From: Flavivirga aquatica
Lineage (GTDB): Bacteria; Bacteroidota; Bacteroidia; Flavobacteriales; Flavobacteriaceae
Reading direction: 5' to 3'
Assembly: GCF_001747085.1 (NCBI RefSeq)
Contig: NZ_MDJD01000034.1
Location: forward strand, 186,001 to 250,000
Length of the DNA: 64,000 nucleotides
In this document: positions 1 to 64,000 of the stretch, in pieces
Layout: each line of letters starts with the position of its first letter
Position numbering within the stretch: the first letter of the stretch is position 1
The notes under the pieces: model-generated
What the model saw: the letters and a program-made list of their open reading frames with translations, nothing else
Databases searched by the model: none
What the model was told of the DNA's origin: nothing
Made by a program: the position numbers and the translations under genes

Positions 1-252
1 TGTTATGGAGATGATATTTTTAAGCTGTAACATAAAAAAGTGTATTTATTAATTTTATATAAAATAAAATTATATAATGGTCACTTGTTTTAAAATAAAT
101 AAGATTTAGTGAATTTAATTAAAGCTAGTAATTACAATGAATTGTAGGTTTTTTTGTATTATTTTGATTTTAAGTAATAAAATATTTACAATAATACAAT
201 TTTTGAATTCACGCAGCGTTAAAATATTCTTAACCTAAAAAACTTAACAGTT

Positions 253-1755
253 ATGAAATTAAAATTTAGAAATCTTATATTAACATCTTTTGCAGCATTA
301 GCAATTGGCTGTTCTACAGATCCAAGAGAGATAACAGAAGAAAACCCAGAAGGATCAACTCTTCGAGCAGTCCGACCTAACAATTTTTCAAGGAATCGTT
401 TTTATAGACAACCCGTATCGTTTGATGTGACTAAAAATTTGGTTGACGATTTTGGTGTTAATAATACTGACACCAATGATGATAGTGCTAAACTTAATAG
501 AGCTATTAATTCTTTTGCAGATGGAGAAGTAGGAAGAATAATTATTCCAGAGGGTAATTATTATTTATTGAATATTAGAATGAAGTCCAATGTTCATTTA
601 GAAATAGCTAAAGGCGCTACAATATTCCCTGTTAAAGGATTAGCAGAAGATAGAAACCACCGTATTTTCAATTTTGGAGCTCGTGGACAAAAAAAGATTG
701 AGAGCACTAGTGTTTATGGAAAAGGAGGAAGATTTACCGTGGACTTAAGAAATAATTCAAGTAATAATCTTATTGTTGCAGATATTGGAGAAGCTGATGG
801 TTTTAGATTAGCTAATCTTAATATTTTAGATGATAAAACTATTTTTGCATCAGTTTTAATTAGTTTTTTTGATAAAAAAGGAGTAGCCGAAGCTTGGCCG
901 CATAATGGTATTGTTGAAAACATAACACAAACCAATGCGCATACGGGTTATGGATTAATTCAAGGGTATGCTGCGGATAATGTATTATTTAAAAATCTTA
1001 AATGTACAGGTGGTGTCACTTTAAGATTAGAAACAGATAACCTTGCCATGAAAAAAGCTGGAAAGGGAGGGCTGCGAGACATTTTTGCTAATAAAATTAT
1101 TGGTAAAGATGGTTTAACACCTGTTATGTTTTCTCCACATTTTATGGAAAATGGAAAAATAACTATTGATGATGTAACAGCAATAGGTTGTGCCTATGCA
1201 GTTAGAGTAGAACATGGATTTATCGAAATATTTGATACAGAAAATAGGTCTAAAGGGGCATTCAGGAATTATATTGAAGGTTTATTAGGAGCCGGTTCTA
1301 TATCAAATATTTATAGAAGAAATAATGGCACAGTATGGGCTGTTAGAATAGCTGATGAATTTAATGACATAGCTTTTGAGCATAGCGAGTTAGGAGGAAT
1401 AAAGCCTGGTAAATTTGAGACATCAGAAGTAACAAATGTTAAGGTTGTATATAAAAATAGTGGAGCAAAGATTAAGGAAGCTTTTTTACAATATTTACCT
1501 TGCGGAGAATGGGATAAAGTATGTAGACCTGGTGAGAGTGGATTTGAATATAGTGGACCTTCTTTAGGAATTACTATTGATAAAACTAAAAGAGATGGTA
1601 GCCTTGGAAATTATGATGTAAATGTTACTGTTGCAGAAGGAAAAAATACATTTCCTAGTGGTTATATTTTGCATGTTACCGATAGTACTCCAAAAGGATG
1701 TTCTTCTGGAGTAGGTACTATTGCTTCATGCGATGTAGTAATAGACAAAAAGTAG
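253..1755 (+). CDS. cgiA: GH82-type iota-carrageenase, lipoprotein
   Basis: 500-residue protein predicted to cut iota-carrageenan, a sulfated red-algal galactan, by an inverting endo mechanism. It begins with a lipoprotein signal (hydrophobic stretch, then Cys20), so it is probably anchored in the outer membrane. Residues about 55-350 have the repetitive look of a right-handed beta-helix. The segment GGVTLRLETDN gives E260 and D262; Q237 and H296 lie 23 residues before and 36 after E260. From memory, Alteromonas CgiA uses Q222, E245, D247 and H281, which have exactly the same spacing. No SusC/SusD or sulfatase gene is adjacent, so it is not in an obvious utilisation locus here. A hairpin with a T-run follows the stop. 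Family assignment rests on the catalytic spacing; substrate specificity is inferred. Confidence 0.78.
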   Translation: MKLKFRNLILTSFAALAIGCSTDPREITEENPEGSTLRAVRPNNFSRNRFYRQPVSFDVTKNLVDDFGVNNTDTNDDSAKLNRAINSFADGEVGRIIIPEGNYYLLNIRMKSNVHLEIAKGATIFPVKGLAEDRNHRIFNFGARGQKKIESTSVYGKGGRFTVDLRNNSSNNLIVADIGEADGFRLANLNILDDKTIFASVLISFFDKKGVAEAWPHNGIVENITQTNAHTGYGLIQGYAADNVLFKNLKCTGGVTLRLETDNLAMKKAGKGGLRDIFANKIIGKDGLTPVMFSPHFMENGKITIDDVTAIGCAYAVRVEHGFIEIFDTENRSKGAFRNYIEGLLGAGSISNIYRRNNGTVWAVRIADEFNDIAFEHSELGGIKPGKFETSEVTNVKVVYKNSGAKIKEAFLQYLPCGEWDKVCRPGESGFEYSGPSLGITIDKTKRDGSLGNYDVNVTVAEGKNTFPSGYILHVTDSTPKGCSSGVGTIASCDVVIDKK

Positions 1756-1780
1756 CACCAATAAATTATCATAAATTTAA

Positions 1781-1827
1781 GAAACAGCCTTTTTCAGTAT
1801 TTTATCTGAAAAGGGCTATTTCTTTTA
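1781..1827 (+). terminator. Terminator after GH82 gene
   Basis: Inverted repeat with arms GAAACAGCCTTTTTCAG and CTGAAAAGGGCTATTTC around an 8-nt loop, followed by TTTT. It lies 25 bases after the GH82 stop codon. Confidence 0.7.
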
Positions 1828-1898
1828 AGGTTATTAAGAAAAATTTATTGTTTCAAATAATTTTATCAATTTAACTCTTTATCTTCAACTTAATCTTT

Positions 1899-3074
1899 TT
1901 AAAATAGTTTTTTAGATATAATATTCTTAAGCTGTAATTTTAAGTCTTCACCAGTATCATAAACCATTTGTTCATTACTAGGAAAAGATACGCGTCTATT
2001 ATTTATAAGGTTTCTGTCATCTGGATCCAATGCACGTTTATCTCCTCTAGATCTAGCATAAATATGTTCAAATATAAATTCGCTATCAATATTAAAAGTA
2101 TCAATTAATTGATTTGATAATAAGTCTATATAAACAACTTCACCAATAACTTGCGATGACTTAAATTGTACAGTTTCTAACAAACTACATTTCACATTTA
2201 TAATTTTATCAACTTTAATATCATTACCTAAAGTATCTTTTGCAACATTTCCATCTCTATCTAGTTTATATTCCCATCCATCCTTAATTTGTTTCTTTCT
2301 TAAAAACTCACGTTTGCTTACTTTTTCGGGTGAAATATTAATGCGTTTTAAATTAAGATTCATGGCACAATCATATTTGATATTTTGGGCTTTATTAGCA
2401 TGATAAACACTCCAGAATTTATTAAGACCGTAGGTATTGAAATCTAACAAATCATCTTGTAAACGTTTGGGTATTATTTGATGCGTTTCGTTATTTATAG
2501 AAACTAATATATAACGTGTGCCTCTTTGATGAGCTTCTTCTAATAGCTCTCTAGTGTCTTCATAATTAGGATTTATATTTTCCAAATATTCTAATACGTT
2601 ATATGCTTCTCTTATTTTATTTTTGTCGTCAGATTCTAAAAGTTCTATGCCTTTTTCATACATATGATTAGATACTTTTTCTTTTGAATCTATTATATTA
2701 TCACTATAATTATTAAAGTTAAACGCAATATTTCTTCCTTCAACAGTTAAAGGTAAAAGAGGCTTAATGTATTCTTGACGATTATTTAAATCTTGATATA
2801 ATTCGTATATGTTTTGATATAATTCAGGGTTGTTTTGCTTTTTAAGATGTTTTATAGTACTTAAATCTCTTTCAGATACTTTGTGAAAAGCATCTTGTAA
2901 CATTAATATATAAGTTTGTTTCCTTTTTTTGTTTTTATTGGTTTTAAGCTTATTAATAGCTGTAGCAATTGCCTGGTCATAATTACCATAATTAACGGCT
3001 TTTTCAATTTGCTTTCTAGAATTACAAGCAATGAGAGATAAAAATATAACAGTTAAGAGTAGTAGTTTTTTCAT
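1899..3074 (-). CDS. Lipoprotein of unknown function
   Basis: 391-residue protein with a clear lipoprotein signal (LSLIAC, Cys17). Residues 25-60 (NYGNYDQAIATAINKL) read like a tetratricopeptide helix pair, and the first half is mostly helical and charged, suggesting a TPR-like scaffold. The second half is mixed alpha/beta with no motif I recognise. It is convergent with the GH82 gene and upstream of nothing obviously related; the fahA terminator lies before its start. I cannot assign a function. An envelope lipoprotein conserved in Flavobacteriia is the most that can be said. Confidence 0.75.
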   Translation of the reverse strand: MKKLLLLTVIFLSLIACNSRKQIEKAVNYGNYDQAIATAINKLKTNKNKKRKQTYILMLQDAFHKVSERDLSTIKHLKKQNNPELYQNIYELYQDLNNRQEYIKPLLPLTVEGRNIAFNFNNYSDNIIDSKEKVSNHMYEKGIELLESDDKNKIREAYNVLEYLENINPNYEDTRELLEEAHQRGTRYILVSINNETHQIIPKRLQDDLLDFNTYGLNKFWSVYHANKAQNIKYDCAMNLNLKRINISPEKVSKREFLRKKQIKDGWEYKLDRDGNVAKDTLGNDIKVDKIINVKCSLLETVQFKSSQVIGEVVYIDLLSNQLIDTFNIDSEFIFEHIYARSRGDKRALDPDDRNLINNRRVSFPSNEQMVYDTGEDLKLQLKNIISKKLF

Positions 3075-3128
3075 AGTGGCTAAAATTAAGGTTATTTGGT
3101 TAGTTTTTCAATTATTATGCCAAACAAA

Positions 3129-3162
3129 AATATCCCTTAAATTTTAGTTTAAGGGATATTTA
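3129..3162 (-). terminator. Terminator after fahA
   Basis: Arms ATATCCCTTAAA and TTTAAGGGATAT around a 6-nt loop. On the minus strand the stem is followed by TTTTTG, as expected for the end of fahA, whose stop lies at 3184. Confidence 0.7.
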
Positions 3163-3183
3163 ATATATTTTGATAAATATAGA

Positions 3184-4467
3184 TTATTTTTTCTTGTAAA
3201 CAGGTAATAATTTAGTTGAAACCTCACCAAAACCAATACGCATTCCATCTTTTTCAGAATATCCTCTCATAATAACAGTATCATTATCATTAATAAATTT
3301 ACGTTTTGTACCATCTTTCATTTCTAGAGGTTTTTCACCTTTCCAAGTTAATTCCAGCATAGAGCCATAGCTGTCTTTGGTAGGTCCAGAAATAGTACCA
3401 CTACCCATCATATCTCCAGAATTTACAGGACATCCATTAACGGTATGATGGGCTAATTGTTGAGACATATTCCAATACATATATTTAAAGTTAGATTTGC
3501 TAACTACAGTTTCTTTAGCGCCTTGGGGCTGTATAGCTACTTCTAAATTAATGTCGTAGCTTTTTTTACCTTTATATTGTAAATATTCTAGTTGTTCTTT
3601 TAATGGTTTTGGTCCTTGTACTTTAAAGGGGGCAAGAGCATCTAAGGTTACAATCCAAGGAGAAATAGAAGAAGCAAAGTTTTTAGCTAAAAAGGGACCT
3701 AATGGTACATATTCCCATTTTTGAATGTCACGTGCACTCCAATCGTTAAGCAATACTAAACCAAAAATGTACTCTTCTGCTTCATCTATAGGTATTGGTT
3801 CACCTAAATCATTAGCATCAGTAGTAATGAAAGCCATTTCTAACTCAAAATCTATAAATTTGCTAGGACCATAAATAGGAGTTTTAGTATCACCTGGAAG
3901 TGTTTGTCCTTTGGGTCTACGTACAGGAATTCCAGAAGGAATTATTGAAGAACTTCTGCCATGGTAGCCTACAGGTATATGTAACCAGTTTGGTAATAGA
4001 GCATTTTCTGGATCTCTAAACATAGTACCTACGTTGGTAGCATGTTCTATGCTTGAGTAAAAATCTGTATAATCACCAATTTGTACAGGTAGTTGCATTT
4101 CAATTTCGTCTAAGCGAAACAATACAAATTCTTTGTGTTTATTATTATTCTTGAGCGTATCGTTTTCAGAATCAAAAATTTCTGAGATTTTGTTTCTAAC
4201 TGCCCGCCATGTTTTTCTACCGTCAGCTATAAAATCATTTAAAGTGTCTTGAAGAAAAATATCATCTGTTAAAGGAATTTCTTTAAAGTATCCTAATTGA
4301 TGTAATGCTCCAAGGTCTATAGCGGTATCACCGATACGTGTTCCGATAGTAATAACATCATCACGAGTTAAAAAAACTCCAAAAGGAATATTTTGTATAG
4401 GAAAATCTGAATTTTTATCGACGTGTAACCACGACTTTTTATCTGGATTGTTAGCTGATAGTGGCAT
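3184..4467 (-). CDS. fahA: Fumarylacetoacetase
   Basis: 427-residue cytosolic hydrolase that splits fumarylacetoacetate into fumarate and acetoacetate, the last step of tyrosine/homogentisate breakdown. Length matches the family (about 420). The N-terminal domain is followed by the metal-binding FAH fold, with the family segments DFYSSIEHATNVG, GYHGRSSSI, DFELEMAF and LLNDWSARDIQ, which carry the Asp/Glu metal ligands. Start is ATG at 4467. On the minus strand TAGGTTTG (4501-4508) fits the Bacteroidota -7 box TAnnTTTG about 34 bases upstream, so it is probably transcribed alone. The other homogentisate-pathway genes are not in this window. Confidence 0.95.
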   Translation of the reverse strand: MPLSANNPDKKSWLHVDKNSDFPIQNIPFGVFLTRDDVITIGTRIGDTAIDLGALHQLGYFKEIPLTDDIFLQDTLNDFIADGRKTWRAVRNKISEIFDSENDTLKNNNKHKEFVLFRLDEIEMQLPVQIGDYTDFYSSIEHATNVGTMFRDPENALLPNWLHIPVGYHGRSSSIIPSGIPVRRPKGQTLPGDTKTPIYGPSKFIDFELEMAFITTDANDLGEPIPIDEAEEYIFGLVLLNDWSARDIQKWEYVPLGPFLAKNFASSISPWIVTLDALAPFKVQGPKPLKEQLEYLQYKGKKSYDINLEVAIQPQGAKETVVSKSNFKYMYWNMSQQLAHHTVNGCPVNSGDMMGSGTISGPTKDSYGSMLELTWKGEKPLEMKDGTKRKFINDNDTVIMRGYSEKDGMRIGFGEVSTKLLPVYKKK

Positions 4468-4606
4468 AACTTAAATTTTTTTTTGTTATTGAATTCTTAT
4501 CAAACCTACATATTTTTTTTATTTTAATAAAAAAAAACGATAAAAATATAAGCTACTAATAATGATTATTACAAACCATTAAAAACTATGAAGTAAATAT
4601 CTGTTT

Positions 4607-4641
4607 TTTGATGATTTTAAATAATCTATTTGTTATTTTTG
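4607..4641 (+). promoter_or_regulatory. Promoter of glyA
   Basis: TTTG at 4607-4610 and TATTTTTG at 4634-4641, 23 bp apart, fit the Bacteroidota consensus TTG / TAnnTTTG. The glyA start lies 27 bases after the -7 box. Confidence 0.6.
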
Positions 4642-4668
4642 CCAAATATTTAACGATAATTTAATTTT

Positions 4669-5940
4669 ATGCAACGCGACGAACAAATTTTTGAACTTAT
4701 TCAAGCTGAAAAGGAACGCCAATTACATGGTATTGAACTTATTGCATCAGAGAATTTTGTAAGCGACCAGGTAATGGAGGCTGCAGGCTCTGTGTTAACA
4801 AACAAATATGCTGAAGGTTATCCTGGTAAGCGTTATTATGGAGGTTGTGAAGTGGTTGATGAAGTTGAGCAAATTGCTATTGATAGAGCAAAAGCATTGT
4901 TTGGAGCTGCTTATGTAAATGTGCAACCGCATTCAGGGAGTCAAGCTAATACAGCTGTATATCATGCATGTTTAACTCCAGGTGATAAAATTTTAGGTTT
5001 TGATTTATCTCACGGTGGTCATTTAACTCATGGATCTCCAGTTAATTTTTCTGGAAAACTATATAGTCCAGTATTTTATGGGGTAGAAGAGGAGACAGGA
5101 GTTTTAAACTACGATAAAATACAAGAGATTGCTACTAAAGAGCAGCCAAAATTAATTATTGCTGGTGCTTCTGCTTATTCTCGTGATATAGATTTTAAAC
5201 GTTTTAGAGTTATTGCAGATAGTGTTGGTGCTATTTTAATGGCAGATATATCTCATCCAGCAGGATTAATAGCTAAAGGGATTTTAAATGATCCATTACC
5301 ACATTGTCATATTGTTACAACAACAACACACAAGACTTTAAGAGGTCCAAGAGGAGGTATGATTATGATGGGACAGGATTTTGAGAATCCATTTGGTATT
5401 AAATTAAAAAATGGAAATCTTCGTAAAATGTCTTCATTATTAGATTCTGCAGTTTTTCCAGGAAATCAAGGTGGACCATTAGAACATATCATAGCTGCTA
5501 AAGCAATTGCTTTTGGAGAAGCTTTAACGGACGATTTTTTAAATTACCAATTACAAGTAAAACAAAATGCCGCAGCTATGGCAGCAGCATTAGTAGCTAA
5601 AGGGTATAAGATTATTTCTGGAGGAACAGATAACCATTGTATGTTAATTGATTTGCGAAATAAAAACCTTTCTGGTAAAGATGCAGAACAAGCTTTGGTG
5701 AAAGCTGACATTACTGTAAATAAAAATATGGTACCATTTGATGATAAATCACCATTTGTAACTTCAGGAATACGTTTAGGTGCTTCCGCAGTGACTACAC
5801 GTGGATTAAATGAAAAGGATATGATAGATATCGTTGAATTAGTTGATAAAGTGGTTACTAATTACGAAAATGATGCTGTTTTAGAAGAAGTAAAAGCTAA
5901 AGTAAATGCTATGATGAAGGATAAGCCTTTATTTGTATAA
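4669..5940 (+). CDS. glyA: Serine hydroxymethyltransferase
   Basis: 423-residue PLP enzyme converting serine and tetrahydrofolate to glycine and 5,10-methylene-tetrahydrofolate, the main source of one-carbon units. The PLP lysine is K222 in [14 protein letters not shown]; other family marks are [14 protein letters not shown] near residue 48 and the SGSQAN loop near 89. Length and ends match bacterial GlyA. It is a single-gene unit with its own promoter upstream and a strong terminator behind. Core metabolic gene. Confidence 0.98.
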
Positions 5941-5983
5941 ATAGCTTTCTTGTTTTTATATTTACTTAAACAATAATAGATAA

Positions 5984-6027
5984 AAAAAGCACTCTTCTAA
6001 AAATACTTTTTGGAAGAGTGCTTTTTA
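5984..6027. terminator. Bidirectional terminator between glyA and GH5 gene
   Basis: Arms AAAAAGCACTCTTC and GAAGAGTGCTTTTT around a loop. The A-run and T-run make it usable from both strands. It lies between the convergent glyA and GH5 genes. Confidence 0.85.
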
Positions 6028-6053
6028 TTAACCTTTAAGGTTGCTTTAAAATT

Positions 6054-7550
6054 TTACTTTATAGCAATTTTGGTTGTTAACTCTTTTGCACTGCTAGTTA
6101 TAGCTTTTATAAGATAGATACCTTTTGATAGTTTTGAAGCATTGTATGTATAGATATTGTTTAATAATAGAGGTTTTTCAATACTATCAATTTTCTTTCC
6201 TTCTATTGTATAAATACTTAAAGACTTTATTTGTATTTGATTAAAACTAAATTGAATAGTCTCAGATGTAGGGTTTGGAAAAGCATTTATAATACCTTTG
6301 TTGGTATTATTAGAGATGCCCAATGTATTTCTAGTACAGTTTGAGTTTGGTATAGGCTTAGAGAGGATAGGTTTTAAATAATCCATTTTCCATTGAACAA
6401 CTGTAGACCAATCATGCTCAAAAACCCCACCAGTATCACCAGAATTAGGATTTAAAGACCAAAATGTAAAGTGAAGTTTTTTATCTTTAATGAAGTTTAT
6501 AAATTTTTCAAACCAGATTTCATCTTTTCCTCCACGAGATTTAATACCTAATTCACCAATAAGTAGAGGAGATTTACCTTCAGTATTTAAGAAATTAAAC
6601 TGTTCTTCCCATATGCTAGGCATATTATTGGGGAAGTTTGGAGAAGAAAACCATGTTTGATTAAATACTGTAGGTCCATATTCGTGAGGAGAATACATTA
6701 GCTTGTTGGGGGCATTTAAGCGTACTGGAAAATCGCGTGCGCCTTGTAAATTACCGCCCCACCAATAAGAGGTTAGATCTCCATTAGGTTTTCTATATGC
6801 TTCAATTCCTTCAACTATAATTAAAACATTGGGGTTAGCAGTTAATATGGCATTACCACATTTTTCGGATGCTAAACGCCAATCGTATTGATCATTACTT
6901 CCCCATCGTGCTCCTTCAAGATTGTCTATTTTTCCATTTGGTTCATTGTTTATATCCATACCAATTACCGCATCAAATTCTTTGTATCTATCTGCTATAA
7001 ATACCCAATCATTAATCCATTGTTGTTCAGTAACATTATTAGTGTACCATAATTTCTCAACTAGGTATGCATCAGGGTTTCGAGAATGGCAATCTAATAT
7101 TACTTTCATATCATTATCTTGGCACCATTGTACGATATAATCTAATACCTCTATAGGTTTTGTTTTTCCTTGTAGCTTAAGGTTAGAGTATGGCCCAATT
7201 TGAGGTATTCCATTGTATGAGTAAGGATCCTTTACCCAGTAATTGGGTTCTTGTATAGTGGCGCTTTGGGCTAACATAAGATTGTGCCATGGTAGACGGA
7301 GGCAATTAAAACCTAAGTCTTTTGTTTGTAATAACAGGCCATCAATATCTCTTGCATAAAGTCCGTGGGGAATGCTAATTTGAGTTTCAAAACCGAACCA
7401 ATTAACACCAGCTAGAATGACTTCGTTGTTATTTGAGTCTAATAACTTATTACCATCAACAGATAACCAATTTCCTTCACAATTAGGGTTTTGAGCTGTT
7501 ATACTAATAAATAGTAATAGAGTAAGTACTAAAAAACATTTTTTTTTCAT
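6054..7550 (-). CDS. Secreted GH5 glycoside hydrolase with T9SS tail
   Basis: 498-residue exported beta-glycanase. Signal peptide residues 1-19 (ends SITAQ), GH5 barrel about 28-395, then a type IX sorting domain about 423-498 (FPNPTSE...GIYLIKAI). Catalytic residues are visible: acid/base E203 in MDINNEPNG and nucleophile E333 in LLIGELG, with HEYG at 289-292 and the SLN strand near 366. The start of the barrel (AGVNWFGFET...) resembles the subfamily of the Acidothermus E1 endoglucanase, so an endo-beta-1,4-glucanase is the best guess; other beta-glucans or mannan cannot be excluded. The T9SS tail implies release or attachment outside the cell. No linked SusC/D genes. Confidence 0.88.
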   Translation of the reverse strand: MKKKCFLVLTLLLFISITAQNPNCEGNWLSVDGNKLLDSNNNEVILAGVNWFGFETQISIPHGLYARDIDGLLLQTKDLGFNCLRLPWHNLMLAQSATIQEPNYWVKDPYSYNGIPQIGPYSNLKLQGKTKPIEVLDYIVQWCQDNDMKVILDCHSRNPDAYLVEKLWYTNNVTEQQWINDWVFIADRYKEFDAVIGMDINNEPNGKIDNLEGARWGSNDQYDWRLASEKCGNAILTANPNVLIIVEGIEAYRKPNGDLTSYWWGGNLQGARDFPVRLNAPNKLMYSPHEYGPTVFNQTWFSSPNFPNNMPSIWEEQFNFLNTEGKSPLLIGELGIKSRGGKDEIWFEKFINFIKDKKLHFTFWSLNPNSGDTGGVFEHDWSTVVQWKMDYLKPILSKPIPNSNCTRNTLGISNNTNKGIINAFPNPTSETIQFSFNQIQIKSLSIYTIEGKKIDSIEKPLLLNNIYTYNASKLSKGIYLIKAITSSAKELTTKIAIK

Positions 7551-7956
7551 AAGTAGTTAATATTTTGTAAAGTAATAAGTTAGGTGTAAGTTTTTACTTT
7601 TTTAGTTATAAGTATATACGTGTAATTAAGTTTTGTGGATTACATAACTTTTAATAGAATTAACTATTTTTTAGATTGGATTTTAGATAGATTGAAACCT
7701 TAAAAAGAAGAGCATTTTAAGACAGTTAAATGATTTTATAGTAATATTCATTAAAACCTAGATGATGGAGAACTGGAATTTATTATGAAAAATAAATAAA
7801 GAATTTTTTGAAAATCAAAAATTATCGCAAAGCAATAGAAGTATTTCGTTTGTTTCATATTCAATCAAATTGAATACAAGCAAGAGTTTGTCTTCTTAGC
7901 ATATTTAGATTTCTGTTCCTAATTTGTGAATAGAAGTTTAAGAGAGAAGGGTAATT
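7551..7956. other. Gene-free stretch, 406 bp
   Basis: Upstream of the GH5 gene and downstream of the DUF2892 gene. AT-rich, with no supported ORF, repeat or strong hairpin beyond a short ATTCAAT/ATTGAAT inverted repeat near 7860. It probably holds the GH5 promoter, but no clear -7 box is visible. Confidence 0.5.
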
Positions 7957-8193
7957 TTAATGAAGGAACTTATAGAGGGATTTCTTTCCTATTTTGATTA
8001 AATCGTCAGGTTTATTTGTATGTATATTAATAGATTTATAAAAAGGACAAATAGCAGTGGCACTAGTAAATAGAAATAGAATAGAAATTACCATTATTAT
8101 AATTTCAAAAATACCTTTAACATGACTTATAAATAATAAAGGTAATAGAACTATTACGACTATAAATCGTATAATTCTATCTGAGGTACTCAT
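7957..8193 (-). CDS. DUF2892/YgaP-like small membrane protein
   Basis: 78-residue protein starting STSDRIIRFIVVIVLL, with two hydrophobic segments (about 8-25 and 27-48) and then TATAICPFYKSINI, the CP-x-Y motif typical of the YgaP-like/DUF2892 inner-membrane family. Members are small two-helix membrane proteins, some fused to rhodanese domains; the function of the stand-alone form is unknown. The IS1595 copy inserted 39 bp upstream of its start, so its promoter may be altered. Confidence 0.72.
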   Translation of the reverse strand: MSTSDRIIRFIVVIVLLPLLFISHVKGIFEIIIMVISILFLFTSATAICPFYKSINIHTNKPDDLIKIGKKSLYKFLH

Positions 8194-8231
8194 GTTTCTG
8201 TTTAATTTTATTATAATTCCAATATATTTAT

Positions 8232-9220
8232 TTGAATATCCGTAATTACTAATAATTGATTAAAAATGCTTATTTTGTTAAAAAAACAAGTCATGAATAT
8301 TTTTAGTTTTACCGCCCATTTTGATAGTGAAGAAGCTTGTCGTACTCATTTTAAGCAAGAAAGAGATAAGATAGGAGTTAAATGCCAGCGTTGTGGTCAT
8401 ACTCATCACTATTGGATAAAGGCTGTTTGGAGCTATGAGTGCAAATCTTGTAGAGCCCGTACATCTTTGAGAAGTGGTACTATTATGCAAAATTCTAATC
8501 TATCTTTTATGATATGGTATAAGACAATGTTTTTGATGACTACTACCAAGAAAGGATTTTCTTCTAAAGAAATCCAGAAACAGCTTGGTTTAAAAAGGTA
8601 TGAACCTGTCTGGGCGATGGTTCATAAACTTCGTAAAGCAATGGGTAACAGAGATGCCCGCTATACTTTAGAAGGTATGATTGAAATGGATGAAGGTTAT
8701 TTTACGGTCGAATCTTCTGAAATAGAGCAACAAAAAGGAAAAAGAGGTCGTGGTGCAGTAGGAAAGCAAAACGTAATGATAATGGCAGAATCCACTCCCT
8801 TAGAAGACCCGAAAACCAACAAGAAGGATCGCCAATGTCGCTACTTTAAAGCCAAAGTGCTGACAGATCATAAGGCTGATGGTGTAAATGATACTGTTAA
8901 AGAGTCTTTAGACGAACAAAGCATTGTTTTTACTGATAAAAGTACTTCATATGTTGATATTGCTGATTTTGTAGAACTACATATTAGTGAAAAATCAGAT
9001 AAACAAACTACTAAAGAGACCTTGAAATGGGTACATATTACCATAAGCAATGCCAAACGAAACTTACTTGGAAATTATCACAAAATTAAAGGCAAATACC
9101 TACAACTCTACCTAAACGAATTTGTTTACAAACTCAATCGAAGATATTTTGAGGAAAAACTATTCGATAGACTAGTAATAGCTGGAATTACTGGATTATG
9201 AGTAAAAACGGATATTCAAA
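8232..9220 (+). mobile_element. IS1595-family insertion sequence, copy 1
   Basis: About 989 bp with 12-bp perfect terminal inverted repeats TTGAATATCCGT (8232-8243) and ACGGATATTCAA (9208-9219). It contains a single transposase gene. Its inferred protein is identical to that of the copy at 18115-19103, and the nucleotide sequence also looks the same by eye, which points to recent transposition. Confidence 0.88.
8266..9201 (+). CDS. IS1595 (ISXO2-like) transposase, copy 1
   Basis: 311-residue transposase. An N-terminal zinc ribbon (CQRC near residue 40 and CKSC near 60) precedes the DDE-type catalytic domain of the ISXO2 family: MIEMDEGYF, then VFTDKSTSY, then HITISNAKRNLLGNYHKIKG, where Asn takes the third acidic position as is usual in this family. 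The frame runs straight from near the left repeat to the right repeat, and the gene looks intact. A later in-frame Met (MNIFSFTAHF, 8293) could be the real start, since typical members begin close to that motif. Confidence 0.92.
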   Translation: MLILLKKQVMNIFSFTAHFDSEEACRTHFKQERDKIGVKCQRCGHTHHYWIKAVWSYECKSCRARTSLRSGTIMQNSNLSFMIWYKTMFLMTTTKKGFSSKEIQKQLGLKRYEPVWAMVHKLRKAMGNRDARYTLEGMIEMDEGYFTVESSEIEQQKGKRGRGAVGKQNVMIMAESTPLEDPKTNKKDRQCRYFKAKVLTDHKADGVNDTVKESLDEQSIVFTDKSTSYVDIADFVELHISEKSDKQTTKETLKWVHITISNAKRNLLGNYHKIKGKYLQLYLNEFVYKLNRRYFEEKLFDRLVIAGITGL

Positions 9221-9449
9221 TATATTTATTACTGTTTTAAGAAACAAATATATTTTTTAAATATAATTACAATAAAATCAGTTGATTATGTTGTATTGAA
9301 TTAAGAAAATTCTTATTTAATTAAAGTTATGAAGAGTAATCTTTTGTTTTATTAAGTTTTTTCATAAAAGAAATGTTGTCTTTTTTAAAAAGTGAGAATA
9401 TTTCTCATTCTTTTACAGGTAATTAATTTAAACTATTCTTGAAAGGTTT

Positions 9450-11015
9450 TTACTCTTCTTTAGGAAAAGTAATATGTTGATAAGCTCCTAAATCTGGAGT
9501 AGTTGTTCTGTTAACATTTAAGATATCAATAGGAACCTGTGTAGCAAAAGTTGAATTCCCTTTGTTTATAGCTGCAGATTCATTTCCAATCATTAATTTG
9601 TTTAATTCAGTATCTTTAAAATTAGGATCTTCATTATAAATATTACCCTCATAATGATTTATGTCATTTAAATCGTAATAAGCTTCTGTTAATGTGTTAT
9701 TTCTATCCTCAAAACGAATTAAACAATTAGTAAATTTAAAATTAAAAGAAACAGCATTATCTTCTATTTCATCAAAACCAATTTCTGGATTATCATTTCC
9801 GTAAATAATACAGTTATTAAAATTTGCTTGAGTTAAACTTGCAAGAGTAGCATTATTCTCTTCATCTAAAAGAAAATTGTTTAGAAAAACAGCAGGTAAT
9901 TGTCTAGAGCTATTACGCCAGTAGTTAGTAATTGTTGAGTGTGTAAAATTGTATCTACCACCAATAGTTCCAGCAAACGATGATTGCCCCGCATTGTTAA
10001 TTACTACATTACGTCCCACAATAGACGTATTTCTACCTAATATACCAAATGCACTTGAATTATATATTTGTGAGTTCGTTATAGTTAGTTTGTTACGTAT
10101 TCCATTAGGGTTACCGTCACATAAAATACCAGCTGTTGCATTTTTTATGGTAGCATAATTAATAGTATTATTATTACTACCATCTAAAAACCAGATTGTT
10201 CCCCATTGTCCAGGAACATTTGCAAAAGCAGATTCTAAACGGTCTCCTTCAAAAATGACTTCGTTTTCCAATAATTCTTGATCTGTACTAAAAGCGCCAT
10301 TGACGTTGAGAGAGGCATTATTAGAAATGATTAATCCAGAGTCATTATGAAAATGAATACGAGCTCCAGCTTCAATAGTTAATCTCTCTCCTGAAGGTAC
10401 AGTGGCAAACCCATAGATAACATAAGGTTTTTCATTTGTGAATGTAAGTTCAGTAGGCAGTAACTCTCTACCTTGTAATTCAGTTTCTATAATTTGATCA
10501 TCAATATTTAGGGTTAATGTTTCAATAACTTTTGTAGTATTGTCTCTATTAGGATAAATAAAAACTGCATCTTGTACTAGAGTAACCAGCTCTACTTTTT
10601 GTTGATTAGAGCCAGAATCAAATTCTATTTGATCTGTGTATAAATAGTTGCCATTTGGATTTGGAAAATTATTAATGTCTATAGTTGACTCAACAAAAAT
10701 GAATAGACTGTCTTTTGCTAATATTTCTACATTTTCAAAAACTTTTCCAGGAATACCATCTACGTTTAATCTGTAATTTGAAGTCTCTCCTAATCCTAAT
10801 TTTATAGAAGGAATAGAAATATCATCATCACTTCTATTATAAACTTTAAGGTTATAAGTGCTAGAGCCAATGTTAGTAAAAACGGTATCTAAATATACGG
10901 TGTCTTTCGAAAATTGTAAACCTCCTTTGCTTGGTGAGAATTCAAAATCTTTACGACAAGAACTCCAAAGCATTAAAAAACCTAGGGTAACGATAAAATA
11001 TAAGTAACGTTTCAT
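9450..11015 (-). CDS. Beta-helix lipoprotein of unknown function
   Basis: 521-residue lipoprotein (lipobox WSSC, Cys20). After an N-terminal beta-sandwich-like part (about 25-180), residues about 205-470 are a series of short strand-turn repeats (LTITNSQIYNSSAFGILGRN and similar) of the parallel beta-helix type. The end, NRTTTPDLGAYQH, is the usual closing segment of such helices. The family is widespread in Flavobacteriia and has no established enzymatic role; no polysaccharide-lyase catalytic signature is recognisable. It is transcribed alone, ahead of the gal cluster terminator. Confidence 0.8.
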   Translation of the reverse strand: MKRYLYFIVTLGFLMLWSSCRKDFEFSPSKGGLQFSKDTVYLDTVFTNIGSSTYNLKVYNRSDDDISIPSIKLGLGETSNYRLNVDGIPGKVFENVEILAKDSLFIFVESTIDINNFPNPNGNYLYTDQIEFDSGSNQQKVELVTLVQDAVFIYPNRDNTTKVIETLTLNIDDQIIETELQGRELLPTELTFTNEKPYVIYGFATVPSGERLTIEAGARIHFHNDSGLIISNNASLNVNGAFSTDQELLENEVIFEGDRLESAFANVPGQWGTIWFLDGSNNNTINYATIKNATAGILCDGNPNGIRNKLTITNSQIYNSSAFGILGRNTSIVGRNVVINNAGQSSFAGTIGGRYNFTHSTITNYWRNSSRQLPAVFLNNFLLDEENNATLASLTQANFNNCIIYGNDNPEIGFDEIEDNAVSFNFKFTNCLIRFEDRNNTLTEAYYDLNDINHYEGNIYNEDPNFKDTELNKLMIGNESAAINKGNSTFATQVPIDILNVNRTTTPDLGAYQHITFPKEE

Positions 11016-11102
11016 GAATTGATGGTGATAGTTTAATTACCAATAAGTGGCTAAAATATAACTTTTGAAAATATGATTTAGTATGTAATTGGTTAAAAAT
11101 TT

Positions 11103-11131
11103 AAAAACCTGACGTATAAAATCAGGTTTTT
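11103..11131 (-). terminator. Terminator of the gal operon
   Basis: Arms AAAAACCTGA and TCAGGTTTTT with an 8-9 nt loop, 27 bases after the galT stop on the minus strand. The flanking A and T runs make it bidirectional. Confidence 0.8.
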
Positions 11132-11157
11132 AAAATTATAGTACTATTTATTTTGAT

Positions 11158-12180
11158 TTAGATTAACTCACGAATCATTTTTACAGCTGTTTCTGCAGTA
11201 ATATCTCTTTGAGGCGTTCCAAACATTTCGTAACCTACCATAAATTTCTTTACGGTTGCACTTCTTAATAATGGTGGGTAAAAGCTCATGTGCCAATGCC
11301 AGTGATTGTTTTCTTCACCGTTCGTTGGTGCTTGATGTATACCACTAGAGTAAGGAAAAGAGGTGTTAAATAGCTTATCGTAAGCTTTTGTTAGCACAGA
11401 AATGGCTTCAGCATATAATAAGGCTTCAGTATCATTTAGTTCTAAAATGTTTGCTTGGTGCTTTTTAGGAACAATCATAGCTTCGAATGGCCATATAGCC
11501 CAAAAAGGGATTAGAACTACAAACGAATCGTTTTCAAAAATAATACGTTCTTGTTTTTCTAACTCTTGTATTAAATAGTCTCCTAAAAGGCTACTATTAT
11601 TTTTGTTAAAATATGCTAGTTGTTGCGTATTTTTCTTTTCAACTTCATTTGGAAGTGTTGATTGACTCCAAATTTGCCCATGTGGGTGCGGATTGCTACA
11701 TCCCATAACAGCACCTTTATTTTCAAAAATTTGTACGTAGTTAATATCTGGATTATCAGCTAATTCTTTGTATTCTCTTTGCCAAGCATAAACTACTTTT
11801 TGAATATCGTTAGGAGCCATATCTGCTAAACTTTTAGAGTGATCTGGACTAAAGCAGATCACTTTACAGATACCTGTTTCACTTTGAGCTAATAGTAAAC
11901 CGTCTTCAACAGAAAAAGATTTTGAATCGCTTTGTAGTGCAGCAAAGTCGTTAGTAAAAACAAATACGTCTTGATATTTTGGGTTTATTTCTCCATTAAT
12001 TCTTGTATTTCCAGCACATAAATAACAAGTTTCATCGTAAGATGGTCTAACCTCATTTGAAACAGCTTCATTTTGTCCCTGCCACGGTCTTTTTGCTCTA
12101 TGTGGCGATACTAGTACCCATTCACCAGTTAATATATTATAACGTTTATGTGAATAATCTTGTAAATCTGTATTTTCCAT
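11158..12180 (-). CDS. galT: Galactose-1-phosphate uridylyltransferase
   Basis: 340-residue Leloir enzyme exchanging UMP between UDP-glucose and galactose-1-phosphate. The catalytic His-Pro-His is at H165-P-H167 in NPHPHGQIW, and the metal site begins with C52-x-x-C55 (CYLC). The second HIT-like half ends with NHWHWHMSFYPP. Last gene of a minus-strand operon: regulator, epimerase, galK, galT, with only 24 bp between galK and galT. It supplies UDP-galactose/glucose-1-phosphate from galactose, which fits a cell that digests galactans. Confidence 0.97.
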   Translation of the reverse strand: MENTDLQDYSHKRYNILTGEWVLVSPHRAKRPWQGQNEAVSNEVRPSYDETCYLCAGNTRINGEINPKYQDVFVFTNDFAALQSDSKSFSVEDGLLLAQSETGICKVICFSPDHSKSLADMAPNDIQKVVYAWQREYKELADNPDINYVQIFENKGAVMGCSNPHPHGQIWSQSTLPNEVEKKNTQQLAYFNKNNSSLLGDYLIQELEKQERIIFENDSFVVLIPFWAIWPFEAMIVPKKHQANILELNDTEALLYAEAISVLTKAYDKLFNTSFPYSSGIHQAPTNGEENNHWHWHMSFYPPLLRSATVKKFMVGYEMFGTPQRDITAETAVKMIRELI

Positions 12181-12204
12181 TTTTGAAATTGATATTGTAG
12201 TTAC

Positions 12205-13353
12205 TTATTTTACTATATGTGTACCTTTAGAAAGTTCAATAAAATATACGGAACATTCTTTATTAAATTTATTTTTATAAGCTTGAGAAGCTATTTCACC
12301 AAAAGCTTTAGCTTGATTTTTTGCTACTAAATTAATAGTACAGCCACCAAAACCACCACCCATCATTCTTGCTCCTAATACATGTTTGTTTTCTTTAGCT
12401 TGGTCTACTAAGAAATCAAGCTCATCACAACTTACTTTATATTGGTGTTGTAAACCGTTGTGCGACCTATAAATTAAAGCGCCTAAAGTTTTTAAATTAT
12501 TATTTTCTATAGCTTTAGATGCTTTTACAGCGCGATCATTTTCTTGAATAACGTATAGTGCTTTTTGGTAATTTTCTGGAGATACTTTGTCTTTTACCGT
12601 TTCTAAATCTTTTTCAGTAGCATCTCTTAAAGCTTTTATGCCTAATAGTTCAGAAATACTTTCGCAAGCAGAACGTCTATCATTATAAGCGCTATCAGAT
12701 AAACTATGTTTAACGTTAGTATTTATAAGCATAAGTTGGTGATCTTTAAAATTGATCTCATAAGGCTTAGCTTCTACAGTTCTACAATCTAAAAGCAAAG
12801 CATTATTTTCTATACCAAACATGCTTGCGTATTGATCCATGATTCCGCAATTAACCCCTACGTAATTGTGTTCTGCTTTTTGAGAAATTAAAATCATTTC
12901 ATGTTTAGTTAACCCTAAATTAAATAATTCATTCAAACCAAAAACGACACTGTTTTCTAAAGCAGCAGAAGAAGACATACCTGCACCACCTGGAATGTCT
13001 CCTTTAAATGCAATGTTGAAATTTCCAATTATTTTATTTCTATTTTGTATCTCAGCAATAACACCTAGAACATAATTTTCCCAATTTCCTTCTTTAGAGG
13101 GTTTTATTTTATCTAATTCAAATTCTATTTTACTATCCTTATCTATAGCAAAAGCAGTTGAAAAATTTGAGTCACTTTTTTGAATGGCAGCTGCAATACC
13201 TTTATTAACGGCTGCAGGAAAAACAAACCCATCATTATAATCTGTATGTTCTCCAATAATGTTTATTCTTCCTGGTGAAAAAATAAGCAAAGGATCGGTT
13301 TTAAAGGTGTTAGTGAAAGTTGTTTTTACGTCATTGATCAGTGTAGCGCTCAT
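12205..13353 (-). CDS. galK: Galactokinase
   Basis: 382-residue GHMP kinase phosphorylating galactose at C1. The galactokinase signature GRINIIGEHTDYNDG (28-42), the ATP loop PGGAGMSSSAA (121-131) and the third GHMP motif GARMMGGGFGGC are all present, so the enzyme looks complete. It lies between the epimerase gene (19 bp upstream) and galT. Presumably controlled by the GntR-type regulator at the head of the operon. Confidence 0.97.
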   Translation of the reverse strand: MSATLINDVKTTFTNTFKTDPLLIFSPGRINIIGEHTDYNDGFVFPAAVNKGIAAAIQKSDSNFSTAFAIDKDSKIEFELDKIKPSKEGNWENYVLGVIAEIQNRNKIIGNFNIAFKGDIPGGAGMSSSAALENSVVFGLNELFNLGLTKHEMILISQKAEHNYVGVNCGIMDQYASMFGIENNALLLDCRTVEAKPYEINFKDHQLMLINTNVKHSLSDSAYNDRRSACESISELLGIKALRDATEKDLETVKDKVSPENYQKALYVIQENDRAVKASKAIENNNLKTLGALIYRSHNGLQHQYKVSCDELDFLVDQAKENKHVLGARMMGGGFGGCTINLVAKNQAKAFGEIASQAYKNKFNKECSVYFIELSKGTHIVK

Positions 13354-13372
13354 GTTAATTCTATTTTAATTA

Positions 13373-14257
13373 TTATTTTATTTTTAAATTCCAGATTATA
13401 TTATAAGTTTCATTTGCATTTAAAACTTCTAAGCCAATTTTATTGTTAAAACTATTAGAAACTCCAGTTGTAGGCTCTATAGCTATAGTGTTTAATTTAG
13501 GCGGTGTATAGGCTTGTAAGAAATTGTTTTTAGCTGAAGAACCTATTTCCAATTGATATTTTGGAGTATTAAATTGTACTGTATTTGAATTTAAAATCCA
13601 ACAATCGTCTAATTGTTTGTCTTTGATTTCAAAAGTATTCATAGGTTCTATGTCTTCAAAACCAGTTGTAATATTACGATCTCCAATAATTAATTTTTGT
13701 GTGCTATCAAATTGTAAAGTACTAGAATATAAATCTTCACTTATAAAATAAGGGTGCCAACCTATATTAAAAGGAAAGGTTTTTGAATCTGTATTTTTTA
13801 CAGAAACTTTTAAACTTAGGTTATCTTTAGTAAATACGTATTGTAATTGAATCGTATAAGTATATGGGAAACCAACAGATTCTTCGGTTTCAATATACTC
13901 TAAAATAATTATGGTAATATCTTTATTAGTTTGGGAGTTAGCAATTTGAAAGACTTTATTATAGACTAAACCATGCAAGGCGTTATTTTCTTCTTCTTGA
14001 TTTATCTCCAGTTGATAGTTTGTATTGTTAAAGAAATATGAACCATCTTTAATTCTATTAGCAAAGGGAAACAAGATTGAAGAGGCATAAGTATCAGCAT
14101 AAGTTAAAGGTGCTAAATCTTTAATTACGGCATGTCCATTTAGCGTTAACTCTTGTAAACTAGCACCATCATTTAGGTGTATTTTAGCGTACATTTGATT
14201 TTCTGAATCTTCAATTTCTAGTATATTAGAATCTTGATTATGTTTAATATTATGCAA
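13373..14257 (-). CDS. Aldose 1-epimerase family protein
   Basis: 294-residue mutarotase-like beta-sandwich enzyme that interconverts the alpha and beta forms of galactose (or a related sugar) before galactokinase. Family marks are FPFANRIKDG near residue 63, NALHGLVYN near 93 (first His), GWHPYF near 167 (second His) and IEPTTGVSN near 263 with the acidic residue. It sits between the regulator and galK, 20 bp from each, which supports a role in galactose use. Shorter than GalM of Escherichia coli, as in many Bacteroidota homologues. Confidence 0.9.
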   Translation of the reverse strand: MHNIKHNQDSNILEIEDSENQMYAKIHLNDGASLQELTLNGHAVIKDLAPLTYADTYASSILFPFANRIKDGSYFFNNTNYQLEINQEEENNALHGLVYNKVFQIANSQTNKDITIIILEYIETEESVGFPYTYTIQLQYVFTKDNLSLKVSVKNTDSKTFPFNIGWHPYFISEDLYSSTLQFDSTQKLIIGDRNITTGFEDIEPMNTFEIKDKQLDDCWILNSNTVQFNTPKYQLEIGSSAKNNFLQAYTPPKLNTIAIEPTTGVSNSFNNKIGLEVLNANETYNIIWNLKIK

Positions 14258-14277
14258 TGCTTTTCGTTTTTAATTAG

Positions 14278-15270
14278 TTATAATGAATTCCTGATAATAA
14301 GATTATTAGGGTTTTCTATTTTTATTTGTTCTTTATTTATTATCATTTCGGCTAAACGTTTCCCCATCATATTAAAATCTGTAGAGATGGTTGTAATACC
14401 ACCTTCTACAATTTCTTTAAGTAAAGTGTCATTATAAGAGATAACACCTATGTCTTTTGATAGGACTAATGCTTCACTTTTCATTTTCTTTATAATGGTA
14501 AGTAAGCTCTTATCATCTGGGATTATATATAATTCGCCTTTTTTAAGCGTGTTATTTTGAAGAGAATTAACAATACTATAAGATATTAAATTCTTTTCAC
14601 AAAACATAGTAAAACCTTTTAGCATACTTTGAGGTTGCTTTTCTTCTGAAAAAACCAAAATAAGTTTTGAGTATTTTTTTATAAGATGTAATACTTTATT
14701 AAGATTATCGAAAATGGCTTTTTCGAAATTTTGATAAATAGCAGGATAATCTAATAAATCATCATGAACTTGATCTAATATATATACTTTTTCCTTGGGG
14801 AGTATTTGTATATTATTATATGTGTTTTTTAAGTTTGCAGGCATGATTACATAATAATTATAATCACCAGTATTATCATAAATTAATTTCCTAAAGATAT
14901 TTTCATTGAAATGATGAAAAAAAATGTCAACTTGAATGTTAGAACCTAAATGTTCTAAAAAAGAATTATATAAATCTTCTTTAAAGTAATTTAATTCATC
15001 AAAAAGTAAAAATATTTTTTGAGATACAGTTACATTTTCACTAGAAACATAATAACCTTTACCAACAACAGATTGTATAATACCTCTGTTTTTTAACTCA
15101 TTAAAAGCCATTAAAACGGTATCTCTTGAAAGCTTATGGTTTTCCTTAATACTGTTAATGGAAGGTAATTGATCTCCTTTTTGTAGCGTATTAGATACTA
15201 TCGCATCTTCAATAGAATTGATGATTTGTTTATATTTAGGTATTCCTATTTTAGTATTAATTTTAATCAT
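14278..15270 (-). CDS. GntR-type regulator with LacI-like sugar sensor
   Basis: 330-residue transcription factor. Residues about 10-75 are a GntR winged helix (KYKQIINSIEDAI...LPSINSIKENHKLSRDTVLMAFNELKNRGII). Residues about 85-330 look like a periplasmic-binding-protein fold as in LacI/AraR-type regulators, ending ISYNDTLLKEIVEGGITTISTDFNMMGKRLAEMI. It heads the epimerase-galK-galT operon and faces the symporter gene, so the likely inducer is galactose or a phosphorylated derivative. A repeat pair upstream is a good operator candidate. Whether it represses or activates cannot be told from sequence. Confidence 0.9.
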   Translation of the reverse strand: MIKINTKIGIPKYKQIINSIEDAIVSNTLQKGDQLPSINSIKENHKLSRDTVLMAFNELKNRGIIQSVVGKGYYVSSENVTVSQKIFLLFDELNYFKEDLYNSFLEHLGSNIQVDIFFHHFNENIFRKLIYDNTGDYNYYVIMPANLKNTYNNIQILPKEKVYILDQVHDDLLDYPAIYQNFEKAIFDNLNKVLHLIKKYSKLILVFSEEKQPQSMLKGFTMFCEKNLISYSIVNSLQNNTLKKGELYIIPDDKSLLTIIKKMKSEALVLSKDIGVISYNDTLLKEIVEGGITTISTDFNMMGKRLAEMIINKEQIKIENPNNLIIRNSL

Positions 15271-15816
15271 AATGTAAAAACAAATATATAATAAATTTTA
15301 ATAGAAAAACCTACTAGACCCTACTAGTTTGGTTTTTTGTTAAATAATTTCTGTATGTAGATGTGAGATGTTGAAATAGTTATAGACGTAAAGGAGTATT
15401 TTTTATTCTATGGTATATTTATGTCTCATATTCGTATTTAATCATCTTGACTTTTCCTATTTGCCAAAAAATGTGCAAAACTCTCACATATTAGTTGTTT
15501 ATACTGCAACAGAATTTTTCAATTGTAGCTCTTACGGTTTTATTAATACAACGGATAATTCAGTTAGATTAAAATTATTTTTAAAGGTCAAATTAATTTC
15601 TATATTTGGCAGTATGAATTACCTTACTAATTTATTGATTACACGATTTTAAAATTATGAAGCATAAATGTTTTGTGTTTTAAGAATCAATATTTTAGTG
15701 AATGCTCTAATTAAAGACTATATTTTTAGTTTTATTTAAAGAGACATTTAATTTACTCTAATGCACAAGATTTTTTAATAAAAAAGTAATATTTACAACC
15801 AAACAACTAAATTATT
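15271..15816. other. Regulator/symporter intergenic region, 546 bp
   Basis: Divergent region between the gal regulator and the symporter. The regulator end holds a minus-strand -7 box and the operator-like repeats described separately. On the plus strand TATATTTG at 15601-15608 fits a -7 box, but it is about 200 bp from the symporter start and has no -33 partner. An 80-codon frame at 15410-15652 has no recognisable features and is not called as a gene. Confidence 0.5.
15281..15327 (-). promoter_or_regulatory. Promoter and operator-like repeats of gal regulator operon
   Basis: On the minus strand, TATATTTG (15281-15288) matches the TAnnTTTG -7 box. CTACTAG occurs twice, at 15311-15317 and 15321-15327, exactly 10 bp apart (one helical turn), across the expected -33 position. 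The spacing and location suggest a dimer binding site for the operon's own regulator; this is inference. Confidence 0.5.
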
Positions 15817-17403
15817 ATGCAGATTTTATCATTTTTAGGGTTTACCGCATTGGTAGCCATAATTTCTTATTTAGCAACTCGAAAAACTGACGAAGATTCC
15901 TCAGACGGATATTTTCTTGGGGGACGGAGTTTAACAGGGGTCGTTATAGCAGGATCTTTATTACTTACAAATCTTTCTACCGAACAAATTGTTGGTTTAA
16001 ATGGATCCGCTTTTAAAGAAGGGATCTTGGTTATGGCTTGGGAAACTTTAGCTGCAATAGCTATGGTAGTAACTGCTGTGTTTTTATTACCTAGATATCT
16101 TACTGGTGGTATTACAACGGTGCCTCAGTTTTTAGAAAAACGATATGATAAAATGACTAAAACAATAACTTCAGGGTTGTTTTTAAGTGGTTATGTTGTT
16201 GTATTATTACCAATTGTATTATACTCAGGAGCTTTAGCTATTAACTCGATGTTTAATGTACCAGAATTATTAGATGTTTCAAAAGGGACTGCGTTATGGA
16301 TAACAGTTTGGGGTATTGGAATAATAGGTTCAATTTATGCCATTTTTGGAGGATTAAAGGCTGTTGCTGTATCTGATACTATTAATGCCATTGGATTGTT
16401 AATTGGAGGACTTTTAATTCCTGTTTTTGGGTTATTAGCTATAGGAGATGGAAGTATTACTGAAGGTATTTCAACTTTAATGAAAACAAATCCAGAAAAA
16501 TTTAAAGTGATGGGAGGAGAGGAGTCATCTATTCCTTTTGGAACTATTTTTACAGGTATGATGCTAGTGCAGTTATTTTATAGGGGAACCAATCAAGCTA
16601 TCATACAAAGAGCTTTAGGTGCTAAAAACTTAAAAGAAGGTCAAAAAGGATTATTGTTAGCATCTGCTATTAAAATATTAGGACCACTTATTGTAGTTTT
16701 ACCAGGTATTATTGCTTTTCATATGTTTGGAAATACTTTAGATAATCCAGACGAAGCTTACCCTATGTTAGTAACAAAAGTGTTGCCAACTGCTTTAGTT
16801 GGATTTTTTGCGGCTGTATTATTTGGAGCTATATTAAGTTCTTTTAATTCGGCTTTAAATAGTTCTGTAACATTATTTGGAATAGATATTTATAAATCCC
16901 ATATAAAAGAAGATGCTTCAGAAAAAGAAGTTGTGTTTGCGGGTAAATCTTTTGGCGTATTTTTAGCAATTTTATCTATGTGTATAGCGCCATTAATTGC
17001 TCATGCTCCAGATGGTTTGTTTGGTTATTTACAAGAAGTAAATGGTTGTTACAGTATTCCTATTTTAACCATTATTGTGGTAGGTTATTTAACTAAATAC
17101 GTACCTGCTTTTGCTGCTAAAATTGCCATAATATCGGGTGTGGTTTTGTATAGTTTAAGTCAATTTGTAATTAAACCATTCATAGTAGGGGCAGAAAATT
17201 ATCCTCACTTTTTACATGTCATGGCTATTTTATTTGTATTAAATGTAGTAATAATGTTAATTATTGGGAAGGTTATGCCGCGTGAAAAAGCATTTAATTT
17301 ACAATTTACTAATCAGGTTGATATTACACCTTGGAAATACTTAAAGCCTGTAGGAATCTTAATTTGTGTTATTGTAATAAGCACTTATTTAATATTTAGA
17401 TAA
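15817..17403 (+). CDS. Sodium/solute symporter (SSS family), probably for galactose
   Basis: 528-residue polytopic inner-membrane protein with about 13-14 hydrophobic segments. N-terminal YFLGGRSLTGVVIAGSLLLTNLSTEQIVGLNGSAF is typical of SglT-like sodium/sugar symporters of the solute:sodium symporter family, as is the later region FYRGTNQAIIQRALGAKNLKEGQKG. It is divergent from the gal regulator-epimerase-galK-galT operon, so galactose, taken up with sodium, is the likeliest substrate. A terminator follows 21 bp after the stop. Confidence 0.9.
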   Translation: MQILSFLGFTALVAIISYLATRKTDEDSSDGYFLGGRSLTGVVIAGSLLLTNLSTEQIVGLNGSAFKEGILVMAWETLAAIAMVVTAVFLLPRYLTGGITTVPQFLEKRYDKMTKTITSGLFLSGYVVVLLPIVLYSGALAINSMFNVPELLDVSKGTALWITVWGIGIIGSIYAIFGGLKAVAVSDTINAIGLLIGGLLIPVFGLLAIGDGSITEGISTLMKTNPEKFKVMGGEESSIPFGTIFTGMMLVQLFYRGTNQAIIQRALGAKNLKEGQKGLLLASAIKILGPLIVVLPGIIAFHMFGNTLDNPDEAYPMLVTKVLPTALVGFFAAVLFGAILSSFNSALNSSVTLFGIDIYKSHIKEDASEKEVVFAGKSFGVFLAILSMCIAPLIAHAPDGLFGYLQEVNGCYSIPILTIIVVGYLTKYVPAFAAKIAIISGVVLYSLSQFVIKPFIVGAENYPHFLHVMAILFVLNVVIMLIIGKVMPREKAFNLQFTNQVDITPWKYLKPVGILICVIVISTYLIFR

Positions 17404-17423
17404 AATAAATATTTAACATATAT

Positions 17424-17452
17424 AAATCCCACTTTAATTTAGAGTGGGATTT
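17424..17452 (+). terminator. Terminator after symporter gene
   Basis: Arms AAATCCCACT and AGTGGGATTT with a 9-nt loop, followed by GTTGTTT. Confidence 0.75.
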
Positions 17453-17588
17453 GTTGTTTATAGTTATAATAAGATGTTTAAAATTGGTATTATTAAATAG
17501 TAGTATATTGTCTTTAAAAATTATATAAATGCAAAGGTTTGATTTTTAATAAATAAGGATTTTTTTGGGTTTTTTTTGGAATTTTTTT

Positions 17589-17619
17589 TTGGTTAGGTGT
17601 GTAGTTAGTTATATATTTG
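17589..17619 (+). promoter_or_regulatory. Promoter of tRNA-Arg
   Basis: TTG at 17589-17591 and TATATTTG at 17612-17619 with a 20-bp spacer fit the Bacteroidota promoter; the tRNA begins 30 bp downstream. Confidence 0.65.
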
Positions 17620-17649
17620 CGCACCGGAAAACAAAAACGTTTTCTTTTA

Positions 17650-17723
17650 GGGCTCTTAGCTCAGCTGGATAGAGCACCTCCCTTCTAAGGAGGCGGTCGA
17701 AGGTTCGAATCCTTCAGGGCTCA
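17650..17723 (+). tRNA. tRNA-Arg (anticodon UCU)
   Basis: 74-nt cloverleaf without an encoded CCA end. The 7-bp acceptor stem has two G-U pairs, the D arm is GCTC/GAGC, the anticodon stem CCTCC/GGAGG holds the loop CTTCTAA (anticodon TCT, reading AGA), and the T arm is GAAGG-TTCGAAT-CCTTC. Its 3' end is the attachment site of the integrative element that follows; the left junction leaves the tRNA complete. Confidence 0.97.
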
Positions 17724-17727
17724 CAAA
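17703..17727 (+). repeat. Left attachment site (attL) within tRNA-Arg 3' end
   Basis: 25-bp sequence beginning GTTCGAATCCTTCAGGGCTC, covering the T loop to just past the tRNA end. It is repeated without change at 25296-25320. Confidence 0.85.
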
Positions 17728-17760
17728 AAGCTTCACTATTTTTAGTGAGGCTTTTTTGTT
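17727..17760 (+). terminator. Terminator after tRNA-Arg at attL
   Basis: Arms AAGCTTCACTA and TAGTGAGGCTT (one G-U pair) followed by TTTTTG. It lies just inside the element, so the element supplies the terminator of the tRNA. Confidence 0.75.
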
Positions 17761-18114
17761 TTATAGGGTTAACCATTGATTTTGTTGGATTGATAACTTT
17801 TATTCTTTGGGCATATTTCGTCATATTTAGACAAAATAGTTTCCCCTTGAATTTCCCCTCTAAATTATTTTGCTTCTAAAATTTTTCATTTACAAAAAAA
17901 CTAGGGTTGATTTACCGTACTTTTTGGTTTTGTAGACCATTATATATGAAGGGTGTAAAAATAAAAAATCTTATATATTTGATTATCATGTTATTATCAT
18001 TGAAATAAAGAAAAAAGCTAAGATATTCGTTAAAAAAAACAAGCTAGTGGGTATTACTATACTGTAACTAGTAATATTTTAAATATGAAATTCAGCTATT
18101 CTGTAAAAACAATT

Positions 18115-19103
18115 TTGAATATCCGTAATTACTAATAATTGATTAAAAATGCTTATTTTGTTAAAAAAACAAGTCATGAATATTTTTAGTTTTACCGCCC
18201 ATTTTGATAGTGAAGAAGCTTGTCGTACTCATTTTAAGCAAGAAAGAGATAAGATAGGAGTTAAATGCCAGCGTTGTGGTCATACTCATCACTATTGGAT
18301 AAAGGCTGTTTGGAGCTATGAGTGCAAATCTTGTAGAGCCCGTACATCTTTGAGAAGTGGTACTATTATGCAAAATTCTAATCTATCTTTTATGATATGG
18401 TATAAGACAATGTTTTTGATGACTACTACCAAGAAAGGATTTTCTTCTAAAGAAATCCAGAAACAGCTTGGTTTAAAAAGGTATGAACCTGTCTGGGCGA
18501 TGGTTCATAAACTTCGTAAAGCAATGGGTAACAGAGATGCCCGCTATACTTTAGAAGGTATGATTGAAATGGATGAAGGTTATTTTACGGTCGAATCTTC
18601 TGAAATAGAGCAACAAAAAGGAAAAAGAGGTCGTGGTGCAGTAGGAAAGCAAAACGTAATGATAATGGCAGAATCCACTCCCTTAGAAGACCCGAAAACC
18701 AACAAGAAGGATCGCCAATGTCGCTACTTTAAAGCCAAAGTGCTGACAGATCATAAGGCTGATGGTGTAAATGATACTGTTAAAGAGTCTTTAGACGAAC
18801 AAAGCATTGTTTTTACTGATAAAAGTACTTCATATGTTGATATTGCTGATTTTGTAGAACTACATATTAGTGAAAAATCAGATAAACAAACTACTAAAGA
18901 GACCTTGAAATGGGTACATATTACCATAAGCAATGCCAAACGAAACTTACTTGGAAATTATCACAAAATTAAAGGCAAATACCTACAACTCTACCTAAAC
19001 GAATTTGTTTACAAACTCAATCGAAGATATTTTGAGGAAAAACTATTCGATAGACTAGTAATAGCTGGAATTACTGGATTATGAGTAAAAACGGATATTC
19101 AAA
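18115..19103 (+). mobile_element. IS1595-family insertion sequence, copy 2
   Basis: 989 bp with the same ends (TTGAATATCCGT ... ACGGATATTCAAA) as the copy at 8232-9220 and no visible difference in the transposase. It is flanked by the 8-bp duplication AAACAATT (18107-18114 and 19104-19111). It inserted into codon 10/11 of the element's integrase. Confidence 0.92.
18149..19084 (+). CDS. IS1595 (ISXO2-like) transposase, copy 2
   Basis: 311-residue protein identical in inferred sequence to the product of copy 1: zinc ribbon followed by a DDE-type domain with MIEMDEGYF, VFTDKSTSY and SNAKRNLLGNYHKIKG. Intact, so both copies could still transpose. The second in-frame Met (MNIFSFTAHF, 18176) is a possible start. 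Confidence 0.92.
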   Translation: MLILLKKQVMNIFSFTAHFDSEEACRTHFKQERDKIGVKCQRCGHTHHYWIKAVWSYECKSCRARTSLRSGTIMQNSNLSFMIWYKTMFLMTTTKKGFSSKEIQKQLGLKRYEPVWAMVHKLRKAMGNRDARYTLEGMIEMDEGYFTVESSEIEQQKGKRGRGAVGKQNVMIMAESTPLEDPKTNKKDRQCRYFKAKVLTDHKADGVNDTVKESLDEQSIVFTDKSTSYVDIADFVELHISEKSDKQTTKETLKWVHITISNAKRNLLGNYHKIKGKYLQLYLNEFVYKLNRRYFEEKLFDRLVIAGITGL

Positions 19104-20284
19104 AAACAATTTTAAGAAAGGATAAGAAAACTAAAGCAGGTGTATATCCTTTATATTTACAAGTGATTATTAACTCAACACCCGTTAAATTACCAATTAG
19201 AGAATATTTGTCTTTAACGGATTGGGATAAACAAAAAAGTAGATGTAAGGGCAAAGGATTTAGTTACCTAAATAATCGTTTAGAAAAGCAGGAACAAGAA
19301 ATTAAAGACTTTGTAAACAAGCATATTGCAATAGGTAAGTTGGTTACTATTGATATGATTAAGCGGTTTTACAACAAAGAGGATTTTTTAGATTTTTATG
19401 GCTTTTACAAAACTTTTACTGAGCGAAAGTTTGAAAGTTTAACTAAAGGTTCACAATACCATTATACCTTACTTTGTAAAATAATGAAAGAATACAAACC
19501 AGTACTTAGGTTAGATAGTATTGACTTAAATTTTATTGAAGAATTTGATTATTACTTAATGGTAACAAGAAAAACAGGTCTAGGAGGTCGTGCAAATAAG
19601 CATAAAAAACTCAAAGCTATATTAGGTAGCGCATATAGATTAAAGTTGATTAAATCTAACCCTTATCAAGATTTTAAGATAAAAGAACCAGCACCTAGAA
19701 CAGTCTTTTTAACAACAAAAGAGTTGAGTGAGCTTGAAGAATTAGATTTAAGTAAAAGACCTAATATAGAATTAACGAGAGATAAATTTTTGTTCTCTTG
19801 TTATACTGGATTACGATTTTCCGATATGAATTATTTGAAATGGGAAGACACTAAAAATGGAATGATAGATATTGTAATGATAAAAACTAAAAACCCAGTA
19901 AAAATACCATTAACTAAAAAGGCTAAAAAATTACTTTGTAAGTATGTTAAAAAGAAAACCAATGAGTTTGTTTTTAAAGAAGTGTCAAATCAAAAAATAA
20001 ATTACGGATTAAAGAAAATAGGTGTGATTGTAAATTCTAAAAAACGATTAACATATCACGTTGCTAGACATACATTTGGTTCTTTATTAGCACAAAGTGA
20101 TGTTAGTCCATTTTATATAATGAAATTAATGGGGCATCAGAATATAGGTCAAACAGCGACTTATGTTAATGCTAATACTAAAATGTTAAGGGAAACAATG
20201 AAAAATGTAAATTTTTAATATAAATTTGGAGTAATGAAATAAAAAAGAAGAAAATACATATAAGTTAGCGTTAGCTATTTAATC

Positions 20285-20399
20285 TTGTTGTTGAAAACTG
20301 GTAATTTTTAAAACGATGCAAGCTAAATAGATTAATGCTCACGCTATGGCGTGGGCTTAGTTTATCTGCATCAAGGGTATACCAGTACCTCAACAACAG
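20285..20399. other. Hairpin-rich segment of unknown role (possible replication origin or structured RNA)
   Basis: Four nested complementary arm pairs share one axis: TGTTGTTGA (20286-20294) with TCAACAACA (20390-20398), ACTGGTA (20297-20303) with TACCAGT (20380-20386), GATGCA (20315-20320) with TGCATC (20367-20372), and GCTCACGC with GCGTGGGC around the loop TATG (20345-20348). Together they form a 115-nt cruciform or RNA stem. It lies between the integrase and the Rep operon. A 64-codon frame across it is not a convincing gene. A single- or double-strand origin for Rep, or a non-coding RNA, are the main possibilities. Confidence 0.6.
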
Positions 20400-20473
20400 T
20401 AAGCTACAGTTCCACGCTTATTTTTTGTTATTAATTCTCTATTTGGAACTGATAGAGAGATTATTATTTAATA

Positions 20474-20971
20474 ATGAAAAAAGAATTTGTAACTCAGTTT
20501 TTAGTTGCCAATGGAAAATATTTCCCTAAAAACAAATTAGATTATATTGGTAAAGAACTTGAAAAATATGATGGATTAGAATATTCTATCAATAGCAATT
20601 ATATAAGTCCTTTAAGAGGTGTTTTGTATACGTTTTTATTTTCTCCTTTCGATAGGTTGTTTCTAAAAGATAAATTTTGGGGTGTTTTAAAGTTTTGTTT
20701 AGCTGTATCAGTTATTTATTTATATATAAATTACAAGTATACAAACTTACCATATATAGCTTTCTTGTTTTTTTTAGTTTGGCAATTTTTAGATTACATA
20801 ACAGTCATATGGAGAGTAAAAAAAACGAATTTTAGAACTTTAAAAAGTATTATTAAAGAAAATGGAACTATAGTTAATAAGCCTAAAAACGACAATTCTA
20901 GTTCTGACTTAGAAAACTGGAAAAGAGATAATCCTAATTTGTCATTAAACGATTATTACAAACAAAAATAG
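20474..20971 (+). CDS. Small membrane protein of unknown function
   Basis: 165-residue protein with two hydrophobic segments (about 72-90, KFCLAVSVIYLYI, and 96-113, YIAFLFFLVWQFLDYITVIW) preceded by SPFDRLFLKDKFWGVLKF. The ends are soluble and charged; the C-terminus carries LENWKRDNPNLSLNDYYKQK. No family recognised. It is encoded inside the tRNA-Arg element between the integrase and the HTH/Rep pair, in the same direction. Membrane proteins at such positions can be immunity or exclusion factors, but nothing in the sequence proves that. Confidence 0.6.
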   Translation: MKKEFVTQFLVANGKYFPKNKLDYIGKELEKYDGLEYSINSNYISPLRGVLYTFLFSPFDRLFLKDKFWGVLKFCLAVSVIYLYINYKYTNLPYIAFLFFLVWQFLDYITVIWRVKKTNFRTLKSIIKENGTIVNKPKNDNSSSDLENWKRDNPNLSLNDYYKQK

Positions 20972-21181
20972 TATTGATTTTTTGTTATTTAGATACAGTT
21001 TTCTATTTGTCTATATTTTTTAGCTAAGCCTTTAAATCTGACGTCTTTTTTAGTTATTTCTATTTTGTTAACAAAACTTTAACTTTTCAATATTGTAACT
21101 ACTTGATTTTCAGTGTGTGTTTTTTACCGAAAAAAAACTTCACTAGAGTTATATATAATAGTAATAATTAATACTATTTAT

Positions 21182-21463
21182 ATGATGAAAAATGAGAGTT
21201 TACAAAAATTGAAAGCGTTTGAAATTAAACGAATTAGGAGGATGGAATCGCGACAAATTGAATTTTTAGAAGCACTAAAAAAAGAAAAACAATTAGATGA
21301 TTGGTTATCTGTTAAAGATGTTATAGGTATCTATTCTATTAGCCGAAAAACATTTGATAGATTGAGGTTAAAAGGGTTAAAAGTTTCTCAGCAAAAGGTA
21401 AATGGGAAGATTTTAGTTCAACGTAAGGAAATAGAAAAATTTTTAACTCTAAAGACGAGATAG
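21182..21463 (+). CDS. Helix-turn-helix protein (excisionase/Rep accessory type)
   Basis: About 93 residues from the ATG at 21182; a frame opening at 21113 adds a hydrophobic, less plausible leader. The N-terminal half is a charged helix (LQKLKAFEIKRIRRMESRQ). Residues about 34-90 form a winged helix of the MerR/excisionase type: WLSVKDVIGIYSISRKTFDRLRLKGLKVSQQKVNGKILVQRKEIEKFL. The stop is two bases from the Rep start, so the two are co-transcribed. Likely a DNA-binding control or excision factor of the element. Confidence 0.75.
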   Translation: MMKNESLQKLKAFEIKRIRRMESRQIEFLEALKKEKQLDDWLSVKDVIGIYSISRKTFDRLRLKGLKVSQQKVNGKILVQRKEIEKFLTLKTR

Positions 21464-21465
21464 TT

Positions 21466-22506
21466 ATGTTTGATGCAATAAAGATTAGAGTTCATAATAT
21501 AGTACCCAATTTTGATAGTTTAGGGGAGTGGTACAATTTATCAAGGTACGATTACGATAAGTTTTCGTTTGAATTGTATAAAAATGATAAGCCAAACAAA
21601 AATTTAGAAGTACCATTAAAAATATCGAATAGTTCCCCTAGTTATTATGGTTTTGAGATTAAAGGGAATTTAAGGAAATGGTATTTTGGAAAATTAAGTT
21701 CTAAATCTGATTTCGATAAAAAAACTTTTAGGAAATGTATAAATCTTTTAGCTGATAGGCTAGGTGTAAATAGAAAACACTTTTGGGAATTAAACAATGC
21801 ACAGTTTACGCAACTAGAATTGGGTATAAACCTTCATTTTAAAGGTGACTTTAAAAACTTTTTACAATGTGTAAGACAATATCCAAATATATCCAAGCAA
21901 TCTTATTACAAAAGAGAATCGGTAACATTTTTTGGTAGTTATTTCAGTATAATTTTTTATGACAAATTAAGAGAAGTATGCGAAAGAAATAGAATATCTA
22001 AGCAAACATCTAATAAATTAATGTCAAAAATTACTAGATTAAGGTTTGAAATTAGGGTTAAAAAAATTAGTGGTGTTCCTTTTTTTAGAGAATATGTAAG
22101 TACTGTAAATGATGCATATGCTAATTGGGATAGGTTATCGGAATATTTAAATATGGTTTATAATAACGTCATTTTTGTGAATGATATTACACCAAATATA
22201 AATACGATTTTAAGTTCTGATGTGTATGGTAATGGATCTAAAAAATTAGATAGATATTTAATTTGTAAAGGAATTGAAAAAATAGGGGTTGATAAACTTA
22301 TAGAAGATTTGTATGTCTATTACCCAACAAAAACAGCATCAACTTTTCGAGATAAATACCTTGATATAATTAAGAGCTTTGAACGTGAAGATACGATTTC
22401 ATATCAAGAAATTTTTAGGGAAAGGTTACAAGAGAAAACAGCATTTAAACCTAATGGTTTTTATAATAATAGTAATAAGAGGATATTACCCCTAAATAAC
22501 ATATAA
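21466..22506 (+). CDS. Rolling-circle-type replication initiation protein
   Basis: 346-residue protein similar in pattern to phage/plasmid replication proteins of the filamentous-phage gene II (Phage_CRI) kind. Visible marks are the N-terminal FDAIKIRVHNIVP strand, QFTQLELGINLHF, SIIFYDKLREV near residue 165 and TRLRFEIRVKKI near 191, that is, the YDK...LRxE pattern of the family. Tyrosines in the middle (RQYPNISKQSYYKRE) could provide the nicking residue, but I cannot name it with certainty. Encoded directly behind the HTH gene. It implies that the element replicates as a circle after excision. Confidence 0.62.
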   Translation: MFDAIKIRVHNIVPNFDSLGEWYNLSRYDYDKFSFELYKNDKPNKNLEVPLKISNSSPSYYGFEIKGNLRKWYFGKLSSKSDFDKKTFRKCINLLADRLGVNRKHFWELNNAQFTQLELGINLHFKGDFKNFLQCVRQYPNISKQSYYKRESVTFFGSYFSIIFYDKLREVCERNRISKQTSNKLMSKITRLRFEIRVKKISGVPFFREYVSTVNDAYANWDRLSEYLNMVYNNVIFVNDITPNINTILSSDVYGNGSKKLDRYLICKGIEKIGVDKLIEDLYVYYPTKTASTFRDKYLDIIKSFEREDTISYQEIFRERLQEKTAFKPNGFYNNSNKRILPLNNI

Positions 22507-22823
22507 CTTATACATATAGACAACTAAGACCAACAAGTAAAGGTTTAAATAATACCAAGTAAATATATTGAGAAACAACTAAGAACTTATATTTTATGTT
22601 ACTTATATATTGTTATATAAATACAATTAATAAGCACATTCTGAACAAGTAAGTTTTGATGAGTTAAATGAAGATAGTTAATTCATATTGAATAAATAGT
22701 TGTGTTTAACTGGCTATTCTTATTGCTAAGGGTAAAATTTGTTTTGATTATTACTTTTTATTAGAATGAATTTGAAAAGCTCTTAAATGAGCTTAAACCA
22801 TTAATGTTTAGAAAAGAAAAGGA
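22507..22823. other. Gene-free stretch between rep and OLD gene, 317 bp
   Basis: AT-rich, between the convergent rep and OLD genes. No supported ORF, repeat or strong terminator is seen. Confidence 0.4.
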
Positions 22824-25148
22824 TTATATTTTCTCTTTCAGAAATGATACAAGAATTTTTAAATTAGGAAAAACATCTAATAAATTAGAGTTTCTATCTT
22901 TTGAGTGTAAGTAATCTGATATAATCTCAATAGGTATATGTGGTTTTTTTACAGTTTTTGCTTTATTAGGAATTCTTTTTAACATAGAAGTTTTACTGCC
23001 TATACATTCTCTAATATATCTTATTTTTTCTTGTTCAGTAAAATGATTTGTTTCAGCATCAAAGTTATCCGCTTTTTCTGGATAATATTTTCTATATACA
23101 GAATATGTGTACTTATATGTTTCTTTGTTCACAATGAATCCCTCTAAATCACTTTCTAAAGAATATAATGGTATTTTATTACTAAGCATTTTTTGATTGA
23201 AAGAATTAATTATTTTAACTGAATCTTCATCCGTTATGAAAGAATCATTTATTTTTTCTGATATTATTTTAAATATTTCGGACTTTAAATCTTCGTTAAC
23301 TCCGTCCTTAATATCATTTATTCTTTTTATCAATTGACCCATTTTGACACCCGTTGCAATTGAGTTTTTCGATATTATTTTATCTACTAAATGATTGTTT
23401 AGTACATTAGTGTAGCTTTCTTTAAAAGTTTCTGAAATTTGATACTTTGTAAAAAAATCATCAAGATTTCTAAGTGTTATTTTAATTTCATCTTCAAAAG
23501 TTTTTTCAACAAAGGAATCTTTATCTGTAACTAGAATCCATGGTATTGTAAAATACTGTAAAAGTTTCAATAACTTAAATATTTGATAATTTCCACTAAT
23601 GGAAACGATAGATAGTTTATGAAATGTTTTAGGTAGTAATTCTTTAAATAATAATTCTAAGATAGCTTTATCACCCTCTCCCTCAACAAAAATCACATAA
23701 TCTGCAAAGACTATTTCACTTAAATTTACATCTGCTATTCTGTCAATTAAATTCCAATCTTCTTTTGTGTAATTTGTGTCATAATTTACTGCATTTATTG
23801 TATGTTTTATTTTGTCTTTAGGGCATATTTCAGCTAGACGAATTACATTACGAGCCTTAACATAATTAACTACAACAGGGGAGTGTGAGGCTATAATAAA
23901 CTGAGTGTTAGATTCTTTTACATCTAACATTAAATCCATGATTTCTCTAGTTAATTGGGGGTGTGTAAAAGCTTCTGGCTCTTCTATAACTAATAAAATG
24001 TCAGTAGAGTTTATAAACTCAAATTCCGAGAGAGCTTTCATTAGTGTAATCATAAAAGAACTTTGTATACCAGTTCCTTTACTCGCAAAAGTTGTTTTTA
24101 CCCCATCATTTAAAAACAAACTGGGTTTACCTATCATTAATTTTAAAATCCCCCTCCTTATTTCTTTTTTATTAGGTTTATCAAACTCAAATCCAGTAAT
24201 AGAAGAAATAGAATCCTTTGTTATTTTTTCAATAAGCGATTCTGTTCTTTTTGAAATTACGGAATCTATATTTTGTTTATTCGAGTATTTTCCAGTTCCC
24301 CAAATGGCATCAGTGATAGTATCATAGTCTTTTGTTACTCCACGGGTAGTAATTAAATCATCAATTATAATGTCAAATAATCTATCTAAAATCAAATTCC
24401 TCTCTTCTTTTTCTCCCCGATAAGCAGGTACGTAAAGGAATCTTTGAGTTTCTGATAAATATTGCACCACATTAGTTTTTAATGATTCAACATCTGTTTT
24501 TTGAGGTTTATAATCTGATTTAAGTATTTCTCCTGTTAACTCTCTATATGTTATTTTAAACTCTTCCTCAGTTTCATCAACAATGACATTTTTATAGAAA
24601 TCCCAACCTATATTTTTATCATTTAATAGTTTAACAAATTCTGATGGAAATATAGATTCTAATAAATCTCTTTTTAAAATTAAACTTCTATATTTTTTTA
24701 ATTTAGGTTCAGTTGGGTTGTAGTTTATACTGAAATTTTTAGAGTTATTCCTGCGTTTTATTTCTAAAACAACTTCTAATTTGTTGCGTTGACTTTTTAA
24801 AGCTTCAAATTGAAGATATAAAAGCTCAAATCGGTAAAGATTTTCTTTGTTTACACGTTTTGAACGTTCTTGGGTTATTCTTTCTCGTAATTTATTTAAT
24901 TGACCGTTGATATCATCAAATGTAACTCTAACTTCTACTCTTTCTGTATTGAAGCGATAATCTTCTTTGTCAATTATAGCTTCTTTACTTTTAGAACTAA
25001 GGTTATTAAAGAATAATTCTAAAGATTTAAGAACATTAGATTTTCCAATGTTGTTTTTACCTACAATTAGGGTAGTTATGTCATTTATAGAAAGTTCAAT
25101 TTCTTTTATTGTCTTATAACTTTTTATTTTTATTCTTGAAATTTTCAT
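22824..25148 (-). CDS. OLD-family ATPase/TOPRIM nuclease
   Basis: 774-residue protein of the 'overcoming lysogenization defect' family, DNA nucleases with an ABC-type ATPase that act in phage defence and in phage exclusion. Walker A is GKNNIGKS (30-37), the ABC signature region SKGTGIQSS (357-365), Walker B LLVIEEPEAFTHP (385-397) and H-loop SHSP (421-424). A long insertion lies between Walker A and the signature. The TOPRIM domain follows: E489 in FVEGEGDK, SISGN at 517 and the acidic TDKDS at 541-545. A long extra C-terminal domain follows. No UvrD-like helicase gene is adjacent, so this is the stand-alone (class 1) arrangement rather than Gabija. It is the cargo gene at the right end of the tRNA-Arg element, 147 bp from attR, opposite in direction to rep. 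Confidence 0.9.
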   Translation of the reverse strand: MKISRIKIKSYKTIKEIELSINDITTLIVGKNNIGKSNVLKSLELFFNNLSSKSKEAIIDKEDYRFNTERVEVRVTFDDINGQLNKLRERITQERSKRVNKENLYRFELLYLQFEALKSQRNKLEVVLEIKRRNNSKNFSINYNPTEPKLKKYRSLILKRDLLESIFPSEFVKLLNDKNIGWDFYKNVIVDETEEEFKITYRELTGEILKSDYKPQKTDVESLKTNVVQYLSETQRFLYVPAYRGEKEERNLILDRLFDIIIDDLITTRGVTKDYDTITDAIWGTGKYSNKQNIDSVISKRTESLIEKITKDSISSITGFEFDKPNKKEIRRGILKLMIGKPSLFLNDGVKTTFASKGTGIQSSFMITLMKALSEFEFINSTDILLVIEEPEAFTHPQLTREIMDLMLDVKESNTQFIIASHSPVVVNYVKARNVIRLAEICPKDKIKHTINAVNYDTNYTKEDWNLIDRIADVNLSEIVFADYVIFVEGEGDKAILELLFKELLPKTFHKLSIVSISGNYQIFKLLKLLQYFTIPWILVTDKDSFVEKTFEDEIKITLRNLDDFFTKYQISETFKESYTNVLNNHLVDKIISKNSIATGVKMGQLIKRINDIKDGVNEDLKSEIFKIISEKINDSFITDEDSVKIINSFNQKMLSNKIPLYSLESDLEGFIVNKETYKYTYSVYRKYYPEKADNFDAETNHFTEQEKIRYIRECIGSKTSMLKRIPNKAKTVKKPHIPIEIISDYLHSKDRNSNLLDVFPNLKILVSFLKEKI

Positions 25149-25295
25149 TGATTATAGGTATCTTAATTCTGAGATTCTAAGTTATAAATATAATTTAATA
25201 TTACTATTGTTATATATGATAATTTCCCCTCTCGTTTCCCCTAATCAAAATAAAGGTGGAGGAAACGTATTACTAGTAAGGCTTTGAGTATAGGA

Positions 25296-25320
25296 GTTCG
25301 AATCCTTCAGGGCTCACAAA
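25296..25320 (+). repeat. Right attachment site (attR), tRNA-Arg 3' remnant
   Basis: Exact 25-bp copy of 17703-17727 (T loop to just past the tRNA end), with no tRNA 5' part next to it. It marks the right end of the integrated element. Confidence 0.88.
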
Positions 25321-25352
25321 GGAGATAAATCTTAGATTTATCTCCTTTTTAT
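25321..25352 (+). terminator. Hairpin after attR (likely original tRNA-Arg terminator)
   Basis: Arms GGAGATAAATC and GATTTATCTCC with a 3-nt loop followed by TTTTT. Since it follows the tRNA end at attR, it was probably the tRNA terminator before integration. Confidence 0.75.
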
Positions 25353-25623
25353 TCTTTTGATTATCAGTTGTTTAATAAGTGTCTAATTCTACACCTATAT
25401 TATCTACTTTATTTCTTTAGTTTAATTAAATTGTTGTTTATCAGTTATTTAATGTTCGAGTCCTTTTTGGTTTGAAATCTTCACGGGAATAATTTAGACT
25501 ATATATAAAGGTTTTAAAAACCGCTTAAACACTGTTTAACAAACAGTTACATAAATCAGAATTAATACTAAAAACATTTTAAATGAAGTAAGTATATTTG
25601 CTTTTCAACGATTAGGGTTTATC

Positions 25624-26676
25624 ATGGATAAAGAAGTAAGTAATATAAAAGAAATTACCAAAGAAATTCAATTACTTATTGAGCAAAGCAAGCAACAAAT
25701 TGCGCTCTCAGTTAATGCAACAATGAGTCTAATGTATTGGCAAATTGGAAGAAAGATTAATCAAGAGGTTTTGCAAAATCAAAGAGGTACTTATGGTAAA
25801 CAGATTGTCGTATTACTGTCACGACAATTGACAACTGAATATGGCACATCCTTTTCTGAGAAAAATCTACGTAGAATGATGCAATTTGCTACTTGTTTTC
25901 CAGATGAAAAGATTGTCGCATCAATGATACGACAATTGAGTTGGACACATATTTTAGCAATTATACCTATAGAAGATCCTTTAAAACGTGAATTTTATTT
26001 ACAGCTATGTGTTCATGAAAAATGGAGTGTACGGACTTTTCGAGAAAGAATTAAATCAATGCTATATGAACGTACTGCCATAAGTAAGAAACCTGAAGAA
26101 ACAATTAAAAAGGATTTAGTTAAATTAGATAAGAGCCAGAATATTTCTCCTGATTTAGTTTTTAGAGATCCGTATTTTCTCGATTTTTTGGGATTATCAG
26201 ATTCCTATTCAGAAAAAGATTTAGAAAGCTCTATTCTTGTAGAGCTCCAAAAGTTTATAACAGAACTTGGGAGTGACTTTGCTTTTATGGCACGTCAAAA
26301 ACGAATAACGATAGACAGTAGGGATTACTATATCGATTTACTATTTTATCATCGAAGATTAAAATCATTAGTAGCAATTGATCTGAAAATCGGAGAATTT
26401 GAAGCTTCATATAAAGGACAGATGGAATTATACCTCCGCTACCTTGAAAAACACGAAATCGTAGATGGTGAAAATAGCCCAATAGGTTTAATTCTTTGTA
26501 CTGGGAAAAATGAAGAGCATGTAGAGTTATTACAATTGGACAAGAGCAACATAAGAGTAGCAGAATATTTAACACTCCTGCCTTCTAAAGAAATACTGCA
26601 AAGTAAATTGCATAGAGCTATTGAAATTGCTAAAAATAAATCAGGAACTAATGAACAGAGAAATCAACCTGATTAG
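25624..26676 (+). CDS. DUF1016 (YhcG-like) PDDEXK nuclease
   Basis: 350-residue protein of the DUF1016/YhcG family. The N-terminal helical domain (about 1-165) includes MYWQIGRKINQEV and FSEKNLRRMMQFA and is thought to bind DNA. The C-terminal part (about 180-335) is a PDDEXK-type nuclease: D238 in DYYIDLLFYH and D253-x-K255 in LVAIDLKIG, then YKGQMELYLRYLEKHE. Family members turn up next to restriction and defence genes. The end of this gene overlaps the start of the primase-helicase gene by 26 bp, which suggests translation coupling and a two-protein system. Confidence 0.88.
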   Translation: MDKEVSNIKEITKEIQLLIEQSKQQIALSVNATMSLMYWQIGRKINQEVLQNQRGTYGKQIVVLLSRQLTTEYGTSFSEKNLRRMMQFATCFPDEKIVASMIRQLSWTHILAIIPIEDPLKREFYLQLCVHEKWSVRTFRERIKSMLYERTAISKKPEETIKKDLVKLDKSQNISPDLVFRDPYFLDFLGLSDSYSEKDLESSILVELQKFITELGSDFAFMARQKRITIDSRDYYIDLLFYHRRLKSLVAIDLKIGEFEASYKGQMELYLRYLEKHEIVDGENSPIGLILCTGKNEEHVELLQLDKSNIRVAEYLTLLPSKEILQSKLHRAIEIAKNKSGTNEQRNQPD

Positions 26677-29635
26677 AAACCTATTCAATTGTAGAGAAGA
26701 TGTTTTTGCTATGCATTGGCAAAAAGGCAATAAAAGTGGATATATGCCTGCTTATCATTATGATCCATATAGGTATCGACTTCACAAAATGAATGGAGGT
26801 ACTTTTAAGACTTTCAATGAAAAAGCCTACCTCACTCTTACAGATCAACAAATTACTAAACACTTAAATGGAGAACAACTAATTGGCATATACCCTTTAC
26901 TCAAAGACAATACTTCTTGGTTCATTGTTGCTGATTTCGACAAACAAAATTGGAAAGAAGAAAGTCAAACATTTATTGATATCTGTTTAGATAAAGGTAT
27001 CTCGGCATATCTTGAAAGATCAAAGTCAGGCAATGGTGCTCATGTTTGGATATTCTTTGATCAAGCTTACCCAGCAATAAAGAGTAGAAAGATTTTTATT
27101 TCAATACTTGAAGAAGGTAATATCTTTTCCGTATTTGACAAAAGTTCAAGTTTTGACCGTTTATTTCCGAATCAAAATTTTCTCTCTGGAAAAGGCTTAG
27201 GAAACCTGATTGCATTGCCTTTTTATAAACCTACATTAGAACAAGGAAACAGCTGTTTTGTAGACAACAACTTAAAACCACACGAAAATCAATGGGATTT
27301 CTTATCTTCTATTCAGAAAGTAACAACCACTCATCTTGATAAAATATTTGAATCTTTAGCGATAGATAATTTAGCTTCATCAGTCACAGAAAAGCTCAAT
27401 TCGAATAAACTGCATATAACCCTTAATAGTTCTGTGATAATCAATCGATCGGGAATAACACCTGAGCTGATCAATTTTCTTAAAGAGGAATTAAATTTTG
27501 CAAACCCTGAGTACTTTATTAAAAAGAAAACGAGTAAATCTACGTGGGATACAAAACGATATTTTAGGTTTATTGAAGAAACAGAAAATGAAATTATTAT
27601 TCCTAGAGGTTTTGTAGGAAGGTTAATTCAATATTGCAAACAAGGAAAAATTGATTTTGAATTCCTAGATAAAAGAGTGAAATTTCCTTTAACTAAATTT
27701 TCTACAAATATAATATTAAGACCGCATCAAAATATAGCAATAGAAGCTACCGTCAAAAAAGATTTTGGTGTAATTACAGCACCTTCAGGTTCAGGTAAAA
27801 CAGTAATTGGATTAAAAATCATTGCTAAAAAGCAACAACCAGCTTTAATTATTGTCCATCGGAAACAACTCTTAGAACAATGGATCGAACGAATTCAAGC
27901 ATTTTTTGGGATTCCAAAAAATGAAATTGGAAAGATTGGACAAGGCAAAGCGAAAGTTGGGAAGACTATCACAGTAGCAATGATTCAGAGTTTAGGTAAA
28001 CAACTTGAAAAACAAGAAATAGAAGGTCTTGCTAAACGATTTGGAATAATCATTATTGATGAATGCCACCATGTACCAGCAGAAACATTTAGAAAAACAA
28101 TTTCAAGACTATCAACTTATTATCAATATGGGTTAACAGCAACACCTTTTCGAAAAGGAAGCGATGGAAAACAAATATTTATTCATCTAGGTAGAATTAT
28201 AGCTGATATTAAACCTGAAGAAATTGAAAACTATAAAAGATCGCGAATTAACATACGAGAAACAAGCTTAGACATCCCTTTCAATTCTAAAACGGATACA
28301 TTTGAAACGTTATCAAAGGTACTTGTTCATGATTCTACTAGAAATAAACTTATCCTAAGTGATGTACGTAACGAATTAAATAGAAGAAAAAAGGTTGTTA
28401 TAATTACCGAACGAAAAGAGCACATTGATACATTGTATCAATTACTAAAACAATCCTTTGAAACTATCACATTAAGTGGAGAAGACTCTGAAAGTAATAG
28501 AAAAGCGAAATGGAAGGTTCTTAATGAAGGAAATTATCAAGCTCTAATAACTACAGGGCAATTTTTTGGAGAAGGAACTGATTTACCAAATGCTTCTTGT
28601 GTGTTTTTAGTATACCCATTCTCTTTCAAAGGGAAACTTGTTCAGTATATAGGTCGTGTTCAACGATCAGAAATAACTCCTGTGATCTATGATTACCGAG
28701 ATCAGAAAATTGATTACTTAAACAAGCTTTTTCTAAAAAGAAACACTTATTATCGACACTTTGATAGGCAAGCATCTTTATTTGAAGAATCGGAGAACAT
28801 AGAAGAAATATCTAAAAATGTTATCTCAGTTAAAGAGACAATAAAAACACCGATTGATAGACTTGACTTTCGATATGGAGCTATTGCTTTTAAATATAAA
28901 ACATCAAAAATTCCAATAGAACTTGAATTCGAAATAGAAAATGATGAAATTCGACCTGAGTTTGATGTCTTAAAACCCTATTTCTCAAAATTTTTAAAGT
29001 CAAAAAATGTAGAAGCTAATATTTTTGCAGAAATCTTGAATGGAAAAGTAATTTCTCAAATAGCTGATTCCAAAGATTTGGAAATGATTAATAGAGAAAT
29101 CATTGAAGGTGTAAAATTTCGCTTTACAGAAAAGAGTATTCTTCATAAAAAACATTCAATAGAAACAGATAAAAACTTACTTGATTTAGAGTGTCTACAA
29201 GAAAGAAATGGTTCTTTTTTATACAAATCAGAAGAAGAGTTACTAAATTCTGTCTTGCAAAATGAGGAAGTTAAACATTTTCGACAATTACGGTATTTAG
29301 CAACAAAACATGATAGTACAGTGTTAAAATTACGTTTTGTTTTGAGTCCATTTTCTTTCGTATTTCTATTAACAGGGAAAGATCAGTATCATATTATTCT
29401 TGAGACATTGGATACAGAAGAGGCAACATATATTTGGCACATTGATAAAAATAAAAATGTGCTTTCAAAAAAACTAAGAGCAATTGATCATGATTTAAAT
29501 ATGATTAGGAATAATGGTCGCCAAAGTTTTCTAGAAAGTAAACCTAAAAACTTTAGTCGCCTAATTCATGATTATTCAGATAGAAGAAAAGGGTTTATAC
29601 TTTGGAAGGATCTGTTGGAAGAAAGACTAACTTAA
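26651..29635 (+). CDS. Primase-helicase fusion of the TOTE conflict-system type
   Basis: About 994 residues from the ATG at 26651; a more upstream ATG at 26621 lies deeper inside the nuclease gene. Residues about 1-240 are an archaeo-eukaryotic primase domain: WFIVADFDK with DFD at 95-97, SGNGAHVW at 126-133, then LGNLIALPF. Residues about 355-690 are a superfamily-2 helicase with APSGSGKT (377-384), IIIDECHH (DECH at 470-473), YGLTATPFRKG and a C-terminal half containing QYIGRVQR. About 300 residues of unrecognised sequence follow. Such primase-helicase proteins belong to predicted anti-mobile-element TOTE systems. With the overlapping DUF1016 nuclease it forms a plausible defence module, which is inference. 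Confidence 0.8.
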   Translation: MNREINLIRNLFNCREDVFAMHWQKGNKSGYMPAYHYDPYRYRLHKMNGGTFKTFNEKAYLTLTDQQITKHLNGEQLIGIYPLLKDNTSWFIVADFDKQNWKEESQTFIDICLDKGISAYLERSKSGNGAHVWIFFDQAYPAIKSRKIFISILEEGNIFSVFDKSSSFDRLFPNQNFLSGKGLGNLIALPFYKPTLEQGNSCFVDNNLKPHENQWDFLSSIQKVTTTHLDKIFESLAIDNLASSVTEKLNSNKLHITLNSSVIINRSGITPELINFLKEELNFANPEYFIKKKTSKSTWDTKRYFRFIEETENEIIIPRGFVGRLIQYCKQGKIDFEFLDKRVKFPLTKFSTNIILRPHQNIAIEATVKKDFGVITAPSGSGKTVIGLKIIAKKQQPALIIVHRKQLLEQWIERIQAFFGIPKNEIGKIGQGKAKVGKTITVAMIQSLGKQLEKQEIEGLAKRFGIIIIDECHHVPAETFRKTISRLSTYYQYGLTATPFRKGSDGKQIFIHLGRIIADIKPEEIENYKRSRINIRETSLDIPFNSKTDTFETLSKVLVHDSTRNKLILSDVRNELNRRKKVVIITERKEHIDTLYQLLKQSFETITLSGEDSESNRKAKWKVLNEGNYQALITTGQFFGEGTDLPNASCVFLVYPFSFKGKLVQYIGRVQRSEITPVIYDYRDQKIDYLNKLFLKRNTYYRHFDRQASLFEESENIEEISKNVISVKETIKTPIDRLDFRYGAIAFKYKTSKIPIELEFEIENDEIRPEFDVLKPYFSKFLKSKNVEANIFAEILNGKVISQIADSKDLEMINREIIEGVKFRFTEKSILHKKHSIETDKNLLDLECLQERNGSFLYKSEEELLNSVLQNEEVKHFRQLRYLATKHDSTVLKLRFVLSPFSFVFLLTGKDQYHIILETLDTEEATYIWHIDKNKNVLSKKLRAIDHDLNMIRNNGRQSFLESKPKNFSRLIHDYSDRRKGFILWKDLLEERLT

Positions 29636-29726
29636 ACCTAAATTAGTCTTTCTTAACTAAATTTTTATTATTTAATTCACTGCTCTCATAAAACCCACAA
29701 TAACATCAAAATCCTCAAGAAGAAAG

Positions 29727-29790
29727 TTCGATACTTCTTCCGTTGGGCTCACACCGAAACCTCACTTTAATAGTGGGGTTTCTTTGGTTT
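29727..29790 (+). other. tRNA-3'-end-like sequence and terminator (possible third att site)
   Basis: GTTCGATACTTCTTCCGTTG followed by GGCTCACA resembles the T-arm and acceptor end of the tRNA-Arg att repeat but is degenerate. As at attL, it is directly followed by a hairpin with arms GAAACCTCACT and AGTGGGGTTTC and a T-rich tail, and then by an integrase start. It may be a decayed attachment site of an older element. Confidence 0.4.
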
Positions 29791-29878
29791 TAGCCTAAAA
29801 TTAAAAATACACGATATTTGGTTTTGTGGGTGATTTTAGGTAAAATTACGGTAAAAACTACACGCAAACTGCACGCAT

Positions 29879-30088
29879 TTGAAAGCAACTATTAAGATAA
29901 AGGTATCGGAAAGAAAAACCGATAATGGACTTCCTGTTTATTTAGAAATTTACCATAAAGGGAAAAGAAAACGAGAAATGATTACTCATAGTTTTTTGGA
30001 AAATTGGGATATTGAAAACCAAAAACCACTAAAACAACATCTAGATTATGGATCAAGCCCAATTGTTGTTTTTAGGCAAAAATTCTAG
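29879..30088 (+). pseudogene. N-terminal remnant of a tyrosine integrase
   Basis: 69 codons starting with TTG: KATIKIKVSERKTDNGLPVYLEIYH...REMITHSFLENWDIENQKP, the arm-binding domain found at the start of Bacteroidota tyrosine integrases. The similarity stops near residue 55 and the frame ends soon after; core and catalytic domains are missing. It lies 90 bp after the tRNA-end-like sequence, the usual place for an integrase, so it is the relic of a further element. Confidence 0.65.
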
Positions 30089-30284
30089 TTAACTTAAATA
30101 GAAAGAATTCTACATTTTAACACCTCTAAACTGAGCTCTAAATACTTTAATTTTAGCATTGAAAGCTTCCCGCAGAAGCCTTTGCGCTTCTATTGATAAA
30201 ATAATTTAAGATTGATCTGTAGTTTATAGTTATGGTATTGACTATTGTGTTGAATAGTCTTTGTACTGGCGCTGTAATTTTTTG

Positions 30285-31382
30285 CTATTTTTTCTTGTTG
30301 AATGTCGTAAGAAATATATCATTTAACATTGCAAGAGGTAATTTATCCTCCTGAGAATTATAAGCACCTCCAGTAAATACAGCAACCATATCGAGCTCTG
30401 AAAGAATCATAATATACTGACCTCCATTTCCAGTTGCAGTTTTGGAAACAACAATTTTGTCGTTTACTTTAAATGGAATGTTCCACCAAAGATAACCATA
30501 GTCAATTCCTGTGATTTTAGTTTTCGGTGTAGTTGATTCTTCAATCCAATTTTCTGATACGATTATTTTTCCTTTCCACATCCCCTTATTGAGTAACAAC
30601 TGTCCAATTTTTGCCATATCCCTAGAGGTCATATATAATCTTTTTCCAGACGGTATAATTTCTTTACCTGATGTATGCCCCCAATTTACATTATCAATTC
30701 CCATAGGACTGAATAAATATTTATCAGCGAATTTGTCAATTGTCATTCTTGAAGTTTGACTTATTATTTCTGCGATTAAAACTACGCCAATTGAACAGTA
30801 ATTTGATACTGCTCCTGGTTGATTAACCATTGGTAAGTCAAGAGTATATTGAAGCCAATCCTTTTTTTTATAGACTTTGTCTTCTTGTCCTTTTGATTTT
30901 TTGTTCCAATCGTTACAATCAAGTCCGCTGGACATCGTTAAGAGGTTTTTGATGGTGATGCTATTCTTCCTTTTATCGAGATTTTTTTTGGGTATAGGAT
31001 TTTTGAGATATTTTGATATTGGGTCGTTAATGTCTTCAATAAACCCTTTTTCAATTGCAATTCCCAATAAAATTGATCTTATGCTTTTCGTGATAGAACG
31101 AAGATCGTGAGGTTGGTCTGCTGAATGTTCTTTAAAATACTCCTCAATAATGAGTCGGTCATTCTTTATCAATAAAACACTATGTATTTTGTTTTCCTTG
31201 TTTTTTATTTGATTGAATGCCTTATAAATAAGTGTTGTGTCAACGTTTAGTGATTTTAGATTTTCCGTTTTCCATCCGTCCCCAAGTTCTTTCGGTTGGG
31301 TATAGGTATAGATGTCCTGTCCATAGCAAAATGAATTAACGAATAATGCTAAAATTGTTAATATTGTTATGTTTTTTTTCAT
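30285..31382 (-). CDS. Serine hydrolase, beta-lactamase class C family, exported
   Basis: 365-residue protein with a signal peptide (residues 1-21, ending FCYG). The penicillin-binding-protein/class C fold is shown by the SxxK motif S96-I-T-K99 (DLRSITKSIRSILLG), a second motif Y-C-S in VSNYCSIGVVLIAEII, and GNGGQYIMILSELDMVAVFTGG near the end. Tyr-Cys-Ser replaces the usual Tyr-x-Asn, so true beta-lactamase activity is doubtful; a periplasmic esterase or peptidase is more likely. It is alone on the minus strand between the integrase remnant and the intron relic. Confidence 0.85.
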   Translation of the reverse strand: MKKNITILTILALFVNSFCYGQDIYTYTQPKELGDGWKTENLKSLNVDTTLIYKAFNQIKNKENKIHSVLLIKNDRLIIEEYFKEHSADQPHDLRSITKSIRSILLGIAIEKGFIEDINDPISKYLKNPIPKKNLDKRKNSITIKNLLTMSSGLDCNDWNKKSKGQEDKVYKKKDWLQYTLDLPMVNQPGAVSNYCSIGVVLIAEIISQTSRMTIDKFADKYLFSPMGIDNVNWGHTSGKEIIPSGKRLYMTSRDMAKIGQLLLNKGMWKGKIIVSENWIEESTTPKTKITGIDYGYLWWNIPFKVNDKIVVSKTATGNGGQYIMILSELDMVAVFTGGAYNSQEDKLPLAMLNDIFLTTFNKKK

Positions 31383-31493
31383 AATAAAAGGTAAAGTTTA
31401 GTGTAAAGTGTATTTTAATGCATTTTTACATAGCCTGCGTGCCCAGTATGTACATCTTTTTATTTACCGAAAGTTATATAATTAATCTATAGG

Positions 31494-32046
31494 GTGCAAG
31501 TCTTTTATAGGAGATAAAAACTGTATAGAGAGGAGTATGGAAGTACATCATTGTAACGCCCAAAAAGAATATAATAAGGGTAATTATGCAGATACGGCAG
31601 TGATTGAACGAAAAAAGATGCCATTATCTAGGGAGATCTCTATAATTACGAGTTGATCATCAAGTAGAGAAGTCAGCAGAAGTCATAGTACTTATAGGAA
31701 ACGAGCTGTGTAGAAGTAACAGTTAGGTCTCACGAGTAACGAAGGACAGAACGTATTCCTTTTGGAAATTCGTATAGGAGCTTGAAAAGTAGCTTATACT
31801 TAAACTACAAAATAGTTGTAATTGGTGTAAAGAGCGATTACGAAGATAGATTGAGAACCGCCGTATACAATTGGTGCTATTCAACAAAAGAGAAAAGGAC
31901 TTATTCCGTACTTTAGCCCGTAGCTATGTGGTGTGATTAGTTCACCTTCACTCTTTTTGGTAATCAAAATTCTTTACTAAATATAATACTGTAAATCTAA
32001 AGGTTCTGTGAGAAGTTAGGGGCGAAATTCCCCTAGCTTACTCGAC
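31494..32046 (+). mobile_element. ORF-less group II intron relic
   Basis: The stretch starts with a GTGCA 5'-end-like sequence and ends with a domain VI-like hairpin (AGGGG...CCCCT) and CTTACTCGAC, closely matching the end of the full intron at 43734. Between them are domain I-like sequences (GAAGTCAGCAGAAGTCATAG) and GAGAACCGCCGTATAC, similar to a domain V 5' strand, but no reverse transcriptase frame. The domain V 3' strand seems displaced. It is probably a decayed derivative, lying 28 bp downstream of the response regulator gene. The left boundary is approximate. Confidence 0.5.
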
Positions 32047-32074
32047 TGGAAACAGTTATTAGCAATATCGATAG

Positions 32075-32773
32075 TTACTTAAATTGATTAAGCACTATAG
32101 ATTTATACTGAGAACCAATAGGAATTTGAGATTCTCCTATTACCACTTGAGTCGTACTTACCGAATCTATTTTAGTAAAATTAACGATATAGGACTTTTG
32201 AATTTGAATAAAGTTTTTAGGTAAGGTTTCCAAAGCTTCTGCTATGCTTTGTCTTGCCATAATCTTTTTATCGCCAACAAAATAATACATATAATTTCCA
32301 TCTTTTTGAAGGTAATTAATATCTACTATTTGTATTTGATGGGTTTCTAAACCGCTCTTTACGAATAGAGTAGGAGGTACTTCAGTAGAGGTATTGGGAA
32401 TGTTATCTTGTTGCTCTTGGCTATCGATAAGCTTGGTAATGGTTTTGGAGAAACGTTCTAAACTAATGGGTTTTAATAAATAGTCAGTAGTATTTACATC
32501 GTAACTTTCTAGGGCATGTTCAGAATAGGCAGTAGTAAATACTATGGACGTTTTTGGTGCAATTATTTTGGATAAAGACAAGCCACTTAAATGTGGCATA
32601 TTAATATCTAGAAATACCACATCTATGGTATGGCTATTAAGAAACTCCAATGCTTTTAGACCATTTCGAAAAGTGGCAACCAATTCGAAACTTGCAAAAT
32701 GTTTTAAATAAGAAGCGATTAATTCTATCGCTTTTGGCTCATCATCTACTATGATTACTTTCATCAGTTTCAA
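32075..32773 (-). CDS. LytTR-family response regulator
   Basis: 232-residue regulator. The receiver domain (1-120) has the acidic pair D10-D11, phospho-acceptor D56 in FLDINMP, T/S in VFTTAY and Lys in YLLKPI. The LytTR DNA-binding domain follows (about 130-232): INYLQKDGNYMYYFVGDKK and FIQIQKSYIVNFTKIDSV. Its start overlaps the end of the kinase gene by 32 bp, so the two form a two-component pair. Regulated genes are unknown; the divergent serine hydrolase at 34001 is the nearest candidate. Confidence 0.93.
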   Translation of the reverse strand: MKLMKVIIVDDEPKAIELIASYLKHFASFELVATFRNGLKALEFLNSHTIDVVFLDINMPHLSGLSLSKIIAPKTSIVFTTAYSEHALESYDVNTTDYLLKPISLERFSKTITKLIDSQEQQDNIPNTSTEVPPTLFVKSGLETHQIQIVDINYLQKDGNYMYYFVGDKKIMARQSIAEALETLPKNFIQIQKSYIVNFTKIDSVSTTQVVIGESQIPIGSQYKSIVLNQFK

Positions 32774-33800
32774 TTTTTAATTCCACGGTATATTCAGAGG
32801 TTTTTCTAATTTGTAAGCTATGTTTATTGGGATATGCTAATTCTAATCTATTGGTATTGGATGCAATTCCAAAGCCACCCTTTTCATGATTAGGAGTAAA
32901 GGAGGGAATCGAATTTTTTATACTAAAGTTCAGTTTATCTTTATTACTGATGTCTAAATGAATAGTAATAAAAGATTTCTCTTCGGGTTGCACACCGTGT
33001 TTAAAGGCATTCTCTATATAGCATAATAAGATTCCGGGATCTATGACTTGTTGGTCATATTCTCCTTTAACCGTAAAGGTATAATCGATTTCATCTTCTT
33101 CAAATCGTAATAAATGCAGATCCGCAAAGTTTTTAAGAAATTCAATTTCTTGAGCGATAGGGACTTTTTCGTTTTTGGTATCATAAACTACATAGCGCAA
33201 TAAACTAGATAGTTTATCAATGCTCTTTGCTAGTTTCGGATTGTTCTTCTGATCGACCATCGCCAATAAATTATTCATGGTATTAAACAAAAAATGAGGC
33301 TGCAATTGGGATTTTAAAAGTTTTAGTTCGGTTTGATTTTTAATCAATTCCAATTGTCTTTTGTCTTGTTCTATAGTAAACCAAACCTTTACAAATCCAT
33401 ACCCTACGGCGATAGTTGTATAAAAAATAAATATGCCATACCATAAGGAGGGAAACCAAATAACATAGATATAGCTTTTGAAAAATAAAAAAACAATGGT
33501 ATTAAAAAGTCCTAGAAATAATAATGCAAGTAGGGTAGATTTTATTAATAATGGAAGAATATTCGATTTCTTTTTTAGTCTCTGTATTAAATAGACTTGG
33601 GAATAGAAATAAATGGCGAAAAAAGGCTGACCAATCATAAAGAAGTTAATTAGGGAATTGCTGTGTTCCGTATTACCAGTAATCACACCTTCTCTAACTT
33701 CTATAAGATTTCCTGTGATGGAAAATGAAAACACAATTAGCCAGGAGCTAAATATCCAGAACAGAATATTGATAATTATTTCAAGCCATTTTTTATTCAT
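32742..33800 (-). CDS. LytS/YehU-type sensor histidine kinase
   Basis: 352-residue membrane kinase. Four hydrophobic segments (about 8-30, 50-72, 84-107, 112-136) lead into a short coiled linker. The His_kinase domain carries H169 in LLKSQLQPHFLFNTMNNLLA, and a HATPase domain has CYIENAFKHGV (N box) and GGFGIASNTNRLELAYP (G box). There is no separate periplasmic sensor domain, so it probably senses through its membrane part. Partner of the overlapping LytTR regulator. Confidence 0.93.
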   Translation of the reverse strand: MNKKWLEIIINILFWIFSSWLIVFSFSITGNLIEVREGVITGNTEHSNSLINFFMIGQPFFAIYFYSQVYLIQRLKKKSNILPLLIKSTLLALLFLGLFNTIVFLFFKSYIYVIWFPSLWYGIFIFYTTIAVGYGFVKVWFTIEQDKRQLELIKNQTELKLLKSQLQPHFLFNTMNNLLAMVDQKNNPKLAKSIDKLSSLLRYVVYDTKNEKVPIAQEIEFLKNFADLHLLRFEEDEIDYTFTVKGEYDQQVIDPGILLCYIENAFKHGVQPEEKSFITIHLDISNKDKLNFSIKNSIPSFTPNHEKGGFGIASNTNRLELAYPNKHSLQIRKTSEYTVELKIETDESNHSR

Positions 33801-34000
33801 AAGGCTAAGATATATCTTTAAATCAATTCATTTTATAATTTGGTATAAAGGCGATAAAATATGTTATGAAATAGAAATTAAATAGGATATCCCACAGTTA
33901 GGGTTCTTTCTCAGATATTTGAATGACTAGATAACTTTATAAATTTTGAGGGTATCTATTGCATTTAATTTGCTCATTATAAACATAAATACAATTCATA

Positions 34001-35422
34001 ATGAAAACAATTACATTAGGCCTGCTACTTTCACTTTGTTTAATAAACATTGGTTGCTCTCAAGAGAAATCGAAAATTGCTAATCCTACACAATTAGAAT
34101 CCAAAGTGGATGCTTTGGTAAAACAATACCAAGACTTAGATATATTCTCAGGGGTGGTGTTGGTAGCTGAAAAGGGAGAGCCAAAGTATTATAAGGCATT
34201 TGGTATGGCCAATAGAGAAGAGAACAAACCCAATACCTTAACTACTAAATTTGATATTGGTTCTATGAATAAATCTTTTACCAAAACATTGATACTTCAA
34301 TTAATGGAAGAAGGAAAATTAAAGGTGACCGATAAACTGGGAGTTTACCTAAAAGGATTCCCAGAAACTGCAGCCACAAAAATCACCATTTTAGATTTAT
34401 TAAAACATCGTTCTGGCTACGGTGGTTATTGGGGGAGAGATTTTAATAACTTACCCATAGACCAAAAAAGAATTCCTGCTTTGGTAGAACGGATTAAGAA
34501 ATTACCCTTGGACTTTGAACCAGGAACCGAGACCCAATATAGCAATGCTGGTTATGTGCTTCTAGGTGCAATTGTGCAGGAGGTTACTGGAAATACCTAC
34601 CATAAAGAAATACAAGAGCGTATCCTTAATCCTTTAGGGATGACAGAAACTTACGTAGTAGATAAATCGGAAGTGCCAGACAGAGCCATTGGTTATTTAA
34701 AAGATATGAAAGGGAATATAACTAGTAATACTGGTTTTGTAGAAGTGCCAAATCCAGATGGAGGTTTTCAATCTTCGGCAGGGGATATCGTGAAGTTTTA
34801 TACCGAATATTTTTACGGAGATACACTGCTAACAAAGACAACAAAAATGGACGAAATGTTTTTTAAGTTTAATAATGAGAACAGAACTACCGGAGGAGCA
34901 ATTCCAATGGCTGGTGGTTTTCCTGGAGCAAATACCGCATATTATGAAGTGTTGAGAGATGAGATAAGTATTATCGTTTTTGCCAATATGGACGAACCTG
35001 TTGCAGAACAATTGGGTTCTGGTATACTAGTAATTGTTAGAGGAAAAGAACCAATTACCCCTTCTTTACCAGCTATTCAGAATATCTACAATCATTATAA
35101 AAAGTATGGCTTACAATATATTGAAGATAATTTTTATAATCTGATTGAAAACTTCCATGCCGAAGATCCAAAAGGGATTATTTTAAACGATATTGGCTAT
35201 GATTTTCTTCAGAATGGAGAAGTGGACGAAGCTTTAAAGTTTTTCCATTTAAATATAAAGATGTTTCCCGAAGATGCTAATCTATGGGATAGTTTGGGAG
35301 AAGGTTATTATGAAAAAGGAGATTATAAAAAATCCCTTCAGTATTATAAAAAAGCATTAGAAATGCAACCTGGAATGTCTTCTGCGATAGATATGGTCGC
35401 CAAACTAGAATTAAAAAAATAA
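34001..35422 (+). CDS. Serine hydrolase lipoprotein with C-terminal TPR
   Basis: 473 residues. Lipoprotein signal (INIGC, Cys19), then a class C beta-lactamase/PBP-like domain about 30-345 with S88-x-x-K91 (FDIGSMNKSFTK) and a Tyr-Ser-Asn motif in TQYSNAGYVLLG; the third motif is not obvious. Residues about 400-470 form two tetratricopeptide repeats (NGEVDEALKFFHLNIKMFPEDANLWDSLGEGYYEKGDYKKSLQYYKKALEMQPG). This architecture is common in Bacteroidota and probably denotes a cell-envelope esterase or D-amino peptidase. It is divergent from the two-component pair. Confidence 0.88.
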   Translation: MKTITLGLLLSLCLINIGCSQEKSKIANPTQLESKVDALVKQYQDLDIFSGVVLVAEKGEPKYYKAFGMANREENKPNTLTTKFDIGSMNKSFTKTLILQLMEEGKLKVTDKLGVYLKGFPETAATKITILDLLKHRSGYGGYWGRDFNNLPIDQKRIPALVERIKKLPLDFEPGTETQYSNAGYVLLGAIVQEVTGNTYHKEIQERILNPLGMTETYVVDKSEVPDRAIGYLKDMKGNITSNTGFVEVPNPDGGFQSSAGDIVKFYTEYFYGDTLLTKTTKMDEMFFKFNNENRTTGGAIPMAGGFPGANTAYYEVLRDEISIIVFANMDEPVAEQLGSGILVIVRGKEPITPSLPAIQNIYNHYKKYGLQYIEDNFYNLIENFHAEDPKGIILNDIGYDFLQNGEVDEALKFFHLNIKMFPEDANLWDSLGEGYYEKGDYKKSLQYYKKALEMQPGMSSAIDMVAKLELKK

Positions 35423-35502
35423 AATATAAAGCACCAGCATCTAAAATATTTTTGAAGTCAGTTTAATGTTATTTCAATTTACGTTCAGTATTTTAATGTT
35501 CG

Positions 35503-36781
35503 TAAAGGGACATAGTTTACACAAGTTAAAGATTAAGGTTTACACTAAATTAATTTCTAACCTTGTGGATTGTTGTTTATTTCTAAGATGTTTTTCATCA
35601 AAGAACCCTAAAAATACATTTCTATAAAATACTTTCCAAATTGCCATTGCCAATATCTTCGATAGCGATGTGTTTTCCTTTTAAAGCAGCCGAGACATAT
35701 ACCCAATAATAAGATTTCCATCTCACGGTACTACTCTTAGTTACTTTAAGAATTTTAAACTTAGAATCATACTCAAAATTTGTTATTCTTTCAGGGAATG
35801 GTCTGTTAGAAAAATCATGACTATACGCAGGAGTTTTCATGTCCAAAGCTTCATGTGGTCTTATGTTATTATACTGTTTTATAAAGTGATTTAAGTGCCT
35901 TTGTTGGGCTTTTAAATCGTAAGCGGAAGGATTTAGCGCAAGCAGCCTTTAAATCACGATGCATACGTTCATGTCTACCATTTTGTTGTGGCTGTCCAGG
36001 ATCAGAGAAAACAGGAGTAATGCCAAGTTCAATAAACCAATAAGAGAGTTGAGTAAATCTTTGGATAGCACGTACAGATCCAAAGGAGCTTCCATTATTA
36101 GTATGCAACTGTTTGGGTATTCCATATATTCTAAAAACCCTTTTAAAATCTGCTTTAGCCGACTTTAGGTTTTCTTTATAATGGCCTTTAGCAGTAAAAA
36201 GAAATCGACTTTTAGAGTCTGCAATGGTTAGCGGATGACAGTAAATTTTATTACCCATAAGAAACTTACCTTTATAATCAGCACTCCAAACTTCATTACA
36301 AGATTTTGGGTCGAAAATAGGGTTTGTAGGTTTGACTCTTCTCATTCGTTTTTGAGGACATACTAAACCATTTTTCTTTAGAATATTGTGCACTGTAACC
36401 ACCGAAGGAACTTCTTGATGTGTAAATTCTTTAAACAACAATTCTCTGATTTTTTTAGCATCCCAAAGTTTATATTCTCCTTTCAATTTTAGAATACTTT
36501 CGATGATATTTTCCTTAGTTGCGTTGGGATGTTTTATAGACACCTTAGAATGCTTTTTTAAGCCTTCAAAACCTTGTTTTTCAAACCTGCTTATTAACTT
36601 ATAAGCTGTTGGTCTGGAGATCTCAAAACTTCTACATAATTCTGTGATGGAATATTTTCCTGTACGCCATTTACAAATAAATTCAATTTTTTGTTCCATA
36701 GTTGTTGTGTTTTTCCAAGGCATAATAATTTGATTTTTATCTCAAATTATAACTTGAAAAAGTGTAAACTATGTCCCTTTA
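35503..36781 (-). mobile_element. IS481-type insertion sequence, inactive
   Basis: About 1.28 kb with 20-bp perfect terminal inverted repeats, TAAAGGGACATAGTTTACAC (35503-35522) and its complement (36762-36781). No clear target duplication is seen. The transposase is frameshifted. Confidence 0.8.
35622..36723 (-). pseudogene. IS481-family transposase, frameshifted
   Basis: The first part (36723-35869) has a helix-turn-helix start (YSITELCRSFEISRPTAYKLISRF) and an rve-type DDE core: VWSADYKGKF (first Asp), LHTNNGSSFGS, where Asn replaces the usual second Asp (TDNG), and GQPQQNGRHERMHRDLKAAC (Glu). Near 35940 a one-base shift moves the frame; the continuation reads ALNPSAYDLKAQQRHLNHFIKQYNNIRPHEALDMKTP across the old stop into the second frame ending at 35622. 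Together they make one full-length transposase gene that cannot be read through. Confidence 0.85.
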
Positions 36782-36797
36782 ACGTACCCAAATGTGT

Positions 36798-36896
36798 TAC
36801 AACGTTAAGTATAAGAATAGTTGCGGGTTTGTGAGCGAGGATTTTCCGAAGGAAAATCAGACGTAGCAAAAGAGCAACTACCTTTGTTTAAGCCTA
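36798..36896. repeat. Cassette-type imperfect palindrome (site 1)
   Basis: Starts TACAACGT. Arm TAGTTGC (36818-36824) pairs with GCAACTA (36874-36880), and an inner hairpin GATTTTCC/GGAAAATC lies at 36840-36858. The site is followed by TTTAAGCC. The same start, an inner GAAAATCC/GGATTTTC hairpin and CTTAAGCC recur at 41599-41730. Confidence 0.5.
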
Positions 36897-36922
36897 AAAC
36901 AGCAATTATTTTTATACCATAA

Positions 36923-37324
36923 ACAGTATTTATAAAGAAGCAAAAAGGAAAAACAGACCGTTACCTCCCCTTAAGCAAGCATCTTATTAGAGGTCTCAAG
37001 CTTTACTTAGAAACAGAAAAACCAATACGCTATCTTTTTAACAGCCAAGTTACAAAAGCTGGTACCGCGCAGCCTATTACGGTTAGAGCCATCCAATGGC
37101 TTATAAAAGAAAGCCGCTCAAAAGTAAATACCCAAAAGAAGTTTACAGCCCATACCTTACGTCATAGTTATGCCACCCATTTACTAGAAGCAGGTTTGAA
37201 TATCATGAGTTTAAAAGAACTTTTAGGGCATGCACATATAGAAACCACGATAATCTATCTGCATGTTGCCCATACTGGGAGCTCTATAAAGTTCAGTCCT
37301 TTAGATACCTTGTTTTCTAAATAA
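36923..37324 (+). pseudogene. Truncated tyrosine recombinase of IS91-type unit
   Basis: C-terminal part of a XerC/D-like recombinase: DRYLPLSKHLIRGL, AHTLRHSYATHLLEAGLNIMSLKELLGHAHIETTIIYLHV, with the catalytic His-x-x-Arg, His and Tyr. The N-terminal and core domains are missing, and an in-frame stop lies just upstream. Its TAA overlaps the ATG of the IS91-type transposase. This pair of genes is a known arrangement in Bacteroidota IS91-like elements. Here the recombinase is broken. Confidence 0.75.
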
Positions 37325-38478
37325 TGCTTGCTAAACATACGGTTGCAGAGGTGCTAAATCTAGAAGTATTAGACCTAAAAGACTTAGCCAATACGAGTTG
37401 GCATTTAAGGGCACTACATGCTATTAGAAAATGCAGAACCCAAGCCCTTGGCGGACATTTAGATTGGTGTAGAACTTGTGGAAAACTACAGCTTCAATTT
37501 AATTCATGTAGAAATAGACATTGCCCAACCTGTCAAGGTCATAAACAACAGCAATGGATAGCTGCAAGAAGACAAGAGTTATTGCCTGTTCCTTATTTTC
37601 ATGTAGTTTTTACCTTACCAGATCATCTTAATAGCATAGCACTTGCAGATGCAAAAACGCTCTATAATATTTTATTTGATTCTGTTTGGCAGACGCTTTG
37701 CTGTTTTGCTAAGAATCCCAAGCACTTAGGAGCAAAAATGGGTATGATTGCCGTCTTACATACTTGGGGACAAAATTTAAGTCTACATCCTCACCTGCAT
37801 TGCATTGTGCCCAAAGGAGGTGTTACTAAATCAGGGTATTGGAAAAAGGCAAAAGGCAAAGACCATTTTCTTTTTAGTGTGAAGGCTTTAAGTAAAAAGT
37901 TTAGAGGCCTTTTTGTCTCTAAACTAAGAAAGCAACTCCCTGGAATTCCGCAGGCATTGTATGATAAATTATTTTCTAAGAAATGGGTGGTTTATGCCAA
38001 AGCCCCTTTTGGTAAACCTGAACATGTTATTGAATATTTAGGACGCTACACACATAAAATAGCGATTAGTAATCATAGAATATTAAACATAGATACCACT
38101 AATAGAACCGTAACATTTAGTTTAAAAAATTACCGTAATCAAGGTAAGAAAACAACAGAAACCTTATCTACACAGAACTTTATTAAACGTTTTCAAAATC
38201 ATATTCTACCTAAAGGATTTACAAGAATTCGGCATTACGGATTTTTAAGTAGCAGCTGGAAAAAGGAAAAATTACCAAGACTACAACTCCAACTCCAATT
38301 ATTAGATAAAGATCTAGAAACGACAGCTGTATTAACTCATCAAGAGACCTCGTTACATCGACGTTGTAGACATTGTAAAAAAGGGATTTTAATCACCTTA
38401 CTAACTTTTGATAGTCGTGGACCGCCATTTGATTACAAAAAAATAGCAACACGTAAAATACAGAAATATAAAAATTAA
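37324..38478 (+). CDS. IS91-family HUH transposase
   Basis: 384-residue rolling-circle transposase. The N-terminal zinc-binding region (CRTCGKLQLQFNSCRNRHCPTC, residues 49-70) is followed by the HUH motif H155-P-H157-L-H159 (LHPHLHCIV). The catalytic tyrosine is probably Y242 in LGRYTHKIAI; a single such Tyr suggests the Y1 type. Complete and in frame. Its start overlaps the stop of the truncated recombinase gene, implying coupling. Termini of the element (ori and ter ends) could not be placed. Confidence 0.9.
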   Translation: MLAKHTVAEVLNLEVLDLKDLANTSWHLRALHAIRKCRTQALGGHLDWCRTCGKLQLQFNSCRNRHCPTCQGHKQQQWIAARRQELLPVPYFHVVFTLPDHLNSIALADAKTLYNILFDSVWQTLCCFAKNPKHLGAKMGMIAVLHTWGQNLSLHPHLHCIVPKGGVTKSGYWKKAKGKDHFLFSVKALSKKFRGLFVSKLRKQLPGIPQALYDKLFSKKWVVYAKAPFGKPEHVIEYLGRYTHKIAISNHRILNIDTTNRTVTFSLKNYRNQGKKTTETLSTQNFIKRFQNHILPKGFTRIRHYGFLSSSWKKEKLPRLQLQLQLLDKDLETTAVLTHQETSLHRRCRHCKKGILITLLTFDSRGPPFDYKKIATRKIQKYKN

Positions 38479-38888
38479 GGCTATGACCATGTGATCATAC
38501 AGGATAACTATGGACTAAATTCAAATAATTAGACTAAAATACTGACTTAAAGAAGATTGTGAATAAAAATAGTTTATAAAATACACGTTTTAATGTCTTA
38601 ACTAAGTTGCTCTTAGTACTCCTTATGTGATTTCTGCTTTAATAAATACTTTCAAGAAAACGTTTTCCCCCTTATTTAAGTAACGGATCAGTCAACAAGA
38701 CATATAGCCTTGGCCTATCGGCACGCCATATGCTTAGTTATTGTAAGTAGTGCTTTTCACGTTCAGCTTAGTTTTCCGATGTTTGTTATTTAGTTCAAAT
38801 GTGAGCGTTGGCAAGACATACTCTTTTGCAATTTTTGGTGTAGCGTTGGCTTTAGCGAATTGCAAATGTGTATGGCTTTAAGCGTTGG
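38479..38888. repeat. Gene-free region with cassette-type palindromes (site 2), 410 bp
   Basis: After the IS91-type gene, two imperfect palindromes lie head to tail. One uses ACATATAGCC and GGC/GCCATATGC (about 38710-38750) with CAAC and GTTATTG outside. The other uses GCAAGACATAC..TTTGCAATT and AATTGCAAA..GTATGGCTT (about 38810-38868) with GCGTTGGC at both ends. The second sits directly downstream of the restriction endonuclease gene as read on the minus strand, where a cassette recombination site would be expected. Confidence 0.45.
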
Positions 38889-40196
38889 CTATTCCGCAAT
38901 ATCAATTATTTCATTCTGTTTATATAAATTTGGTAAAAAACCAGACTTTATTCTAAACTGACTTCGTTTCTTAATTTTAGGTTTGGTAGAAATATTTTCC
39001 AATTTAATTCCTGGGTCGTAATAAATATTCCCAAGAGCCATTTGCGAAAGAAATAGTTGGAAATCAGTTCCTGTTCCTAAAATTATTTCATTTCCATATC
39101 TGTACTTTCTTTCAGGTTTAATTTCTGATAATGAAGGTAGATAACAAGCTTGATTATGTTTTCTGTTCCAATGTGTTAGCATTGAGGAAAAACTCCAAGA
39201 AGCTGTTTCATTCTCTTTTTCGTCCAGTAATGCAATTCTACCATTCGTATTGCGTATTTTTCCGCTTTCAACGTCAAATCCGATTAATTGCATTGTTAAA
39301 TCTGTTAGATGATGTTTTTCTCCAACTTTGTGAACACCACCAAAATTCAATCTATCTGGTCTTCCTCTTTTGTCTTCGTAACCATAAGTTCTGACAAAAT
39401 ATTCCGTTCCTTCGGTTTTGTATAATCCGTCCGTTGGTTCAGGTGTCATTAGAGTTATTGCTTTGGATTTGGTTCTATTGAAATTAGCAACTCCGAACTG
39501 TTTGACTTCCCAACCCATAAAATCAGGTTCGGAATATCCATTTGGTGTAACTCCTAATTCTGCTTCCAAAGTATAACCTCCACAATTTGGTGCTCGACAA
39601 TCCATTATGTTTCCATTGCTGTCTAACCTTTTTGAGTTAATCCAACCTAATTCGTGAATACGTTTTAGTTCGCTCAATAAAACTGCTCGATTGTTTTTAG
39701 CTTTCGGTAAATCTATAACAGAGAAAACTCCGTGAACAGAATCAAATACAGTTTGATTAAATTCATTTGTGATTTCTGAATCAGGCGAAGTCACATAGCC
39801 TAAAATTGTTCCGTTTTGTGCAACAGAAAAGAAAAGTAGACGACCAGCTAATCTTTGTGTCATTAATTCCGAAGGTGCTTTTTGACACCTTGCAAGAAAT
39901 CCAGAAAATCTAACTTCAGGATATTTTGGATAGAGGATAAGCTGTGCTTTTGGTGCTGGAAAAACTGAACCTTCGTCATCAATCCAAGAAAAGTTGATTT
40001 TAGCTTTAAATCTTTCTTTATTCCAATCTCCAGCTTCTTCGGTAACTATTTCCGAAAGTGGTAATATGTTTAAAATTTCGAAACTGCCACCAAAATAAAC
40101 TTGATTTTTAGAGTTGTCATTTGGTGCGAGAGTTTTTACATAAATCTTCTTACATCCATTATTTATGAACAGCGATTTTAGATTGGTTAGATTCAT
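38889..40196 (-). CDS. Type II restriction endonuclease, MvaI/BcnI-like
   Basis: 435-residue nuclease. The catalytic block GGYTLEAELG...EPDFMGWEVKQF shows E211, D225, E230 and K232, the TLE...PD...ExK arrangement of the MvaI/BcnI family, which cuts CC-S/W-GG-type sites. About 200 residues precede it, including an N-terminal domain typical of longer family members. The gene overlaps the end of the cytosine methyltransferase gene by 38 bp in the same direction, so it is made after the protecting enzyme. The recognition site cannot be read from the sequence. Confidence 0.8.
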   Translation of the reverse strand: MNLTNLKSLFINNGCKKIYVKTLAPNDNSKNQVYFGGSFEILNILPLSEIVTEEAGDWNKERFKAKINFSWIDDEGSVFPAPKAQLILYPKYPEVRFSGFLARCQKAPSELMTQRLAGRLLFFSVAQNGTILGYVTSPDSEITNEFNQTVFDSVHGVFSVIDLPKAKNNRAVLLSELKRIHELGWINSKRLDSNGNIMDCRAPNCGGYTLEAELGVTPNGYSEPDFMGWEVKQFGVANFNRTKSKAITLMTPEPTDGLYKTEGTEYFVRTYGYEDKRGRPDRLNFGGVHKVGEKHHLTDLTMQLIGFDVESGKIRNTNGRIALLDEKENETASWSFSSMLTHWNRKHNQACYLPSLSEIKPERKYRYGNEIILGTGTDFQLFLSQMALGNIYYDPGIKLENISTKPKIKKRSQFRIKSGFLPNLYKQNEIIDIAE

Positions 40197-41442
40197 TAAT
40201 TTTTGAAAGTTCTTTTACAATATTTTTTGCAACTGCTTGTATTAAAGGTGTTACAACAGAATTTCCAAATTGTTTATATGCTTGATTATTTGAGACAGGA
40301 ATTATGAATTTATCTGGAAATCCTTGAAGTCTCGCACATTCTCTTGGTGTTAATCTTCTTGGGTTTTTTCCTTTTTGTGGAATTAAAACCTCTGAACCAT
40401 CTTTATAATATCTTGCACTAATTGTTCTTGAAATACCATTTAAGTCAGTCAATCCAAAACCAAAACCATTTCCTTTAGCTTTATGTTTTCGTGCGTGTTC
40501 TTGTAGATAATTCCAGAGTTTATCAGACAAAGTATATTTGTCGTCAACTTTAGGTTCAAGAATATCTTTGAAAACAAAGTTTGATTCTTGTGGGTCTGGA
40601 AACTCAAACGTTTCTTTACTTTTAAAAACTGTCTTTTTGAATCCTACAATTATAATTCGTTCACGATTTTGAGGAACATAGTGTTTGCCATTTAGAATCT
40701 TGAAATGAACGTTGTAGCCTAATTTTTCTAAAGTACTAATTATGACTTTAAATGTTTTCTTTTTGTCGTGAGACACGAGATTTTTTACATTTTCAAGCAT
40801 AAAAGCCTTTGGCTTTTTATGTTTTATTATTCTTGCGATGTCAAAAAATAAAGTTCCTTGAGTTTCATCCAAAAAACCGTGTTTTCTTCCCAACGAGTTT
40901 TTTTTCGAAACTCCTGCGATTGAAAATGGTTGACAAGGAAAACCACCTAACAGAATATCGTGGTCAGGAATATCCTTTTCTGAAATTTGAGTTATGTCTC
41001 CAAAAGGTACTTCTCCAAAATTAGCTTCGTAGGTTTTTTTTGCATAAGTGTCCCATTCACTTGTGAATACACACTTTCCGCCATTATTTTGATAAGCCAA
41101 TCTTATTCCTCCAATTCCAGCAAAAAGGTCAATAAACTTGAATGTTGGGTTTTCTGTTGGTGGAAATGGAATATCCCATTTTATCGGTAAATAATATTGA
41201 AAGTTTGGTTCTTCTGCTATATTCAGTTCCTCGTGCAGTTCGTTCAAATATTCAGTTGCAGATGGTCTAAAATATTGAGAAACACCATTTTTGTGATTTT
41301 GAAAATAGTGTGTCAAATGTGCCAAGTCGTTAGTAGTTTTCTTATCTACAACGATTTGAAGTTTCTCTTTTATGTCTGAATATTTTTTGCCCATAACTAA
41401 TCTGTAAAGTAACGAAAATTTAAGATAAATTCCATTTTTCAA
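40159..41442 (-). CDS. DNA cytosine-5 methyltransferase
   Basis: 427-residue modification enzyme. Motif I FIDLFAGIGG (103-112), catalytic motif IV GGFPCQPFS with C170, motif VI MLENVKNL, motif VIII QNRERI and the closing motifs QAYKQFGNSVVTPL are in canonical order. The 100-residue N-terminal extension resembles that of Dcm-like and EcoRII-type enzymes. A second Met (MGKKYSD, 41391) is the more likely start, giving 410 residues. It is the partner of the overlapping MvaI/BcnI-like nuclease. Confidence 0.93.
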   Translation of the reverse strand: MKNGIYLKFSLLYRLVMGKKYSDIKEKLQIVVDKKTTNDLAHLTHYFQNHKNGVSQYFRPSATEYLNELHEELNIAEEPNFQYYLPIKWDIPFPPTENPTFKFIDLFAGIGGIRLAYQNNGGKCVFTSEWDTYAKKTYEANFGEVPFGDITQISEKDIPDHDILLGGFPCQPFSIAGVSKKNSLGRKHGFLDETQGTLFFDIARIIKHKKPKAFMLENVKNLVSHDKKKTFKVIISTLEKLGYNVHFKILNGKHYVPQNRERIIIVGFKKTVFKSKETFEFPDPQESNFVFKDILEPKVDDKYTLSDKLWNYLQEHARKHKAKGNGFGFGLTDLNGISRTISARYYKDGSEVLIPQKGKNPRRLTPRECARLQGFPDKFIIPVSNNQAYKQFGNSVVTPLIQAVAKNIVKELSKINESNQSKIAVHK

Positions 41443-41736
41443 TTTTCAATTTTTTAACAATCTTATGAACGTGTGTAAGCGTTGGAAAAAGGCAAGCTCT
41501 TTTTATTTTTTGAGGCACGAAAAAAATGAAATGTGCTTGACTATGCGGTTGGCTTTTTTAGTTCAAATGTTCAATTTCAGCTCGATTTCCGCATTACTTA
41601 CAACGTGTTTGTATATGGTTTGTTGCGTGGTTAAGCACGTAATTTAGTAAACCAAAAACCGAATAGAAAATCCGCGAGGATTTTCGTAAGTAAGCTAGAA
41701 CTAGCAATAAATTATATACGTCTTAAGCCACAGTTG
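41443..41736. repeat. Cassette-type palindromic region (site 3) next to group II intron
   Basis: Contains TACAACGT (41599), then arm GTATATGGTTTGTTGC (41612-41627) facing GCAATAAATTATATAC (41705-41720), an inner GAAAATCC/GGATTTTC hairpin near 41670-41690, and CTTAAGCC at the right. It shares these parts with site 1 at 36798. The group II intron begins directly to its right, which recalls introns that target palindromic cassette sites. AAGCGTTGG repeats of the site 2 type occur near 41478. Confidence 0.45.
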
Positions 41737-43734
41737 TGTGTCCTGCGTTGCTTCGGGAAACAATTTGGTAAAATAGATTATGAGCAACAAACTGTAATTG
41801 AGATGAGAGGCTCATTTTTTTTCAGGAACGAGCTTGATAAAGAAAATCAAGAAGGACTCACGCAAAGAAAAAGAAAATGAGAATTGGTCTCTCGACTGGG
41901 ATGTTAGGCATATCAGTCAAACCGCCTTATGGGGCTTGCTTTTCACGGGTTGGTCTTGAGCGATAAGGTAAAAGGCGCTACCATTTTTGTATTATGAGTA
42001 GTATGCTATGGTGGGAGTAAAGAAGTTGAAAGAGAAGAGATTTAACCCTTGTAGAAGTGTCGTAAACAACTTTAGTATTGTCAAAATCGAGGGATGGGCG
42101 GTCTTGCGAGAGAGAACTTGACGGGAGTAACCTATGTATTGGTCAAGTGGCAATCGGCATAAAGAGGGCAGGAGGTTTACTAGATGGCTCAATTACGGAA
42201 CAGGAGAAGCTAAATAATAGTGCAAAAATTCCATAACCCCGAAGGGCAAGGAAGAAAGTAGCGATACTATTATTTAGTGGCGGATTAGCCCGTAGTAGTG
42301 AAGAAGTATTTGTAATGGATATGGAGCGAAGGGGCTGACTTAACAGTTTTAATTTGTATTACAACTAAGATTTTTTTTTAGGATGATTTTCAAGGAGAAA
42401 CAAAAGTCGCAACCGATATCAAAGCGACAGGTAATGGAAGCCTTTAAAAAGGTACGCAGTAACAAAGGCGGATCAGGAGTTGATGATTTATCAATTAGAG
42501 AAGTGCAATCACGCCCTATTAAATATTTGTATCCTGTATGGAATAGATTGGCAAGTGGTAGTTATTTTCCAAAACCTGTACGCGAGGTAGAGATACCCAA
42601 AACAGATGGTCGTATAAGGAAGCTAGGTATTCCAACGGTGCAAGACCGAACGGCTCAAATGGTAATTCGAGAGGAATTAGAACAGATTGTGGATAAACAA
42701 TTTAGTAAAAATTCCTTTGGTTATCGTCCAGGTAAATCATCGCATCATGCCATTAAACAATGCAGGAAAAACTGTATGGAGATGGATTGGGCAATTGATT
42801 TGGACATCAAGAGTTTTTTTGATGATATAGACCACACATTGATGCTTCAGGCATTAGGTCATTTTACCAAGAAGAAGCACATTCACTTGTATGTAAAACG
42901 TTGGTTGGAAGCATCAGTCCAGAAGAAAGATGGCACAATACATCCACGAATCAAAGGCACCCCACAGGGAGGAGTAATCAGTCCATTACTGGCAAACATC
43001 TTCCTGCATATAGTTTTTGATAGTTGGATAGAAACGCACCATCCCGAAGTAAAGTTTGAGCGTTATGCAGATGATATTATTATTCATTGCGATAATTTCA
43101 AACAAGCCCTGCGGACTTTGGAAGCGGTAAAAGCTCGATTATTCCAATGTAAATTGGAGATAAAATCGGGTAAAAGCAATATCGTTTATTGCAAACGCAA
43201 CCAAAAGAAGCATCCCCCATTTAAGGTTCATTATGTAACATTCGATTTTCTAGGATTTACATTTAAGCCACGAATGGTAAAGGGTTACTTTGGTAATTTT
43301 CATTTGGGTTTTACACCATCTATTAGTCGTACGAGTCAGAAACGTATCAATCAAACCTTGTTTAAGATGAAACTCCATCGTATGGTTCACTTACGCCTGT
43401 TAGATTTGGCAGGCATTATAGCAGATAAAGTACGGGGTTGGATTCATTATTACGGTAAAGTTAGAATGAGTGAATTACATTATGTGTTCCGTTTCCTGAA
43501 TAAGCGACTTGCAAAATGGGTACGCAACAAATATCGGAGATTTAGGCGTAAACATTGGTTTGCAGCTTACAAATGGTTACAGGAAACTGCTAAGCAGTAC
43601 CCAAATATGTTTGTACATTGGCAATATGGATTTACACCTTGACTTGACTTGTTAAGAAGAGCCGTATGATGGGAGACTATCACGTACGGTTCTGTGAGAG
43701 GTTTAGGGGTGAGATTCCCCTTTACCTACTCGAC
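41737..43734 (+). mobile_element. Complete group II intron
   Basis: About 2.0 kb. The 5' end is placed at GTGTG near 41737 (uncertain by a few bases). About 650 bases of domain I-III sequence precede the encoded reverse transcriptase, a canonical 34-nt domain V starts GAGCCGTATGATGGGAG (43659-43692), domain VI has AGGGG/CCCCT, and the 3' end is CTCGAC at 43734. With an intact maturase it is potentially mobile. Confidence 0.82.
42383..43642 (+). CDS. Group II intron reverse transcriptase/maturase
   Basis: 419-residue intron-encoded protein. RT motifs run in order: LGIPTVQDRTAQMVI, FGYRPGKSSHHAI, DLDIKSFFDDIDH, GTPQGGVISPLLANIFLH and the active site ERYADDIIIHC (YADD near residue 230), then the thumb/maturase part FDFLGFTFKPR and RGWIHYYGK. 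The C-terminus, LNKRLAKWVRNKYRR, is basic and ends without an HNH endonuclease domain, so insertion probably relies on a nascent-strand primer. It lies in domain IV of the intron. Confidence 0.93.
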   Translation: MIFKEKQKSQPISKRQVMEAFKKVRSNKGGSGVDDLSIREVQSRPIKYLYPVWNRLASGSYFPKPVREVEIPKTDGRIRKLGIPTVQDRTAQMVIREELEQIVDKQFSKNSFGYRPGKSSHHAIKQCRKNCMEMDWAIDLDIKSFFDDIDHTLMLQALGHFTKKKHIHLYVKRWLEASVQKKDGTIHPRIKGTPQGGVISPLLANIFLHIVFDSWIETHHPEVKFERYADDIIIHCDNFKQALRTLEAVKARLFQCKLEIKSGKSNIVYCKRNQKKHPPFKVHYVTFDFLGFTFKPRMVKGYFGNFHLGFTPSISRTSQKRINQTLFKMKLHRMVHLRLLDLAGIIADKVRGWIHYYGKVRMSELHYVFRFLNKRLAKWVRNKYRRFRRKHWFAAYKWLQETAKQYPNMFVHWQYGFTP

Positions 43735-43745
43735 GTTTTCCTATT

Positions 43746-44279
<534 letters not shown>

Positions 44280-44307
44280 TTTTTTTTAAGTTTAAGTGAT
44301 ACATTAT

Positions 44308-44718
44308 TTAAGGTAAATCCCAAAACCAAACTTCTTTTGCTAAAGAGAAATAATTTTCATACCCAGCTTTCATTTCTGTTCCATTCCATATGTCAATGTG
44401 GTCAGTCGCTCCCCAACCATCTTGAAAAAAAACTAACCCTTGCTTACTAGAAAAATCTTTATAAGTTGTATTTTTTTTAACCTCAACACTTCCAAATTTA
44501 CTAGTTTCCCTTACCATCCAATCAGCTAATTCTTGAGCTCTAAGTGTATGATTTAATGAGCTGTGCCCTTTAGTCCAACATTTCACACCACTAAAAGTGC
44601 TCATATCAACTTTAGATTTTATTAAAGCTGTTCCCATTCTGATAGCACATTGATTGCTAAAATCACAAAGATCAGCAAATCCTGGATGATTGTTCCAAAC
44701 TGTAATAAAATTCACCAT
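44308..44718 (-). CDS. Tae4-family amidase (type VI secretion effector type)
   Basis: 136 residues from the ATG at 44718, which matches the short N-terminus of Tae4 proteins; a frame extending to 44778 adds an unlikely basic leader. Tae4 enzymes are NlpC/P60-like amidases that cleave the D-Glu-mDAP bond of peptidoglycan. Visible marks are the catalytic Cys24 in SNQCAIRMGTAL and His107 in TDHIDIWNGTEM. There is no signal peptide, as expected for a secreted effector. No type VI secretion genes are in the window, so it is an orphan effector next to a likely immunity gene. Confidence 0.82.
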   Translation of the reverse strand: MVNFITVWNNHPGFADLCDFSNQCAIRMGTALIKSKVDMSTFSGVKCWTKGHSSLNHTLRAQELADWMVRETSKFGSVEVKKNTTYKDFSSKQGLVFFQDGWGATDHIDIWNGTEMKAGYENYFSLAKEVWFWDLP

Positions 44719-44798
44719 AGTTTTAATTGTTTTTTTCGTTAATATATTTTTTATCTGTTTAAAAATTCGATTCCACAAACTTGGTCATCAATGAATGC

Positions 44799-45000
44799 CA
44801 ACGATAGCAGTATGAATAGTGACACCCATAAGGTGTTATTATTTATACTGCGTGTTATGTTTAGTTTATTTGTTCAAATCTAAGAAATTTTATCATCCAT
44901 CCAATGGAACAAAGAAACGGTGTTTTAAAAAGCGCTCAAAATAAACCCCGCCAAAAGACTTATAATTGTCAGTGTTAGCTATTGCTTATATATTTAATAT
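44799..45000. repeat. 202-bp direct repeat, copy A, with cassette-type palindrome (site 4)
   Basis: Identical by eye to 46952-47153. It opens with an imperfect palindrome: AACGATAGCAGTATGAATAG...ACACC facing GGTGTTATTATTTATACTGCGTGTT around CATAA. The remaining 140 bp is shared non-coding sequence ending TATATATTTAATAT. With copy B it brackets a two-gene unit. Confidence 0.85.
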
Positions 45001-45072
45001 GGGGAGTCGATAACAATGGGACTGAGTGGTGAAAAATGCAAATATCTCGTCAGCTTTTTATACAGTACTATC

Positions 45073-45342
45073 AATGAGTGAATTACATTATGTGTTCCGT
45101 TTCCTGAATAAGCGACTTGCAAAATGGGTACGCAACAAATATCGGAGATTTAGGCGTAAACATTGGTTTGCAGCTTACAAATGGTTACAGGAAACTGCTA
45201 AGCAGTACCCAAATATGTTTGTACATTGGCAATATGGATTTACACCTTGACTTGACTTGTTAAGAAGAGCCGTATGATGGGAGACTATCACGTACGGTTC
45301 TGTGAGAGGTTTAGGGGTGAGATTCCCCTTTACCTACTCGAC
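45073..45342 (+). mobile_element. 5'-truncated copy of the group II intron
   Basis: 270 bp identical by eye to the last 270 bp of the full intron (43465-43734): the last 59 codons of the reverse transcriptase, domain V, domain VI and the CTCGAC end. It starts abruptly inside the reverse transcriptase gene. Its right end lies at the 3' end of the gene at 45330. A copy that has only the 3' part is what incomplete reverse transcription would give. Confidence 0.85.
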
Positions 45343-46193
45343 TTTTTTATGTCATACTTAAACTGTAATACTCTTAAACTCCATAAAGTTAAAGTTTGTA
45401 TCGCTGTTATTCTTTCATTTTCAGAGCTGACAACCAGTTTATCCTTAAATGACATAATGAATTTAGTCCACAAGTTTCCTTTAGAATCTTTTAATAAAAA
45501 GTAAAAACCACTATCTCCAATTTTTCTACCTGATGAATTTAAAATGAGTTCGCCATTTTCTCCAACGATTGGATTTAAAATAACTGTTGCGTTTCCGTTT
45601 GGTAAAGGGAAAATAGCTTTTATACAACTTTGTCCTTTTGGGATTGTACAAGCTTCATAAATTCCAGAATAAACAACTTGTTTAGATTTTTTAAAAGTCC
45701 TTAACCATATAGTTCGTTTAACTTCTTTGGTGTTTTCGTTTACTAAATGAATTATTTCACTGTTTAAAGCAGTGGAATCTTTACTATTATTCATCGGAAT
45801 ATTTAATTGTTCAATGCGATTACTAAATAATATTTTTAATAAAATTCCAAATACTTTAAATAGGGGATTCCATTTTACCTTTAAGTCAAAATCATAATTA
45901 CTTGTGTTTTCGTAAAAGTCAATTACATTTTTAGACAATTTGTTAAGCTCTTTTTCTGTTAAGTTTAATTGGTTAATTGAATTCAATAAACCTTTATTAG
46001 TCTGCTTTTTGTCTATTATTAACTGTTCTTTTTTTGCTAACTGCTCTATGAATTTTAAGCCAATTCCGTTAGTTTTTCCAAAAGGACCTAATAACCATTG
46101 GTTATCATTAGGAAGGATTTTTTTTCCGAATATTATAACCCATTGTTGAGTTACCCAATCTTGAAATTTTTGTCTTAAAGATGCAATTCCCAT
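45330..46193 (-). CDS. Protein of unknown function, 3' end altered by intron fragment
   Basis: 287 residues, soluble, no signal peptide. The N-terminal third is helical (MGIASLRQKFQDWVTQQWVIIFG, then a coiled stretch QLNLTEKELNKLSKNV), and the C-terminal half is beta-rich (GQSCIKAIFPLPNGNATVILNPIVGENGELIL...GDSGFYFLL). The last residues (KKSSR and stop) come from the intron end, so the native C-terminus is probably lost or changed by a few residues. Start is 8 bp after the stop of the CrtA-like gene; the two are likely one unit. Not recognised as any known family. Confidence 0.65.
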   Translation of the reverse strand: MGIASLRQKFQDWVTQQWVIIFGKKILPNDNQWLLGPFGKTNGIGLKFIEQLAKKEQLIIDKKQTNKGLLNSINQLNLTEKELNKLSKNVIDFYENTSNYDFDLKVKWNPLFKVFGILLKILFSNRIEQLNIPMNNSKDSTALNSEIIHLVNENTKEVKRTIWLRTFKKSKQVVYSGIYEACTIPKGQSCIKAIFPLPNGNATVILNPIVGENGELILNSSGRKIGDSGFYFLLKDSKGNLWTKFIMSFKDKLVVSSENERITAIQTLTLWSLRVLQFKYDIKKSSR

Positions 46194-46201
46194 TTATCTA
46201 G

Positions 46202-46912
46202 CTAATTGCGTTTAAGGTTTGGGATGAAGTTTTCTTGTCCGTTCCAAAATCCAAATTCAGAAATAGGTTTAAAACGTAGAGTCGTGAATTCAAAATGAAA
46301 GCTTTTTCGTTCTCTTTCCTTCATTGCATTTGAATGTCTTTTCGGTTTTGACATATCACTATGTCCGTGAACCATATTAGTCATTTCTTTCTCAGTTTTC
46401 CATATAGAAAACGTGGATACCGTATTGGGTAATCTAATCGAAGCTAATGAAAGTAGCGTTCCGGAATGGTCTCTTACTAACTTTTCAACAGGTCTTCCCC
46501 AACGTAAGAATCTTGGAATAGCAAAAGGCTTCATTCTCGCGATTGTAACGGCAACAACTGGAGATGATTCGTTTTCTAATATTGCTTTTTGTTTAGGAAT
46601 TTTATATCCACTTATTTTTCCCCACTCCCTGATAAATTCTAATCGAACGTGCCAACCTTTAGCTAAAATTTTACCAAATTTTTCTTCTCTTAAGTAGTTT
46701 TCTAGAGCGTATTCATTTTCCCATTGTGCAAAAATTGCGACTTGTTTTATTAGAAATCTAGAAGACGATATTATTGGAGAGCCTAATGTCATTGCTGTCA
46801 TATATTCAGAATGTATGAGACCTTTTGTTTTTTTGTTAATCGAGTCAGAGAACAATCCTTTTATCGCCAAATTATATGGTATTTTGACAAGATGATATGA
46901 GAATATGTTCAT
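46202..46912 (-). CDS. Spheroidene monooxygenase (CrtA)-like protein
   Basis: About 236 residues from the ATG at 46912; a longer frame to 46978 runs into the 202-bp repeat and is less likely. The pattern MTAMTLGSPIISSSRFLIKQVAIFAQWENEYALENYL...LAKGWHVRLEFIREWG resembles proteins annotated as spheroidene monooxygenase-like, a heme-binding dimeric alpha/beta-barrel family, with FSIWKTEKEMTNMVHG near residue 190. A carotenoid role is not implied: no carotenoid genes are present. First gene of the two-gene unit between the 202-bp repeats. Family call is moderate. Confidence 0.5.
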   Translation of the reverse strand: MNIFSYHLVKIPYNLAIKGLFSDSINKKTKGLIHSEYMTAMTLGSPIISSSRFLIKQVAIFAQWENEYALENYLREEKFGKILAKGWHVRLEFIREWGKISGYKIPKQKAILENESSPVVAVTIARMKPFAIPRFLRWGRPVEKLVRDHSGTLLSLASIRLPNTVSTFSIWKTEKEMTNMVHGHSDMSKPKRHSNAMKERERKSFHFEFTTLRFKPISEFGFWNGQENFIPNLKRN

Positions 46913-46951
46913 TATATATTGATGATTTTTGTTGTGCTCCGAAATTACATA

Positions 46952-47153
46952 CAACGATAGCAGTATGAATAGTGACACCCATAAGGTGTTATTATTTATA
47001 CTGCGTGTTATGTTTAGTTTATTTGTTCAAATCTAAGAAATTTTATCATCCATCCAATGGAACAAAGAAACGGTGTTTTAAAAAGCGCTCAAAATAAACC
47101 CCGCCAAAAGACTTATAATTGTCAGTGTTAGCTATTGCTTATATATTTAATAT
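46952..47153. repeat. 202-bp direct repeat, copy B (site 5)
   Basis: Same sequence as 44799-45000, including the 60-bp imperfect palindrome. It lies just upstream of the CrtA-like gene and is followed by unrelated sequence (ATGATTAACC). Confidence 0.85.
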
Positions 47154-47279
47154 ATGATTAACCAATATAGTAAATATCTTATGTTTCACACGTAAAATCT
47201 TATTTAATATTTTTCCGTCTATTTATATAAATAACTTGTTTGTAGTCTTTAATATTAGTTTATGGAATATATCAATATT

Positions 47280-50200
47280 CTAATCACAAATTACAATTTT
47301 CTTTGATTTTATCCCTTTAGCTGTATGGTGGTATACTAGATAGATGCCAGCATTTAGATGAGATACATCTATAATTGTTTTTTTAGAATTAAGCATAAAG
47401 TTTTTTACAATGCGACCATTTAAATCACTTATAAAAAAAGGTTTCGATAATTTAGTTAATGAGCTATTGTTAGTAACAGTAAGGGAATTATTAAAACATT
47501 CATATTGAATTTTTAATCTTATAGATTCATTTTCATTAACAGAAAGTGAAAACGAATTATTTTCAAGTTGTATAGGCTCAATGCCCCAAACTAATGTTCC
47601 AGACTTATAAAGTGTTATTTTAGGGTTGAGACCTAATGATTTTTGTTTTTCTATAAATGAATAATCATTTGACTGGTCAAAGGGTTTGTAGTTTGTTAAA
47701 TGGGAACGTGTTTGGATAATCCCTGTTTTTGAATTTGGCGGAATAGAACCAGAGGCATCCGTAAAATTTAATTCTAAATAACTATTATTTCCTGTTTCTA
47801 CAAAAGTACCTTGAACACCTGGAATTTGCGAATAATTAAGATTAAACTTCATACTTCTTGATGTTTCAGGTGTAAACCAATATTTTATAGTAAAGTTTTT
47901 TAGTAATTCTGTATTGTCGGTCGCATTTTCTATTTGAAAAACAGGGTTCATTGAAGATCCAGAACTATTAGGAGAGTTGTTAGAATAATGAATTTTATGT
48001 TTAGAATTAACAATTTGATCGATATCCTTAATGACTGTTATAGATATTTCCGATTCGTCTCCAAATTCATTTCCAGTAGCATCTAATAGCTTGATTTTTA
48101 GAGTATGATTACCTTCATCTAAAGATGTAACAGGAATAGGGGCTAAAGAGGTGTATGTGCCTTGAGATTCATTATCAATAAAAAACTCTACGGCGTTACC
48201 ATCTTTTAATTCAAACTTCAATAATGAAAATATAAGATCAAAATCTTGTCCAACTAAGTTTCCATTTGTAGGATATTTAAAAATAGCACTTGGGTCTTTT
48301 GGTAGCGCAGCACTAGTCACTTTTATAGTTATAGTTTCTCCAAGATTGGTAATTGATCCGTCTGTTCTTTCCATTTGTAGGGTAAGCTTATGTTCTCCAT
48401 CAGAAAGGTTTGTTCTATCTATAAATTTGCCTTCGGAGCTTACAAAACCTCTATCATTATTATCTATTAAAAAACGTAACCTGTATGAGTTAGAAGGTAT
48501 ATTCCATCCTAATGTTGTAAAATCTATTTCTATTGGTAAATTTATTAAGTCACCATCTAAAGGTTGTTTAAAAAAAGTATCAGGTAAAGGAAATATGGGG
48601 GTATTTGCATTACCGCCATGTAGGGTCCATATTACTGCTGCCTCGAAAAGTTTCCAACCTTCTTCACTTACTAAATGTACGAATTGATCGCGCAGGGGAA
48701 AGGCTAATCGCCTAGAAAGTATTTGATCATGACCAGCTTCGTACCCAAAAATTATGGGTTTTCCATCAGTTTCAGCAAAAATTAAAGCTTCAGTTTCGGG
48801 TACTCCAAATGGTAAGGTTAAATTTAGGTTATATATGTTAGCAGTATTCCCAAGGTTAGAAGATATTGGATGCTCTGGAAGGTTTAGAGTAACTAGGTTT
48901 GTTGCATTTTGGGTAAAACCATAGCCTTCATTAAAAGATCCTTTTACCATTTTTAGTTTTCCGTACATAAATGGATCCCATGTTATTAAAGGTACTCTGG
49001 AGGCTTCAAGATCATTTCCAAGTATTTCTGGATCTACTGTAGACGATATAAGTACGATATTAAATGGATTTGCAATACTGGGTCTTGTGGCATCATCATC
49101 GCTAATTAATGTTGTTTTAAAACCTATCTTTTGCTCTAATCTAGACTTTATTTGTAAATCATCTGCCGATAAATTGTTTTTATCTCCAACTACAAATAGT
49201 GCTTTAACGGTGCTTTTAAATTTAAAGTTTACCTGTGGTGTTACCGAGGCAGTATGACCGTTATTATAATAAACTTTAGCCCGTATTTTATAGTCTTTCC
49301 AAATGATGGGTTTCCATACATCTTCGAAAGGTGCTGTTGTAACTTCAGAAAACAATTCGTTATCTATAAAATATTGAATCTTGGTAATTCCATTAATATT
49401 AGTTTTTACGGATAAAGGAATGTCTTGATCTTTGGTTACATGTTGATTGTTTTTAGGGGAATTCATTTCTAGTTCCATGGTATTGGTAAACCCTTGTTCG
49501 TTATGATCCAGTTGAAGAAGGTATGCTTCTAAATCTGAAATTTGCTTTGAGCTTAATCTCGATAACGTATGTGAATTGGAGGCATTTTTTGCTGTAAATA
49601 TTTCGGCTATAGTTTTTGCAGAACCATCATGTAAATAAGGAGCTGAATTCCATAAACCTTTTAAAGAAGGAACATCTATTCCTATGAGTTCTTTTCGTAA
49701 TCTATTTCCACTGCTACTTGTAATGGTACCTACATCGTGCATTCTATCAAGAGCACTATCTGTAAAGTCTTTTCCGCCATGACATGATGCGCATTTAAGC
49801 GTTTCAAACAGTGCTTTTCCAGTGTTGCCATTGGTGGTTAGGGATTCATTAGCATCTCTAAAAGGACTGGTTTCGTAATTTTCCAACGAAGTTACGTAAG
49901 CAGCTAATGCATCTAAATCTAACGATTTTCCTGCCTTATTAAGACCTAAAGTTAAGGCTCTAGTACTTTCGTTAAAATCGGAATTGCTTAGAAACCCTTG
50001 TCCTTTAAAATGAAATCTAATATCGTTTTCAAAATCTTGAACTTCATCAAAATTAGCCGACCAATGTAAATTTCCATGTCCAGTACCTTTTCTGCCAATT
50101 AATGTAATGGTATTTCTTAATCCTTCGCCTCTATCTGTAAAATCCCAAACTCTACCATCTTGTTCGCCGTCAATATGGCAAGTAGCACAACTAGTATAAC

Positions 50201-53009
50201 CATCGGATCCCATTCTAATATCTGAGGCATCATAAAAAATTTGTTTTCCTTTTAAAATTTCGGAAGTTAATTTTTCAGATGAAACTGTAGATATTGTTTT
50301 TATTAAATTAAGTGTATTACTTCCATTAGTAATCATATCCTGAGCATCAAAAACAGAAACAGATCTATCCATAAAGTTCTTAACAAAAACATGATTATTA
50401 CTAGTATCTATAGCGATCCCTTGAGGAGCTTTGCCTACTTGTTGTTTTTGAATCTCTTCACCTGTGTATGGGTTTATAACTATAAGTTCGTTATTCCCTT
50501 GCATGGTTATAAAAACATAATTTCCATTTGGGGAATATAATGCAGACGATGGTTGTGAGTGGTTATCTATATCTATACGATTGCTAAAAAGTTCTGTATT
50601 AGTGCTAATATCTATTTTTGATATTGCTGTCCGTACAGTATTATCAAAGGTTAATGCTTTTCCATCTCTATTTAATCCTCTTAAAATGTTATCTTTTTTG
50701 GCGACACTCCAAGCTATGTTTTCTGTAGGGTGTATGGTAATACCTGAAACATAATTAGGAAGCCCTCTGGCTTGATTTCCATTGTCTGAAGTTGTGGTAT
50801 CTAGATCTAATTCTATAGTATTATTAAGGGTGAAATTATCTACGTTTATATGCCATACTTCTCCATGACTAGCAGAAGAAATGAACTTGGTTACTAAAAG
50901 TTGTTTACCATTAGCTGTAATAGCCAATGCTCTAGGAGTGCTTCCTATTTTTAAAGTGTTTTTAACAGACTGTGTATTTACATCTAAATTTACGATGTTA
51001 TTATAGCCATAATTAGAAACAAAAGCTTTATCCTTTTTTGGTGTAAAAACGATTCCGTAGGGTTGTGATCCTTTTTTTAACTGAATTTTTTTGAGAAGTG
51101 TACCTGTTGGTGAGATAATTGAAATGTTGTCGTCACCTCTTAAGGTAACCCAAGCATTTCCTAGTTTATCTATGGCTATATTAATAGGGTTTTTACCAAC
51201 AGCTATTTCTTTTTTTACTTTAAGCGTTGTATTATCAATTTGTGTTACTGTGTTATTATCTGGGTTGGCAACCCAAACTGTATTGCGTGTTTCGTCAATG
51301 GCTATGGGTTCAGACTGTGTTGGCAGGTCTGTTATTGCCTTATTAATCACAATTATAGATTTAGAAAACACAGAAAAACCACCGTTTCCATCTGAAACTT
51401 GAACTTGAATGCTATAATTTCCTGGTTTTGAAAATGTATGTAGTGTTGTATTTGAATTATTAAAAGGTATATCATTACTACCATCGTTAAAACGCCAGCG
51501 GTATTTTAACGAATTCCCTTCGGGGTCTAATGCTATTGCTTTAAAAGTAACAGAACTACCTTTAACAATAGGGGATGGTGTACTAATTTCTAAATCTGAA
51601 ATTTCTGGAGATTTATTTGTTGCATCGCCACCAGTTGTAAAATAAAAAATAGATTCTTTAATGCCGTTACCAACTGCATCTTTAATACCTCCTTCAATAA
51701 ATTTCACCTGATAAGTCGTATTAGGTAATAAAAGTTGCTTAGGAGCGTAATTAATAACTTGATAAGAGCTAGAAGATACATCCCCTTCAATAGGACTTCC
51801 TCCTAAGGGGCTTACCTCAATGGTTTTATCGTTTAGAGTTAAATCATCTAAAGTTTCATTAATTACAAATCCAATGGTACTGGTTATAGGTAAATTAATT
51901 TCATCTGCTTTAGGAAAATGATGACTTACATAGGGTGGGTTAGTGTCCAATCCATCTTGGTGTGCAAAAATGGATGTTTTATTATCACCACTGGCTACTA
52001 AAATATGACCTATTGGCATCCATTGATTATCTATAAACTGAACTATTTCATCTCCAGAAGGTGGTGAAAATTCATGTTCAATTTCCATTTTTTCAAAATT
52101 ATATTTAACACCTCTATCAAAGCGTCCTGTAAAACCAAATTCATCTTGAAAAATCATATACCTACCCAATGTAATATCATCTGAATGTAATGAAAAGCTT
52201 TCTTTTACATTAGTTGGATCGCTAATATCAAAACCTACTAAGTTGCTAGGACCATTATTTCCCGACATAAAAACTAAATTATTTCGCCATACTTGGAAGC
52301 CTGTACTATACTGCTCATGAGGTACATTTTCTCCAAAAGCACCTAAAAACTTAATATTCTGCGGGTTTCCAAAATCGAAAACACTAATTTTTCCTGTTTG
52401 TGGCGCATAAAAAACGTAATTTCCCATTCTTAATACCACATCAGGGGTCGAAATATCAATAGGTATTTCACCAACTTCCTCACCAGATCTCATATCGAAA
52501 ACCCTTTTCCCCACAATGGTATGTGGAAAGGTTTCTAGGTTATCGTAATGTGCATTTCCTTCTTCAACAGTATATAAAACATCCGAATCTGTTATGGGTT
52601 TTGGATCAAGCATATCGGATAAATCCAAATATTTATACCCTGTGCCTTGTACTTCTGGAACCGAATATTCACGATAGTATAGATCGTTAATTTTCCACCA
52701 TCTGTGTCCATTATTTGCGGCATCTCTATCTTGAATTTTTTTTGGAGCGGTAGGGTTGGAGATATCCCAAATTCCTGTTCCTGCTTGTCCAGATATCATC
52801 ATCCAATTCCGGTGGTAAGTATTTATACGATCTCCCTCTGGGAAGTTTGATAAAAAAGTGCCTGCAGGCCATGTCTGTGTAGTCATTTCTGGACCCTTTT
52901 TACCATCAAAAAATAGTACTTTAAATTTTATAAAAGCTACAAATGTAAAGGAGCATAAAAGTATGGTTATTAATATGCCAATTCTCTTTTTTAATATTAG
53001 TGCCTCCAT
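47280..53009 (-). CDS. Giant exported multidomain protein: propellers, di-haem peroxidase-like, CBM3, T9SS tail
   Basis: 1909 residues. A hydrophobic export segment (about 8-30) leads into a LVIVD/propeller-like part (about 40-360), a Big-type Ig domain (about 370-460), a PKD domain (about 466-555) and a YncE/NHL-like propeller (about 560-890). A cytochrome-c-peroxidase-like part follows with two haem sites, CATCH near 941 and CASCH near 1072. Then come an Ig-like domain (about 1180-1265), a flavodoxin-like or ThuA-like domain (about 1268-1480), Ig-like domains (about 1490-1660), a CBM3-like module (about 1665-1806, with KYWFTPE and a QSNDYSF end), and a type IX sorting domain (about 1835-1909, GIYLVYHH). 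Probably a surface redox protein bound to a polysaccharide. It is a single-gene unit. Confidence 0.85.
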   Translation of the reverse strand: MEALILKKRIGILITILLCSFTFVAFIKFKVLFFDGKKGPEMTTQTWPAGTFLSNFPEGDRINTYHRNWMMISGQAGTGIWDISNPTAPKKIQDRDAANNGHRWWKINDLYYREYSVPEVQGTGYKYLDLSDMLDPKPITDSDVLYTVEEGNAHYDNLETFPHTIVGKRVFDMRSGEEVGEIPIDISTPDVVLRMGNYVFYAPQTGKISVFDFGNPQNIKFLGAFGENVPHEQYSTGFQVWRNNLVFMSGNNGPSNLVGFDISDPTNVKESFSLHSDDITLGRYMIFQDEFGFTGRFDRGVKYNFEKMEIEHEFSPPSGDEIVQFIDNQWMPIGHILVASGDNKTSIFAHQDGLDTNPPYVSHHFPKADEINLPITSTIGFVINETLDDLTLNDKTIEVSPLGGSPIEGDVSSSSYQVINYAPKQLLLPNTTYQVKFIEGGIKDAVGNGIKESIFYFTTGGDATNKSPEISDLEISTPSPIVKGSSVTFKAIALDPEGNSLKYRWRFNDGSNDIPFNNSNTTLHTFSKPGNYSIQVQVSDGNGGFSVFSKSIIVINKAITDLPTQSEPIAIDETRNTVWVANPDNNTVTQIDNTTLKVKKEIAVGKNPINIAIDKLGNAWVTLRGDDNISIISPTGTLLKKIQLKKGSQPYGIVFTPKKDKAFVSNYGYNNIVNLDVNTQSVKNTLKIGSTPRALAITANGKQLLVTKFISSASHGEVWHINVDNFTLNNTIELDLDTTTSDNGNQARGLPNYVSGITIHPTENIAWSVAKKDNILRGLNRDGKALTFDNTVRTAISKIDISTNTELFSNRIDIDNHSQPSSALYSPNGNYVFITMQGNNELIVINPYTGEEIQKQQVGKAPQGIAIDTSNNHVFVKNFMDRSVSVFDAQDMITNGSNTLNLIKTISTVSSEKLTSEILKGKQIFYDASDIRMGSDGYTSCATCHIDGEQDGRVWDFTDRGEGLRNTITLIGRKGTGHGNLHWSANFDEVQDFENDIRFHFKGQGFLSNSDFNESTRALTLGLNKAGKSLDLDALAAYVTSLENYETSPFRDANESLTTNGNTGKALFETLKCASCHGGKDFTDSALDRMHDVGTITSSSGNRLRKELIGIDVPSLKGLWNSAPYLHDGSAKTIAEIFTAKNASNSHTLSRLSSKQISDLEAYLLQLDHNEQGFTNTMELEMNSPKNNQHVTKDQDIPLSVKTNINGITKIQYFIDNELFSEVTTAPFEDVWKPIIWKDYKIRAKVYYNNGHTASVTPQVNFKFKSTVKALFVVGDKNNLSADDLQIKSRLEQKIGFKTTLISDDDATRPSIANPFNIVLISSTVDPEILGNDLEASRVPLITWDPFMYGKLKMVKGSFNEGYGFTQNATNLVTLNLPEHPISSNLGNTANIYNLNLTLPFGVPETEALIFAETDGKPIIFGYEAGHDQILSRRLAFPLRDQFVHLVSEEGWKLFEAAVIWTLHGGNANTPIFPLPDTFFKQPLDGDLINLPIEIDFTTLGWNIPSNSYRLRFLIDNNDRGFVSSEGKFIDRTNLSDGEHKLTLQMERTDGSITNLGETITIKVTSAALPKDPSAIFKYPTNGNLVGQDFDLIFSLLKFELKDGNAVEFFIDNESQGTYTSLAPIPVTSLDEGNHTLKIKLLDATGNEFGDESEISITVIKDIDQIVNSKHKIHYSNNSPNSSGSSMNPVFQIENATDNTELLKNFTIKYWFTPETSRSMKFNLNYSQIPGVQGTFVETGNNSYLELNFTDASGSIPPNSKTGIIQTRSHLTNYKPFDQSNDYSFIEKQKSLGLNPKITLYKSGTLVWGIEPIQLENNSFSLSVNENESIRLKIQYECFNNSLTVTNNSSLTKLSKPFFISDLNGRIVKNFMLNSKKTIIDVSHLNAGIYLVYHHTAKGIKSKKIVICD

Positions 53010-53387
53010 TTTATTTAGTTATTAGTTTTAATTATAAAAAACCATAAATATAAGAAAAAACCTTCTTAAACAATACGTAAAATGTTATTTTTTAATATTT
53101 TATGAGAGTGTTAAGTGATTTTAACCAAGTGGTTATATTATTTAAGATATTTTTTGAAGACAAATTCATTATTAAATATAATCCATGATTATAAAGGTTA
53201 GAGTTATATAAAAATAAACTTCAAAATGATTGGTATGTTGTTGTTTTTACCTTTAGTGGTAGGTTTACAGAAAATGTAAGCAAGAAAAAAATCTTGTTTT
53301 GGGAATGTTTTAACTTACAAGACTATTTTATATCTATAAATAATTAACCTATAGTAGGTTATAATAAGTATCAAAAACAAAATATAA

Positions 53388-53417
53388 TTGTGTATTTAAT
53401 ATAAAAGTCTATTTTTG
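53388..53417 (+). promoter_or_regulatory. Promoter of the acid-sugar operon
   Basis: TTG at 53388-53390, a 19-bp spacer, and TATTTTTG at 53410-53417 fit the Bacteroidota consensus well. The operator palindrome starts one base after the -7 box. Confidence 0.65.
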
Positions 53418-53418
53418 T

Positions 53419-53434
53419 ATTTTGTATACAAAAT
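53419..53434. promoter_or_regulatory. Palindromic operator for the GntR/FCD regulator
   Basis: Perfect 16-bp palindrome ATTTTGTATACAAAAT between the -7 box and the regulator's start codon, over the expected transcription start. TTGTATAC-type palindromes are typical of FCD-subfamily GntR repressors, so self-repression is likely. Confidence 0.65.
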
Positions 53435-53437
53435 GTA

Positions 53438-54073
53438 ATGTGTGTAAATATGATAGAATACAAGAATCTTAATGAACCTATTTATTTGAAATTGAAAGAA
53501 ATGATTCTTAACGGAGAACTTAAACAAGGTGAAAAAATAATACAGGAAAAAATAGCAGAAACACTTGGTGTAAGTAGAACACCTTTAATGAAGGCTTTAT
53601 TAGCATTAGAAAACGAATATTTGGTAGAAAGTATACCAAGAAGAGGCATGTATGTACGTGCTTTAGGTAAGAAAGAAATCATTGATATTTATGTGTGTAG
53701 AGAAGCCTTAGAGGGTATGGCTGCACGTTTATTAGCATTGTCTAAAGATACTAAAGTTATAGAAGCCCTTAAAGCATGTTTTTATCCATTTTCATCACAT
53801 AAAAAAATAAATATAGATGCGTACTCTAAAGCAGATGAAAAATTTCATTCATTATTAATAAAACTTACAGGAAACGAACCTTTAGATAAGATATATTTCT
53901 TTGGTAATATTCATGAAAAAGTAATAGGACACGGTTTGGTAAGGCCTCCAGAAGAAACTTTGGAAGAACATTTTAAAATTATTAATGCCATAGAAGAAGA
54001 GGATCCAGATAGGGCAGAACAATATGCTAGGGAGCATATTAAAAAGTCAAGAGCATTATTATTAGATCAATAA
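53438..54073 (+). CDS. GntR-family (FCD) transcriptional regulator
   Basis: 211 residues. Winged helix about 12-75 (GELKQGEKIIQEKIAETLGVSRTPLMKALLALENEYLVE) followed by the all-helical FCD ligand-binding domain (about 85-205), including the metal-site pattern DEKFHSLLIKLTGNEPL and EEHFKIINAIEEEDPDRAEQYAREHI. A start at 53450 (MIEYKNL) is about as plausible as 53438. First gene of the acid-sugar operon and probably its repressor, released by the substrate or an intermediate. Confidence 0.92.
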   Translation: MCVNMIEYKNLNEPIYLKLKEMILNGELKQGEKIIQEKIAETLGVSRTPLMKALLALENEYLVESIPRRGMYVRALGKKEIIDIYVCREALEGMAARLLALSKDTKVIEALKACFYPFSSHKKINIDAYSKADEKFHSLLIKLTGNEPLDKIYFFGNIHEKVIGHGLVRPPEETLEEHFKIINAIEEEDPDRAEQYAREHIKKSRALLLDQ

Positions 54074-54091
54074 ATATTTAAAACAATAAAA

Positions 54092-55138
54092 GTGAAGAAT
54101 TATAACATTGCAGTAGTACCAGGAGATGGTATAGGAAATGAAATTGTACCAGAAGGATATAGAGTTTTAGAGGCAGTTGCTAAAAAACATAATTTTAATA
54201 TAACTTCAAAAACCTTCGATTGGGGTGCTGGCTATTATTTAAAAAACGAACAGTTTTTACCAGAAGATGGGTTAGAAACACTAAAAGAATTTGATGCTAT
54301 ATATTTTGGATCTGTAGGTTTACCTGCTGTCGATGATACGCTTCCTGCTAAAGATTATACTTTTAAAGTACGTACAAGTTTCGATCAATATGTAAATTAT
54401 AGACCCGTAAGAACCTATGCTGGAGTACAAAGGCCTTTAAGAACAGAAAAGCACATAGATTTTGTTATTGTTAGAGAAAATACAGAAGGAGAGTTTGTGC
54501 AAATGGGTGGACAGTACTTACCAGATGAAGCAAATGGTATGGGCTTAGATACAAGTATTTTTACTAGAAAAGGAATAGAAAGAGTTGCTCATTATGCCTT
54601 TAAATTGGCTAGAAAAAGACGAAACAAAGTAACACATATAACAAAATCTAATACTTTAATTAATAGTTTGTCTTATTGGGATCGTGTTATTAAAGAAGTA
54701 GCAACTCAATATCCAGATGTAGTACATGACCAAATGTATATTGATAATTCTACAGCTAGTTTTGTTTTAAAACCAGAGGTTTTTGATGTGGTACTAACAA
54801 CAAATCTTTTTGGAGATATTTTAAGTGACTTAGGCGGAGCGATAATGGGAAGTCTAGGTCTTGGAGGTAGTGGTAATATTAATCCAGAAAAAGATTTTCC
54901 TTCTATGTTCGAACCTATTCATGGTTCTGCTCCAGATATTGCTGGGCAAAATATAGCAAATCCTTATGGACAAATATGGTCTGCTGCTATTATGTTAGAG
55001 CATTTAGATGAATTTGAAGCTGCTAATAACATTATGGAAGCTATTGATAAGAGTACTTTAGAAGGCGCGCTTACTAAAGATTTGGGAGGTAATGCAAGTA
55101 CTTCAGATGTTGCAGATGCAGTAATTAAAAACCTATAG
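54092..55138 (+). CDS. Tartrate/D-malate dehydrogenase-type decarboxylating enzyme
   Basis: 348 residues, GTG start, 18 bp after the regulator gene. Member of the isocitrate/isopropylmalate dehydrogenase family: NIAVVPGDGIGNEIVPEGYRVLEA at the start, YRPVRTYAG, DFVIVRENTEGEF, MYIDNSTASFVLKP (metal-binding Asp next to it), TTNLFGDILSDLGGAIMGSLGLGGSGNI and the NAD-site FEPIHGSAPDIAGQNIANP. Its whole pattern is that of tartrate dehydrogenase/D-malate dehydrogenase. Within an operon that also encodes a DUF1537 kinase it may take the place that PdxA2 holds in known threonate/erythronate pathways, oxidising and decarboxylating a phosphorylated C4 acid to DHAP. That is inference. Confidence 0.85.
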   Translation: MKNYNIAVVPGDGIGNEIVPEGYRVLEAVAKKHNFNITSKTFDWGAGYYLKNEQFLPEDGLETLKEFDAIYFGSVGLPAVDDTLPAKDYTFKVRTSFDQYVNYRPVRTYAGVQRPLRTEKHIDFVIVRENTEGEFVQMGGQYLPDEANGMGLDTSIFTRKGIERVAHYAFKLARKRRNKVTHITKSNTLINSLSYWDRVIKEVATQYPDVVHDQMYIDNSTASFVLKPEVFDVVLTTNLFGDILSDLGGAIMGSLGLGGSGNINPEKDFPSMFEPIHGSAPDIAGQNIANPYGQIWSAAIMLEHLDEFEAANNIMEAIDKSTLEGALTKDLGGNASTSDVADAVIKNL

Positions 55139-55144
55139 ATTTAA

Positions 55145-55777
55145 ATGGATACTATTATTGATCTTACATTAACTTATACTAATGGTTTTACGGGTTTTTC
55201 AAAAAAGATTAGTAATACCATTAGCACACATGGATGGAATGCGAGTACATTAACGCTTTATTCGCATTGTGGTACGCATATGGATGCCCCTATTCATTTT
55301 AATGTAAGCAATCAAACAATAGATGAAATTCCGGTTTCAGACTTTGTGGGTAGAGCATGGGTTATAGATGTACGCCATATAGGAGCAAAGGGATTGATTA
55401 ATCCAGAACATATTCCACAAGCTATTCAAGACAAATTTACTTCTGGTGATAGCCTTATTTTTTGGACAGATTGGTCTCAATATATAAATACGTCCAAATA
55501 TAGAGATGAATTACCAAGAGTAAGTGAAACACTTGCTTTATGGTGTCTCGAAAATGGCGTGAAAATGATAGGTGTAGAGCCGCCATCTGTAGCAGATGTT
55601 AATAATATAGATGAAGTCACTAAAATTCATCAAATCTTGCTAAAAGGGGTCGTTATTATTGAAGGACTTACCAATATTGATAAGCTTAAATCTAATTGTG
55701 TCAAATTAATAGCATTGCCCTTAAAAGTAGGAGCAGGAGATGGGGCGCCAGCTAGAGTTATAGCCATAGAAAAATAA
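55145..55777 (+). CDS. Cyclase-family metal hydrolase
   Basis: 210 residues of the cyclase family (PF04199), which includes kynurenine formamidase. The metal-binding motif is H41-x-GTH45-x-D47-x-x-x-H51 (HCGTHMDAPIHF). The segment VEPPSVAD near residue 140 and the end LPLKVGAGDGAPARVIAIE are also typical. Six bases after the dehydrogenase gene and two before the kinase gene. A lactone, amide or ester of the operon's acid sugar is a possible substrate; a kynurenine role is not supported by context. Confidence 0.85.
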   Translation: MDTIIDLTLTYTNGFTGFSKKISNTISTHGWNASTLTLYSHCGTHMDAPIHFNVSNQTIDEIPVSDFVGRAWVIDVRHIGAKGLINPEHIPQAIQDKFTSGDSLIFWTDWSQYINTSKYRDELPRVSETLALWCLENGVKMIGVEPPSVADVNNIDEVTKIHQILLKGVVIIEGLTNIDKLKSNCVKLIALPLKVGAGDGAPARVIAIEK

Positions 55778-55779
55778 CC

Positions 55780-57180
55780 ATGAGCATACTTTTATCTAAT
55801 ATATTAAATGAACTTCCTAAAGAAGATACTTTTAACTATAGAAGTTCAAATCGTATTCTTTTTAAAGAATTAAATAGAACTTGTGTGGTTATTGATGATG
55901 ATCCAACAGGTAATCAAACGGTTTATGATGTTCCGCTTCTAACGCAGTGGGATTTGGATGCTATAATTAATGAGTTTAAAAGCGAAACACCTGTATTTTT
56001 TTTACTTACAAATTCAAGAAGTTTACCCGAAGAAGAATCATTAAATATTTATAAAGAAGTTATAGAAAATATTTCGAAAGCTTCAAAGCTTGTTAACCGA
56101 GAGTTTACAATTATTAGTAGAAGCGATTCAACATTACGGGGTCATTTTTCAGAAATAGAAAAAGTTAAACAAACAGGGGATTTTGATGAAGCTATTACCG
56201 TTTTTATTCCAGTTATGTTCGAAGGCGGTAGAGTAACAATTAATGATACACATTATGTTGCTAATGAAGATGTATTAACCCCTGTAAATGAAACACCATT
56301 TTCTAGAGATCATACTTTTGGATATTCTAAAGCAAATTTAAAAGAATGGATAGAAGAAAAAACAGAAGGAAGAATAAAAGCTTCAGAAGTTTTTTCATTA
56401 CCAATAGAAGTTATTAGAAGTCAAAATGTACTAACGCTTTGTAATGAAATCATGACTTTACAGGCTAGATCATTTTGTATTTCAAACACATTAAATTATA
56501 ATGATTTAGATAAAGTATCGCACGCTTTATTATTAGCTGAGAAATTAGGAAAAACTATTATTTATAGAACATCAAGTTCGTTTGTGCCATCTTACATTGG
56601 CTTAAAATCTAAACCATTACTAACTTTAAAAAACTTAATAAATGTAAGTGATAAGGGGGGAGGTTTAACTATTGTAGGTTCTTATGTCCATAAATCTTCA
56701 GTACAACTCAATTACGCTTTAGCGAGTTATAATGAAAACGGTATTATTAAAGTAGATGTAGAACGCGTATTAGGAAAAGAATCAAGTTTATATTTAATAT
56801 CCATTATTTCTAAAATAAATGAAAGTTTACAGAAGGGAATTGATGTTATTGTTTACACTAGTCGTAAAATAGTAACTGGAGAAGATGCATACTCTAATAT
56901 AAATATAGCATCAAAAGTATCCAATGCCTTGGTCACTTTAGTTCAAGGTTTACAAGTACGTCCTAAATATTTATTAGCAAAGGGAGGTATTACGTCTCAT
57001 GATTTAGCTATAAAGGGATTAGGTATGAAACGCTCTAAAGTTTTAGGCCAAATAGAAGCGGGTATCCCTGTTTGGGAAATGGGAGAAGAAACAAAGTTTC
57101 CTAAATTGTTATATATCGTATTTCCAGGAAATGTAGGGCATGGAAAATCACTTTTAACATTAATACAAAAACTAATATAA
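55780..57180 (+). CDS. Four-carbon acid sugar kinase (DUF1537 family)
   Basis: 466 residues. The N-terminal substrate domain starts CVVIDDDPTGNQTVYDVPLLTQW and contains RSDSTLRGHF near residue 118; the C-terminal nucleotide domain carries LAKGGITSHDLA and AGIPVWEMG, all diagnostic for the DUF1537 kinases (OtnK/DtnK), which phosphorylate threonate, erythronate or related acids at O-4. Somewhat longer than the usual 420. One base separates its stop from the transporter start. Exact substrate unknown. Confidence 0.9.
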   Translation: MSILLSNILNELPKEDTFNYRSSNRILFKELNRTCVVIDDDPTGNQTVYDVPLLTQWDLDAIINEFKSETPVFFLLTNSRSLPEEESLNIYKEVIENISKASKLVNREFTIISRSDSTLRGHFSEIEKVKQTGDFDEAITVFIPVMFEGGRVTINDTHYVANEDVLTPVNETPFSRDHTFGYSKANLKEWIEEKTEGRIKASEVFSLPIEVIRSQNVLTLCNEIMTLQARSFCISNTLNYNDLDKVSHALLLAEKLGKTIIYRTSSSFVPSYIGLKSKPLLTLKNLINVSDKGGGLTIVGSYVHKSSVQLNYALASYNENGIIKVDVERVLGKESSLYLISIISKINESLQKGIDVIVYTSRKIVTGEDAYSNINIASKVSNALVTLVQGLQVRPKYLLAKGGITSHDLAIKGLGMKRSKVLGQIEAGIPVWEMGEETKFPKLLYIVFPGNVGHGKSLLTLIQKLI

Positions 57181-57181
57181 T

Positions 57182-58438
57182 ATGAGTATAGGCATCCCAT
57201 CCAGAAGATATGGTTTCTTCGCAGGTTCTTTTTTTATTACATTGTTATTGTACATTGACCGTGTATGTATTTCGTCTGCAAAGGATTCCATTACAGGTGA
57301 TTTAAATCTTACCGATATTCAAATGGGGTGGGTGTTAAGTGCTTTTGCATTAGGTTATGCATTATTTCAAGTACCTGGAGGTGCTTTGGGAGATAAATAT
57401 GGTGTGCGTAAAGTTATGACCACAATAATGGTGCTATGGTCTATTTTTACGGCTTTAACTGGGGTAGCATGGAATTATATTTCTATGCTTTTTTTCAGGT
57501 TTGTTTTTGGAGCTGGTGAAGCTGGTGCATTTCCTAATATTTCTAGAGCGGCATATTCTTGGGTGCCTTTAAAAGAACGCGGTATTTTTCAAGGTATAAA
57601 TTTTTCTGGTTCTAGGCTTGGTGCTGCATTTGCTCTTCCTTTGGTTGCTTATTTGATTGATGCTTGGGGGTGGAGGACTATTTTCTATTTCTTTGGAGCC
57701 ATAGGTATATTATGTTCTATATTGTTTTTTATTCTTTTTAGAAATAAACCAGAAGATCATAATGGTATATCTAATGTTGAAAAAAATTATATAGTAAAAA
57801 ACCGTCAGCAAAAAGAAGAAAGTACAATAGTAGAATTGCCTTTAAGCCAAATTTTAAAATCTAAAAATGTGATTTTGGCAATGATTCAATATGTTGGAAG
57901 TAATTTTATTTTCTTTTTTATGTTAACTTGGTTATTCCCATATATTAAAACAAAATATAATTTAAATTTAGTAACAACGGGATTTTATGCTATGCTTCCA
58001 TTATTAGCAGGAGCAGTAGGGAATTGGGTATCTGGTTTTACTGTTGATGTAATTTATAAAAAAGGCAAGTGGAAACTTTCAAGACAGACTCCAGCAATAA
58101 CAGGTTTTAGTCTTGTAGTAATTGGAATTTTATCAAGTTTATATATGGAAACTGCTTTAAGTGCTGTTTTATGTTTATCGGTGGCTATATTTGGAGCAGA
58201 TATGACATTGAGTCCTTCATGGTCATTCTGTATTGATATAGGAAAAGAGAACTCAGGAAAGGTTTCTGGAATGATGAATATGGCTGGTAATTTGGGGTCT
58301 TTTTCTACAGCATTAGCATTTCCGTACTTAATGGAATGGACAGGATCTGAAGAGCCATTCTTTTATGTTGCTGCACTTTTAGGAGGTATTGCTATAGTAT
58401 GTTGGTTATTTATGGATTCTACTAAAGAAATAAGTTAA
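57182..58438 (+). CDS. MFS transporter, anion:cation symporter (ACS) type
   Basis: 418 residues, 12 predicted membrane segments. Features of sugar-acid transporters (glucarate, hexuronate, tartrate type): IDRVCISSAKDSITGDLNLTDIQMGWVLSAFALGYALFQVPGG, the loop motif GDKYGVRKVM and FVFGAGEAGAFPNISRAAYSW. Overlap-free but one base from the kinase gene. It probably imports the acid degraded by the operon. Confidence 0.9.
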   Translation: MSIGIPSRRYGFFAGSFFITLLLYIDRVCISSAKDSITGDLNLTDIQMGWVLSAFALGYALFQVPGGALGDKYGVRKVMTTIMVLWSIFTALTGVAWNYISMLFFRFVFGAGEAGAFPNISRAAYSWVPLKERGIFQGINFSGSRLGAAFALPLVAYLIDAWGWRTIFYFFGAIGILCSILFFILFRNKPEDHNGISNVEKNYIVKNRQQKEESTIVELPLSQILKSKNVILAMIQYVGSNFIFFFMLTWLFPYIKTKYNLNLVTTGFYAMLPLLAGAVGNWVSGFTVDVIYKKGKWKLSRQTPAITGFSLVVIGILSSLYMETALSAVLCLSVAIFGADMTLSPSWSFCIDIGKENSGKVSGMMNMAGNLGSFSTALAFPYLMEWTGSEEPFFYVAALLGGIAIVCWLFMDSTKEIS

Positions 58439-58445
58439 GGAGTTT

Positions 58446-59471
58446 ATGAAGAAAAAATTAAAAGGAGTAGCTATAGGAGCTGGTTATTTTAGCTTGTTTC
58501 AATATGAAGCTTGGACACGCATTCCTGAAGTAGAAATTACTGCGCTTTGCAATTTAAATTTGGAAAGAGCTAAAGGTATTATGGAATCTTATAGTGTGAA
58601 AAAACATTATACGGATTATAAAGAAATGATCCTTAAAGAAAAACCAGATTTTGTAGATATTATAACGCCTCCAGAAACTCATTTTGAAATGTGTGCTTTT
58701 GCCGCAGATCATGGTGTACATATTATTTGTCAGAAACCATTAGCTCCAACTTTTAAAGAATCTCAAAAAATAGTAGACTATGTATCTAAAAAAGACGTAC
58801 GGTTTGTAGTTCATGAGAATTTCAGGTTTCAGCCTTGGCATAGAGAAATAAAAAACATTATAAATGATGGTGTTATTGGAGATTTATTTAGTTTAAATTT
58901 TAGATCCCGTATGGGAGATGGCTGGGGAGAAGATGCTTATTTAGCAAGACAGCCTTATTTTAGAGATTACAAAAAGTTACTCATTTATGAAACAGGTGTT
59001 CATTTTATAGATACATTTCGTTATCATGCAGGAGAAGTGAAAAGTGTTTATGCGATGCTTAAAAGACTAAACCCTGTTATAAAAGGTGAAGATTCTGGAC
59101 TGATGATACTTAATTTCGAGAATAATGCGCATGCTATTTGGGATGCCAATCGTTATAACGAAAATAATTTTAAAACTAAAAGATATACGTTTGGTGAGTA
59201 TTTAATAGATGGTTCTAAAGGCTCTATTCGTTTACATCCTGGAGGACAAATTACGATTCAAAAACTAGGTGAGTTAGAAACCCAACATAATTATATCCAT
59301 AATGATATTGGGTTTGCTGGGGACTGTTGTTATATTTTTCAACGTGATGTTATTAACCAATTAATATCTGGAGATCCTTTTGAAACTAGTGGTGAAGATT
59401 ATTTAAAAACATTAATAACACAAGAAGCTGTTTATAAATCTGCGGAGCTTAATTTACCTGTTGTTTTATAG
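58446..59471 (+). CDS. Gfo/Idh/MocA-family oxidoreductase
   Basis: 341 residues. The N-terminal Rossmann fold (GVAIGAGYFSLFQYEAW; glycine-rich loop) and CQKPLAPT in place of the usual EKP motif near residue 98 precede a C-terminal alpha/beta domain with ETGVHFIDTFRYHAGEV, whose Gly/His/Asp match the catalytic region. NAD(P)-dependent dehydrogenase of a polyol, sugar or sugar acid. Last gene of the operon, seven bases after the transporter gene; likely the first oxidation or an epimerisation step. Confidence 0.88.
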   Translation: MKKKLKGVAIGAGYFSLFQYEAWTRIPEVEITALCNLNLERAKGIMESYSVKKHYTDYKEMILKEKPDFVDIITPPETHFEMCAFAADHGVHIICQKPLAPTFKESQKIVDYVSKKDVRFVVHENFRFQPWHREIKNIINDGVIGDLFSLNFRSRMGDGWGEDAYLARQPYFRDYKKLLIYETGVHFIDTFRYHAGEVKSVYAMLKRLNPVIKGEDSGLMILNFENNAHAIWDANRYNENNFKTKRYTFGEYLIDGSKGSIRLHPGGQITIQKLGELETQHNYIHNDIGFAGDCCYIFQRDVINQLISGDPFETSGEDYLKTLITQEAVYKSAELNLPVVL

Positions 59472-60004
59472 GATACAATATTGAGGTATTTTATACAAAA
59501 AGTTATAAAAGCAATGGAAATTAGCCAGCAATATCATTATATTAGAGTTATTACAGATAAATCGAGAGAATATCACCTCTTAAAAGCAAAATATAGTATT
59601 GAACAAGAGTTGAGTAGTTAAAGAAAAAACTTTAAAGAATTGCACATTGAATAATACAACTCAAATATTGGTTAAGAGTTATACTAACACATGTTAGTAA
59701 GTGGCATATCCAAGCTTGTTTTAATGAGTTTTATTTTAGAATAAACAGGTCTCAGTTTAAACAAAGTATTTTTTATAAAGCTATATAAAGAATCGTCAGA
59801 GCCAAAACTATATATTGTAAGGATATAAAACAGAAGCTAAGCGTATAACTCAATAAAATTATTTGAAGTAACATTCTTAATTATATTTATTATTAAGAAT
59901 GTTACTTCAATACTAAAACGAATCAATGGGAGAAGAGACTCGAGTTATGAGGATATATTTTAATTTTTTGAATTTATTTAAATATAATTTACTGGCATTC
60001 AATA
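59472..60004. other. Gene-free stretch after the acid-sugar operon, 533 bp
   Basis: No supported ORF on either strand. Apart from the perfect 19-bp inverted repeat at 59863-59910, nothing stands out. No T-tailed terminator directly follows the last operon gene. Confidence 0.5.
59863..59910. repeat. Perfect 19-bp inverted repeat
   Basis: TTGAAGTAACATTCTTAAT (59863-59881) and its exact complement (59892-59910) around a 10-nt AT loop. No T-run follows on the plus strand, so it is not a standard terminator; it could be a protein binding site, an RNA hairpin or the remains of a small mobile repeat. Confidence 0.7.
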
Positions 60005-60700
60005 TTATTTAAGATTCAATTCTTGATTCGCATTATTAGTCAAAAAAGCAGTTTTTAAATCACTTGGAGTGTTTATTATATAATTAGGAGATAGGGTAAT
60101 CAAATCTTCTTCATTTCTAAAACCCCAAGTAACGGCTATGCTATCAATACCTGCATTTTTGGCAGTTATTATATCTACTTCTGTATCACCAACCAATATC
60201 AATCGATCTAAGGGAACTTTGAGCGAATGTGAAATATCCAAAACTCCTTTTGGATCAGGTTTTTTGTGCATATCTGATTGACCTATAATATGGTTAAACT
60301 TAATATTTGAGAAAAAATGCTTAGCACATTTGTGCGTTAAATCATGAAATTTATTAGATAACAAACCTAATTGTATCTTAGCTGATTGTAACTCTTCTAA
60401 AAGATCTAAAATACCTGTATATATTTCAGAATATTGAGTATACATGTTTTCATACATCAAACAAAATTCACTCAGTAAATTTTCTATAACTTTTTCATTT
60501 CTATGTTTTACTGGAATTGATTGTGTTATAAGATTTTTAGTTCCATTTCCAATAAACTCACGATAACTGTTTATTGTATGAGTTGGAAAATTATTTTTTT
60601 TCATAAGCTCATTCATGATATGAGTGTATATCCCTAAAGTATTTAAGAGCGTTCCATCCAAATCAAAAATTATTCCTTCGTATTTTTTTTTTATCAACAT
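60005..60700 (-). CDS. HAD-family phosphatase (phosphoglycolate phosphatase type)
   Basis: 231 residues, cytosolic. HAD motifs: nucleophile D13-x-D15 in IIFDLDGTLLNT, Ser/Thr in LGLLSNKFHD, Lys in HKKPDPKGV and acidic pair in LVGDTEVDIITAKNAG. A helical cap lies between motifs I and II. It resembles Gph/PpaX-like enzymes that dephosphorylate phosphoglycolate or pyrophosphate; the substrate cannot be assigned. Monocistronic. Confidence 0.9.
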   Translation of the reverse strand: MLIKKKYEGIIFDLDGTLLNTLGIYTHIMNELMKKNNFPTHTINSYREFIGNGTKNLITQSIPVKHRNEKVIENLLSEFCLMYENMYTQYSEIYTGILDLLEELQSAKIQLGLLSNKFHDLTHKCAKHFFSNIKFNHIIGQSDMHKKPDPKGVLDISHSLKVPLDRLILVGDTEVDIITAKNAGIDSIAVTWGFRNEEDLITLSPNYIINTPSDLKTAFLTNNANQELNLK

Positions 60701-60886
60701 AAACTATTCTTTTTACTATCCAAAGATAGATACTTTTGTCTATGTGAAATTATACTTTTGATGTTAAATTGTTAGTTTTAACAAAGTATGATTTTATTTC
60801 TAAATTTTTAAATAATTAGCTTTATTTTACTGTTTAAAATAGTAATTTTACTACATAAAAAGATGATATTTATAAAGGAAAAGAAA

Positions 60887-61663
60887 ATGAATAATAAAGA
60901 AAAAGCTAAAGCATATCATACTGCTGTTAGCGAGTATAATGAATCAACTATTAAGAAAATGGTTCATGAAAACTATATCCAACACAATCCAAAAGTTCCG
61001 TCGGGAAGAACTGCTTTTATTTCTATGCTACCTAAGCTGAAAATGCATGGTAGTAAGATTGAAAATATTCGTATGTTAGAAGATGGTCAGTACATAATCA
61101 TGCATCATAAATGGACAAATGCAGTTCCTTTTGGTTTTGATGAAACGGCTGCTTTTCACATCATTCGTTTTGATAAGAATGGTTTAATTGCCGAGCACTG
61201 GAATGTTATGACAAAAATGGCTTCTTCTAATATATCTGGTAGGTCTTTACTTAGCGGTGAGACTGAGGTAAAAGATTTAAATAAAACGGAAAGTAATAAG
61301 TCTAAAATCAATACGTTATTTAATAAGCTAATTAATGAAGGTGTAGAAAAAATAGTAGATACCCTACCACAATTTTTTCATGCTGATTTTCACCAACATA
61401 ATGTACTATTAACAGACGGGATTAAAGGTCTTATTCAAGCTATTCCAGATGATTCACTTTTTCCTCGTTATAAAAAACAGCATGCTGTTTTTGGAGAAGG
61501 AAATTTTGTGCTTTCTATTAGTGAAGGGCTACTCTCAGGAAAAAACTCTGTGCTATATGATCTATTTAGATTAGAAGAAGGAAAAATTGCAGCACATTGG
61601 AATATTTATGAAGATATCCCAACACAAAACCTCGCTAATAATAATACAATGTTTAACTTTTAA
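60887..61663 (+). CDS. Tandem NTF2/SnoaL-like protein
   Basis: 258 residues from ATG 60887 (a frame from 60863 adds eight basic residues). Two SnoaL/NTF2-like domains: residues about 1-120 (MVHENYIQHNPKVPSG...IAEHWNVM) and about 140-250 (FFHADFHQHNVLLTDG...IAAHWNIYED). The matching QHN and HWN positions show internal duplication. SnoaL-like folds bind small hydrophobic ligands and include cyclases and isomerases; no specific role can be given. Confidence 0.8.
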   Translation: MNNKEKAKAYHTAVSEYNESTIKKMVHENYIQHNPKVPSGRTAFISMLPKLKMHGSKIENIRMLEDGQYIIMHHKWTNAVPFGFDETAAFHIIRFDKNGLIAEHWNVMTKMASSNISGRSLLSGETEVKDLNKTESNKSKINTLFNKLINEGVEKIVDTLPQFFHADFHQHNVLLTDGIKGLIQAIPDDSLFPRYKKQHAVFGEGNFVLSISEGLLSGKNSVLYDLFRLEEGKIAAHWNIYEDIPTQNLANNNTMFNF

Positions 61664-61857
61664 TAAGCTTGTTCTATATGGATATGGCTCCTTGTTTTTT
61701 GTATTATTTTTTTTGGAAAGATGAATTGTAATAAGCAAGATATGTAAAAACATAATTCATAAAAACCCTTGAAACTATAAAATTTTCAAGGGTTTTATGA
61801 ATAATGCTAATTTTAAACTTGTACTATATTATTAATTTTTCATATCCTAATTTGAGT

Positions 61858-62055
61858 TTATTTTTTTTCTTTCTTCATTTCTGTTACAGTTTTTCCTCCA
61901 ATAGCTATATCATCATCTGGAAGTTCATTTATTGAAATAAAAAAGAACTCTTTAGGAATACCTGTAATATCTGCTGATGTTTCTGTTAATTTCTCAATTA
62001 GTTTTTGTTTAACTTCTTTTTCAAGTTTACTTGTTTCAAATAAAATGTATGGCAT
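61858..62055 (-). CDS. 4-oxalocrotonate tautomerase-family protein
   Basis: 65 residues. After removal of Met the N-terminal Pro (PYILFETSKLEKEVKQKLIEKLTETSADITGIP) is the catalytic base of the family, and FFISINELPDDDIAIGGKTV matches the second strand and loop. The Arg residues used by canonical 4-OT are missing, so substrate may differ. It lies 412 bp from the FAD monooxygenase gene on the same strand, a combination seen in aromatic breakdown. Confidence 0.85.
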   Translation of the reverse strand: MPYILFETSKLEKEVKQKLIEKLTETSADITGIPKEFFFISINELPDDDIAIGGKTVTEMKKEKK

Positions 62056-62078
62056 ATTATTTATATTTTATTAAGTTT

Positions 62079-62291
62079 TTAGTTATATTCTTCGATTTCA
62101 TTATATGAACTTATCTTGACTTTTTTATTTCCTAAAAAATGTCTGAAATTTTGCTGATATTTCATTACTTTTTTTAAACGTAGCGATGTTGTTTTCAAAA
62201 AGTGCTTAATCTGAACAAACTTCAATTCATTTTCAGTTAAAAACAAAAAGTCAAGATGAGTTATATGTTTTGTATAATATTTATATTTCAA
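62079..62291 (-). CDS. Doubtful small ORF
   Basis: 70 codons, basic and rich in Lys, Phe and Tyr (THLDFLFLTENELKFVQIKHFLKTT). Ends 23 bases before the tautomerase gene on the same strand. No family recognised; it may be a gene remnant or a chance frame. Kept only because of its position between two co-directional genes. Confidence 0.25.
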   Translation of the reverse strand: MKYKYYTKHITHLDFLFLTENELKFVQIKHFLKTTSLRLKKVMKYQQNFRHFLGNKKVKISSYNEIEEYN

Positions 62292-62355
62292 TCAAAACTG
62301 TTTCTTTCTAATTTATTCTTTTTTTGAAAGTAAAAACAGTACGCTGTTCCTTCTG

Positions 62356-62417
62356 GAATATAACTTTATTCTCTATTATATGATCTGTTAAAATTAGAAG
62401 AGGATAAAGTTATATTC
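62356..62417 (+). terminator. Long hairpin upstream of tautomerase region
   Basis: Arms GAATATAACTTTATTCTCT (62356-62374) and AGAGGATAAAGTTATATTC (62399-62417), pairing over 19 positions with one G-U, loop 24 nt. TTTTT follows on the plus strand. It lies right after the monooxygenase stop as read on the minus strand; a terminator of that gene is possible but lacks a minus-strand T-run. Confidence 0.4.
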
Positions 62418-62466
62418 TTTTTGAGCTTTTACTAAACCCCAATACACGTTTTTTTAATAAAAATGC

Positions 62467-63945
62467 CTAACTAAGATTAACTTCTACTTCTGGTTTAGAA
62501 TACTTAGAAAGAAAGTCTTTAATTAAGGAGTCTGTTTCGCTTAGTGGTCCTAAAGATTCGATATAAGAATCTGGTCTAACTAAAACGATTTGATTCTTGT
62601 AGTGTTCACTTTCAGTCCAAAGTTCATGTTTCGAGTCATTTGAGTGAATTTGTATTAACTTTACAAAATCGGGTAACTCCAAATCTATTTTTTGATCACT
62701 AAAATAAAGAAGCGTGAACTTAGTATAATCAAGAAGCGTATAAAGTCTATTTTTCTCTTTTCCTTTGTTCACTTTGATATCATAAACTCTTGTTCCTGCT
62801 AATCCTTTCTCGCTATAGCGAATTCCCATACCTGTAATATTTCCAGCTCTCTTCTCAACAATTTCAACATAATCTTTAGCGTGAGTTCCTGATTTTGAGT
62901 ACTTTGTAGATCGTACAAGCTCTCCGGAACTCTGAATTACACTTAAAGCAATTGGTTTTCTTTCATTTTCATACGAGTTAAGCAGGCTTTTATTAGCACC
63001 GTAATTTTTTATCATACTTAATTTCCAAATTAAGTTAAATGAATCAGCTAACCCTGTATTTAAACCTTGACCTCCATTTACCGAGTGAATATGGCAAGCA
63101 TCTCCAGCCAGAATGACGCGATCTTGAATGAGAAATTTCTCTGCAACAGATTCTTTTACAGAAAATTGAGAAAACCAAACAAGTTCTTTTATCTTGACTA
63201 TATATGGAGACATTGCGATGTTAACCCTTTCCATAGCGTCTTCTATGGTAAAATCTTTTCGATCCATTCTAACATAAAATCTATCAATATTGCCTTCTCT
63301 TGGAATCCAAGCAACATCTGACGTTTCTGCTTGGAAAACAATGATTTCTGGTACCTTTGTAAAATCAGTATCCAATACAGCATCGATTACTGCCCATACA
63401 ATTTGAGGACGTGTAATTTCAAAAGGTACATTAAAGTGTTTTCGAACAAAAGAATGAGAACCATCTGATCCAATAAGATAATCAGATTTTATTACATCTC
63501 CATTGGAAAGTATACTAATACATCCTTCATCTGTAACTAGAATATCTTCTAATGTTGTTTGTCTTAATACAGAAGCATTAAGTGCGTTAAGTTTTTCATC
63601 TAAGAGTTTCTCTACAAATGATTGACCCAACATCAAAAAATGTTTATGAAAACAACCTTCGAGTTCATCCCACCAAGAAGATTGACGAGACACAAATTTT
63701 CCATTTTCCCATATTGAACTTGTATTACAAGGCAAACCTAAAGGATACAGTTCTTCGAAAAGATTAGCAACTTCAAGTAATTGGAGTGTTCTTCCATTAA
63801 GAGCATCTGCTCTTCCTACTTTTAGCGGGCCTTCAGATTTATCTATAATAATTGTTTTTAATCCTGAAAGTTCAGCTAGATAAGCACAAGCTAGTCCAAC
63901 AGGACCAGCTCCTACAATAAAAATATCAGTTTCTTTTGTTATCAT
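62467..63945 (-). CDS. FAD-dependent aromatic-type monooxygenase
   Basis: 492 residues. FAD fold starts IFIVGAGPVGLACAYLAELSGLKTIIIDK (GxGxxG at 12-17); the second FAD motif is RVILAGDACHIHSVNGGQGLNTGLADSFNLIWKL, and DGSHSFVRKHF near residue 155 is the DG motif. The whole pattern is that of the PheA/TfdB/MhpA-type hydroxylases (FAD_binding_3), with a partial thioredoxin-like tail about 400-490. It hydroxylates an aromatic or polyketide-like ring using NAD(P)H; the substrate is unknown. Confidence 0.88.
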   Translation of the reverse strand: MITKETDIFIVGAGPVGLACAYLAELSGLKTIIIDKSEGPLKVGRADALNGRTLQLLEVANLFEELYPLGLPCNTSSIWENGKFVSRQSSWWDELEGCFHKHFLMLGQSFVEKLLDEKLNALNASVLRQTTLEDILVTDEGCISILSNGDVIKSDYLIGSDGSHSFVRKHFNVPFEITRPQIVWAVIDAVLDTDFTKVPEIIVFQAETSDVAWIPREGNIDRFYVRMDRKDFTIEDAMERVNIAMSPYIVKIKELVWFSQFSVKESVAEKFLIQDRVILAGDACHIHSVNGGQGLNTGLADSFNLIWKLSMIKNYGANKSLLNSYENERKPIALSVIQSSGELVRSTKYSKSGTHAKDYVEIVEKRAGNITGMGIRYSEKGLAGTRVYDIKVNKGKEKNRLYTLLDYTKFTLLYFSDQKIDLELPDFVKLIQIHSNDSKHELWTESEHYKNQIVLVRPDSYIESLGPLSETDSLIKDFLSKYSKPEVEVNLS

Positions 63946-64000
63946 TTGGTATATATTAAATGAGGATTATCCAGCGGCGTTTTTCCTAGTATATGTACGC

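Follow-up and report, generated by a model that had tools for sequence, protein, structure and literature searches.

One question raised by this locus is what a predicted nuclease of the DUF1016/YhcG type does in the company of a primase-helicase, and whether the two form a defence system, as an earlier note made from the letters alone had proposed. In a 64,000-nucleotide stretch of the Flavivirga aquatica genome (here the window), the gene for the DUF1016 protein (25624..26676, forward strand, 350 aa) runs into that for a 994-residue protein, here termed PHEL. The DUF1016 product comprises DUF1016_N (residues 14-150; PF17761, 160.5 bits) and a PD-(D/E)XK domain (residues 179-329; PF06250 YhcG_C, 166.8 bits), beyond which no Pfam family was found at E 0.01. 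The active site expected from the letters (D238, D253 and K255) is borne out by these matches and by our alignment A2, all nine rows of which have D238 and K255, with either D or E at position 253. PADLOC lists DUF1016 as a defence candidate, PDC-S02, and the protein matches that profile (PDLC04807) over its full length (E 4.5e-130, residues 5-341), with the PD-(D/E)XK active site present; in the same search CRISPR-associated PD_DExK and PrimPol models matched the DUF1016 and PHEL proteins. YhcG has been predicted to be a PD-(D/E)XK, Holliday-resolvase-like enzyme (PMC1189080). The predicted structure is weak (mean pLDDT 61), and with this model Foldseek returned nothing under E 0.001, the Holliday-junction resolvases 1ob8 and 1ob9 being two of the more probable among the rows shown (E 0.047, probability 0.97 and 0.96). 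For the first ~150 residues the top 11 rows of VIA-align were ParB/Noc DNA-binding domains (Z 7.0-8.5, identity 12-16%), a likeness to be taken as a lead only, since, as the tool warns, this Z range may reflect a common arrangement of helical proteins.

PHEL (26651..29635, forward strand, from the ATG at 26651 to the end of the stop codon) combines an archaeo-eukaryotic primase domain (26660..27343, residues 4-231; DFD at 95-97, H131), matching the AEP-TOTE profile PF22548 with 279.6 bits against a cut-off of 27, with an SF2 helicase core (27710..28753, residues 354-701; DECH at 470-473; ResIII 112.5 bits, Helicase_C 40.9), to which the closest solved structures by sequence are XPBII/Rad25. 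The reading of this protein as a 994-residue primase and SF2 helicase with DFD and DECH motifs thus holds, and all 12 aligned rows carry DFD, H131, K383/T384, DECH and R669/R672 unchanged. The C-terminal tail (28793..29632, residues 715-994), put at 300 residues in the earlier note, begins at residue 715 and is nearer 280, and was rightly called uncharacterised: it matched no PDB sequence up to E 10, and 15 members gave no consistent Pfam match. This undescribed domain is missing from the PHEL relatives L058 and L059 (51-52% identical), and its own relatives occur as stand-alone proteins of ~400 aa (L094, L095). The predicted PHEL structure (12 sequences) is poor, with a mean pLDDT of 57 and mostly <50 in the tail. 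TOTE systems consist of an AEP fused to an XPB-like SF2 helicase, the architecture found here, and are likewise found among mobile and conflict genes; further features of the present protein and locus are the tail of ~280 aa and the cassette form, free of an integrase, that is described below.

The two genes overlap by exactly 26 bp, as first noted, and do so at the same place in all five loci found with the pair. These five are all the members found of one PHEL clade (SH-aLRT 100), and in comparisons with four relatives dN/dS is 0.05-0.08 for DUF1016 and 0.11-0.19 for PHEL. The DUF1016 gene at this locus gives the single YhcG_C match in the whole source genome, so that a chance adjacency is unlikely, and L003, L004 and L005 keep the pair together although they carry it at different sites. 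DUF1016 and PHEL thus constitute a single two-gene unit, overlapping and conserved, in which dN/dS is low. The proposal of a two-gene system stands to the extent that the unit recurs and is co-mobile (five loci, one clade, several sites), and falls where it would make DUF1016 the fixed partner. The neighbourhood survey that the note had called for found DUF1016 only beside PHELs at least 80% identical to that of the window (4 of 13 genome-scan loci, two of the other nine holding <600 bp upstream); no further PHEL locus with DUF1016 was present among 114 loci in all, and other PHELs carry different conflict-type partners. The pairing arose once in the sample, and we found no independent recurrence. 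Apart from one type I restriction cluster, the description of YhcG reports no conserved gene neighbours (PMC1189080), and in the literature searched, which covered few subscription papers, we met no DUF1016/YhcG protein with a TOTE helicase partner.

How far does this unit extend? It is contained in a 4.43-kb cassette (25321..29753, forward strand), whose only genes are DUF1016 and PHEL and which has no integrase. The left attachment site (25296..25320, forward strand) reproduces the 3' end of tRNA-Arg(TCT) exactly and forms a 25-bp direct repeat with 17703-17727, whereas the right site (29727..29753, forward strand; TTCGA...GGGCTCACA) is degenerate, resembles a tRNA T-arm and has the same sequence in L003 and L004. 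In L003 (97%) homology to the window's cassette stops at its borders and the copy lies inside a repeat array; in L004 (96%) homology includes the tRNA-derived sites, with an intact tRNA-Arg at the position of the left site. The cassette therefore sits between copies of an attachment site and recurs nearly identically at another kind of site, and it has travelled as one piece from one related bacterium to another without an integrase gene of its own. Beyond it lies a separate element at the same tRNA (17703..25320), bounded by the 25-bp exact repeat (17703-17727 and 25296-25320), with an intact tRNA-Arg at 17650-17724. This neighbour contains IS1595 and HTH genes, a tyrosine integrase (19163-20218, forward), a replication-like gene (21466-22506, forward) and the OLD gene (22824-25148, reverse). 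OLD, which had been placed beside the pair and which we considered as a third member of the unit, is thus excluded from it by the repeat. We envisage that the cassette moves by site-specific recombination, with an integrase probably supplied in trans or by a tandem neighbour; of the window's integrase, the genome of L004 holds distant relatives only (best 29% identity) and that of L003 no relative at E 1e-5.

Such an arrangement recalls the cis-mobilizable elements (CIMEs), which have attachment sites at both ends and no integrase or transfer genes inside, as is the case for this cassette, and whose tandem accretion with an integrase-bearing element that occupies the same tRNA is likewise seen here (PMC5704250). 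The cassette could on this basis be the decayed remnant of a larger integrase-bearing element and its genes chance leftover cargo, the more so as a tyrosine integrase remnant, an arm-binding domain (29882..30085, forward strand; PF17293, E 3.7e-7), lies just outside the right site. We regard this as improbable. CIMEs are described as decay products of ICEs and IMEs (PMC5704250), whereas the cassettes found here make up a coherent set, inserted at several target genes and sharing one constant gene; those in other genomes, at tRNA-Asn, ssb, a DUF1905 gene and tRNA-Arg, are equally compact and have no recognised integrase inside, the 4.43-kb unit occurs at two kinds of sites, and dN/dS of its genes is low.

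The wider set becomes apparent when tail-bearing PHELs are compared. A conflict-type module adjoins PHEL at 20 of the 27 such loci with flanking sequence, namely DUF1016 (5), AbiEi/AbiEii (5), Schlafen-AlbA (3), Fic (2), zeta (2) and, at one locus each, HipA, a BsuBI/PstI restriction-modification system and an addiction antitoxin; the neighbours of the remaining seven contain no recognised module. In 15 genomes with a PHEL there are 22 AbiEii matches, five of which adjoin PHEL, where ~0.01 would be expected under random placement with an assumed gene number of 3,500. On the PHEL tree, obtained by a quick method without bootstrap and with long branches among seven distant rows, 17 labels (among them 'none', 'notail' and single rows) require 23 changes, where 16 would suffice if each had arisen once. 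PHEL is thus the gene that stays the same throughout a larger group of cassettes, in which the partner gene or gene pair is exchanged.

That the sister partners are mostly of toxin-antitoxin type, and that a 26-bp overlap suggests coupled translation, would also be in keeping with an addiction-like pair, in which DUF1016 would be a toxic nuclease and PHEL would neutralise it or repair its damage, a cell that loses the cassette being punished. AbiEi/AbiEii, however, are known toxin-antitoxin pairs and are not known to need a helicase; in L067, L068 and L085 PHEL is interrupted while the partner frame is open, so that PHEL is not needed there as an antidote; and PHEL is absent from all ten viral-contig loci with a DUF1016 relative, of which L048 and L052 are short on one side. 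We consider an addiction pair quite unlikely. A search of viral contigs for PHEL itself likewise gave 0 relatives.

The reading that we prefer, tentatively and with slightly less than even confidence, sees in this locus a small, mobile conflict cassette in which a constant primase-helicase is combined with an exchangeable partner acting as effector. PHEL would be the core that surveys or processes DNA: its XPB-like motor would engage abnormal or replicating foreign DNA, and its primase domain would bind or extend DNA ends there. The partner, here the predicted PD-(D/E)XK nuclease, would be restrained by PHEL and would cut once PHEL is engaged, by analogy with HamA under HamB in Hachiman; the effectors of sister cassettes would be AbiE, Fic, Schlafen-AlbA, HipA, zeta or restriction enzymes. 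The DUF1016 version may therefore work like Hachiman, in which the nuclease-helicase logic is established (PMC12278908), sharing its two-gene layout of nuclease and SF2 helicase and the proposed logic of restraint and release. The nuclease nevertheless differs, and the helicase appears to differ as well: HamA is a DUF1837 protein and HamB is Ski2-like (PMC12278908), whereas here the nuclease is DUF1016_N plus YhcG_C and the helicase is XPB-like with a primase domain. In the profile and sequence searches made, PHEL gave hits of the ResIII/XPB/RadD type, and HamB is absent among the eight PADLOC families listed. AbpAB, likewise of two genes, pairs a nuclease (AbpA) with a helicase (AbpB), both of other families and not known to include a primase domain such as that of PHEL. 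What triggers AbpAB is a phage single-stranded-DNA-binding protein or DNA damage (PMC10732053). In favour of the preferred reading we count the retained active-site motifs of both proteins, the low dN/dS, the constant overlap within one clade, the conflict-type neighbours, the PADLOC and CRISPR-associated matches, the Hachiman precedent, and the borders and mobility of the cassette. Against it stand the single origin of the DUF1016 pairing, the seven PHELs that lack a recognised module as neighbour, the maintenance character of many partners, the broken PHEL beside an open partner frame in L067, L068 and L085, and the loci that lack a strong flanking repeat. Retrons and cyclic-nucleotide systems similarly couple one platform to different effectors. 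If our reading is correct, one primase-helicase would serve as a common platform for different toxic effectors, and such platforms would travel as 4-6 kb cassettes that integrase searches miss; two questions would become testable, namely what TOTE primase-helicases sense or do and how integrase-free cassettes move.

The mobility of the set is also reflected in direct repeats, which flank PHEL-plus-partner units at 10 of the 23 loci that could be tested and at 1 of 178 controls, a count to be read as post hoc in both score and threshold, since the repeats had been seen first and, before counting, L083, which has no repeat, was dropped and new core limits were set for L029, L065 and L066. The controls, from 300 draws, derive from the same pool (excluding L003) and overlap; the only one above 45 bits, L081, duplicates the L005 cassette, and the second-highest reaches 43.7 (L008). 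Without L003 and L009, which lie in repeat arrays, the count is 8 of 21, and at 13 of the 23 there is no strong flanking repeat. The window itself fails the repeat score because its right site is degenerate, and was counted as a cassette by its 25-bp repeat and homology borders. The repeats lie at the 3' end of a tRNA gene, of ssb or of another gene. A scan limited to the tyrosine integrase family (PF00589), complemented by inspection by eye, recognised neither an integrase nor a relaxase within the cassettes.

The main rival reading starts from PHEL being the sole constant gene across these repeat-bounded cassettes: it may simply replicate a minimal integrative element, its primase and helicase serving the excised circle while the partners are passenger or maintenance modules, as known from integrative mobilizable elements and as AbiE, HipA, zeta and addiction antitoxins classically are; any anti-phage effect would then be the passenger's property. 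Bacterial AEPs of another supergroup occur nearly exclusively in integrated mobile elements (PMC5862659), and the maintenance factors of excised elements include replication factors, toxin-antitoxin and restriction-modification systems (PMC5704250). We hold this to be possible though doubtful: with integrase and relaxase unrecognised inside them the cassettes would not be expected to excise on their own, the DUF1016 pair is intact at its different sites in L003, L004 and L005, and large plasmids also carry more distant PHEL homologues. Extending the conflict-cassette reading to the whole family, we suggest, as a more speculative and on balance rather unlikely proposition, that in Bacteroidota and their relatives the tail-bearing TOTE primase-helicases define an undescribed family of cassettes that integrate without an integrase gene of their own. 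Each would combine the constant protein with one exchangeable conflict module, as passenger or effector, and would enter 3' gene ends (tRNA, ssb and others) by site-specific recombination, with a borrowed integrase or with PHEL and its tail participating, so that one core would supply hosts with many alternative defence effectors. At the ssb-associated cassette of L082, a gene resembling, by eye, an IS1595-type transposase lies just past ssb, outside the repeats.

Both genes of the pair, that for the predicted nuclease DUF1016 (25624-26676, + strand) and that for the primase-helicase fusion PHEL (26651-29635, + strand), are real genes with complete domains, in a source genome of 4.64 Mb (54 contigs) with exactly one YhcG_C match. 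Each protein is from a named family, and the motifs singled out in the earlier note hold on alignment: the DUF1016 active-site residues D238 and K255 are invariant and either D or E occupies position 253 in nine of nine rows, while DFD and DECH are, like H131, the Walker lysine and the motif VI arginines, invariant in 12/12 PHELs. By sequence, the best solved relatives of PHEL are the XPBII/Rad25 helicases, a CRISPR-associated PrimPol model matches its primase part below the cut-off, and its closest relatives in the genome scan reside in Flavobacteriaceae. Comparison of the window with four homologous loci from other genomes (L003, L004, L005 and L009) gave Nei-Gojobori dN/dS values (own script, no error estimate) of 0.048-0.079 for DUF1016, 0.106-0.189 for PHEL and 0.090-0.229 for the PHEL tail alone. 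A small XRE-type HTH frame is seen by eye 5' of DUF1016 at L009:6750-6960, its counterpart in L005 appearing degraded; the first codons of the window DUF1016 (25624) are nearly identical to those of the L009 frame, as would result from a deletion joining both starts.

The earlier note proposed these genes as a candidate two-gene defence system. In the genome scan DUF1016 stood immediately 5' of PHEL in 4 of 13 loci (L003, L004, L005, L009), L008 and L011 offering less than 600 bp of upstream sequence, and the 26-bp overlap described earlier is present in the window and all four. PHEL matches at E 1e-60 or better occurred in 11/395 genomes of the class, 14/395 of the phylum and 10/397 of the family, samples which overlap and include the window's own genome. 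Across 114 loci (phmmer, E 1e-5) a DUF1016 relative lies beside PHEL only in the window and these four; L073, L081 and L102 are L005 fetched again, and L028 and the distant homologues L061, L062 and L063 have little flanking sequence (L061 refetched wider is L071). PHEL was absent from 10/10 viral-contig loci carrying DUF1016, and in a phylogeny of 36 PHELs all five DUF1016-paired proteins fall into a single clade (SH-aLRT 100). DUF1016 and PHEL thus travel together as a stable mobile unit within this one clade, and their adjacency is no rule for the family at large.

At 25296-25320 stands a second copy of the 25-bp 3' end of tRNA-Arg(TCT), and from this repeat to 29753 the window matches (96%) L004 of Aquimarina agarilytica, where the cassette stands directly 3' of an intact tRNA-Arg. 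In L003 a 97% match to the cassette is inserted in one unit of a repeat array, uninterrupted copies of the unit also being present. The degenerate T-arm-like right-end site, TTCGA...GGGCTCACA, is identical in the window, L003 and L004, and the L003 target site has the same TTCGA...TCAC layout. Between the ends lie DUF1016 and PHEL only; beyond them come a terminator-like hairpin (by eye) and, directly outside, an integrase arm-domain remnant (29882-30085), perhaps the trace of a third element at tRNA-Arg. The OLD gene, earlier placed beside the pair at the tRNA, is indeed near it, but forms with an integrase and a replication-like gene an element of its own that precedes the cassette, and two elements therefore stand in tandem at one tRNA. 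By eye, the array at L003:315-14226 is built of units of ~1.1 kb that share long repeats and carry palindromes resembling attC; many matches to its units occur at window 38672-38773, after an IS91-type-looking transposase gene (by eye), and its repeat type flanks an AbiE-PHEL cassette in another genome (L037:2831-2943).

Direct repeats likewise flank PHEL and its partner at other loci: 257 bp (92%) in L084 and 180 bp (94%) in L082, both at the 3' end of ssb, 258 bp (93%) within a DUF1905 gene in L065, 77 bp at tRNA-Asn in L032, 80 bp at tRNA-Arg TCT in L067, 58 bp of the L003 kind in L037, 47 bp, tRNA-Met-like by eye, in L005, and 61 bp (79%) in L029. Repeat arrays host L003 and L009, and in L010 a tRNA-Asn lies 298 bp upstream. 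The gene ssb (L082:8775-9104, L084:3343-3675) is used twice as integration site with different partners, an antitoxin pair in L082 and AbiE in L084. Of the 23 tail-bearing loci whose two flanks are both 600 bp or longer, 10 have a flanking repeat above 45 bits, compared with 1 of 178 random 3.5-4.5 kb segments (Fisher 5e-10), the sole such control being the L005 cassette fetched again; without L003 and L009 the count is 8/21 (Fisher 3e-8). No repeat above 45 bits was found in 13/23, including the window, which falls below the threshold because its right site is degenerate, nor at the tail-less or distant loci L035 (453 bp on one side), L036, L069 and L070.

No integrase-like ORF of at least 75 codons lies inside the repeat-bounded cassettes inspected, whose main genes are PHEL and its partner (Pfam or phmmer), that of L029 also holding two more genes, of which one has no Pfam match and the other was unscanned. 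A search of PHEL genomes for the tyrosine family (PF00589) placed the nearest integrase ~68 kb from PHEL in the L082 genome and found none on the PHEL contig of L084 or L065; integrases lie near PHEL in L005, just beyond the left repeat (Pfam), and by eye in L066, L085 and L009. Elements with att sites at their ends and no integrase are already known, under the name CIMEs.

Around a constant PHEL the partner is exchanged. Our survey covered 27 tail-bearing loci with flanks (the window, L003-L007, L009, L010, L012-L015, L029-L034, L037, L065-L068 and L082-L085), leaving aside L008, L011, L021, L028 and L086, of which upstream sequence was missing or only fragments were available. A conflict-type module directly adjoins PHEL in 20/27: DUF1016 in five (the window by Pfam, the others by phmmer), AbiEi/AbiEii in five (L037, L067 [downstream], L068, L084, L085), Schlafen-AlbA in three (L007, L014, L083), Fic in two (L013, divergent; L030), zeta in two (L032, divergent; L033, downstream), and in one each HipA (L012), BsuBI/PstI restriction-modification (L006) and the addiction antitoxin PF09720 (L082), the last separated from PHEL by a small gene without family match. 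The other seven have an HTH gene in L015, HTH then HsdR in L066, DUF3024 followed by ORF6N and an HsdR-like gene in L034, two genes that are unscanned or of no known family in L029, what by eye is a decayed Schlafen-AlbA-like frame in L065, and nothing recognised in L010 and L031. Beside more distant PHELs, some of them also tail-less, we found AbiEii (L035; also plasmid L042, as annotated), Schlafen-AlbA (L072), AAA_14/DUF4143 (L036) and HigB with a regulator (plasmid L039, as annotated); L038, L040, L041, L043, L069, L070 and L071 have other or no recognised neighbours. Five of the 22 AbiEii matches in 15 PHEL genomes adjoin PHEL, against ~0.01 expected at random (assuming 3,500 genes per genome). 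In L014, L034, L067, L068 and L085 PHEL is broken or truncated and the adjacent partner frames are open, which suggests that PHEL loci turn over rapidly. L008 has two PHEL copies (1-2814 and 10467-10811), separated by ~8 kb that holds other genes.

Beyond the gene pair, its conservation, the cassette borders and the exchange of partners around a constant PHEL, which are observed, lies the question of function. In Hachiman the nuclease is held in check by its helicase until damaged DNA is encountered, and defence is lost when either active site is mutated (PMC12278908). DUF1016-PHEL likewise sets a nuclease, here a predicted PD-(D/E)XK enzyme, beside an SF2 helicase, and, judging from established families, the predicted nuclease beside its helicase could act in the same way, a reading by analogy that we hold tentatively, at somewhat under even chances. 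The chief alternative, in which PHEL would serve to replicate the element and the partners to keep it in place, we rate as somewhat less likely, yet it has real support: among the genes of IMEs are replication factors, toxin-antitoxin and restriction-modification genes that are regarded as maintenance functions (PMC5704250). On weak structural leads, DUF1016 may join a ParB/Noc-like DNA-binding N-terminal domain to a resolvase-like nuclease, YhcG having earlier been predicted as such a nuclease (PMC1189080). In the accessible parts of the literature searched, no description was found of DUF1016 paired with a TOTE helicase, of partner exchange around TOTE primase-helicases or of compact integrase-free TOTE cassettes; the founding TOTE description may already cover part of the partner diversity.

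The PHEL tail, earlier put at ~300 residues and called uncharacterised, is nearer 280; searches gave no PDB match by sequence and no consistent Pfam match. Its residues H162, H200, E204, E210, T212, W215, H259 and others are invariant (15 rows). In L058 and L059, PHELs with a core 51-52% identical stop short of the tail, and relatives of the tail occur as stand-alone ~400-aa proteins in 2/345 genomes (L094:1126-2319, E 2.6e-29; L095:1498-2709, E 7.8e-27), one of which adjoins, by eye, a LytTR response regulator-like gene.
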